A stretch of DNA of 36,035 nt from Eubacterium sp. GTDB taxonomy: Bacteria; Bacillota; Clostridia; Lachnospirales; Lachnospiraceae. The notes beneath the pieces are model-generated. The model saw only the letters and a program-made list of their open reading frames with translations. It was not told where the DNA came from and did not search any database. Both the position numbers and the translations under genes were made by a program. The stretch lies in contig JAEFAB010000042.1 in assembly GCA_016292095.1 (NCBI GenBank), positions 1 to 36,035 on the forward strand, in the 5' to 3' direction. Shown piece by piece: positions 1 through 36,035 of the stretch (within the stretch, counting starts at the first letter, position 1; each line of letters opens with the position of its first letter).

Positions 1-25
1 AAAGAAAAATGGTGTGCATAGAAAA

Positions 26-55
26 ATGACCATACCTCATACGAAGTATGGTCAT
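26..55. terminator. Bidirectional-type hairpin at window start
   Basis: A perfect 10-bp inverted repeat (26-35 with 46-55) encloses a 10-nt loop. On the minus strand the stem is followed by a run of T, so it looks better as a minus-strand terminator; on the plus strand only a short T-poor stretch follows. It may end a gene lying left of the window. A smaller 6-bp hairpin lies at 84-100. Confidence 0.5.
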
Positions 56-145
56 TCTCTAAACACTCATTTTAGATATTTATCCTGTCTACTTGACAGG
101 GAGCATATCACTTGCACATAATGCATCGTTTTTCTTTTTTTATTT

Positions 146-237
146 GACGAATGTCCACCAGCGAGAACGAAGTTCGAGCTGGTGACCTCATTGTTTATTC
201 CAAAGCAGAAGCATGTTCGAGCTGGTGACCGCATTGT
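146..237. repeat. REP-like palindromic element, copy near lipoprotein gene
   Basis: A small hairpin GAC-GAAT-GTC (146-155) is followed by a larger one at 156-184: CACCAGC, then GA, GAAC, loop GAA, GTTC, GA, GCTGGTG. The two GA dinucleotides face each other, giving a tandem G-A mismatch inside the stem. The right half (TTCGAGCTGGTGACC plus CATTGTTT) recurs at 216-237. The same architecture with different stem bases occurs at 24248-24386. No gene is visible in the first 300 bases apart from these palindromes. Confidence 0.6.
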
Positions 238-244
238 TTGGTAG

Positions 245-273
245 TTTTCAAAAATCCATTTTAGTGGTATGAT
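245..273 (+). promoter_or_regulatory. Putative sigma-A promoter of the lipoprotein gene
   Basis: TTTTCA at 245-250 and TATGAT at 268-273 are separated by 17 bp. The -10 box is preceded by TGG, an extended -10 feature. An AAAGGAGG ribosome binding site follows at 291-298, just ahead of the ATG at 305. Confidence 0.5.
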
Positions 274-304
274 ATTAGGGCGTATGGGCTAAAGGAGGAA
301 TAGA

Positions 305-916
305 ATGAAAAAATTATCGTTAGCATTAATGACAGGGGTATTGCTTGTTTCCTTAGCAGGCTGTGCTTCATCTACAAAAAAAGAAGAAACAACCAAGGTA
401 AAGAACGCTGAAACAACCACTGTCGTTGAAACCACAATAGAAGAAACTACAGAAGAAAAGACAACAAAAGAAAAAGAAACAAAAGAACCACATCCATCCA
501 AACAATCCAAATGTAAAACTCCGGAAGCAGCAATTCAGCCGGTATGTCAGGGATTGATGGATACAGATGTTGATGAAATGTTTAGCACATTTCCAAGTGA
601 CTTATTGGAATATAAGCAGATGAAGACGCTGAAAAAAGAATTAAAAGACGTTGTTCAGCAGTTGGGTGAAATGAAAGAAGCTGGAATGACTTTTGAAGTG
701 AAAATCACCGGAGTCAGTGATCCGGAATCTACAAATATGAGTGATTTAAATCAGGATTTTGCAGATTTGGGAGTTGACTTCAAAATTTCTGAAATTAAAA
801 AAGTCGGACTTTCTGCAACGGTTTCCGCCGGCGGAGAGTCTGTTACACAGGATATTATGAACTGTATTGCCGGAAAAATCGGAAAATACTGGTATTTTGT
901 TTCCTGTGAACAATAA
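305..916 (+). CDS. Small lipoprotein with Thr/Glu-rich linker
   Basis: The 203-residue product begins with a lipoprotein signal: charged MKK, a hydrophobic stretch and the lipobox LAGC (Cys20). Processing by signal peptidase II and anchoring to the outer face of the membrane are expected. Residues 21-65 form a low-complexity linker rich in Thr, Glu and Lys, which would hold the folded part away from the membrane. The folded part, from about residue 66, has paired cysteines but no domain that I recognise; it ends in an aromatic WYFVSCEQ. A strong ribosome binding site fixes the start. It appears to have its own promoter, and iorA follows after 46 bp. The function is unknown; a small extracytoplasmic binding or NTF2-like fold is possible. 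Confidence 0.8.
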   Translation: MKKLSLALMTGVLLVSLAGCASSTKKEETTKVKNAETTTVVETTIEETTEEKTTKEKETKEPHPSKQSKCKTPEAAIQPVCQGLMDTDVDEMFSTFPSDLLEYKQMKTLKKELKDVVQQLGEMKEAGMTFEVKITGVSDPESTNMSDLNQDFADLGVDFKISEIKKVGLSATVSAGGESVTQDIMNCIAGKIGKYWYFVSCEQ

Positions 917-962
917 ATAAAAAAATCAATAATCTCTATAAAAAGAAAGGACGGAAGAAATT

Positions 963-2708
963 TTGGAAAACAAAAAGATTATGCTTGGAAATGAAGCCAT
1001 TGCCCGTGGCGCATGGGAAGCCGGTGTTAAAGTATCTTCAGCTTATCCGGGAACTCCAAGTACAGAAGTAAGTGAAAATTTAGTAAAATACGAAGGGGTT
1101 TACTCTGAGTGGGCTCCAAATGAAAAGGTTGCAACAGAAGTTGCCATCGGTGCATCTCTTTCCGGAGTGCGCTCTATGACAATGATGAAGATGGTAGGCT
1201 TAAATGTTGCAGCGGATCCATTGTTTACAATGGGATACATTGGCGTTAATGGTGGTATGGTATTGGTTGTAGCAGATGACCCTGGAATTTACAGCTCACA
1301 GAACGAGCAGGATACCAGAATGATTGGTCGTGCTGCAATGGTTCCGGTAATTGAACCATCAGACAGTGAAGAAGCCAGAGTATTTACAAAGAAAGCTTAT
1401 GAATTATCTGAAAAATATGACACACCGGTTATTTTAAGAACAACAACAAGACTTGCACATTCACAGGGCTTGGTAAACTTAGAAGATCGTGTGGTTCCAA
1501 ATGATAAGGAATATGAAAGAAATGTTGCGAAAAATGTAATGATGCCGGGAAATGCGATTAAGCGTCATGTTTTTGTAGAACAGAGACTGAAGCAGATGGC
1601 AGAAGATGCATGTACATTGGATATTAACAAAGTAGAGTATAAGGATACAAAGATTGGTGTAATTACCAGTGGTATCCCATATCAGTATGTAAAGGAAGTC
1701 CTTCCGGAAGCATCTGTATTAAAGTTAGGGTTGGTTCATCCATTGCCAAAGAACTTAATTAAGGAATTTGCTGAAAAAGTTGATCGCTTAATTATTGTAG
1801 AAGAATTAGAACCGGTTATTGAAGAACAGGTTCGTGCAATGGGAATTGAATGTGACGGTAAAAATATCTTTACTGTACAGGGAGAATATAGTGCAAACAT
1901 GCTTCGCGAAAAAGTTCTTGGAGAACAGGTTGAAGTAGCACAGCCTGCAGAAGCACCTGCAAGACCACCAATTCTTTGCCCGGGATGTCCTCACAGAGCG
2001 ACTTATTCAGTATTAAAGAAATTAAAGATTCATGCAGCAGGAGATATCGGTTGTTATACTCTTGGTGCTGTAAATCCATTAGGGGTTGTAGATACAACAG
2101 TATGTATGGGGTCTTCGATTTCAACGTTGCATGGAATGGAAAAAGCAAAGGGAAAAGAATATGTTAAAAACTGGGTCGCTGTAATCGGTGATTCAACATT
2201 CTTACATACCGGTGTAAACTCATTGATGAATATGGTTTACAACAAAGCTACAGGAACGGTAATCATTTTAGATAACTCTACAACAGGTATGACCGGTCAT
2301 CAGGATCATCCGGCTACAGGAAAGACTCTTTCCGGAGAAGAAGCCAACGTTGTATTGTTGGATGAATTGTGTAAGGCACTTGGAGTTAAGAACGTAACAG
2401 TGGCTGACCCATTTGACATTAAGAAATTTGAAGAAATTGTCAAGGAAGAAGTAGCAAAGGATGAGGTTTCCGTAATTATTGCGCAGTCACCTTGTGCGTT
2501 ATTAAAGAGCTACACTCCTGCAGGAAAATGCTTTGAAATTCCTGAAAAATGTAAGAAGTGTGGTATGTGCTTAAAGGCAGGATGCCCTGCAATTACAAAG
2601 AAAGAAGACGGAACCATTGCAATTGACCAGACATTATGTAACGGTTGTGGACTTTGCATGAGTAATTGTCCATTTGATGCAATTGGATTAAAGAAGAGAG
2701 GTGAGTAA
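963..2708 (+). CDS. iorA: Indolepyruvate:ferredoxin oxidoreductase, alpha subunit
   Basis: This is the large subunit of the enzyme that oxidatively decarboxylates aryl pyruvates (indolepyruvate, phenylpyruvate) to aryl-acetyl-CoA while reducing ferredoxin. The 581 residues carry the expected order: an N-terminal pyrimidine-binding half (SSAYPGTPSTEV), a central TPP-binding part (CPGCPHR; GDIGCYTLG; GDSTFLHTG) and a C-terminal ferredoxin-like part with two 4Fe-4S motifs, CKKCGMC with a later Cys, and CNGCGLCMSNC. Length and layout fit IorA. Translation starts at TTG 963, placed 8-10 nt after AAAGGACGG. The beta subunit follows after 2 bp, so the two are surely co-transcribed. The likely role is fermentative catabolism of aromatic amino acids after transamination. 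Confidence 0.95.
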   Translation: MENKKIMLGNEAIARGAWEAGVKVSSAYPGTPSTEVSENLVKYEGVYSEWAPNEKVATEVAIGASLSGVRSMTMMKMVGLNVAADPLFTMGYIGVNGGMVLVVADDPGIYSSQNEQDTRMIGRAAMVPVIEPSDSEEARVFTKKAYELSEKYDTPVILRTTTRLAHSQGLVNLEDRVVPNDKEYERNVAKNVMMPGNAIKRHVFVEQRLKQMAEDACTLDINKVEYKDTKIGVITSGIPYQYVKEVLPEASVLKLGLVHPLPKNLIKEFAEKVDRLIIVEELEPVIEEQVRAMGIECDGKNIFTVQGEYSANMLREKVLGEQVEVAQPAEAPARPPILCPGCPHRATYSVLKKLKIHAAGDIGCYTLGAVNPLGVVDTTVCMGSSISTLHGMEKAKGKEYVKNWVAVIGDSTFLHTGVNSLMNMVYNKATGTVIILDNSTTGMTGHQDHPATGKTLSGEEANVVLLDELCKALGVKNVTVADPFDIKKFEEIVKEEVAKDEVSVIIAQSPCALLKSYTPAGKCFEIPEKCKKCGMCLKAGCPAITKKEDGTIAIDQTLCNGCGLCMSNCPFDAIGLKKRGE

Positions 2709-2710
2709 GG

Positions 2711-3286
2711 ATGGCAGATACAAAAAACATTATGATTGTTGGTGTAGGAGGTCAGGGAACCTTACTTACCAGTAGAATTTTAGGTGGAATTACTGTTGCG
2801 GCAGGATATGATGTAAAGTTATCTGAAGTTCATGGAATGGCGCAGCGTGGTGGTAGCGTTGTTACTTATGTACGTTATGGGGAAGAAGTTGCGGAACCAA
2901 TCGTGGAAGAGGGACAGGCAGATGTGTTAATCGCTTTTGAGCGTTTGGAAGCACTTCGTTATGCACACTTCCTGAAAAAGGATGGTGTTATTATTGTCAA
3001 TGATCAGAGAATTGATCCGATGCCGGTTGTTACAGGTGCAGCACAGTATCCGGAAAACATTATTGAAAATCTTAAGAAAGATTATAAGGTTATTGATGTT
3101 GATGCAATGGCTGAAGCATTGGAAATGGGAAATTCCAGAGTATTCAATGTAATTATTTTAGGCGTTGCAGCAAAGCATATGGATTTTGAAAAAGATATGT
3201 GGATTGATGTGATTAAAAACACTGTTCCACCGAAAACAATTGATATTAACGTGGCAGCTTTTGAAAGAGGTTACGAAATCGGATAA
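2711..3286 (+). CDS. iorB: Indolepyruvate:ferredoxin oxidoreductase, beta subunit
   Basis: The 191-residue partner of IorA belongs to the gamma-type domain of the 2-oxoacid:ferredoxin oxidoreductase family. The glycine-rich start MIVGVGGQGTLL, the segment SEVHGMAQRGGSVVTYVRYG and the later DVLIAFERLEALR are characteristic. It forms the IorA-IorB heterodimer, the gamma domain contributing to the CoA-dependent step. The ATG lies 2 bp after the iorA stop, with GGTGAG ahead of it inside the end of iorA. A hairpin terminator follows, so iorAB looks like a two-gene unit. Confidence 0.95.
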   Translation: MADTKNIMIVGVGGQGTLLTSRILGGITVAAGYDVKLSEVHGMAQRGGSVVTYVRYGEEVAEPIVEEGQADVLIAFERLEALRYAHFLKKDGVIIVNDQRIDPMPVVTGAAQYPENIIENLKKDYKVIDVDAMAEALEMGNSRVFNVIILGVAAKHMDFEKDMWIDVIKNTVPPKTIDINVAAFERGYEIG

Positions 3287-3293
3287 GTAAGAA

Positions 3294-3319
3294 GGGAGTA
3301 CCTAAGGGTGCTCCCTTTT
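3294..3319 (+). terminator. Terminator after iorAB
   Basis: GGGAGTACC pairs with GGTGCTCCC (one G-T pair) around a short loop and is followed by TTTT. It lies 8 bp after the iorB stop. The next ribosome binding site (AAAGAAAGG) begins right behind it, so some readthrough into the amidohydrolase gene is plausible. Confidence 0.7.
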
Positions 3320-3337
3320 CAAAGAAAGGATTGAAAA

Positions 3338-4171
3338 ATGATTATAGACACCCATGCGCATACCTTTCCGGATCACATCGCTTACAATGCACTACGAAAG
3401 ATGGAACAGGAGATTGTGAATTCTCAAGGATTTGTGGTAAAGGCAGCACGAACAGGAACGGTAAGTGACTTGTCAAAGGCTTCTATAGAGGCAGGCATTG
3501 ATATGACATTGGTTTGCCCGGTGGCAACGAATGTGAGGCAACCGGAAAAAATTAATCGTTTGTCGGTAGAATTAAACAAAGATACAGAGAAACATCATCT
3601 GTTCAGTTTAGGCGCAATTCATCCGGAGTGTACGAATTATAAGGAAATTCTGGATGAAATTGTGGCAATGGATTTTAAAGGAATTAAACTGCACCCGGAT
3701 TATCAGAATGTGGACTTTGATGATGAACGGTATATTCGTATTATGGACTATGCTGCCAATAAGGATTTAGTGATTATTACCCATGCCGGAGAAGATGTGG
3801 GACTTCCGGGAACGGTACATTGTACGCCGGATAAGGTGTTGAATGTATGGAAACACATTCAGCCGGAAAAATTGGTACTGGCTCACATGGGTGGCTGGAG
3901 AAAATGGGATGAAGTAGAAGAAAAACTGATGGAGTTGCCGGTTTATTTTGATACGGCGGTTTGCGGAAGAAAAGACATTCCGGTTCATATCAGCGATGAA
4001 CAACTGGTTCGTATGATTCGCAATCATGGGGTGGAACGGATTTTGTTTGGAACGGATAGTCCGTGGTATGACCAGCAGGAAGCACTGGCGGATTTGAGAA
4101 ACTCCGGATTGACGGAAGAAGAACTGGAACTGGTGTTGGGAGAAAATGCAAGAAAACTGTTCGGGTTTTAG
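3338..4171 (+). CDS. Amidohydrolase family 2 (metal-dependent hydrolase or decarboxylase)
   Basis: The 277-residue protein has the TIM-barrel amidohydrolase pattern: N-terminal DTHAHTF with the HxH metal ligands (His6, His8), GIKLHPDY, the later histidines in ITHAGED and LAHMGGW, and the C-terminal metal-ligand aspartate in GTDSPW. This is the amidohydrolase-2 group, which includes ACMSD-type decarboxylases and lactonases. The exact substrate cannot be read from sequence. It lies between iorAB and an acyl-CoA synthetase, so a part in aromatic-compound turnover is possible but is inference. The start is supported by AAAGAAAGG at 3321-3329. The protein should be cytoplasmic. Confidence 0.85.
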   Translation: MIIDTHAHTFPDHIAYNALRKMEQEIVNSQGFVVKAARTGTVSDLSKASIEAGIDMTLVCPVATNVRQPEKINRLSVELNKDTEKHHLFSLGAIHPECTNYKEILDEIVAMDFKGIKLHPDYQNVDFDDERYIRIMDYAANKDLVIITHAGEDVGLPGTVHCTPDKVLNVWKHIQPEKLVLAHMGGWRKWDEVEEKLMELPVYFDTAVCGRKDIPVHISDEQLVRMIRNHGVERILFGTDSPWYDQQEALADLRNSGLTEEELELVLGENARKLFGF

Positions 4172-4193
4172 AAATAAGTAATTGTAGGAGAAA

Positions 4194-4814
4194 ATGAAAG
4201 TGGATAAAAAATCAATTGTTATACATATTATAGGGGCGGCGATGATTCTTTTAAGGATGGTGGAATCAATTAACTATTTAAGACAGTTATTACCACGATT
4301 AGACTCCGTAAAACCTATAGATTTAGTATCCCGGGGAACAGAAATGACAATATCATTAGCTATGGTGATTCTCCTCGTTGCAGGGATATATGGGATGAAA
4401 AGTATTTATGCGTTGTACTGTAAAATGGTTGGATTTTTAATGGTAAATTTATACTCATATGTTCAGTTAGTTACTGAACATATGAGTATAAATATACAAA
4501 CATGTTTAAGCGTAATGGTATCATTCGCTTATAATTTTCTTGTTATATTAGTTATGCTGTTGTATGCACGCAAAGTTACAAATACGTTGGTGACAGTAAT
4601 TGTGCTTTCTTTTTTATGTGCAATTCCGGAAATTCTTGCTTGGGTAAACGTTGTTCATACTGTGGGTGTGGGCCTCGATTGGAGGTATAGCGTCGTCTAT
4701 GCACAGTTTTTGATTCGAATACTTTTAGGTATATTAATATACGTAGCGATTCTTTGGTGTGTGGAGAATGACCGAAAAGCAGAAGGTATTATTGAAAAAA
4801 ATGCTTCCGAATAA
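4194..4814 (+). CDS. Uncharacterised polytopic membrane protein
   Basis: The 206-residue product has five or six hydrophobic segments (roughly residues 8-24, 50-68, 74-95, 103-125, 130-153 and 168-190) and no recognisable catalytic motif. It starts 22 bp after the amidohydrolase stop with GTAGGAG ahead of ATG, so it may be co-transcribed with it. Base use is somewhat more AT-rich than that of its neighbours. The coding region contains a perfect 21-bp inverted repeat (see the separate entry), which is unusual inside a gene. The function is unknown. Confidence 0.7.
   Translation: MKVDKKSIVIHIIGAAMILLRMVESINYLRQLLPRLDSVKPIDLVSRGTEMTISLAMVILLVAGIYGMKSIYALYCKMVGFLMVNLYSYVQLVTEHMSINIQTCLSVMVSFAYNFLVILVMLLYARKVTNTLVTVIVLSFLCAIPEILAWVNVVHTVGVGLDWRYSVVYAQFLIRILLGILIYVAILWCVENDRKAEGIIEKNASE
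4447..4493. repeat. Perfect 21-bp inverted repeat inside a membrane-protein gene
   Basis: Bases 4447-4467 are the exact reverse complement of 4473-4493, around a 5-base loop TAGTT. The repeat is within the coding frame, and the encoded residues read smoothly through it, with no stop codon. A transcript would fold into a very stable hairpin that a ribosome must melt. Confidence 0.9.
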
Positions 4815-4849
4815 TAGACTGTTGACCGGACTCTGCGTGGAGGACATTC

Positions 4850-4878
4850 TTGACGGGGGGAGCGATTTTTCCTATAAT
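4850..4878 (+). promoter_or_regulatory. Strong sigma-A promoter for the acyl-CoA synthetase gene
   Basis: TTGACG (4850-4855) and TATAAT (4873-4878) are separated by 17 bp, close to the ideal. The inferred transcript start near 4885 leaves a leader of about 55 nt before the ATG at 4941. The stretch 4815-4940 holds nothing else that I recognise. Confidence 0.8.
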
Positions 4879-4940
4879 GTAGTTTAGGACTTTAAAGTAA
4901 TGAAAAGGTACGGAAACTTAGTAAAAAGGAGAATATACAA

Positions 4941-6575
4941 ATGCCAATTACAGAATTATTGGAAAGAAATGCCAGAGAATATGCAAATGATGTTTGTCTG
5001 GTTGAAATAAATCCTGAGATTCAGGAAAAAAGAAGAGTGACATGGAGAGATTACGAATTAATCGAACCGGATGCTCGCCATCACTACAGAAGAGAAATTA
5101 CATGGCATGTTTTTAATGAAAAGGCAAACCGTGTAGCAAATCTTTTGTTAAGCAGAGGCATTCAGAAGGGCGATAAAGTTGCCATTCTAATGATGAACTG
5201 CTTAGAATGGTTACCGATTTACTTCGGTATTTTGAAAACGGGAGCATTGGCGGTACCGATGAATTTCCGTTTTGACTCGGAAGAAATTAAATACTGTCTG
5301 GAATTGTCTGAAGCAGATGTGTTGATTTTCGGACCGGAATTCGTAGGACGTATTGAAGAAATTGTCGATGAAATTGATGAAAAGAGAATTTTATTCTATG
5401 TAGGTGGGGACTGCCCTACTTTTGCAGAAGATTACGATAAACTGGCAGCAAACTGTTCCTCTTTATCACCGGAAATTGAATTGACCGATGAAGATGATGC
5501 GGCAATTTATTTCTCATCAGGAACGACAGGATTTCCGAAAGCAATTTTGCACAATCACGAAAGCCTGATGCATGCAGCAAAGGTAGAACAGAATCATCAC
5601 GGACAGAGTAAGGATGATGTGTTCCTTTGTATTCCGCCGCTTTACCATACCGGTGCGAAAATGCATTGGTTTGGAAGTCTTTTGACCGGTGGAAAAGCAG
5701 TATTATTGAAGGGTGTAACACCAAAGACAATTTTGGAAACAGTATCCAATGAAGGATGTACTATCGTATGGCTCCTTGTTCCATGGGCGCAGGATTTATT
5801 ACTGGCGTTGGATCGTGGAGAATTGAAATTGTCTGATTATAAATTAGATCAGTGGAGATTGATGCACATTGGTGCTCAGCCGGTACCACAGAGTCTGATT
5901 AAACGTTGGAAGGAATATTTCCCGAAACATCAGTATGATACAAATTATGGTTTGTCTGAATCTATTGGACCAGGTTGCGTGCATCTTGGTGTGGAAAATA
6001 TTCATAAGGTTGGAGCAATTGGTATCCCGGGATATGGTTGGGAAGCAAAAATTGTTTCGCCGGATGGCAAAGAAGTTCCAAAGGGTGAAGTTGGAGAACT
6101 GATTGTAAAAGGACCGGGTGTAATGACCTGCTACTTTAACGATGAAAAGGCTACAGCTGATACGTTAAAAGATGGATGGCTTTACACAGGGGATATGGCT
6201 GAGAAAGATGAGGATGGTTTTATCTATCTTGTTGACCGAAAGAAAGATGTCATCATTACTGGTGGTGAAAATCTTTATCCGGTGCAGATTGAAAACTTCC
6301 TGAGCAAGCATCCGAAGATTAAAGATGTGGCTGTTATTGGTTTGCCGGATGAACGTCTGGGCGAAATTGCAGCAGCGATTATTGAACTGAAGCCGGATAC
6401 AGAATGCACGGAAGATGAAATCAATACATTTTGTAAGGAACTCCCACGATATAAGAGACCTAGAAAGATTATTTTCACACAGGTTCCAAGAAATGCAACG
6501 GGAAAGATTGAGAAGCCGAAACTTCGTGAGATGTACAACAGTGTGAATCTGGTTGATGCTCAGAATAAAGCATAA
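4941..6575 (+). CDS. AMP-forming acyl-CoA synthetase (ANL superfamily)
   Basis: The 544-residue enzyme should activate a carboxylic acid to acyl-AMP and then to the CoA thioester. Diagnostic motifs are the P-loop-like YFSSGTTGFPKA (about residues 190-201), NYGLSES, the hinge region GWLYTGDMAEKDEDG, LVDRKKDVIITGGENLYP and the C-terminal catalytic-lysine segment PRNATGKIEKPKL. The length is normal for this family. A charged insertion near residues 35-52 precedes the usual start of the AMP-binding fold. It has its own strong promoter and an AAAGGAG ribosome binding site. Nearby iorAB makes aryl-acetyl-CoA, so an aryl-acetate or medium-chain substrate is conceivable, but specificity cannot be read directly. 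Confidence 0.92.
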   Translation: MPITELLERNAREYANDVCLVEINPEIQEKRRVTWRDYELIEPDARHHYRREITWHVFNEKANRVANLLLSRGIQKGDKVAILMMNCLEWLPIYFGILKTGALAVPMNFRFDSEEIKYCLELSEADVLIFGPEFVGRIEEIVDEIDEKRILFYVGGDCPTFAEDYDKLAANCSSLSPEIELTDEDDAAIYFSSGTTGFPKAILHNHESLMHAAKVEQNHHGQSKDDVFLCIPPLYHTGAKMHWFGSLLTGGKAVLLKGVTPKTILETVSNEGCTIVWLLVPWAQDLLLALDRGELKLSDYKLDQWRLMHIGAQPVPQSLIKRWKEYFPKHQYDTNYGLSESIGPGCVHLGVENIHKVGAIGIPGYGWEAKIVSPDGKEVPKGEVGELIVKGPGVMTCYFNDEKATADTLKDGWLYTGDMAEKDEDGFIYLVDRKKDVIITGGENLYPVQIENFLSKHPKIKDVAVIGLPDERLGEIAAAIIELKPDTECTEDEINTFCKELPRYKRPRKIIFTQVPRNATGKIEKPKLREMYNSVNLVDAQNKA

Positions 6576-6586
6576 TCAAAGATTGG

Positions 6587-6614
6587 TTGACAAAAATATA
6601 GAGATTGTTATAAT
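6587..6614 (+). promoter_or_regulatory. Promoter directly ahead of a terminator
   Basis: TTGACA (6587-6592) and TATAAT (6609-6614) are separated by 16 bp. Both boxes are consensus. The expected start near 6621 falls at the foot of the hairpin 6623-6658, so transcripts from it would be terminated after about 40-45 nt. Confidence 0.7.
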
Positions 6615-6622
6615 CGAACTAT

Positions 6623-6665
6623 ACCGAAGATAAAGTTTAATTAAAACTTGTCTTCGGTTTTTTTG
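6623..6665 (+). terminator. Strong intrinsic terminator
   Basis: ACCGAAGA (6623-6630) pairs with TCTTCGGT (6651-6658), extended inward by AAGTTT/AAACTT around AATT, and is followed by a run of T to 6664. It can serve as the terminator of the acyl-CoA synthetase gene, which ends 47 bp upstream. Confidence 0.85.
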
Positions 6666-7006
6666 TGGCAAATTTTTTTCGAAATAAGAGAATAAATAAG
6701 GATTATATACCTGCTGACAAAACAGAACTAAAACATGTTGACGAGGTTTTGAAACTGTTATCCGTGATGACAAAGGATCAAAGATACGAAAGAATGTTAA
6801 GTAAAGGAGATGGAAGAGAGGTGCATACGATGTGTGATGTGGCAGAACGGCTGGAACAAAGAGGAAAAGAAATCGGACGTGAAGAAGGCATCAAAGAAGG
6901 AAAACTTGAAGTGCTTTTGGAATTGGTCCGTGAGGGCGTGATTGAAGCCAAAGATGCGGCAGAAAAATTGGGGGTTGAAGAAAAGGAAATTTTGGAGAAA
7001 TTATAA
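6665..7006 (+). pseudogene. C-terminal remnant of an Rpn/PD-(D/E)XK nuclease family gene
   Basis: The 113-codon frame matches the C-terminal tail typical of Rpn-family recombination-promoting nucleases (putative transposases of clostridia): an LKHVDEVLKLLSVMTKDQRYE segment, then a CDVAERLEQRGKEIGREEG coiled, charged tail with repeated G-R/K-E units. The N-terminal nuclease domain, which should be about 200 residues, is absent. The frame opens with GTG directly after a terminator T-run, with no ribosome binding site, so it is probably not translated from there. It is flanked by terminators on both sides. I read it as the leftover of a longer gene rather than a working protein. Confidence 0.65.
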
Positions 7007-7012
7007 GAAATG

Positions 7013-7051
7013 GGTCATCTGCATTTGAATATGTCGATGACCTGTTTTTTT
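7013..7051 (+). terminator. Terminator after the Rpn remnant
   Basis: GGTCATC (7013-7019) pairs with GATGACC (7036-7042), followed by seven T (7044-7050) after one G. It isolates the remnant from the regulator gene downstream. Confidence 0.75.
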
Positions 7052-7065
7052 AGGAGAAAAAATGA

Positions 7066-7122
7066 TTGACAGATGGGATTCAAAAATATATGATTAATCA
7101 GTATTACTAAACTTTATGTTTA
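7066..7122 (+). promoter_or_regulatory. Promoter and possible operator of the regulator-pot operon
   Basis: TTGACA (7066-7071) and TATGAT (7089-7094) have a 17-bp spacer. Just downstream, TAAAC-TTTAT-GTTTA (7108-7122) is a short perfect palindrome over the start region. It could be an operator for the XRE-cupin protein encoded next, giving autoregulation; that part is inference. Confidence 0.65.
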
Positions 7123-7147
7123 ATATTTAAAAACAAACGAGGGGATT

Positions 7148-7681
7148 ATGGACATAGGATATAAAATTAAAGAGTTGAGAATTCAGAAAAATCTGACCCA
7201 GGAAGAATTGGCGGATCGGGCAGAGCTGACGAAGGGATTTATTTCTCAGGTGGAGAGAAATCATACTTCTCCGTCCATTGCAACGTTAGTGGATATTCTG
7301 CAGTGTCTGGGAACGGACCTGAAGCATTTCTTCAGTGATGATGAAGACCGACAGATTGTCTTTAAAAAAGAAGATTTTTTTGAAAAGACTGATGAAGAAT
7401 TGAAACATCAGATTACATGGATTGTACCTAATGCACAGAAGAATGAGATGGAGCCGATTTTATTGGAATTGCAGCCGGGAGGAAGCAGTTATGAAAATCC
7501 GCCTTTTGAAGGGGAAGTATTTGGTTATGTACTGAAAGGAAGCGTGGTTTTGAAAATCGGAGAAAAGCAATATAAGGTAAAAAAAGGAGAAACCTTTTAC
7601 TATCCGGCAAATAACAGTCATTCGTTACAGTCGGAAAGAGGGGCGCAAATTCTTTGGATTAGCAGCCCACCTGCATTTTAA
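7148..7681 (+). CDS. XRE-cupin transcriptional regulator (PuuR-like)
   Basis: The 177-residue protein joins an N-terminal HTH_XRE domain (residues 3-60; LTQEELADRAELTKGFISQVERN) to a C-terminal cupin barrel (about 105-175; GEVFGYVLKGSVVLKIGE, then YYPANNSHS). XRE-cupin proteins such as PuuR bind DNA through the HTH and sense a small ligand through the cupin. Its position 30 bp ahead of the potA start argues that it controls polyamine uptake, probably with polyamines as ligand. GAGGGG precedes the ATG. It shares a promoter with the transporter genes, so it likely also controls itself. Confidence 0.92.
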   Translation: MDIGYKIKELRIQKNLTQEELADRAELTKGFISQVERNHTSPSIATLVDILQCLGTDLKHFFSDDEDRQIVFKKEDFFEKTDEELKHQITWIVPNAQKNEMEPILLELQPGGSSYENPPFEGEVFGYVLKGSVVLKIGEKQYKVKKGETFYYPANNSHSLQSERGAQILWISSPPAF

Positions 7682-7711
7682 GTAGAAATCATGGAAGATG
7701 AGGAAAAGAAA

Positions 7712-8761
7712 ATGAGCGACACAATTATTGAATTGAAAAATGTAACAAAGACTTTTGATGACCAGCAAGTACTCAAAGGGATTGATTTGAATATTCATGA
7801 AAAGGAATTTTTGACATTGCTAGGTCCCAGTGGATGTGGAAAGACCACGATTTTAAGAATTATCAGTGGCTTCGAAGACCCTGATGGAGGTCAGGTCCTT
7901 TTTGAGGGGAAGGATATTGCAAAACTTCCGCCGTATAAGAGGGAAGTTAACACAGTATTCCAGAAATATGCACTGTTTCCGTTTCTGAATGTTTATGACA
8001 ATGTAGCTTTTGGATTGAACTTAAAGAAGATGGATAAGACAGAAATTAATCAGAAGGTAAAGGCAATGCTGAAACTGGTTGGCTTGCAGGGCTATGAAAA
8101 AAGAGATGTCACTTCGTTATCCGGCGGTCAGCAGCAGCGAGTTGCGATTGCGCGTGCTTTGGTGAATGAACCGAAGGTATTGCTTTTGGATGAACCATTG
8201 AGTGCATTGGATGCAAAACTCCGAAAAGAAATGCAGGTAGAATTGAAGAAAATTCAGAAGGAAGTAGGAATTACTTTTATTTTTGTTACGCACGATCAGG
8301 AAGAAGCGTTGTCTATGTCAGACACGATTGTTGTAATTAATGAAGGAATCATTCAGCAGATTGGTTCGCCGATGGATATTTACAATGAACCGCAGAATCG
8401 TTTCGTGGCAAACTTTATCGGGGAATCCAATATTATTTCCGGTAATATGTTGAAAGACTGTCTGGTACAGTTTGATGATGCACAGTGGGAATGTGTGGAT
8501 AAAGGATTCAAAGAAAATGAAGAAATTGATGTAGTGCTCCGCCCGGAAGATATGCATGTTGTATCACCGGAACAGGGAAAAGTGTCGGGACCAATTACCA
8601 CAAAGGTCTTTATGGGTGTTCATTACGAGTATCTGGTTAAAACAAAGTATCGAAACTACAAGGTTCATACAACTGAAAACATTGAAGTTGGTAAAAATGT
8701 TGGTTTGACCATTGACCCATATGACATTCAGGTAATGCATGCAAATTCCATTAATAGTTAG
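7712..8761 (+). CDS. potA: Spermidine/putrescine ABC transporter, ATP-binding protein
   Basis: This ATPase powers polyamine import with PotB and PotC. Visible motifs are Walker [10 protein letters not shown], the signature [14 protein letters not shown], Walker [13 protein letters not shown] and the switch histidine in FVTHDQEEA. From about residue 240 comes a TOBE-type regulatory domain (VVLRPEDM). I chose ATG 7712, which has AGGA about 8 nt ahead; the upstream in-frame ATG at 7691 would add seven residues but has no ribosome binding site. The 349 residues are slightly shorter than E. coli PotA. potB follows after 9 bp. Confidence 0.93.
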
Positions 8762-8770
8762 GAGATAGAA

Positions 8771-9601
8771 ATGAGACACTTTAAAGGATTGGCGAAGCCT
8801 TATGTAGTATGGTCTTTTTTGCTGATTGTACTGCCATTAATTATGGTCATTCTGTATTCTGTTACTACAGAAGGAAACTCGCTTTTAACAATACATTTCA
8901 CATTGGAAAATTTTACAAAAATAACGGATCCGATTTATCTCAGTGTTTTTTGGAAATCACTTCAAATCGGTTTGGTAACTACGGCAATCTGTCTTTTGCT
9001 GGCATATCCGCTGGCGTTTTTCATTGCGAAGTTTGATGAGACCTCGCAGAGTATTTTGATTCTGATTGTAACTATTCCGATGTGGATTAATACATTATTG
9101 CGTACCTATGCGTGGATCAGTTTGCTTTCAGACAATGGAATTATTAATGGATTGTTGAATGTTCTGGGGCTGAGTGAGCAGACAATGATGTATACAAACT
9201 TTTCTGTAATTATTGGTCTTGTTTGTGATTTGTTGCCGTTTATGGTAATTCCGATTCACACATCGCTGGCAAAAATGGATCATTCCATGGTAGAAGCTGC
9301 GGGGGATTTGGGGGCAAATCGTTTTCAGACGTTTACAAAAGTGATATTAAAATTGTCGCTACCCGGGGTAATCAGTGGCGTAACACTGGTATTCCTGCTG
9401 TCGATTTCAAGTTTCGTTATTCCGGTATTGCTGGGTGGACATCAGTACGTTCTGATCGGTAACCTGATTGAAAACCAGTTTATTTCCGTTGGAGATTGGA
9501 ACTTCGGTAGTGCAATTTCGGTAATTCTTGCCGTAGCAATTTTATTGTTAATGGGAGTCATGAAGAAAATCGACAATGATGACAATGGAGGTGAAAATTA
9601 A
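8771..9601 (+). CDS. potB: Spermidine/putrescine ABC transporter, permease
   Basis: The 276-residue permease has six expected membrane segments and the cytoplasmic EAA loop (EAAGDLGANRFQTFTKVIL) that docks onto the ATPase. The first segment (VVWSFLLIVLPLIMVILYS) and the conserved LRTYAWISLL stretch are typical of PotB. A GGAGATAG sequence precedes the ATG. Its TAA overlaps the ATG of the next gene by one base (TAATG), indicating translational coupling. Confidence 0.93.
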   Translation: MRHFKGLAKPYVVWSFLLIVLPLIMVILYSVTTEGNSLLTIHFTLENFTKITDPIYLSVFWKSLQIGLVTTAICLLLAYPLAFFIAKFDETSQSILILIVTIPMWINTLLRTYAWISLLSDNGIINGLLNVLGLSEQTMMYTNFSVIIGLVCDLLPFMVIPIHTSLAKMDHSMVEAAGDLGANRFQTFTKVILKLSLPGVISGVTLVFLLSISSFVIPVLLGGHQYVLIGNLIENQFISVGDWNFGSAISVILAVAILLLMGVMKKIDNDDNGGEN

Positions 9602-11478
9602 TGAAAAAGAAACTTTCCATTGGACCAAAGCTATATATCATTTTATGTTTTATCTTTTTATATTTGCCGATTGCAATTACGATGTTCTTTTCGTTCAATG
9701 CATCAAAATCCTTGACGAAATTCACCGGATTTTCCCTGCGTTGGTACGAAAAACTGCTGACAGACCAGAATATTTTGTCGGCGGTGTATGTGTCTATCAG
9801 TATCGCGATTATTTCCACGCTGATTTCCACTGTGCTGGGAACCATCACGGCAATCGGACTTTCTCGCAGTAGAAAAGTATTGAAAGAATGGATTCTGAAT
9901 GTTAACAATATGCCGATTATGAATCCGGATATTGTTACGGCAATCGGTCTTATGATTTTATTTACGTCCCTTCGAATGGAACGTGGATACATTACAATGT
10001 TGCTGGCGCATATTGCTTTTTGTACGCCATATGTCATCACCAGTGTTTATCCAAAAGTGCGCAGTATGGATCATAACCTTGCCAATGCCGCAATGGATTT
10101 GGGAGCAACGCCGGGACAGGCAATGACAAAGGTCATTCTGCCAATGTTGAAACCGGGAATATATGCCGGAATGTTATTGGCCTTTACCATGTCATTGGAT
10201 GATTTTGTCGTTTCTTATTTCGTAACCGGAAACGGCGTATCGAATATTTCCATTGTTGTGTATAACATGACAAAGAGAACAAACCCGACCATTAATGCCC
10301 TGTCAACCTTATTGATTTTGGCAGTGGTCATCATTATTGTGCTGGTCAATGTAATTCCGCAGATTTCCAAAAGACATCGTGGAAAAGAAGTTGAAATGGA
10401 AAATGCCGGAAAATCCAGATTGAAGCATTGGGCAACAGGTCTTGCAGCAGCAGGAATGGTACTGTTGGCTGTGTTTATGGTATATAAATTTACAGCGATT
10501 TCTCAGAAACCGGTGCTTCGGGTGTTCAACTCCGGGGAATATATTGATACGGAACTGCTGGCAAGATTTGAAAAAGAATATAACTGTAAAGTGGTTTACG
10601 AAACATTTGATTCCAATGAATCCATGTACACAAAACTGGAAAGTGGAGCAGAATACGATATTATTGTTCCGTCAGATTACATGATTGAGAAGTTGATTGA
10701 AGAGAAATATCTTCAGGAAATTGACTGGAATAAAATTAAGAATAAGGATGCAATTATTCCGGAACTTCTGGGAAAAGAGTTTGATCCGGATTGCAAATAC
10801 GGGGTTCCGTATTACTGGGGAACTGTTGGAATCCTCTATGACAAAACTGTTGTGGATGAGAAAGACCTGAAGCAGGGTTGGGATATTCTGACCAATAAAA
10901 AATATAAGGACCGTATTTATATGTACGATTCCGAAAGAGATTCTTTCATGGTGGCACTGAAAGCATTAGGGTATTCCATGAACACTGATGATCAGGAAGA
11001 ACTGACTGCAGCCTACCAGTGGCTGATTGACCAGAGAGAAACGATGGATCCGGTTTATGTAGGAGATGATGTAATTGACAATATGATTTCCGGAAACAAG
11101 GCCATGGCAGTGGTTTACTCCGGTGACGGAGCATACATTATCTCAGAAAATGAAAATATGGATTTCTTTGTGCCGGAGCAGGGCTCAAATGTATGGACAG
11201 ATGCTATGGTTTTAACAAAGTATTGTGACAATACCGATTTGGCATATCAGTTTATGGACTTCTTCCTGAGAGAAGATGTTTCCGTGCAGAATACTGAATA
11301 TATCGGTTACGATAGTGCGGTAAAGAGTACTTATGAATACTATCGTGACGAGGAATACGAAGGAAACAGCGGTTGTGCACCGGATACTTCAAACCCGAAA
11401 AACGAAGAATTCAAAAATCAGGAAAAAGAAATCAAATCCTTTAGTGCAAATTTATGGACAAAGGTAAAATCTAAATAA
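9601..11478 (+). CDS. potCD: Fused PotC permease and PotD polyamine-binding protein
   Basis: One 625-residue polypeptide carries two transporter parts. Residues 1-265 are a PotC-type permease (six membrane segments; EAA-like loop with AAMDLGATPGQAMTKVILP). After a basic linker (about 268-280) comes an extra membrane segment (about 281-300) and then a PotD-type solute-binding domain (about 306-625; LRVFNSGEYID, YDIIVPSDYMIEKL, VPYYWGTVGILYD). The extra segment tethers the binding domain outside the cell, replacing the usual lipoprotein anchor. Such PotCD fusions are known in some Firmicutes. The ORF is continuous, with no sign of a frameshift. It ends the operon; no hairpin terminator precedes the tRNA promoter 8 bp later. 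Confidence 0.93.
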   Translation: MKKKLSIGPKLYIILCFIFLYLPIAITMFFSFNASKSLTKFTGFSLRWYEKLLTDQNILSAVYVSISIAIISTLISTVLGTITAIGLSRSRKVLKEWILNVNNMPIMNPDIVTAIGLMILFTSLRMERGYITMLLAHIAFCTPYVITSVYPKVRSMDHNLANAAMDLGATPGQAMTKVILPMLKPGIYAGMLLAFTMSLDDFVVSYFVTGNGVSNISIVVYNMTKRTNPTINALSTLLILAVVIIIVLVNVIPQISKRHRGKEVEMENAGKSRLKHWATGLAAAGMVLLAVFMVYKFTAISQKPVLRVFNSGEYIDTELLARFEKEYNCKVVYETFDSNESMYTKLESGAEYDIIVPSDYMIEKLIEEKYLQEIDWNKIKNKDAIIPELLGKEFDPDCKYGVPYYWGTVGILYDKTVVDEKDLKQGWDILTNKKYKDRIYMYDSERDSFMVALKALGYSMNTDDQEELTAAYQWLIDQRETMDPVYVGDDVIDNMISGNKAMAVVYSGDGAYIISENENMDFFVPEQGSNVWTDAMVLTKYCDNTDLAYQFMDFFLREDVSVQNTEYIGYDSAVKSTYEYYRDEEYEGNSGCAPDTSNPKNEEFKNQEKEIKSFSANLWTKVKSK

Positions 11479-11486
11479 GATAAGTC

Positions 11487-11515
11487 TTGACAAAACAGTC
11501 AGATTAAGATATGAT
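11487..11515 (+). promoter_or_regulatory. Consensus promoter of tRNA-Gly
   Basis: TTGACA (11487-11492) and TATGAT (11510-11515) with a 17-bp spacer lie 42 bp ahead of the tRNA, as expected for a stable-RNA promoter. Confidence 0.85.
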
Positions 11516-11557
11516 AGCAGAGCAGTCGAGAGAGAAAACTTGATTGCTCTGTTATTT

Positions 11558-11628
11558 GCGGGTGTAGTTCAGTGGTAGAACACCAGCCTTCCAAGCTGGA
11601 TATGTGGGTTCGATTCCCATCACCCGCT
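11558..11628 (+). tRNA. tRNA-Gly (anticodon TCC)
   Basis: The cloverleaf is complete: acceptor GCGGGTG with CACCCGC, D-arm with AGTGGTAGA, anticodon stem CCAGC/GCTGG with loop CTTCCAA giving anticodon TCC (glycine, GGA codons), and T-arm GTGGG-TTCGATT-CCCAT with one G-T pair. The discriminator is T, and CCA is not encoded. A lone tRNA with its own promoter and terminator. Confidence 0.95.
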
Positions 11629-11641
11629 TTTTTATTTATTA

Positions 11642-11671
11642 AAAACCCCTCAGGAATTCCTGAGGGGTTTT
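11642..11671 (+). terminator. Terminator of tRNA-Gly
   Basis: AAAACCCCTCAGG and CCTGAGGGGTTTT form a perfect 13-bp stem around AATT. It is symmetrical and could work in both directions. Confidence 0.9.
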
Positions 11672-11716
11672 GTTTCGATAGGGAAATACCTGAACTTTTT
11701 AATAATTCATTCTTGC

Positions 11717-12020
11717 AAGGTACACTTGTTAAGCCCAAATTTTTAGGGTGTACCATATCTTTTTGATTTTAGAAGATAATAAGGTACGGATGTCCAACAT
11801 ACTTTCGTTTATCTGTACCCCATCTTTGATATTATTTTGCCTTTTAAGGTACATCTACATTTTGAGATTTCTAAAACTGTACCTTGATACCCAACCTTTT
11901 CCGTTCTACAGGGTACGGTGGAAAATTATTGCTCTTTTAAGTGTACCTTGACATTGACTATTTTTTTAATTGCAAGGTTGGTTCATACAGTATGTTGCAT
12001 TTGAAAGAGCCTTCCTAACC
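11717..12020. repeat. 64-bp-period array of inverted GGTAC motifs (no genes)
   Basis: Between the tRNA-Gly terminator and the GH16 terminator there is no convincing gene. Instead a motif AAGGTACA and its reverse complement TGTACCTT alternate. The GTAC cores are at 11720, 11750, 11784, 11815, 11849, 11879, 11913 and 11943, giving four units about 38-40 bp long, each able to fold into a hairpin with 6-8-bp arms, with 24-26-bp spacers. A diverged fifth unit opens at 11974 (AAGGTTGG ... CCTAACC). Forward sites recur every 64, 65, 64 and 64 bp. Only the arms are conserved; loops and spacers differ. The 67-codon frame at 11748-11951 lacks a ribosome binding site and is rejected. Confidence 0.8.
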
Positions 12021-12031
12021 AAAACGCAACA

Positions 12032-12058
12032 AAAAAAGGGGCCGTAAAAACGCCCCTA
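12032..12058 (-). terminator. Terminator of the GH16 gene
   Basis: Read on the minus strand, AGGGGCG and CGGCCCCT pair around a T-rich loop and are followed by seven T. It lies about 22 bp beyond the GH16 stop codon. Confidence 0.75.
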
Positions 12059-12080
12059 ATGAAAAACTATGTTGGGTCTC

Positions 12081-12947
12081 CTATTTGGAGCCTTTTTTAT
12101 CATTCGCTTTCTGATATACACGAACATATTCAATTTCAAATAAGAACGGAAGGGCCTCATCATCTACAGGACCACCTAAACCGCCTCCTACTGCAGTGTT
12201 CATAATCAGGAAGAAGGGTTTGTCAAAAGGCCATGCATCATATCCCTGGTCTTCAGGGTCGTCGGTCTTGCTGTATTTACAATAGCTGATTCCGTCAATA
12301 AAGAATTCAAAATAATCCGGAGTCCATTCCATAGAATAATTATGGAAGGTATCGAAAAAGCCTTCTTCAAAGTCCACAACAGTTGTATATGGGATTGTAT
12401 CGTGTCTGGTATGATTGTGACGACCGGAATGCAAACTAAATAAAGCACTGTTTGGTCGACGACCGATATGCTCAATCAAATCAATTTCTCCACAGTTTGG
12501 CCAACGGTCTTTGATGTCAGGTCGCGGAAATTTCTTGAAATCTTCCTCTGTAAATTTTGAAAAGTCCGGTCTGCCGTCGGAACGCACAGGAACTCCTTCC
12601 GGAACTTTTCGCGGTTCGCGATAAGGCATCATCCAAATCGCAGGCCAACAACCTAAGCCCTTTGGAAATTTGGCACGGATATCAAAATAGCCGTACTGCC
12701 AATGTGCTCTTCCGCGAGTGACAAGTTTTGCGGAAGTATACTCGCGTTCTCCATCCTGTTCTTTTACGGAACGAATGGTTAATTTGCCGTCTTTTACATA
12801 AACATTTCCCGGTCGGTCAGTATATGCCTGCAATTCGCGGTTCGGCCACTGAAAATTTCCAGTTTCGAAATTCCACTTTTCCGGATCCGGTGCGCCTTCG
12901 TAATCGAACTCGTCGCCCCACACCAGTCCATAATCCTTTAAATCCAT
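12081..12947 (-). CDS. Glycoside hydrolase family 16 (beta-glucanase type), no signal peptide
   Basis: The 288-residue protein has the GH16 jelly-roll pattern. The catalytic signature EIDLIEH gives Glu154 as nucleophile, Asp156 and Glu159 as acid/base. Typical neighbours are LVWGDEFDYEG at the N-terminus, the YGYFDIRAKFP strand, the substrate-cleft CWPAIWMMP, MEWTPDYFEFFIDG and a C-terminal FEIEYVRVYQ strand. About 40 residues (112-150) are inserted between PAIWMMP and the catalytic strand, longer than in standard laminarinases. I chose the start at 12947 (MDLKDYG) because AAAGGGGA precedes it; the upstream ATGs lack such a site. There is no secretion signal, so it probably cleaves imported beta-glucan oligosaccharides inside the cell. 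Substrate (beta-1,3 or mixed-linkage glucan) is inference. Confidence 0.92.
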   Translation of the reverse strand: MDLKDYGLVWGDEFDYEGAPDPEKWNFETGNFQWPNRELQAYTDRPGNVYVKDGKLTIRSVKEQDGEREYTSAKLVTRGRAHWQYGYFDIRAKFPKGLGCWPAIWMMPYREPRKVPEGVPVRSDGRPDFSKFTEEDFKKFPRPDIKDRWPNCGEIDLIEHIGRRPNSALFSLHSGRHNHTRHDTIPYTTVVDFEEGFFDTFHNYSMEWTPDYFEFFIDGISYCKYSKTDDPEDQGYDAWPFDKPFFLIMNTAVGGGLGGPVDDEALPFLFEIEYVRVYQKANDKKGSK

Positions 12948-13013
12948 AAAATCCCCTTTCATATAAAACGAACAACTTGAAAGCGGCATTGTTATCCACT
13001 AACATTTTTAGGT

Positions 13014-13041
13014 ATTCTAGCATATAAAAACGTTTTTTCAA
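13014..13041 (-). promoter_or_regulatory. Promoter of the GH16 gene with cre-like palindrome
   Basis: On the minus strand TTGAAA (13036-13041) and TAGAAT (13014-13019) are separated by 16 bp. The palindrome AAAAACGTTTTT (13026-13037) overlaps the -35 region and has the CG-centred look of a catabolite-responsive element, though it is not a full cre match. CcpA control is only a suggestion. Confidence 0.55.
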
Positions 13042-13078
13042 ACATAAAAAAAGAGTTTTTTAAAATAATAATCCATCT

Positions 13079-13107
13079 TTGACAATTCAGTACAGTTGGA
13101 CTATTCT
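13079..13107 (+). promoter_or_regulatory. Promoter of nth
   Basis: TTGACA (13079-13084) and TATTCT (13102-13107) have a 17-bp spacer. AAAGGAG follows at 13115-13121, ahead of ATG 13130. Confidence 0.7.
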
Positions 13108-13129
13108 ATGTATCAAAGGAGATTGAAAA

Positions 13130-13759
13130 ATGGCAAAGAACGTAGAGCAGGTTTTGGAATTATTGGATCGTGAATATGGAACGGATTATATTTGTTATTT
13201 GAACCATGAAACATCATGGCAGTTATTGATTGCGGTAATCCTCAGCGCGCAGTGTACTGATGCCAGAGTGAATATCGTAACGGCCGATTTGTTTCAGAAA
13301 TATGATACGTTGGAAAAATTTGCCGAGGCAGATATAAAAGAATTGGAAGAGGCAATTCATTCCATTGGGTTTTATCATGCAAAGGCAAGAAATATTAAGA
13401 AATGTTGCTATGACCTGGTTCACAAGTTTCATGGAGAAGTTCCGCGTACATTGGAGGAATTGACTTCGTTGGCAGGTGTGGGAAGAAAAACCGCTAATGT
13501 GATCCGGGGAAATATTTATGATGATCCAAGTATTGTGGTGGACACTCATGTAAAAAGAATTTCCAAAAAACTGGGATTTACAAAGAACGATGATCCGGTA
13601 AAGGTGGAGTATGATTTGATGAAGGTTTTGCCGAAAGATCATTGGATTTTATACAATACACAAATTATTACATTGGGAAGAACTATCTGCACGGCAAGAA
13701 GTCCGAAGTGCAGGGAATGCTTTTTGAAGCAGTGCTGTCCGTCTTATGAGGAGAAATAA
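13130..13759 (+). CDS. nth: Endonuclease III (DNA glycosylase/AP lyase)
   Basis: This base-excision repair enzyme removes oxidised pyrimidines and cleaves the abasic strand. The 209 residues show the helix-hairpin-helix LAGVGRKTANVI with catalytic Lys120, the catalytic Asp138 in VVDTHVKRIS, and the C-terminal 4Fe-4S loop, four cysteines in the C-x6-C-x2-C-x5-C arrangement. Residue numbers coincide with those of E. coli Nth. A consensus promoter and ribosome binding site support the start. The exonuclease gene follows within 7 bp, so both repair-related nucleases are likely co-transcribed. Confidence 0.96.
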   Translation: MAKNVEQVLELLDREYGTDYICYLNHETSWQLLIAVILSAQCTDARVNIVTADLFQKYDTLEKFAEADIKELEEAIHSIGFYHAKARNIKKCCYDLVHKFHGEVPRTLEELTSLAGVGRKTANVIRGNIYDDPSIVVDTHVKRISKKLGFTKNDDPVKVEYDLMKVLPKDHWILYNTQIITLGRTICTARSPKCRECFLKQCCPSYEEK

Positions 13760-13766
13760 AGAAGAA

Positions 13767-14483
13767 ATGTTTGTGAAAGATTATGTATGTGTGGATATCG
13801 AAACCACAGGTGTCAACACAAAGTGGAGCAAAATTATTGAAATCGGTGCAGTGAAGGTAAGAGACGGGAAAGTTGTGGAGACTTTTTCGGAATTAATTAA
13901 TCCGGGAGAAAAACTGTCGGAGTTCATTACCGGATTAACAGGAATTACGGATGAAATGCTGGAAGGAAAACCGGGGATTGAAGAAGTTCTTCCGCGGTTT
14001 ATCGAATTCGCAAAAGATGACGTTCTTTTAGGACATAATCTGATGTTTGACTTCGGCTTTTTGAAACAGAATGCAGTCAATTTGAAATTGTCTTTTGAAA
14101 AACAGGGACTGGATACGTTGAAGATTGCAAGAAAAGCATTGCCAAATCTGCATAGCAGAGGACTTGAGTATCTTTGCAACCATTACGGAATTGCAGATGA
14201 AAATCACCACAGAGCCTTTAATGATGCGAAAGTCACATCGGAACTTTATTTGATTTTAATGAAAGAATTTGGTGAAGAGTTCACGAAATCATTTGAACCG
14301 AAAGAGATGGCTTTCAAGGTGAAGAAAATGCAACCGATTACGGCACGACAGAAAAGTTATCTGACGGACCTGATTCGGTATCATAACATTACAATTGATT
14401 ATAATATTGAACAGCTGACAAAAAACGAAGCGTCCAAAAAAATAGACAAAATTCTTTCCGAAAAAGGGCGAATTTTTTACTAG
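13767..14483 (+). CDS. DnaQ-like 3'-5' exonuclease (DEDDh)
   Basis: The 238-residue protein carries all three exonuclease motifs of the DEDDh group: ExoI CVDIETTG, ExoII LLGHNLMFDFGFL and ExoIII HHRAFNDAKVTSEL. This resembles the proofreading domain of PolC/DnaQ but as a free protein. A C-terminal part (about 185-238; ITARQKSYLTDLI ... ASKKIDKIL) is a small helical module often attached to such exonucleases. I prefer ATG 13767: the in-frame ATG at 13746 lies inside nth and has no ribosome binding site, whereas GAGGAG lies upstream of 13767 (spacing rather long). A role in DNA repair or trimming next to endonuclease III is likely. Confidence 0.88.
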   Translation: MFVKDYVCVDIETTGVNTKWSKIIEIGAVKVRDGKVVETFSELINPGEKLSEFITGLTGITDEMLEGKPGIEEVLPRFIEFAKDDVLLGHNLMFDFGFLKQNAVNLKLSFEKQGLDTLKIARKALPNLHSRGLEYLCNHYGIADENHHRAFNDAKVTSELYLILMKEFGEEFTKSFEPKEMAFKVKKMQPITARQKSYLTDLIRYHNITIDYNIEQLTKNEASKKIDKILSEKGRIFY

Positions 14484-14572
14484 GTAAAAGATGTCAAGTG
14501 TGGTATAGTAGTAGATTGAACAGTGGAACACTATTGGGAAAATTAAATTGTATAAAACAGGGGAGAAAAAGA

Positions 14573-14668
14573 ATGAACTTTTTTTATAATCGAAAAAATC
14601 AGAGAATTATTGCAGGTGGAATTGCTTTATTATTAGTAGTTGCTATGGTTATAACATTAATATATTAA
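14573..14668 (+). CDS. 31-residue single-span membrane peptide
   Basis: A short frame starts at ATG 14573, 9 bp after a strong AGGGGAG. The product begins MNFFYNRKNQ, basic and aromatic, then IIAGGIALLLVVAMVITLIY, one membrane helix that runs to the C-terminus. The basic start suggests the N-terminus stays inside. It lies 90 bp after the exonuclease gene and 30 bp before the VanW-family gene, with a TGG-TATAGT extended -10 box near 14502-14510. The good ribosome binding site and clean hydrophobic span argue that it is real. Small peptides of this kind often serve as membrane partners or regulators; the function here is unknown. Confidence 0.65.
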   Translation: MNFFYNRKNQRIIAGGIALLLVVAMVITLIY

Positions 14669-14698
14669 TTCATTGATAGATTTGAGGGAGACATTGTC

Positions 14699-16171
14699 AT
14701 GAAAAAAATAGTATTTTGTGTATTGTGCATGACACTGTTGTTGGGAATGACTCAGATTTGCTTTGCTACTGAAGATGCGAATGAAACAATTAAAGAAGGA
14801 ATTCGTATTGATGGAATCGATGTCGGTGGGATGACATACGATGAAGCAATGGAGACCATTACCCCGGTGGCAGTAGAAAAACTGAAAACAAAAGCAACAT
14901 TAAAAGTGGGTTCCAAGGAAATCAAGGTTTCATTGAAGAAACTTGGATATCAGTGGAAGGAAGATGTTGTGGAAGATGCTCTTGGAGCCGGAAAAAAAGG
15001 GAACGTTATCCGACGTTTTAAAGACGATAAAGAAATCAAGGAGCAGGGAATGCCACTGATTATTACTGTGGAAGCAGAGGATGAAGTGGTAGAACGCAAG
15101 CTGGAAAAGAAATGCGATGAGTATAACCTTACAGCGAAAAATGCTTCTTTGAAATTTAACGGTTCCGGATTTGATATTATTCCGGAAGAAGAAGGCTGCG
15201 AAGTGGACTATGTGGAGACAGTTAAGAGCCTTCAGGAACAGATTATGAATCAGTGGGATGGCAGCAATAAGCTGCTGGTAGATGCGACTGTATCTACTTC
15301 CACACCGAAATATACAACAAAGGACTGTGAAAAAGTATCTGATACAGCGATGGGAAGTTTTACAACAACCTTTACAATGGGAGATGCTTATGCCGGCAGA
15401 AATGCAAACTTAAAGCACGGCGTGGAAATGATTGACGGAACAGTTCTTTATCCCGGGGAAGAGTATTCCTGCAATGCCGTACTTGCACCATGGACAGAAG
15501 AAAACGGATGGAGTCCGGCAGGAACGTATTCCGAAGGAGAAGTTGTGGACAGTTATGGTGGAGGAATCTGTCAGGTTTCCAGTACCTTATACAATGCATT
15601 GTTAAATGCTGAGATTCAGGTAACGGAAAGATATTCTCATTCCATGGCGGTTTCCTATGTAGACCTTGCTGCAGATGCTGCATTGGCAGGGGATTATAAA
15701 GACTTGAAATTCATTAACAATACGGATGCACCAATCTATATTCGCGGAATTTATGATTATGGTGAAATCTCATTCAAGATTTACGGTCATGATACAAGAC
15801 CGGAGAATCGATCCGTATCTTATGAAAGTGTTGTAACAAAGACAGTTCCGATTACGGACAGCGTGACAAAGGATTCTTCTCAGCCGAAAGGTTATCATTC
15901 TGTAGAATCAAACGGTCATGTAGGTTATGTAGCGGAATTATATAAGATTGTTTACGAAAACGGCGAAGAAGTCAGCAGAGAAAAACTTCATACCAGCACT
16001 TATGCAATGTCACCGCGTAAGATTGTAGAAGGTACCGGAGAAGACAAGAAAGAAGAGAAGACCACAAAAGAAGAAGCTGAAACAAAGTCGGAAAAGAAAG
16101 AATCTTCACAGAAGGAAACGGAAAAAGAAGCGAAAAAGAAAGAACCTGCGGATGAAGCAGGAGATGAATAA
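14699..16171 (+). CDS. Exported VanW-family protein with peptidoglycan-binding-like domain
   Basis: The 490-residue protein has an N-terminal signal peptide (MKKIVFCVLCMTLLLGM, cleavage near FATEDA). Next is a PG_binding_4-type region (about residues 35-200; IDVGGMTYDEAMETI), then the VanW domain (about 230-350; YPGEEYSCNAVLAPW, GGGICQVSSTLYNALL, YSHSMAVSYV), a G5-like beta region (about 360-430) and a Lys/Glu-rich low-complexity tail (about 440-490). VanW proteins occur with glycopeptide resistance genes and in many Firmicutes genomes without them; the biochemical role is not settled, but action at the cell wall is expected. TGAGGGAG precedes the ATG. AIR-synthase-like gene 16184 follows after 12 bp. 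Confidence 0.9.
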   Translation: MKKIVFCVLCMTLLLGMTQICFATEDANETIKEGIRIDGIDVGGMTYDEAMETITPVAVEKLKTKATLKVGSKEIKVSLKKLGYQWKEDVVEDALGAGKKGNVIRRFKDDKEIKEQGMPLIITVEAEDEVVERKLEKKCDEYNLTAKNASLKFNGSGFDIIPEEEGCEVDYVETVKSLQEQIMNQWDGSNKLLVDATVSTSTPKYTTKDCEKVSDTAMGSFTTTFTMGDAYAGRNANLKHGVEMIDGTVLYPGEEYSCNAVLAPWTEENGWSPAGTYSEGEVVDSYGGGICQVSSTLYNALLNAEIQVTERYSHSMAVSYVDLAADAALAGDYKDLKFINNTDAPIYIRGIYDYGEISFKIYGHDTRPENRSVSYESVVTKTVPITDSVTKDSSQPKGYHSVESNGHVGYVAELYKIVYENGEEVSREKLHTSTYAMSPRKIVEGTGEDKKEEKTTKEEAETKSEKKESSQKETEKEAKKKEPADEAGDE

Positions 16172-16183
16172 AGGACAACAAAC

Positions 16184-17161
16184 ATGCATACAGGAAAATT
16201 TCCAGAGATATCATATAAGAAGGCTGTGTTAAAGAAAATGAGCCGCATATCGGAAACAATGAAACCTGGCGTGGATGCTGCCACAATCAGATTAGAAGAT
16301 GTTACAGTAGTAATGTCTTCTAATTGTATATTGGAGTGGTTTCCGGGGTGCGAATTCTTTTGTCTGCAGAAGACAATCAACGGATTAGCGGAAAAAGGAG
16401 GCCTCCCAAAAGGAATTCAGTTGGAGTGGAATCTTCCGGAAAAATATGATGAGAGAAAACTGGGAGAAAAAATGACTGTGCTGAACCGGGAAGCAGACCG
16501 GTTGAACCTTCCGATTTTACAGTGTCGTGTATATAAGGGGAAAACAGAAAGCCCGATTTTAAATATTACAATGTTAGGAACGACGCAAAAACAACTTTGC
16601 ACAAAAAACATTCAGGAAGGCATGGAAATCGTAATGGCAGGAACTGCCGGGTGTGGAGCAACTGCGATTTTGAGCACCGTCTATGAAACAGAATTGAAAG
16701 AACGGTTTCCGGGAAGCTTTGTCAGAGAATGCCGGGAACTTTGGGAACACCTTTCAGTCGAAGAGGCGGCAAAGATTGCCGGAGATTATGAAGTGGCATA
16801 CATGCATCATTGTTCAGACGGAGGCGTGTTTGCCGGAATCTGGGAACTGGGCTCCTGTTGTGACAAAGGGGTAAAAGTTGGCGTGAAAGATATCCCGGTA
16901 TGGCAGCATAGTATTGAGGTTGCCGAGTATTTGGACGCGAATCCGTATATGATGGAAGGCACCGGTGCATTGCTGATTGTTTGCGAAAAAGGACAGCAGA
17001 TTGTGGAAGCACTTCAGAAGAAAAATATTATGGCTTCTGTGATTGGACAAATCACCGGCAATAATGATAGAATAGTATGGAATGGTGAGGAGAATCGCTT
17101 TTTGGAACCTCCTCGGGGAGACCAAATATATGAGCTCCTTCAAAACCATTGTAATAAATAA
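16184..17161 (+). CDS. AIR synthase-related (PurM/HypE-like) protein
   Basis: The 325-residue protein resembles the ATP-grasp-free PurM/HypE fold: an N-terminal half with several conserved hydrophobic strands and a C-terminal half with MHHCSDGGVFAGIWEL, a motif equivalent to the H-D-x-T-x-G-G segment of HypE and AIR synthases, then NPYMMEGTGALLIV and ASVIGQIT. In real family members this part helps form the phosphate/ATP site. The usual N-terminal Asp/Gly-rich nucleotide motif is not obvious, so the activity is uncertain. It starts with no strong ribosome binding site (AAAGGACAACAAAC). It is followed 21 bp later by an Lrp regulator and then an aminotransferase, suggesting a link to amino-acid metabolism. 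Confidence 0.75.
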   Translation: MHTGKFPEISYKKAVLKKMSRISETMKPGVDAATIRLEDVTVVMSSNCILEWFPGCEFFCLQKTINGLAEKGGLPKGIQLEWNLPEKYDERKLGEKMTVLNREADRLNLPILQCRVYKGKTESPILNITMLGTTQKQLCTKNIQEGMEIVMAGTAGCGATAILSTVYETELKERFPGSFVRECRELWEHLSVEEAAKIAGDYEVAYMHHCSDGGVFAGIWELGSCCDKGVKVGVKDIPVWQHSIEVAEYLDANPYMMEGTGALLIVCEKGQQIVEALQKKNIMASVIGQITGNNDRIVWNGEENRFLEPPRGDQIYELLQNHCNK

Positions 17162-17182
17162 GAAAAGAAAAGGAGATTGGCA

Positions 17183-17659
17183 ATGAGAGAAGAAATTTTA
17201 CGTTTAATTGAAAAGAATGCAAGAATCGACTTAAAAGAAGCGGCGATTCTGTTGGGAAAAACAGAGGCGGAGGTTGCCAATGCCATCGCGGAAATGGAAA
17301 AAGAAAACATTATCTGCGGATACTATACAATGATTGACTGGGATAAGACCAGTGAAGATAGAGTAACTGCATTAATTGAAGTTCGCGTAACACCACAGAG
17401 AGGAAGCGGGTTTGATGACATTGCAGACAGAATTATGAAATATGATGAAGTAAAGGCAGTTTACCTGATGTCCGGTGGATTTGACTTTACAGTCATGATC
17501 GAAGAAAAAACAATGAAAGAAATCGCTCAGTTTGTAACAAACAAACTTTCTACATTGGATTCGATTTTAAATACAGCAACACACTTTATTTTGAAAAAAT
17601 ACAAGGACTATGGCACTGTGCTTGCTGATACTGAAGAAAGGATTTTGGTGACACCATAA
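17183..17659 (+). CDS. Lrp/AsnC family transcriptional regulator
   Basis: The 158-residue protein has an N-terminal winged helix (residues 1-55; ILRLIEKNARIDLKEAA) and a C-terminal RAM/ligand-binding domain (about 65-140; VTALIEVRVTP, VYLMSGGFDFTVMIE). Such proteins form octamers and sense amino acids. I chose ATG 17183 behind AGGAGA; a TTG six bases earlier overlaps the spacing too closely. Its TAA overlaps the ATG of the aminotransferase gene by one base, so it very likely controls or responds to that enzyme's substrate. Confidence 0.92.
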   Translation: MREEILRLIEKNARIDLKEAAILLGKTEAEVANAIAEMEKENIICGYYTMIDWDKTSEDRVTALIEVRVTPQRGSGFDDIADRIMKYDEVKAVYLMSGGFDFTVMIEEKTMKEIAQFVTNKLSTLDSILNTATHFILKKYKDYGTVLADTEERILVTP

Positions 17660-18831
17660 TGAGAGATCCGTTATCACAAACAATAAAAGACATTAAGCCA
17701 TCAGGAATTCGAAAATTCTTTGATATTGTAAGCGAAATGAAAGATGCAATATCTTTAGGTGTGGGCGAACCGGATTTTGATACTCCATGGCATATTCGAG
17801 AAGAAGGTATTTATTCTCTGGAAAAGGGACGTACATTCTATACATCCAATGCAGGATTAAAAGAATTAAAAGTAGAAATATGTAATTACCTGAAAAGAAA
17901 ACAGGGCTTGGAATATGATTATAAGGATGAAGTAATGGTAACTGTTGGTGGTAGTGAGGCAATTGATATTGCATTTCGTGCCATGTTGGATCCGGGTGAT
18001 GAAGTATTGATTCCGGAACCATGTTACGTGTCTTATGTTCCTTGTGTGGAACTGACACATGCGATTCCGGTTACTATTCCGTTAAAGGAAGAAAATCAGT
18101 TCCGTCTGACCAAAGAAGAAGTGTTGGAGAAACTGACAGATAAAACAAAGATTCTTGTACTTCCGTTCCCGAATAATCCTACGGGAGCAATTATGGAACG
18201 CGAAGATTTGGAAGCAATTGCAGAAGTTTGTGTCGAACATGATATTTACGTTCTGTCTGATGAAATTTACGCTGAACTTACATATAAGGGAGATCATGTA
18301 TCCATTGCACAGCTTCCGGGAATGCAGGAAAGAACAGTTCTCATTAACGGTTTTTCAAAAGCGTTTGCTATGACCGGTTGGAGACTTGGATTTGCAGCAG
18401 CACCTGCTGTAATTATGGAACAGATGATTAAAATCCATCAGTTTGCAATCATGTGTGCTCCGACGACCAGTCAGTATGCAGCAGTGGAAGCATTAAAACA
18501 CGGAGATAAGGATGTGCAGGCAATGCGTGAATCCTATAACCAGAGAAGACGTTTTCTGATTCATGAATTCCGTGATATGGGATTGGATTGTTTTGAACCA
18601 TACGGAGCATTTTATGTATTCCCAAGTATTAAGAAATTCGGATTAACTTCTGAAGAGTTTGCAACCAGACTGCTTCAGGAAGAAAAAGTAGCGGTAGTGC
18701 CGGGAACTGCATTTGGAGATTGTGGAGAAGGCTTCCTGCGAATATCTTATGCGTACTCTTTGGATAATTTGAAGATCGCATTGGAAAGAGTCAGAAATTT
18801 TGTGACAAGACTTCAAAACGAGGAGAAATAG
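17659..18831 (+). CDS. PLP-dependent aminotransferase, class I/II
   Basis: The 390-residue enzyme has the fold-type-I pattern: SLGVGEPDFDTP near the N-terminus, the substrate/PLP region PNNPTGAI, LSDEIYAELTY, and the PLP lysine in NGFSKAFAMTGWRLG (Lys234). The C-terminal region contains the conserved FLRISYA arginine that holds the alpha-carboxylate. It is close to the aromatic/aspartate aminotransferase subgroup (AraT/PatA-like). An aromatic specificity would feed iorAB elsewhere in the window, but this is inference. It is coupled to the Lrp gene by a TAATG overlap. Confidence 0.93.
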   Translation: MRDPLSQTIKDIKPSGIRKFFDIVSEMKDAISLGVGEPDFDTPWHIREEGIYSLEKGRTFYTSNAGLKELKVEICNYLKRKQGLEYDYKDEVMVTVGGSEAIDIAFRAMLDPGDEVLIPEPCYVSYVPCVELTHAIPVTIPLKEENQFRLTKEEVLEKLTDKTKILVLPFPNNPTGAIMEREDLEAIAEVCVEHDIYVLSDEIYAELTYKGDHVSIAQLPGMQERTVLINGFSKAFAMTGWRLGFAAAPAVIMEQMIKIHQFAIMCAPTTSQYAAVEALKHGDKDVQAMRESYNQRRRFLIHEFRDMGLDCFEPYGAFYVFPSIKKFGLTSEEFATRLLQEEKVAVVPGTAFGDCGEGFLRISYAYSLDNLKIALERVRNFVTRLQNEEK

Positions 18832-18832
18832 A

Positions 18833-19327
18833 ATGAATATTGTATTGCTTGAGCCGGAAATCCCACAGAATACCGGAAATATCGGAAGAACCTGTTGTGC
18901 AACAGGGACAAAACTTCATTTAATCGAACCGATGGGGTTTCGAATTAATGAGAAGAACCTGAAGAGAGCAGGAATGGATTATTGGGATAAACTGGACGTG
19001 ACGATTTATGACAGTTATCAGGATTTTGTGGAAAAGAATCCGGATGCAAAAATCTGGTATGCCACAACGAAAGCACCGAATCGTTACAGCGATGTACAGT
19101 TTGGCGAAAATGATTATGTAATGTTCGGAAAAGAAAGTGCCGGAATTCCAGAAGAAATTCTGGTGGAAAATCGGGAACAATGCATTCGTATTCCGATGAA
19201 TCCGGATATTCGTTCGCTGAACCTGGCAAATTCCGTAGCAATTGTGTTATATGAAGGATTACGTCAGAACAATTTTGCGGGAATGCAGATGGAAGGACAT
19301 TTACATCGTTTAGAATGGTCAGAATAA
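18833..19327 (+). CDS. trmL: tRNA (cytidine/uridine-34-2'-O)-methyltransferase
   Basis: The 164-residue SPOUT-class protein methylates the wobble-position ribose of certain leucine tRNAs using S-adenosylmethionine. Typical segments are the start NIVLLEPEIPQNTGNIGRTC, LHLIEPMGF, FGKESAGIPEEIL and the C-terminal trefoil-knot RIPMNPDIRSLNLANSVAIV. The length fits the family. It begins 1 bp after the aminotransferase stop, with GAGGAGA inside the end of that gene, and a strong terminator follows. Confidence 0.95.
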   Translation: MNIVLLEPEIPQNTGNIGRTCCATGTKLHLIEPMGFRINEKNLKRAGMDYWDKLDVTIYDSYQDFVEKNPDAKIWYATTKAPNRYSDVQFGENDYVMFGKESAGIPEEILVENREQCIRIPMNPDIRSLNLANSVAIVLYEGLRQNNFAGMQMEGHLHRLEWSE

Positions 19328-19337
19328 AATAAAGAAT

Positions 19338-19374
19338 AAGGGGTGTTGCATCATGTGATGCAATACCCCTTTTG
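19338..19374. terminator. Bidirectional terminator between trmL and the Crp-type gene
   Basis: AAGGGGTGTTGCATCA pairs with TGATGCAATACCCCTT around TG, followed by TT on the plus strand and preceded by AA-rich sequence that gives a T-run on the minus strand. It can end both convergent transcripts. Confidence 0.85.
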
Positions 19375-19382
19375 TTGTGCAA

Positions 19383-20036
19383 TCAGTATTCCGAATTTGT
19401 GATAGTTACTTTTCGCTTATCGATTTGAATCAGACCTTCCTCTTTCATCTTACTGAGTTCTCGGCTCATGGCACTGCGATCCACGGATAAATAATCCGCC
19501 AGGGCACTCATAGTAAAAGGAAGAGTAAACGTTTTTCGGTCGTTTTGTGCGGCGAGAATTTCAAAGTAAGTCATCAGACGGTCACGAATGGTGCGCTGAC
19601 TTAATACTTCCAAATGCTCACAGATACTCTGGGTTTTATCGGATACCATCAAAAGAATATTGTTTACTAATTGGCTGTGGTGGGCACATGCCTTGGAACA
19701 CCGCTTAACAATATGTTCAAAATCAATGTAGCGGACATTACAGTTGGTCACGGCTTCCACAGTGATATTTTCCTTGCCGGCATAGTAGTAGAATAACTGG
19801 CCGAAAATATCTCCTTCTGTCAAATGCTCCAAAATCGTTCTGGTGCCGGAACTGTTGCAGTGAATGACGCAGGCTTCCCCGCTTTCCACAATGCCGATTC
19901 CTTTATCATCCTCATCGTAGAACAAAATGATTTCCCCGGAACGATACGTCTTGGTGAATGTATTAAAACAGGTCATCATGGTTTCCCGTTCGGATTCTTC
20001 AATATTATAGAATAAATTGTTTTCTGTAATTTTCAT
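19383..20036 (-). CDS. Crp/Fnr family transcriptional regulator
   Basis: The 217-residue protein has an N-terminal cyclic-nucleotide-binding-type beta barrel (about 10-120; SGEIILFYDEDDKGIGIVESGEA, LTEGDIFGQLFYY) and a C-terminal Crp-type winged helix (about 150-215; LPFTMSALADYLSVDRSAMSRELSKMKEEGLI). Eight or so cysteines occur, but not the N-terminal four-cysteine cluster of true FNR, so an Fe-S oxygen sensor of that type is unlikely. I start it at 20036 (MKITENN) behind GGGAGGGG; the longer frame upstream has no ribosome binding site. It is divergent to the nitroreductase and the pfl locus and probably controls them and itself, in response to redox or anaerobic signals. Confidence 0.92.
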   Translation of the reverse strand: MKITENNLFYNIEESERETMMTCFNTFTKTYRSGEIILFYDEDDKGIGIVESGEACVIHCNSSGTRTILEHLTEGDIFGQLFYYYAGKENITVEAVTNCNVRYIDFEHIVKRCSKACAHHSQLVNNILLMVSDKTQSICEHLEVLSQRTIRDRLMTYFEILAAQNDRKTFTLPFTMSALADYLSVDRSAMSRELSKMKEEGLIQIDKRKVTITNSEY

Positions 20037-20065
20037 AAAACCCCTCCCGAATAAAAGATATAAAA

Positions 20066-20102
20066 AGTATAACAAAAAATAAAACTTGTTGCAAATGCAA
20101 CA
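20066..20102 (-). promoter_or_regulatory. Regulator promoter overlapped by a palindromic operator
   Basis: On the minus strand TTGCAA (20089-20094) and TATACT (20066-20071) are separated by 17 bp. The -35 box is part of the palindrome TGTTGCA-AA-TGCAACA at 20087-20102, a 16-bp dyad of the size bound by Crp-type dimers. Binding here would block RNA polymerase and give autorepression; this is inference. Confidence 0.65.
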
Positions 20103-20256
20103 GATAAAACAAAGAACAGGGTATAAACTAAAGATACCTTGAAGGAGTAGCTGAAAAGTTTTTGTGAAATTTTTAAAGTTTCGAGGCTCATTTTTCAAGA
20201 ATTTATGCAATTTATAAAAACAACAACATTTAATCAAAATTTGTTTGTTCTATCCG

Positions 20257-20285
20257 TTGCAAAACAAATCATAAAGTGTTATATT
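20257..20285 (+). promoter_or_regulatory. Nitroreductase promoter with the same GTTGCAA box
   Basis: TTGCAA (20257-20262) and TATATT (20280-20285) have a 17-bp spacer. The -35 box lies in GTTGCAA, one half of the palindrome found at the regulator promoter 165 bp away. The region 20037-20387 holds no gene; it also contains a weak bulged hairpin near 20317-20345. Confidence 0.65.
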
Positions 20286-20387
20286 TATCACAGTTAGTGA
20301 AAATGGCTACGTATGTGTAGTAGTGCGCTCTTTTTTAGGCGCTACATAAATGTTTCCACTAAGACAAAAAAATAAGGAGGTTCATTT

Positions 20388-20924
20388 ATGGATGCAATTA
20401 CATGTATTAAGACAAGAAGAAGTGTAAGAAAGTATACAGATAAGCCGGTTTCCAAAGAGTTAATTGAGGAAATTGTTGCAACAGCAATTTACGCCCCTTC
20501 TTGGAAAAATTCACAGACTACCCGTTACATTGCCGTAACAGACCCTGAAATCAAGAATCGCATTTCCAAAGAATGTTGTGCAGAACATAATCAGTCAATC
20601 ATTGACGGAGCTTCTGCTTTAATTGCAACATTAATCGTGGACAAGCGTTCCGGTTTCGAAAGAGATGGCAGTTATTCTACTATCAGAAAAGATAATTGGC
20701 AGGCTTTTGACAATGGAATTGCCACACAGACATTATGTTTGGCAGCACATGAAAAAGGACTGGGAACAGTTATCATGGGTCTTTATGATATAGACAAAGC
20801 GCAGGAAATTCTTCAGGTTCCTGAAGGACAGCTTTTGATGGCATTGGTTGCTGTAGGTTATCCGGCAGACGAACCAATGGCTCCAAAGAGAAAAACTGTT
20901 GAGGATGTCCTTACGTTTTGTTAA
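20388..20924 (+). CDS. Nitroreductase family protein
   Basis: The 178-residue flavoprotein shows the family start IKTRRSVRKYTDKPV, the FMN-phosphate binding arginines, YAPSWKNSQTTRYIAV and the late GLGTVIMGLYDIDK. Members reduce nitro-aromatics, quinones or flavins with NAD(P)H; the physiological substrate is unknown. AAGGAGG gives a strong start. It lies between the Crp-type regulator and pflB, 90 bp ahead of pflB. A weak stem (GGAC, CTTC / GAAG, GTCC around 20942-20967) follows without a proper T-run, so partial readthrough into pflB is possible. Anaerobic or redox-responsive use fits the neighbourhood. Confidence 0.9.
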   Translation: MDAITCIKTRRSVRKYTDKPVSKELIEEIVATAIYAPSWKNSQTTRYIAVTDPEIKNRISKECCAEHNQSIIDGASALIATLIVDKRSGFERDGSYSTIRKDNWQAFDNGIATQTLCLAAHEKGLGTVIMGLYDIDKAQEILQVPEGQLLMALVAVGYPADEPMAPKRKTVEDVLTFC

Positions 20925-21014
20925 TTACTAATCAGGTAATGGACGACTTCGATTTTGAAGAGGTCCGTTTACTATAAGCTTTACTTTATTTATATTTTTA
21001 GGAGGAAAAAAGAA

Positions 21015-23063
21015 ATGAGAGAAGAGTGGACAGGATTTGTCGGCGGTGCTTGGCAGAAAGAAGTAAACGTCAGAGATTTTATCCAGAAGAACTACACACC
21101 ATATGATGGTGATGGCAGTTTCTTAGCAGGCCCTACACAGGCAACAACAGATTTATGGAATCAGTTACTTGACCTTCAGAAGAAGGAAAGAGAAGCTGGT
21201 GGTGTTTTAGATATGGACACAAAGGTTGTTCAGACAATCACATCACACGGTGCCGGATATTTAGATAAGGATAAGGAAACAATCGTTGGTTTCCAGACAG
21301 ATGCACCTTTCAAGAGAGGACTTCAGGTTAACGGTGGTATCCGTATGGCTATGAAGGCTTGTTCAGACAATGGTTATGAAGTAGATCCAGAAGTAGTTGA
21401 TTTCTACACAAACTACAGAAAGACTCATAACGCTGGTGTATTCGATGCTTACACACCTGAAATCAGAACATGTCGTTCAAACCATATCGTAACTGGTCTT
21501 CCAGATGCTTACGGACGTGGACGTATCATCGGTGACTACAGAAGAGTTGCCCTTTATGGTATTGATGCATTAATCGAAGATAAGAAGGCACAGAAGTCTG
21601 GAACAGACCTTATGACAATGACACCTGATGTTATTCGTGATAGAGAAGAATACTCTGAACAGATTAGAGCTCTTCAGGAATTAAAGAAATTAGGTGAAAT
21701 CTACGGATTCGATATTTCAAGACCTGCACAGAACGTACAGGAAGCTATCCAGTGGATGTACTTAGGATACCTTGCAGCAGTTAAGGAACAGAATGGTGCT
21801 GCTATGTCTCTTGGACGTACTTCTACATTTATTGACTGTTTCGCTGAAAGAGATTTAGCAAACGGAACATTTACAGAAGAACAGATTCAGGAATTCGTTG
21901 ATCACTTCATCATGAAGTTAAGATGCGTTAAGTTCGCAAGAACACCTGAATATAACCAGATTTTCGCCGGTGATCCAGTATGGGTTACAGAATCAATCGG
22001 TGGTGTTGGTATTGACGGACGTCACATGGTAACAAAGATGTCATTCAGATACCTTCATACATTAGAGAACTTAGGTGCAGCTCCAGAGCCAAACCTTACA
22101 GTTCTTTGGTCTACAAGACTTCCTGAAGCATTCAAGAAGTTCTGTGCTAAGTTATCTATTGAATATTCTTCAATGCAGTACGAAAATGACGACTTAATGA
22201 GAGTTACACATGGTGATGACTACGGTATCGCATGTTGTGTATCTTCAATGAGAATCGGTAAGGAAATGCAGTTCTTCGGAGCTAGAGCAAACCTTGCTAA
22301 ATGTTTACTTTACGCTATCAACGGTGGTGTGGATGAAAAGACTAAGGTTCAGGTAGGACCTAAGTACAGACCAATCACAGCAGACGTTCTTGATTACAAT
22401 GAAGTAATGGAAAAATATGATGACATGATGAAGTGGTTAGCTAGAGTTTATGTAAGCGCATTAAACTGCATCCACTACATGCATGACAAATATTCTTATG
22501 AAAGAATTCAGATGGCATTACATGATGCTAAGGTTACAAGATGGTTCGCAACAGGTATTGCTGGACTTTCAGTAGTTGCAGACTCACTTTCAGCTATCAA
22601 GTATGCAGAAGTTAAGTGTATCAGAGACGAAGACGGCGTAGTAGTTGACTTCGAAACAACTGGTGACTTCCCTAAATATGGTAACGATGATGACAGAGTT
22701 GATGATATCGCTGTAGAAATCGTTAACAAGTTCATGGGATACTTAAGACAGCAGTATACATACAGAAATGGTATTCCAACACAGTCAATTCTTACAATTA
22801 CTTCTAACGTAACATACGGAAAGAACACAGGTAACACACCTGACGGAAGAAAGGCTGGACAGCCATTCGCACCAGGTGCTAACCCACTTCACGGAAGAGA
22901 TAAGAACGGTGCTGTTTCATCACTTTCATCAGTAGCTAAGCTTCCATTCCTTAACTCACAGGATGGTATTTCAAATACATTCACAATCATTCCTGGAGCA
23001 CTTGGAAAGGATGACGTAATCGTTGGTGATTTAAGTGACCTTGGAGTAGAAATCGATAAATAA
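21015..23063 (+). CDS. pflB: Pyruvate formate-lyase core subunit, lacking the glycyl-radical domain
   Basis: The protein converts pyruvate and CoA to acetyl-CoA and formate. It follows PflB throughout: start [18 protein letters not shown], the active-site cysteine pair in [20 protein letters not shown] (Cys407-Cys408), and SVAKLPF then DGISNTF near the end. I start it at ATG 21015 behind AGGAGG, giving 682 residues; an upstream ATG adds 20 unsupported residues. E. coli PflB has about 760 residues, and its last 75 or so hold the radical glycine. Here the frame ends with a normal TAA soon after PGALGKDD, exactly at that domain boundary. The missing domain is encoded at 23864-24112. Codon use is strongly biased, as in a highly expressed gene. 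Confidence 0.95.
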
Positions 23064-23084
23064 TTAAGATAAGGATGATTCACA

Positions 23085-23849
23085 TTGGCAAAAGGTATAA
23101 TTCATTCAATTGAGAGTTTTGGAACAGTTGATGGTCCCGGCGTGAGACTGGTGGTATTCTTCAAAGGATGCCCGATGAGATGCGCATATTGTCACAATCC
23201 GGATACTTGGAGTATGGAAGGTGGCGAAGAAATGACAGTGGACCAAATCATGGATACGTATGAGAGCAAAAAGTCTTTCTACAAGGATGGCGGAATTACT
23301 GCTACCGGAGGAGAGGCAATGGTTCAGATTGATTTCCTGACAGAACTGTTTGAAGCAGCTCACAAGCGAGGAATTCATACCTGCCTGGATACATCCGGAA
23401 CCACTTTCCAGCCGGATAACCCGGATTATTTAAAAAAGGTTGACCGTCTGTTAGAAGTGACCGATTTGATTATGTTAGATATCAAGCATATTGATCCTGA
23501 AAAACATCAGGAACTATGTAAGAGACCTAACGACAATATTTTAAAATTTGCCCAGTACCTTGATTCCAAGGGAAAGGAAATGTGGATTCGCCATGTTGTT
23601 GTTCCGCATGTAACGATGGATAGAGACTCTCTTTATCGACTCGGAAAATTTATTGGAACATTAAGACATGTGAATGCACTTGATATTCTCCCATATCATG
23701 ATATGGGAATCGTAAAATACGAACAGTTGGGAATCGATTATCCGTTAAAGGGTATTGAACCTGCTACGAAGGAAATGGCATTAGCGGCCAGAGAAATCGT
23801 AATGGAAGGGTTCAAAGAGTCCCGTGCAGAATTAAATTCAAAATCTTAA
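23085..23849 (+). CDS. pflA: Pyruvate formate-lyase activating enzyme (radical SAM)
   Basis: The 254-residue radical-SAM enzyme abstracts a hydrogen from the target glycine to make the glycyl radical. The Fe-S motif CPMRCAYC gives Cys29, Cys33 and Cys36, at the same positions as in E. coli PflA, next to the start [14 protein letters not shown]. The GGE-type SAM motif is visible as [10 protein letters not shown]. Translation starts at TTG 23085, 21 bp after the pflB stop with AAGGATG ahead. It lies between the two halves of the pyruvate formate-lyase, so its real target should be the small protein encoded next. Confidence 0.96.
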
Positions 23850-23863
23850 AGGAGGAAGAAAAT

Positions 23864-24112
23864 ATGTCAGCAAGTACACAGCAGGTAGATAATTTAGTAT
23901 CTTTATTAGATGGTTATGCATCAAAGGGTGGACATCACTTAAACGTAAATGTATTAAATAAAGAAACATTACTTGATGCTCAGGCACATCCTGAAAAATA
24001 TCCACAGCTTACAATCCGTGTTTCCGGATACGCTGTAAACTTTATCAAGTTAACAAAGGAACAGCAGGATGATGTAATTCATAGAACATTCCATGCTAGC
24101 ACAGGTTTATAA
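23864..24112 (+). CDS. Separate glycyl-radical domain of pyruvate formate-lyase (GrcA/YfiD-like)
   Basis: The 82-residue protein is the C-terminal domain that PflB lacks. After about 10 residues comes [10 protein letters not shown], then [35 protein letters not shown] and [17 protein letters not shown], which line up closely with the end of E. coli PflB. Gly55 in RVSGYAV is the radical site. E. coli YfiD/GrcA (about 127 residues) is similar but acts as a spare part for oxygen-damaged full-length PflB. Here it is only the domain itself and is probably essential for activity. AAAGGAGGAAG 6 bp ahead and strongly biased codons suggest high expression. It follows pflA by 14 bp, and a terminator ends the unit. 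Confidence 0.95.
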
Positions 24113-24132
24113 GAAGAAGTAAAGCTTTATTT

Positions 24133-24160
24133 AGGGCCCGGTTTATACCGGGTCCTTTTT
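24133..24160 (+). terminator. Terminator of the pfl operon
   Basis: GGGCCCGG (24134-24141) and CCGGGTCC (24148-24155) form an 8-bp stem with one G-T pair around TTTATA, followed by TTTTT. Confidence 0.9.
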
Positions 24161-24170
24161 GTGCGTAAGC

Positions 24171-24386
24171 AATGAGTCACATAAATAAAAAGGCATATTC
24201 GGTGTGGGAATGCTTGCATTCACAACACCGAGTGTGTCTTTTTATTTAATGCGGCGAATGCCGCATCAGCGAGAAGAAGCGAAGCGAATTCGAGCTGAAT
24301 GTGACTCATTTATGGAGGGAGTAATGCGGCGAATGCCGCATCAGCGAGAAGAAGCGAAGCGAATTCGAGCTGAATGTGACTCATTT
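24171..24386. repeat. MITE-like palindromic element with tandem 75-bp units
   Basis: An 11-bp terminal inverted repeat, AATGAGTCACA at 24171-24181 and TGTGACTCATT at 24300-24310, bounds a 140-bp element. Inside, AAATAAAAAG/CTTTTTATTT, CGGTGT/ACACCG and GAATGC/GCATTC nest into one long hairpin (about 24183-24247). Then a 64-base block at 24248-24311 (GGC-GAAT-GCC hairpin, CAGC-GA-GAA ... TTC-GA-GCTG hairpin, GTGACTCATT) is repeated exactly at 24323-24386, a period of 75 bp. The repeated frame RRMPHQREEAKRI seen here is only the repeat translated. The remaining stretch to the promoter at 24680 (24387-24679) is AT-rich, and I see nothing else in it. Confidence 0.75.
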
Positions 24387-24679
24387 TTTGAAGAAGGTAA
24401 AAGAAAAAATAAAAAAAATTGCTTTACAACGATTTTTTTTTATGAAGTTTTGTAACAATATTATTTAAAATATAATACTGTTCAATTTTAAATATATTAA
24501 AAAAGATTACGTTAAATTTGTTAAAGGTAATAAAAAATATACAAATATATGGAAATGATACGGGTAACATAGCGGAAATATGTAAAAAGGACAAAATTGT
24601 TAAGAAATGTGCATTTTTTTCTGTAATATATTGCGGCAAATTGTTAAGAAAGTATGAAAATAATTACATAAAAATAGTA

Positions 24680-24708
24680 TTGCAAATGGAAAAAAATGGA
24701 GTTACAAT
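24680..24708 (+). promoter_or_regulatory. Promoter of the secreted SH3-like protein gene
   Basis: TTGCAA (24680-24685) and TACAAT (24703-24708) are separated by 17 bp. The leader to ATG 24778 is about 62 nt. Confidence 0.6.
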
Positions 24709-24777
24709 GACCTAGCTTTGCAGAGTAAGACATTAAAAAAGGCAACAAAAAGAGCGCAAAAGAAAGGGTTAAAGAAA

Positions 24778-25671
24778 ATGAAAAAATTAAACAAGACAAT
24801 GATCAAAACATTAGGAGTTGTAGCAATCGTAGCTGCAGTTGGATTTATCGGAGCAACAAATTCCGTAGAGGCAAAGACATTAAAAGCAAACAAAAAGTAC
24901 TCGATTAATATTGACGGCAAAAAAGGAAAAGAAAAAATCCAGATCAAGTCGAAGAAAATGAAAAATTCAAATTTTGATAAATTTATATTATATATCAATG
25001 GGAAAAAGGTTTCTCAAAAAGTAGGGTATGAGGTATTTTGTAATGTAATTGATATTAACAAGAAAAAAGCAGGAAAAGAACTTGTATTTTTTGGAATTGG
25101 AAATAGTTCGGTAATAGATAAGAAGGCAGGCATCTACACCTACAAAAAAGGAAAACTCAATCGAATTTTAAAATTGTATAACTACGACAAGGAAATGAAA
25201 TTCTTTAGAATATATCCAAGCTATAATAAGAACATTTCTACTGATGGAAAAGGGAAAGTGACAATTACCTATGATACACCAAGTGAGGTTGGTATTGGAT
25301 GTTACATTACAAAAGTTCAGTTTGTGTACAAAAAAGGAAAACTGGTAAGAACAACAAAGAATGAAGTGGAATTCATCGAATCTTCAAAAACATATCAGTA
25401 TGAATTGAATGAAGATGTAACTGTTTATCAGAACCCAAGTCAGACAAGTGGTGTGAAAGCAGTGTTAAAGAAGGATAGCAAACTGCGCATTTTAAAGGTA
25501 CGTTATGATGTGATAAAAGATAAAATCACAGATGATAATCGAGACAATGCGTGCTATAATGTTTATGCATACGTGAAAGCAGATAATGGAACAACAGGTT
25601 GGATTGCGATAAAAGAATATGATTATAAAAGCAAACAAAATCAGTTTAAAGTATATGCTGAATGGTGCTAA
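24778..25671 (+). CDS. Secreted protein with C-terminal SH3-like domain
   Basis: The 297-residue product starts with a signal peptide (MKKLNKTMIKTLGVVAIVAAV, cleavage near SVEA-KT). The middle (about 30-200) is Lys-rich, beta-type sequence with repeated short motifs such as INIDGKKGKEKI and VYKKGKL; no domain is recognised. The C-terminal part (about 208-295; VTVYQNPSQTSGVKAVLKKDSKL ... NGTTGWIAIKEY) has the spacing of a bacterial SH3 domain, which in such proteins binds the cell wall. I start at 24778 behind AGAAAGGG; the frame extends 20 codons further back without a ribosome binding site. Composition is very AT- and Lys-rich compared with neighbours. A wall-associated or exported role is inference. 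Confidence 0.8.
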   Translation: MKKLNKTMIKTLGVVAIVAAVGFIGATNSVEAKTLKANKKYSINIDGKKGKEKIQIKSKKMKNSNFDKFILYINGKKVSQKVGYEVFCNVIDINKKKAGKELVFFGIGNSSVIDKKAGIYTYKKGKLNRILKLYNYDKEMKFFRIYPSYNKNISTDGKGKVTITYDTPSEVGIGCYITKVQFVYKKGKLVRTTKNEVEFIESSKTYQYELNEDVTVYQNPSQTSGVKAVLKKDSKLRILKVRYDVIKDKITDDNRDNACYNVYAYVKADNGTTGWIAIKEYDYKSKQNQFKVYAEWC

Positions 25672-25689
25672 ATCAGGAACGTAAAACGA

Positions 25690-25716
25690 AGAGGTGTGCG
25701 AAGGCACACCTCTTTA
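25690..25716 (+). terminator. Terminator after the SH3-like protein gene
   Basis: AGAGGTGTGC and GCACACCTCT form a perfect 10-bp stem with a GAAG tetraloop, followed by a short T-rich stretch. Confidence 0.8.
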
Positions 25717-25744
25717 TTGATTATTGTGGAAATTCCGCTATAAT
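25717..25744 (+). promoter_or_regulatory. Promoter of the DUF815-kinase-PqqD-peptidase operon
   Basis: TTGATT (25717-25722) and TATAAT (25739-25744) with a 16-bp spacer lie directly behind the previous terminator and 36 bp ahead of ATG 25780. Confidence 0.6.
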
Positions 25745-25779
25745 GATAAGTAGTGTTTAGAAGAAAAAGAGGGATTGAT

Positions 25780-27087
25780 ATGTATAACATTGTTTCAAAA
25801 TTATTAATTTACGGAGATATGCCGGAGGATTCCATTCTGATGGAATTGTCCAATATTATCAAGGATTTTAAGGAAACAGACTATCAGAAGGATGAAATTA
25901 TCACACGAATCTACCATCAGGTAAAACGAATTCTTGTGGTGGCGACAGATTTTGGGTTTGATAAGAATCTGTGGCACAATTATCTGACCTACCTTTTGAT
26001 TACTAATGAAAATCCCTTCAGTTTAACCTGCGAAAAAGTAGGAGCAAATGATGGAACGGTAAATTATTTTGCAGAAAATGATTTTAAACAGTTTCAGAAT
26101 TTATTTAATTATGATTTTGCTCCGATGGAAAAAGAATTGGGTATTGATTGCTTTGAAAAATTAGGGCATTATAATGCCATTGAAAAGAAAGAATTATTGT
26201 ATAACAAAAATGTCAGTGAGAAGGTTCGAACACTGAGTGAAAAACTGGAGCAGGCAAAGGACGAAAAGGAATTCTTTGGAGCAGTTACGGATTTCTATAA
26301 AGCCTATGGAGTGGGAATGTTTGGGCTCAATAAGGCATTCCGTATCGAAGAAGGTAGCAATGGCATTACCTTTAAACCAATTAACAACATGGATAAAGTA
26401 GTGCTGGATGACCTGATTGGTTATGAAATCCAAAAAAAGAAATTAGTGGATAACACAGAGGCGTTTGTTCAGGGGAGAAAGTGCAATAACTGCTTGCTTT
26501 TTGGCGACAGTGGAACAGGAAAGTCTACCAGCATTAAAGCCATTGTTAATGAATATTACGATCAAGGGCTTCGTATGATTGAAATCTATAAACATCAGTT
26601 CAAGGACCTGTCCAATGTCATTGCAATGATTAAGAACAGAAACTATAAATTTATTATCTATATGGATGACTTGTCTTTCGAGGAATTTGAAATTGAGTAT
26701 AAATTCCTGAAAGCAGTGATTGAAGGTGGAGTAGAGACAAAGCCGGACAATATTCTGATTTATGCAACATCCAATCGAAGACATTTGATTAAGGAAACTT
26801 GGAATGACCGTAGTGATGTGACTGTGGACAATGGAATGCATCGTTCCGACACCATTGAAGAAAAGCTTTCTTTGGTACATCGATTTGGTGTTACAATCAA
26901 TTATTCCAAACCATCCCAGAAGGAATACTTCGAAATTGCTATTGGATTGTGCAGAAGAATGGGTGTGCAGATGTCAGACGAAGAAATTCGTGCAGAAGCA
27001 AACAAATGGGAATTGAGCCACGGAGGAATTTCCGGAAGAACAGCTCAGCAGTTTGCAAATTATATTAAAGGAAATGAGCGGGAGTAA
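25780..27087 (+). CDS. DUF815-type AAA+ ATPase
   Basis: The 435-residue protein belongs to the DUF815 group of P-loop ATPases. Walker A is LLFGDSGTGKSTSIKAI (about residues 240-256), Walker B is FIIYMDDLSFEEFE, and a sensor-like segment ILIYATSNRRHLI follows, then RSDTIEEKLSLVHRFG. The N-terminal 200 residues are family-specific and helical. The biochemical role of the family is not known; the AAA+ features suggest remodelling or loading of a partner. I chose ATG 25780 behind AAGAGGG; the longer start at 25753 is GTG without such a site. The kinase-like gene begins 2 bp after the stop, so it is the first gene of a four-gene unit, though DUF815 genes also occur without these neighbours. Confidence 0.9.
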   Translation: MYNIVSKLLIYGDMPEDSILMELSNIIKDFKETDYQKDEIITRIYHQVKRILVVATDFGFDKNLWHNYLTYLLITNENPFSLTCEKVGANDGTVNYFAENDFKQFQNLFNYDFAPMEKELGIDCFEKLGHYNAIEKKELLYNKNVSEKVRTLSEKLEQAKDEKEFFGAVTDFYKAYGVGMFGLNKAFRIEEGSNGITFKPINNMDKVVLDDLIGYEIQKKKLVDNTEAFVQGRKCNNCLLFGDSGTGKSTSIKAIVNEYYDQGLRMIEIYKHQFKDLSNVIAMIKNRNYKFIIYMDDLSFEEFEIEYKFLKAVIEGGVETKPDNILIYATSNRRHLIKETWNDRSDVTVDNGMHRSDTIEEKLSLVHRFGVTINYSKPSQKEYFEIAIGLCRRMGVQMSDEEIRAEANKWELSHGGISGRTAQQFANYIKGNERE

Positions 27088-27089
27088 CA

Positions 27090-27800
27090 GTGAAAGATAT
27101 TTATAAATTTGGGGAGATTCCCGTAGAAATAAAACATAGAGGAATGTATTTTAAAGAGGTATGTTCAGATTATTTGGCACCGGATGAAGAACCGTTATTT
27201 ACAGTTGTGGCGTCCGATGAAGATTTGGCGTTTGAACAGGCACATGCCGAAGATGATGTGGAATTCTCAAAATCCTATTTAGAGTACATTGCAATTTATC
27301 GTCTTTTTTGTGAGAAAGCAGTAGATTACCGTGTATTTCTTTGCCACGGAAGCGTGTTAGAAATGGACGGGGAAGCCTATATGTTTACAGCAACCAGCGG
27401 TACTGGAAAGTCGACCCATACACGTTTGTGGCGTGAGAAATTTGGTGACCGCGTGCGAATGATCAATGATGACAAGCCGCTCTTGCGAGAGAAGGAAGAC
27501 GGGATTTATGCTTACGGAACCCCGTGGGACGGAAAGCATCATATATCAGAAAATATCAATGCAAAATTAAAGGGCCTGTGTTTCTTGAAGCAGGCAAAGG
27601 AAAATAAAATCAGAAAAGCCGAGAAAGAAGAAATTGTACCACTGATTATGAATCAGATTTACCGCCCGAGAAATGTGGATGGACTGATGAAAACAATGAA
27701 ATTTGTGGACAAGTTGATTGAGCAGGTTCCGATGTATATTTTGGAATGCAATATTTCAGAAGAAGCAGTGAACGTGGCTTACGAGGCAATGACAAAGTAA
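27090..27800 (+). CDS. HPr-kinase-like P-loop protein (lasso-peptide-kinase-like)
   Basis: The 236-residue protein has a P-loop ATSGTGKSTHTRLWREKFG (Walker A around residues 100-110), then the paired aspartates in MINDDKPLLR, and YGTPWDGKHH. These are the marks of the HPr kinase/PEP carboxykinase-like fold found in PqqD-associated kinases, including those that phosphorylate lasso peptides. It lacks the N-terminal domain of true HprK. Start GTG 27090 has GCGGGAG 6 bp ahead. It lies between the DUF815 gene (2 bp) and pqqD-like gene (11 bp). I infer that it phosphorylates a small peptide or protein presented by the PqqD-like partner; the substrate is unknown. Confidence 0.82.
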   Translation: MKDIYKFGEIPVEIKHRGMYFKEVCSDYLAPDEEPLFTVVASDEDLAFEQAHAEDDVEFSKSYLEYIAIYRLFCEKAVDYRVFLCHGSVLEMDGEAYMFTATSGTGKSTHTRLWREKFGDRVRMINDDKPLLREKEDGIYAYGTPWDGKHHISENINAKLKGLCFLKQAKENKIRKAEKEEIVPLIMNQIYRPRNVDGLMKTMKFVDKLIEQVPMYILECNISEEAVNVAYEAMTK

Positions 27801-27811
27801 AGGAGAATGAG

Positions 27812-28075
27812 ATGAAAGTAAAAGAAGGATTTGTATTAGGTGAATTAGGGGAACAGACTATCGTTATTCCTGTGGGTGCAGCAAGCAACGATTTCAACGG
27901 AATGGTAAAATTGAATGACACAGGGAAGTTCCTGTGGGAAAAACTTCAAAATGAAGTGACAGAGCAAGAGTTGGCAGCTGCATTGGTGGAAAAATACGGA
28001 ATTGACGCAGAACGTGCCACAGCCGACGTGCAGGATTTTATAGCAACACTGAAAAAGCCGGGGATTGTAGAATAA
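27812..28075 (+). CDS. PqqD-like peptide-binding protein (RRE domain)
   Basis: The 87-residue protein is a stand-alone PqqD-family domain. The hallmark LNDTGKFLWEKL occurs at about residues 38-49, after a beta-rich start (FVLGELGEQTIVIPVG), and a three-helix C-terminus follows (EQELAAALVEKYG, DVQDFIATL). PqqD-type domains (RiPP recognition elements) hold the leader of a precursor peptide and hand it to modifying enzymes. AAAGGAGAATGAG fixes the ATG at 27812; the longer frame starting at 27746 lies inside the kinase gene. Presence of this domain is the main reason to suspect a peptide-modifying operon. Confidence 0.9.
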   Translation: MKVKEGFVLGELGEQTIVIPVGAASNDFNGMVKLNDTGKFLWEKLQNEVTEQELAAALVEKYGIDAERATADVQDFIATLKKPGIVE

Positions 28076-28088
28076 AGGATTATAAGCA

Positions 28089-28493
28089 ATGGAAAAAATG
28101 ACCATTCAACAATGTTTAGAAACCCATGGGTTTTATATGGCAAGCGTGAAGGGCGACAGTATGATGCCGATGCTGCGACAGGGAAAAGATGTAGTCAAAA
28201 TCTGTCCGGCGAAGGGGATGCTGAAAAAGAATGATTTGCCCCTCTATCAGAGACCTACCGGGGAATATGTACTTCATCGGATTATAGGAGTGAAAAAAGG
28301 GTACTATATTACCTGTGGGGATAATCGCTTTCTGAAGGAAAAAGTTCCTTTTGATTGGATTGTGGGAGTAATGGATTCTTTTATCAGAGACGGTAGGGAA
28401 ATCCCGTCAACAGACGAGAAATACCTGCATTACATTCGCCAAATCCGCAGAAGTTTCTGGTGGAGAAGAATAAAAAGAAAATTGAAAAAATAA
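28089..28493 (+). CDS. S24/S26-type signal-peptidase-like protease
   Basis: The 134-residue protein has the S24/S26 peptidase pattern: VKGDSMMPMLRQGKDVV with the nucleophilic serine (about residue 22), YVLHRIIGV with the histidine used by SipW/ER-type signal peptidases (about residue 61), and ITCGDNRF. No membrane segment precedes the serine. The C-terminus is very basic and aromatic (RRSFWWRRIKRKLKK), which could bind it to the membrane surface. It is the last gene of the operon, 13 bp after the PqqD-like gene. It may process the peptide handled by PqqD and kinase. Start ATG 28089 has AAAGGATT ahead. Confidence 0.82.
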   Translation: MEKMTIQQCLETHGFYMASVKGDSMMPMLRQGKDVVKICPAKGMLKKNDLPLYQRPTGEYVLHRIIGVKKGYYITCGDNRFLKEKVPFDWIVGVMDSFIRDGREIPSTDEKYLHYIRQIRRSFWWRRIKRKLKK

Positions 28494-28508
28494 AGTCTGA
28501 AAAAGTAC

Positions 28509-28537
28509 TTGCAATTTGAAAAATACTATGATAAAAT
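28509..28537 (+). promoter_or_regulatory. Promoter of tRNA-Gln
   Basis: TTGCAA (28509-28514) and TAAAAT (28532-28537) have a 17-bp spacer and lie 22 bp ahead of the tRNA. Confidence 0.7.
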
Positions 28538-28559
28538 ATCATCTGTTGCTAGACAACAA

Positions 28560-28631
28560 TGGCCCATCGCCAAATGGTAAGGCACTGGACTCTGACTCCA
28601 GCATTTCAAGGTTCGAATCCTTGTGGGCCAG
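28560..28631 (+). tRNA. tRNA-Gln (anticodon CTG)
   Basis: Acceptor TGGCCCA pairs with TGGGCCA; the D-arm holds GCCAAATGGTAAGGC; the anticodon stem CTGGA/TCCAG carries loop CTCTGAC with anticodon CTG (glutamine, CAG codons); the T-arm is CAAGG-TTCGAAT-CCTTG. The discriminator is G and CCA is not encoded. It has its own promoter and terminator. Confidence 0.95.
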
Positions 28632-28636
28632 CTTTT

Positions 28637-28670
28637 AAGACAATTCCAAAGATTGGAATTGTCTTTTTTG
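28637..28670 (+). terminator. Terminator of tRNA-Gln
   Basis: AAGACAATTCCAA and TTGGAATTGTCTT form a perfect 13-bp stem around AGA, followed by T residues. Confidence 0.9.
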
Positions 28671-28700
28671 TTGTGAGAACTTTTTATAATCCGTGAAGTG

Positions 28701-28862
28701 AACCACATACATCGCATTAATTCATTCTGTATGGTATCGATTTCTCGAATATGTGCTGGACTGAACCATATAAATCGCATTATTTCATTCTATATGGTTC
28801 AAATTCATGAAATCCACCCTAAAGAAAACCATATATATCGCATTTCGCATTCTATGTGGTTC
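28701..28862. repeat. 63-bp-period array of three AACCATA palindromes
   Basis: Three units begin with AACC at 28701, 28764 and 28827 (63-bp steps) and end with TGGT-type arms at 28735, 28799 and 28861. Each is a hairpin of 35-38 bp: arms AACCAYATA ... TATRTGGTT, and an inner ATCGCATT ... CATTCT shared by all. Unit 2 is a perfect 10-bp arm; unit 3 has a G-T pair; unit 1 is less regular. Spacers of about 25-28 bp differ. The region between the tRNA-Gln terminator and the phosphofructokinase terminator holds no gene. Confidence 0.8.
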
Positions 28863-28878
28863 TGACAGCCCGGACGAA

Positions 28879-28908
28879 AAAACTCCAGCGATATTTCGCT
28901 GGAGTTTT
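28879..28908. terminator. Terminator of the phosphofructokinase gene
   Basis: AAAACTCCAGCGA and TCGCTGGAGTTTT form a perfect 13-bp stem around TATT, 3 bp beyond the pfk stop on the minus strand. It is symmetrical and can also stop transcription from the left. Confidence 0.88.
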
Positions 28909-28911
28909 GTA

Positions 28912-30150
28912 TTATTTATTTTCCGGATAAAGATGAGAAACATCCAGATAATCCGGGATACCTCTCTGGTACTTCACAACCGGCTCACCTAAAATCAAAG
29001 GATAAGCATAATCGATGAATTCCTGTGTAACATCATTTCCACGTTCGTTAATCCATTCTCTAGGAACGTGCTTCACAAGACCGGCAACATTCTTAACGTC
29101 AGTATCACCCATGTCAACAGCATACGGATCGTTGGATTTACGGACTGCAGTTACCATAACGCCAGACTTGCCGTCAGTAGCAACTTTCACTGCGTGCATA
29201 CCAAGACGGAAAGCTTCACCGATATCTGTAACAGAAGACATATGTGCTGCACTTCTCTGTAAGATATTGATTTCTACGGAACGAACCTTCACCTGAAGAT
29301 TTTCCTTGATGATATATTCCAAACATTTTCCGGTACCGCTCAACTGACTGTGTCCAAATGTATCTTCCACAGCAGTAGTGGCACTAATGTATTTCCCATC
29401 GGCATCCTTGATACCTTCAGAAACAGCAATAACAACGTTGTTGTACTTTTCAATTGCAGCTTTTACATCTTCGATGAATTCAGCTTCATTGAAAGCAACT
29501 TCCGGTAAATAAATCAAGTGTGGTGCGTGGTTATAAGAGTTTCTGGCTAAAACTGAAGAACCAGCAAGCCATCCGGCATCACGTCCCATGATTTCTACGA
29601 TTGTAACACTGTTGATTGGATAGATGGATGTATCGTGTCCAATTTCCAATAAGGTAGACGCAACGTATTTTGCAGCGGAACCATAACCCGGTGTGTGGTC
29701 TGTTACACAAAGGTCGTTGTCGATTGTCTTTGGAATACCGACAATCTTGATTGGGTTTCCAATCTGCTGTGCGTAAGCATTCAACTTGTCCACGGTATCC
29801 ATGGAATCATTACCGCCAATGTAGAAAAAGGCATCAATTTCATATTCTTCAAATTTATTAAAGATGTATGCATATGGAGCATCATCTTCGGAGTAATCCG
29901 GCAACTGATATCTGCAGGAACCAAGATACATGGAAGGGGATTTCTGCAACAGGTCGATAAACATCGGAGTTTCTTCCACCTTCTTTGTCAAATCCATTAA
30001 TCTTCCGTTTAATAATCCCTGAACCCCGTTCAGTGAACCGTAAATTTTATCAAAATATTGGCTGTTAATAGCGCCCTGAATAACTCCGGCCAAACTGGAG
30101 TTGATGGCAACAGTAGGACCACCGGACTGAGCAACTAAACAATTATGCAT
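28912..30150 (-). CDS. pfp: 6-phosphofructokinase, pyrophosphate-dependent type
   Basis: The 412-residue enzyme phosphorylates fructose 6-phosphate. The two residues that separate PPi-users from ATP-users are readable: GGNDS (about 112-116) has Asp where ATP enzymes have the second Gly of GGDGS, and PKTIDND (140-146) has Lys where ATP enzymes have Gly. Both point to PPi as phosphate donor, which makes the step reversible. Other family parts are AQSGGPTVAINSSLAGVI, PGYGSAAKY and VEIMGRDAGWLA. I start at 30150 (MHNCLVA) behind AGGAG; the frame extends 18 codons further without a ribosome binding site. It is a single gene, divergent from cotJABC. Confidence 0.92.
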   Translation of the reverse strand: MHNCLVAQSGGPTVAINSSLAGVIQGAINSQYFDKIYGSLNGVQGLLNGRLMDLTKKVEETPMFIDLLQKSPSMYLGSCRYQLPDYSEDDAPYAYIFNKFEEYEIDAFFYIGGNDSMDTVDKLNAYAQQIGNPIKIVGIPKTIDNDLCVTDHTPGYGSAAKYVASTLLEIGHDTSIYPINSVTIVEIMGRDAGWLAGSSVLARNSYNHAPHLIYLPEVAFNEAEFIEDVKAAIEKYNNVVIAVSEGIKDADGKYISATTAVEDTFGHSQLSGTGKCLEYIIKENLQVKVRSVEINILQRSAAHMSSVTDIGEAFRLGMHAVKVATDGKSGVMVTAVRKSNDPYAVDMGDTDVKNVAGLVKHVPREWINERGNDVTQEFIDYAYPLILGEPVVKYQRGIPDYLDVSHLYPENK

Positions 30151-30182
30151 ATCTATGAACCTCCTAAAATCTTTCTTTCTAC

Positions 30183-30211
30183 AGTATACCCTACATTGTG
30201 ACAAAAACCAA
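30183..30211 (-). promoter_or_regulatory. Promoter of the phosphofructokinase gene
   Basis: On the minus strand TTGGTT (30206-30211) and TATACT (30183-30188) have a 17-bp spacer, 33 bp ahead of the start codon. Confidence 0.6.
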
Positions 30212-30278
30212 ATGTATTTGGGAACTATTATATTAACAGTAACACAAAAATGAGAGCTGGTAAACGGGAAGAATGTTC

Positions 30279-30305
30279 ACAGTATCCTGCAAAGAGGCAT
30301 ACTGT
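30279..30305 (+). promoter_or_regulatory. Possible sporulation (sigma-E-type) promoter of cotJABC
   Basis: CATACTGT (30298-30305) resembles the sigma-E -10 box CATACAAT, and ACAGTATCC (30279-30287) could be its -35 partner. The match is imperfect; the reason for looking is that cotJ is known to be made in the mother cell in Bacillus. Confidence 0.4.
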
Positions 30306-30335
30306 AATAATGTAACAGAATATGAGGAGGAATCA

Positions 30336-30668
30336 ATGGATTGTAATTGCAATCAAAACGGCAGAGGCTATCGCCCTTCAATGGAGCAACGCCAAATGAC
30401 CGGCAACGGAAGAAATATGTACTACGGCAGAGGACCGGGCAACGGAAGAAATATGAATTGTTCCCAAGTGGCCGGAGGTCAGATGATGAACCGGCGTTAT
30501 GATGGATGTAATCCCGTCAATGCACCGGTAGACCAGATGATGATTGGAATGGGTTATGTGCCGTGGCAAAAATGGCAGAATATTTATGATTTGGATGAAG
30601 CACTAAAGCGTGGAACAATCTTCGAGGATTTAGACAAACCATATTTAGGAAGGCCGGTGAAATCATGA
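30336..30668 (+). CDS. cotJA: Spore coat associated protein CotJA
   Basis: The 110-residue protein has an N-terminal low-complexity part rich in Asn, Gly, Arg and Met (with a repeated GNGRNM unit), followed by the conserved CotJA portion (about 65-105; PVDQMMIGMGYVPWQKWQNIYD, LDKPYLG). The Bacillus cotJ operon encodes a spore-coat layer with the order A-B-C, preserved here. I choose ATG 30336 behind GAGGAGG; a longer frame from 30273 lacks such a site. Its stop overlaps the cotJB start by 4 bp. Confidence 0.92.
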   Translation: MDCNCNQNGRGYRPSMEQRQMTGNGRNMYYGRGPGNGRNMNCSQVAGGQMMNRRYDGCNPVNAPVDQMMIGMGYVPWQKWQNIYDLDEALKRGTIFEDLDKPYLGRPVKS

Positions 30669-30916
30669 ATCAGGAAAAATTAATGCAACTCATTCAAAAG
30701 GCAAGCTTTGCAGTGTACGACACCAAACTATTCTTGGATACTCATCCGAATTGTCAGGAGGCATTGGATTATTATCAGGAAATGAAAAAAATCCGAGAGA
30801 AGGCGTGGAAAGAATATACGGAGAATTTTGGCTCGCTGAGCGCAGAAGATGTTCCAAACAAAGATTATTGGGATTGGAATAATCGACCATGGCCTTGGGA
30901 AGGAGGGAACTGCTAA
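30665..30916 (+). CDS. cotJB: Spore coat protein CotJB
   Basis: The 83-residue protein matches CotJB: helical N-terminus with LIQKASFAVYDTKLFLDTHP, CQEALDYYQEM, and the tryptophan-rich end KDYWDWNNRPWPWEGG. It starts with an ATGA overlap with cotJA and ends with a TAATG overlap with cotJC, so all three proteins are translationally coupled. Confidence 0.94.
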   Translation: MNQEKLMQLIQKASFAVYDTKLFLDTHPNCQEALDYYQEMKKIREKAWKEYTENFGSLSAEDVPNKDYWDWNNRPWPWEGGNC

Positions 30917-31515
30917 TGTATAGTTATGACAGAATGTTACAGTATCCGGTGAAAATCAAAACAAGAAACCCGAAGATTGCTCAGGTGATTATATCCCAAT
31001 ATGGTGGTCCCGACGGCGAAATCGGAGCGTCATTGCGATATATGTCTCAGAAATTTGCAATGAAAAACAAGAAAGTGGCAGGACTGCTTAACGATATTGC
31101 GACAGAGGAGTTATCTCATGTTGAAATGGTGGGAACGATTGTGTCTCAGCTGGTAAAAGACCTACCTTGCGAAGATGTGGATATGGCAGGCTTTGAAAAA
31201 TATTATGTGGATCATACGTTGGGAATTTGGCCACAATCGGCAGGTGGGGTTCCGTTTTCAGCGACAATGTTCCAGTCATCCGGGGACCCGATTGCAGACT
31301 TGTATGAGGATATGGCAGCAGAACAGAAGGCAAGAAAGACCTACGATAATATTTTGGCGCTTGTAAAGGACAATGAAGTGGCAGATCCAATCAGATTTTT
31401 AAGAGAACGTGAAGTAGTGCATTTTCAACGTTTTGGTGAGGCAATGCGAATGATACAGGACGAATTGAATTACAAAAATTTTTATGCATTCAATCCGAGT
31501 GGATGTAAGAAATAA
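30916..31515 (+). CDS. cotJC: Spore coat protein CotJC (manganese catalase family)
   Basis: The 199-residue protein is a four-helix manganese-catalase-type protein. Metal-ligand glutamates are visible in GEIGASLRYM, TEELSHVEM (the ExxH motif), EDMAAEQKARKTY and REREVVHFQRF. CotJC is a coat protein in Bacillus and Clostridioides, where Mn-catalase-like coat proteins are linked to peroxide breakdown. I start at ATG 30916 behind AGGAGGG. A weak hairpin follows at 31526-31558. Confidence 0.94.
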   Translation: MYSYDRMLQYPVKIKTRNPKIAQVIISQYGGPDGEIGASLRYMSQKFAMKNKKVAGLLNDIATEELSHVEMVGTIVSQLVKDLPCEDVDMAGFEKYYVDHTLGIWPQSAGGVPFSATMFQSSGDPIADLYEDMAAEQKARKTYDNILALVKDNEVADPIRFLREREVVHFQRFGEAMRMIQDELNYKNFYAFNPSGCKK

Positions 31516-31525
31516 GGAGATACAC

Positions 31526-31558
31526 TTCCCAACGTCATAAGAGAAATGGCGTTGGGAA
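31526..31558 (+). terminator. Hairpin after cotJC
   Basis: TTCCCAACG and CGTTGGGAA form a 9-bp stem around a 15-nt loop. No clear T-run follows, so termination would be weak. Confidence 0.4.
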
Positions 31559-32287
31559 TATAGAAGAACATACTTACAGGATTATAAGGGAAATATATAC
31601 GAAGCGGATTTAAATATAGCTAATGGTGAAAGAAGATACATTCTATATGACATAGAATGCCTTAGTGGAATGGAAGAAAATAAAAAAAAGAGGACGCAAG
31701 CAGGTAAACTCCAAAAAAATGGAGAAATCGCCGCCAAGCGAACTCTTTCTAAAAAAAGCCTAGCCACGGCGACAGATGAAAAATCCCCTGTCTCTACGTC
31801 TGAAACGACCCGTGGGACGGCTTCTAACTAAAATGTATCACACAAAAAAGAAGATATCAATGGCAAATTTTCAATGCGTTCTGATTCAGAGGGAAGGGAG
31901 CTAACACCACAGCAGCAGGAGTTTTTTTAGAACAGCAAAATTGTGGATGAAGATGAAAATTTTGATTCTGGAACAGATACATTAATTCAGTTTATGTCTG
32001 AAGGAAATATCAGAGTAATGTCAGAAAGTGCAATTATGACGTTGTTTGACAAAGATAATATAACAGATACGTTCAAGATGAATGCAATAAACAATCAATT
32101 GTTTATAGATAAAAAGAAAGTAGAGAGTTTGCCATTGAATGAGAGGGGCCAATCCCCAAACATTGTAACCAAACCGACTACTTCTAATGAGAACATACTC
32201 CTTTTCAAGAAAAAAGTCAACGGATTATTAGAGAAAATAATCACGGTAATTTTGAAGAAAAGTATGCAATATATTCTGGAATTATAA
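31559..32287 (+). pseudogene. Decayed polyvalent-protein fragment with internal stops
   Basis: One reading frame runs from 31559 to 32287 broken by TAA at 31829 and TAG at 31928. The first part reads YKGNIYEADLNIANGERRYI then LYDI, a pattern seen at the ends of large phage/ICE polyvalent proteins. After the first stop comes FSMRSDSEGRELTPQQQEFF and, after the second, NSKIVDEDENFDSG. The same FSMR-DSEGRELTPQQQ linker recurs at 32547 and 34176, which shows a common origin. The rest (SEGNIRVMSESAIMTLFDKD) is degenerate. There is no start signal at the left end. The GTG frame opening at 31943 is only the tail of this wreck. Confidence 0.7.
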
Positions 32288-33172
32288 ATGTAAGAATAGA
32301 TAAGGACAGTTAGAATTTTGCGTATGACGTAATAATAAATAAGTCAGTAGACTATGGCTCCCTACACGAAGTAGGTCATAAACCACTGTCTACTGACAAT
32401 GGTACTATAACAGAAAATGAAAAAAATAGCAAGAGTCAAAATAAATAAGTCAGTAGACTATGGTTCCCTACACGAGGTAGGTGCCAAACCACTGTCTACT
32501 GACAGTGATACTGTAACAGAAAATGAAAATAATAGCAAGAGTCAATTTTCAATGCGCACTGATTCAGAAGGCAGAGAATTAACGCCACAGCAGCAGGAGT
32601 ACTTTAAGAACAGTAAAGAAGTTGATTCATTCGGAATTGATAAGTTGAATGATTATATAGCGGTTCAAAAGAAAGTCCTTCCAGTGTTAGAAAACGAAGA
32701 CTATTTCGGGGACTATACGAATAAAGAAACTGGGATGATTATAACCTTAGGCAAAAAAGGCATTAAAGAAACATTGGGAAGCGGAAAAAGATTTAAGACG
32801 TTACCGAGAAACTTAAAACTATCGAAATTAGCAACATTAAGAAGTTTACCAGAGATTATTCAAGATGCTACGTTGATGGAAGATAATGTGAAGAATAAAC
32901 ATGGAGGAAATTCTGAATATGCATACTTTAGTGTGAAAACAACAATTAATGGAGAACCATGTAAAATAACCATAGATGTCAAAAAAACGGTGGCAAAAAA
33001 TAGATTTTGGATGCATCACATTGACATAACAAAGGAGAGCCAAGAATTACTCACTTCTGCCAATCGGCAGACGTTCAAAGAGACTCTTGACTCTCCTAGG
33101 GAGAATATAACACAAGAAAAGAAGATTGGCAATAGTGATGAACCACAATTCTCCATGCGAAACATTTCCTAG
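32236..33172 (+). pseudogene. Second polyvalent-protein fragment, frameshifted by a 106-bp duplication
   Basis: A frame starting about 32236 (NNHGNFEEKYAIYSG) with one TAG at 32311 leads into NFAYDVIINKSVDYGSLHEVG and KPLSTD, then stops at 32446. The block from 32335 is duplicated in tandem (106 bp), and 106 is not a multiple of three. In the second copy the same words continue in another frame to 33172: FSMRTDSEGRELTPQQQEYFKNSK, then a domain of about 130 residues (GMIITLGKKGIKETLGSG, LRSLPEIIQDATLM, YAYFSVKTTINGEPCKITIDV) resembling nuclease-like LPD/PBECR modules at the ends of MuF-type and other polyvalent proteins. The frame from ATG 32417 is therefore probably an accidental start. Whether the C-terminal domain is still made is unclear. 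Confidence 0.65.
32335..32546. repeat. 106-bp tandem duplication
   Basis: 32335-32440 and 32441-32546 are near-identical copies (about nine substitutions and no length change). Collapsing one copy restores a single reading frame across the junction. Confidence 0.9.
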
Positions 33173-33243
33173 CAACTATTATATGATAGATTGGTTTCGA
33201 AAAAAATCCACCCTTAAATTAAGCGCTTACGATATAACAACAA

Positions 33244-33362
33244 AAGCTGGAATATCAAGAGTAAATATACGCCTGTATTTTACTGGGCGCTCTTGATATA
33301 CCAGCTTGTTTTTGCTATTAAATAGACAACGGCTTAAACGCATTAAATTGCTGTTAAGCCGT
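33244..33362. repeat. Two large hairpins between gene remnants
   Basis: AAGCTGG-A-ATATCAAGAG pairs with CTCTTGATAT-A-CCAGCTT (33244-33307; 17 pairs with one mismatch) and is followed by GTTTTT, as in a terminator of the upstream fragment. A second hairpin, ACGGCTTAA with TTAAGCCGT, lies at 33329-33362. Nothing else is visible between 33173 and 33450. Confidence 0.7.
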
Positions 33363-33450
33363 ATCAATTATTATAGAAAATCTGAATTTACAGAAATAAT
33401 TTCACACCGTATTCACATATCCTATTTTAATATTGTTGATATTTTGGTTT

Positions 33451-33996
33451 TCAAAAATTTAATTGTTTTAAAATTTGTTCAGCTTTTTCCTCATATCCTT
33501 TATTTACTTTTGCATACACAACATAAGTACCATAATATTTAGCGTAGTTACTAATTTCAGAATCTTTGTAAATCATTGTATAATTTTCCTGTGAAATATC
33601 AAATGTTGAATCAGCATTCTCTTTATTAAGATTACTTAATCTTTCACCAATCTGATTGAAAATGTTTTGAGTATGAGTAGTATCTGTCATATCGTAGCAT
33701 TCAAAAGAATATTTATTCTCTTCAAAACCAACAAGAATCGAATTGAATCCAGCACTTTTTGCTGTATCTGTTTGATCATCAACATTGATTCCGTTATCTT
33801 TCATAACTTTCAAAAATAAATCGACTGAAAAATCAACTTGATATGTTGAAACATCCTGTGTGCTGGTTGTCTCAACAGTTTTTTGGGAACTTGAAGATTC
33901 GTTTTCAGTCCTATCAATTTTCTTTATTGTTATACAAGCAGTAAGAAGTGAGCATGAAAGCAGAACGCCCATTAAGATTATAAAAATTTTTCTCAT
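33451..33996 (-). CDS. Small lipoprotein of unknown function
   Basis: The 181-residue product has a lipoprotein signal (MRKIFIILMGVLLSCSLLTAC; lipobox LTAC, Cys21), then a Ser/Thr/Glu linker (about 28-50) and a folded part of about 130 residues with no recognised domain. It contains LVGFEENKYSFECYDM and YAKYYGTYVVYAKVNKGYEEKAEQIL, which suggests an alpha/beta fold seen in small periplasmic-type lipoproteins. AGGAAGAGG precedes the start codon. On the minus strand TTGCAA (34064-34069) and TAAAAT (34042-34047) with a 16-bp spacer form its promoter. It sits inside the region of phage/ICE remnants, so it may be cargo. Confidence 0.8.
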   Translation of the reverse strand: MRKIFIILMGVLLSCSLLTACITIKKIDRTENESSSSQKTVETTSTQDVSTYQVDFSVDLFLKVMKDNGINVDDQTDTAKSAGFNSILVGFEENKYSFECYDMTDTTHTQNIFNQIGERLSNLNKENADSTFDISQENYTMIYKDSEISNYAKYYGTYVVYAKVNKGYEEKAEQILKQLNF

Positions 33997-34041
33997 TATA
34001 AATACCTCTTCCTTAAATAGATTATTAAAAATAGCTTCTAT

Positions 34042-34069
34042 ATTTTACTATATTTATTTATTTTTGCAA
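34042..34069 (-). promoter_or_regulatory. Promoter of the minus-strand lipoprotein gene
   Basis: Read on the minus strand, TTGCAA and TAAAAT are separated by 16 bp, about 46 bp ahead of the start codon at 33996. Confidence 0.55.
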
Positions 34070-34145
34070 GTCATATCCAAATACGACGGTCACAAAGGTG
34101 ACCATCGTTCAACAGAACTTGCACTAATTAAAGAAGGAGAATCCA

Positions 34146-34268
34146 ATGATACTTAAAAATTCATTAAGTGTAGACAGTGAGGGAAGAGAATTAACACCAC
34201 AGTAGCAGGAGTTCTTCAAGAACAGCAAAGTGGTAGATGAGGACAGGACAAAAATTAAACAAGTGTAG
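34146..34268 (+). pseudogene. Third remnant of the DSEGRELTPQQQ linker
   Basis: A 40-codon frame reads KNSLSVDSEGRELTPQ, then an in-frame TAG at 34203, then QEFFKNSKVVDED and a second TAG at 34266. It is the same linker as at 31869 and 32547, broken at a different codon. Nothing recognisable flanks it in this frame. The remaining bases to 34383 hold no further gene. Confidence 0.7.
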
Positions 34269-34383
34269 TGATAAAAGTTCGTTGAAACGGCAAAAAGATA
34301 GTGCAGGACTACCTTGAAAATGATAGAATAAGACTAAATAAAAAAGGTGTACGGAATAAAAAATATGAGAGAGGTGAATGCCT

Positions 34384-36035
34384 ATGAATCGAAAAGGAAG
34401 AGCCTTTAAAGGTCTTGCATTCCAGGTGTCGATATTCTTTTTTGTGGGGATTTTATTGACGGGATTTTTGTCCTATTTCACGTTGACTGATAATGCAGAT
34501 AAGAGCGTGGTTGAGGAAAAGAAAAATCTTTCTTCCGGAATTGCAACGGACGTGGATTCATCCATTCGGGAAGTGAAATCTTATGAGTGGGTGATTGCTT
34601 ATTTATCAGAACATTTACAGGACGAAACATTGGATTTGGAATATGATCGTTCTGAAAAGACAGATAAAAAAGTGCGGGATCTGACAGCCAGACACACAGG
34701 CCTTAGCATCTATGATGTGGAAGCGGAGGAACTGGAACAGTTTTCAGATGAGGATCAGAGGATTTACGCAGAGATTATATTTAATAAATGGTTGAGTCGC
34801 CTGAATAATTTAAAGATGGCTTACAATGTGAGCTATCTCTATTTTCTGGCGACAAATGATGAATATAAAGAGTGCTTCTTTTTCGTAAGTGCTTCGGATG
34901 GAAAAATGAAACGAAGCTCAACACCGGGAGATGCATATACTTTTGGAACGAAGGTGGAACTGAATCAGGATCAGTCGGAAGCTTTTCAGAGACTGAAGAA
35001 AGAAGATTATCTGGTCTACACGGAAGGTTTTATGGATCGATATCGTTATCTCTTTAAGGTGGGAGAGTACAACTTTATCTCAGGAATGACCTTCAATATT
35101 ACCGAAATGAAGCAGGACGTGAAAGCGCGAACCATTCAGGGCGTTATTGGTTTTATTATGCTTCAGATATTGCTTTCGTCATTTTGCTTGATTCTGATTG
35201 ATATTTTTGCATTGCGACCATTGAAACGAGTGAACAACAGTGTTAATGACTACGCAGAATCCAAGGATAGTGAAAAAGTCAGAAACCAGTTAAAGAAAGT
35301 TAAAACCAAAAACGAAATCGGAGTATTGTCGAAAAACATCTCTGAAATGGTCGTGGAAATCGATGACCATTTGGAAGAAATTAAAAATATTACAGCGGAG
35401 CAGGAACGAATCAGTGCGGAATTGAATGTTGCAACGGATATTCAGACGCATATGCTTCCAAATATTTTTCCACCATTCCCGGAAATTGAGGAGTTTGATA
35501 TTTTCGCATCTATGCAGCCGGCGAAAGAAGTTGGTGGAGATTTCTACGACTTCTTTATGATTGATGAAAAACATGTGGCACTGGTAATGGCAGATGTTTC
35601 CGGAAAAGGAGTTCCGGCAGCATTGTTTATGGTTATTTCGAAAATTTTGATTAAGAACAGAGCATTGCTTGGTGAGTCTCCGGCAGAAGTATTAAGAAAT
35701 GTAAACAATCAGTTGTGCGAAGGTAATGAAGTAGGATTCTTTGTTACTGTATGGTTGGCGATTATTGATATAGAAACAGGTCGGGGAATTGCTGCAAATG
35801 CCGGTCATGAACATCCGGTATTGTGCAGACGTGACGGTGACTTCGAGTTGGTAGTATATCGTCATTCTTTGGCTGTAGCGGCGATGGAAGATTTGAAATT
35901 CCAGGAACATTCCTTTGAGGTTCATCCGGGAGATCGAATTTTCGTATATACGGATGGTGTTCCGGAAGCAACGAATACGGAAAATGAACTTTATGGAGTG
36001 GAGCGAATGCTTACTGTTTTGAATGAAAACAAGGA
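34384..36035 (+). CDS. SpoIIE-type PP2C phosphatase with membrane-bound sensor (cut at window end)
   Basis: The visible 550 residues have no stop before the window end. An N-terminal membrane helix (about 8-30; LAFQVSIFFFVGILLTGFLSY) is followed by an extracytoplasmic sensor region (about 35-240), a second helix (about 250-278), a HAMP-like linker (about 280-320), a coiled coil and the phosphatase domain (from about 345). Phosphatase marks are LNVATDIQTHMLP, PAKEVGGDFYDFF with metal-binding Asp residues, MADVSGKGVPAALFM, and FVYTDGVPEATN. Such RsbU/RsbP-like enzymes dephosphorylate anti-anti-sigma factors in response to signals. GAGAGGTG 6 bp ahead supports ATG 34384. The partner switch genes, if present, would lie beyond the window. 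Confidence 0.93.
   Translation, partial: MNRKGRAFKGLAFQVSIFFFVGILLTGFLSYFTLTDNADKSVVEEKKNLSSGIATDVDSSIREVKSYEWVIAYLSEHLQDETLDLEYDRSEKTDKKVRDLTARHTGLSIYDVEAEELEQFSDEDQRIYAEIIFNKWLSRLNNLKMAYNVSYLYFLATNDEYKECFFFVSASDGKMKRSSTPGDAYTFGTKVELNQDQSEAFQRLKKEDYLVYTEGFMDRYRYLFKVGEYNFISGMTFNITEMKQDVKARTIQGVIGFIMLQILLSSFCLILIDIFALRPLKRVNNSVNDYAESKDSEKVRNQLKKVKTKNEIGVLSKNISEMVVEIDDHLEEIKNITAEQERISAELNVATDIQTHMLPNIFPPFPEIEEFDIFASMQPAKEVGGDFYDFFMIDEKHVALVMADVSGKGVPAALFMVISKILIKNRALLGESPAEVLRNVNNQLCEGNEVGFFVTVWLAIIDIETGRGIAANAGHEHPVLCRRDGDFELVVYRHSLAVAAMEDLKFQEHSFEVHPGDRIFVYTDGVPEATNTENELYGVERMLTVLNENK

Follow-up and report, generated by a model that had tools for sequence, protein, structure and literature searches.

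A naturally split pyruvate formate-lyase with a probably obligate, separately encoded glycyl-radical chain in Eubacterium sp. and other gut bacteria

Results

The pfl locus

The window, i.e., the whole 36,035-nucleotide stretch of Eubacterium sp. DNA analysed here, carries three consecutive genes of a pyruvate formate-lyase (PFL) unit on the forward strand. The core gene of the split enzyme, pflB (positions 21015 to 23063), starts with ATG and encodes 682 amino acids including the adjacent catalytic cysteines Cys407-Cys408. It is followed by pflA (23085 to 23849, TTG start, 254 amino acids), encoding the radical-SAM PFL activase and scoring 291.8 bits with the activase model TIGR02493 (cut-off 231.75), and then by a gene for a glycyl-radical subunit of the GrcA3 family (GRD; 23864 to 24112, ATG start), whose 82 amino acids contain RVSGYAV with Gly55. 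The sequence AGGAGG could be read as ribosome-binding site at 21000 to 21005, 9 nt 5' of the core's ATG, and again at 23850 to 23855, immediately 3' of the pflA stop and in front of the GRD gene. The unit is ended by a terminator-like hairpin on the same strand (24133 to 24156, 10 pairs, 7 of them G-C) with TTTT, reaching through 24160; six such sites were found in the region against a mean of 1.9 (sd 1.2) in shuffles. The ribosome-binding sites of the core and GRD genes and the closing terminator agree with those described in an earlier note on this DNA. Directly upstream of the pfl genes lie a Crp/Fnr-family regulator (19383 to 20237, reverse strand) and a nitroreductase-like gene (20388 to 20924, forward strand). 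After the operon, two tandem 75-nt copies, 95% alike, occupy 24247 to 24396, beside a 24-nt inverted-repeat arm pair within 24182 to 24248. No Rfam element was found at gathering scores between 17000 and 27000.

The core scored 1095.5 bits with the PflB model TIGR01255, over the equivalog cut-off of 994.2, and the radical glycine domain that this model expects on the same chain is absent from it. Along the 744 positions of TIGR01255 the core covers 2-663 and the small protein 664-742; along the 106 positions of the Pfam Gly_radical model (PF01228) the core covers 1-49 and the small protein 50-106, and in the alignment to E. coli PFL the core extends up to residue 680 and the small protein begins at 683. 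Judged from the profiles, the chain is broken, yet no known domain is missing from core and small protein taken together. The profiles and the E. coli alignment bear out the earlier description of a core that stops before the glycyl-radical domain, here at the linker, and of a separate 82-residue radical domain after pflA. That description placed the end of pflB just after PGALGKDD, which needs correction: the core continues for 15 residues past GKDD, standing where the glycyl-radical domain would be; tails of this kind are conserved in split cores. Cys407-Cys408, equivalent to C418-C419 of E. coli, is invariant across 46 split cores, which have a mean column identity of 77%. The small protein reached 163.2 bits with GrcA3 (NF038360, cut-off 158) and stayed under the cut-offs of GrcA/YfiD (TIGR04365, 95.8 bits against 170), whose long N-region its 82 residues lack, and of GrcA2 (NF008341, 107.9 bits against 145). 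The modelled window core superimposed on 2pfl with a TM score of 0.90 by query length at 64% identity. AlphaFold gave residues 651-682 a pLDDT below 50, so the tail is not placed, and the tail in the predicted structure of a long-tailed core was likewise below 50.

Codon adaptation was calculated against two ribosomal-protein genes of the window genome, themselves at 0.82 and 0.86, and its values are noisy for short genes. The high-expression codon use claimed earlier for all three genes holds for the core (0.81) and the GRD (0.85) but not for pflA (0.51), which resembles eight other window genes (0.42-0.61).

Distribution of split and full-length PflB

Profile searches of the window genome (2.3 Mb, 91% complete), of the kind that the earlier note had proposed, found no full-length PflB. 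The core was the sole match of PF02901, and PF01228 matched the GRD, the C-terminal end of the core and a 740-aa frame, which is NrdD. A completeness of 91% leaves some room for an unseen full-length copy, but the congeneric genome G282 (99% complete) has one PflB match, covering positions 2-667, and this lone core-only match argues against such a copy in the window genome.

We then compared 80 genomes in which GrcA3 matched a short frame, drawn among the matches listed (79 at ≥95% completeness plus the window genome, with at least two qualifying genomes, G112 and G184, left out). All 80 have a PflB match, and no full-length PflB was seen in 74, the window genome included, although nine of these 74 rows are imperfect: the gene lies on two contig ends in G060, G022 has a fragment only, the match crosses a stop codon in G099, G110, G268 and G212, and G061, G042 and G157 were reported in parts. 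Split and full-length PflB occur together in the other six (G284, G132, G119, G265, G085 and G296). Among the matches listed, GrcA3 exceeded its cut-off in 101 of 299 genomes of the family, and it lay inside long frames in at least three (G252, G096 and G074). All 138 stand-alone GRD frames (116 distinct) keep SGYA with the radical glycine, as RVSGYA in 135 and RISGYA in three. The search for PflB proteins ending at this boundary beside a stand-alone radical domain, also suggested earlier, thus revealed a widespread split. The identical break recurs in G282, there within a single contig, and in tens of further genomes; this rules out a frameshift or assembly error, as the earlier note had argued from the position of pflA. 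With no full-length PflB seen in 74 of the 80 genomes, an obligate two-chain PFL is strongly supported by the sequence comparison, and the two-subunit proposal of that note stands in this respect; it missed that pflA in the middle is a local order and that relatives have a third element.

Gene order and history of the split

In a survey of named loci (the best 80 of 580 confirmed places), core and GRD were both present in 64; in the remaining 16 the core was absent or too partial, some lying at contig ends. The commonest order among the 64 was core-GRD-pflA (46 loci), followed by core-GRD with pflA unseen within the stretch (14), core-pflA-GRD (L043, L044 and L048) and a single locus with pflA on the opposite strand. 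L076 had been taken for a further core-pflA-GRD locus, but its coordinates give core-GRD-pflA. The window and its congener G282 (L172) also have core-pflA-GRD, and the five cores with this order form one clade with SH-aLRT 100; the intervening pflA is a local feature of the window's small clade. Named carriers among the loci listed include Ruminococcus albus, R. bicirculans, Claveliimonas bilis, Lachnotalea glycerini, Massilimicrobiota sp. and Gastranaerophilales MAGs, and in Collinsella aerofaciens RefSeq marks a core-only pflB and grcA3 as adjacent. We take these carriers to be gut and rumen anaerobes.

A tree of 110 cores (85 split and 25 fused, GRD columns left out) was built by a quick method, with L153 and L076 flagged as long rows and a tool warning of a long-branch join among outgroup rows. 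The split or fused state changes three times on this tree, against a mean of 22.9 in shuffles, none of the 500 shuffles being as low. One clade of all split cores that excludes the fused ones was rejected (p-AU 0.0016), and the fused PflB of seven genomes is nested inside the split clade. One of these, L155:200-2521, carries a cysteine-containing insertion where core and radical domain join and is an apparent re-fusion by its sequence; the other six have a linker of canonical length and no trace of a split tail. One split followed by two re-fusions requires the fewest changes and would be the natural reading of the tree. Five Gastranaerophilales/Melainabacteria cores (L050, L053, L054, L107 and L120) are placed among those of Bacillota, which suggests that the split PFL may have been transferred between phyla.

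The core tail and a third small protein

The C-terminal tail has a G[DE][LIVC] motif in 77 of the 85 split cores, and the loci of these cores, which are related to one another, fall into distinct types. A frame of about 67 amino acids follows a core without a cysteine pair in its tail at 47 loci, a longer cysteine-bearing tail occurs without such a frame at 32, both together at none and neither at six. In all 47 cases the frame lies on the core's strand and starts between -40 and +196 bases from the end of the core frame, and it was found at none of 25 fused loci. For three of the six loci with neither form (the window's, G282 and L043) the third gene was located elsewhere in the genome, whereas genome searches did not find it for L044 and L048 (genomes of 1.3 and 1.5 Mb) or L096. 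The copy of the window genome lies unlinked to the pfl locus at G000:C26:49896-50087 (E 3.6e-18); the family is exemplified by L198:3397-3600 (G000:C26), L200:3416-3625 and, after a core, L187:3707-3913.

Over the 80 split-PFL genomes, the third gene was present in 55, counting matches that reach profile position ≥49 at E ≤1.2e-8 (the G012 and G087 matches cross a stop codon, and the G012 and G026 matches do not reach the second cysteine). The core tails seen for about two dozen of these 55 have no cysteine pair, and 24 of the 25 genomes without the third gene have a cysteine-bearing core tail. A cysteine module in one form or the other is thus present in 79 of the 80; the single exception is G288 (97% complete, L041), where neither was found. 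Eight rows from seven genomes that seemed to show a third gene beside a cysteine tail were rejected, because their matches fall on the tail of the core itself (profile positions 27-66) and on the GRD. In none of 60 genomes whose PFL is arranged otherwise (fused PflB in 18, a weak GrcA3 match in 42) was the third gene found; their 33 matches to the third profile cover positions 2-35 only, and 32 of them lie inside frames of 748-848 amino acids, the size of PflB. A search across 398 genomes of the phylum gave only two matches better than 1e-12, each from the family to which the window belongs.

The first 34 residues of the third protein resemble the helix and strand of the GRD (hhalign probability 95.8, E 7e-9), and the radical loop is absent. 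A profile of its C-terminal half matched 19 of 32 cysteine tails at E ≤0.01, compared with none of 1600 shuffled tails; the other 13 tails fell short of E 0.01. His26, Cys49, Cys56 and Pro59 are invariant in 30 sequences. Seven members tested had no Pfam match, and NCBIfam holds no model of the family, giving only a weak GrcA3 match of the N-terminal half in four of six members tested; the family appears to be unannotated in both collections. The third gene of the window genome has a codon adaptation of 0.55. At 38 loci with all four genes together, and with each locus's own core as reference, the GRD was closer than pflA to the codon use of the core in 35 and the third gene in 21, with medians of 0.71 for the GRD, 0.52 for the third gene and 0.51 for pflA. 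This pflA-like codon use of the third gene speaks for a catalytic or regulatory role rather than an equimolar plug.

A second small family was also observed (L199:10563-10946, L203:2555-2803, L204:2650-2847, L205:2313-2699 and L206:2486-2719), with a similar N-terminal half followed by HHGRCDVGSPWATG or a near variant; two members of this HHGRCDVGSPWATG type tested had no Pfam or NCBIfam match. A supposed link of the HHGRCDVGS small family to NrdD was dropped after four other loci gave no NrdD match at E 1e-5.

Additional stand-alone radical chains

At least 21 of the 299 family genomes have a second stand-alone GRD. Thirty GRD loci were examined, 20 of them in 16 genomes with two copies and 10 being named loci that lack a core: four were core-linked, and 26 had no core in the stretch (among them L185, where the GRD frame is masked by a longer frame). 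A Crp/Fnr-family regulator lies near 11 of these 26, a raw count over related loci: L049, L086, L087, L093, L095, L103, L178, L179, L181, L184 and L190. It adjoins the GRD in ten of them and stands about three reading frames off in L178; four of the regulators were checked by profile and the rest assigned by similarity to those four. A neighbour of the unlinked GRD of L087 was at one stage taken for a hybrid-cluster protein, which was wrong; it is GroEL-like.

Discussion

In anaerobes, PFL is one of the main enzymes of carbon and energy metabolism, central to fermentation, and it is destroyed by oxygen, which cuts the chain at the radical glycine. The arrangement described here would be an obligate hetero-oligomeric PFL with a docked, replaceable GrcA3 radical chain, a reading to which we give a probability of about 85% on the basis of sequence. 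The core would fold as the PFL barrel carrying the Cys-Cys site, and the GrcA3 chain would dock on it non-covalently, contributing the radical loop as well as the helix of the linker and the final strand of the barrel (HLNVNV). PflA would then place the radical on Gly55, probably only with the small chain docked, and when oxygen cleaves the radical loop the small chain could be swapped and the core kept. We infer docking, activation, activity and exchange from the sequences. An oxygen-cleaved radical chain could plausibly be replaced, and the second GRD copies and the Crp/Fnr-family regulators near coreless GRDs lend this idea indirect support.

Presumably the core tail, acting with the cysteine module or the third protein, steers or gates this docking. 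The third protein might be a placeholder in the strand slot that shields the empty barrel, it might control the exchange of spent radical chains, or it might quench or sense through its cysteines. That the split PFL is a three-part machine of core, exchangeable radical chain and a required cysteine module, supplied as a tail or as the protein of about 67 residues, is a tentative proposal, to which we give a little less than even odds. In a study of engineered E. coli PFL, PFL(1-695) with YfiD reached wild-type activity once activated, the binding of this tPFL to YfiD was too weak for ITC, the complex was activated 32-fold less, and a recognition element was proposed in the removed stretch (PMC8683613). 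The weak binding and poor activation reported there indicate that cutting the chain here need not by itself yield a working enzyme. The natural split core is also without the stretch removed from tPFL, and recognition or gating may have passed to the tail it has gained and to the cysteine module or third protein.

Several other explanations of the locus have to be weighed. The small protein could be a YfiD-like repair part of a decayed or damaged core, with the real enzyme elsewhere, and the NCBI family name (autonomous glycyl radical cofactor GrcA3) and the six genomes with both forms fit this idea; against the 74 of 80 genomes without a visible full-length PflB, and a core that is conserved (77% over 46 cores) and has codon use at the ribosomal level, we consider it very unlikely. 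Recoding, splicing or protein ligation that yields one full-length chain is scarcely credible: the GRD gene does follow the core gene in most named relatives (46 and 14 of the 64 loci, among the best 80 of 580 places), but in the window 765 bases of pflA intervene, the gaps between core and GRD in relatives reach 982 bases and often hold another gene, and each of the three genes has a start of its own, with AGGAGG at the core and the GRD.

Two further questions concern the origin and the use of the split rather than its existence. Several independent splits, instead of one with later re-fusion, would accommodate the fused PflB of seven genomes inside the split clade, six of them with ordinary linkers, and the tree comes from a quick method with a long-branch warning. 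This origin is nevertheless rather unlikely, because one split and two re-fusions make three changes, fewer than repeated splits, L155 retains its cysteine-bearing insert between core and GRD, and the radical domains of three such fused proteins (G252, G096 and G074) exceed the GrcA3 cut-off. That the split serves regulation or assembly, with stoichiometric control of the radical chain, instead of oxygen repair is a real possibility, though we consider it less probable than not: the named carriers are gut and rumen anaerobes, and the GRD sits in the core's operon at a similar codon bias, unlike a stress gene, but the unlinked second GRD copies near Crp/Fnr-type regulators suggest a conditional supply. 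We retain an obligate two-chain enzyme with a replaceable radical chain as the preferred reading.

As compared to E. coli PflB (TIGR01255; 1h16, 2pfl), the window's enzyme has the whole catalytic domain, the cysteine pair and the radical loop in common, but the E. coli enzyme is one chain, whereas the window's version is interrupted near E. coli residues 681-682 and its core has gained a new tail. YfiD/GrcA (TIGR04365; 6owr) is also a stand-alone glycyl-radical domain that docks on a PFL without its own domain; it has a disordered N-region of 60 residues, in contrast to the 82-residue chain without a long N-region, and its partner enzyme is complete when made, whereas the window's core ends before the radical domain. 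The small protein is a member of GrcA3 (NF038360), for which NCBI has a model and a name; the name describes a cofactor, while the sequences point to an obligate PFL subunit. The engineered tPFL(1-695):truncYfiD is split near the same place and active once activated, but it is artificial and poorly activated, and the natural break lies about 14 residues earlier (PMC8683613). The natural split differs from this construct also in its added core tail and, usually, a third element.

A natural split that runs through a whole lineage and puts the fragile part on an inexpensive chain of its own suggests that repair in the manner of YfiD can turn into the standard way of making the enzyme. The split PFL is a ready test system for the docking, activation and exchange of radical domains, processes that run poorly in the artificial E. 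coli construct, and it may inform the design of glycyl-radical enzymes that tolerate oxygen. If the third element is confirmed, a textbook enzyme of common gut bacteria would turn out to have a partner that is not annotated. In the open-access literature we met neither an account of a split PFL or of GrcA3 as an obligate PFL subunit nor a paper using the term GrcA3; most subscription papers and preprints lie outside it, so a description may exist. Two PDB entries named Formate acetyltransferase, 38la and 38lb, scored 1094-1146 bits with split cores compared with 1018 and 981 with E. coli PFL, and they look like split-type cores by sequence. Chain 38la_A ends at the split boundary, 38lb_A continues into ...SGNVMFGECDM, resembling a split-core tail, and neither chain matches the GRD; both were absent among the 50 fold-search matches listed, from a fold library reaching to 8 April 2026. 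This resemblance means that others may be working on the split PFL. Radical-domain matches also occur in a phage collection, where 1538 of 50,697 records encode one, most at 60-80% identity, and the match covers ≥80% of the domain in 32 of the 1538.
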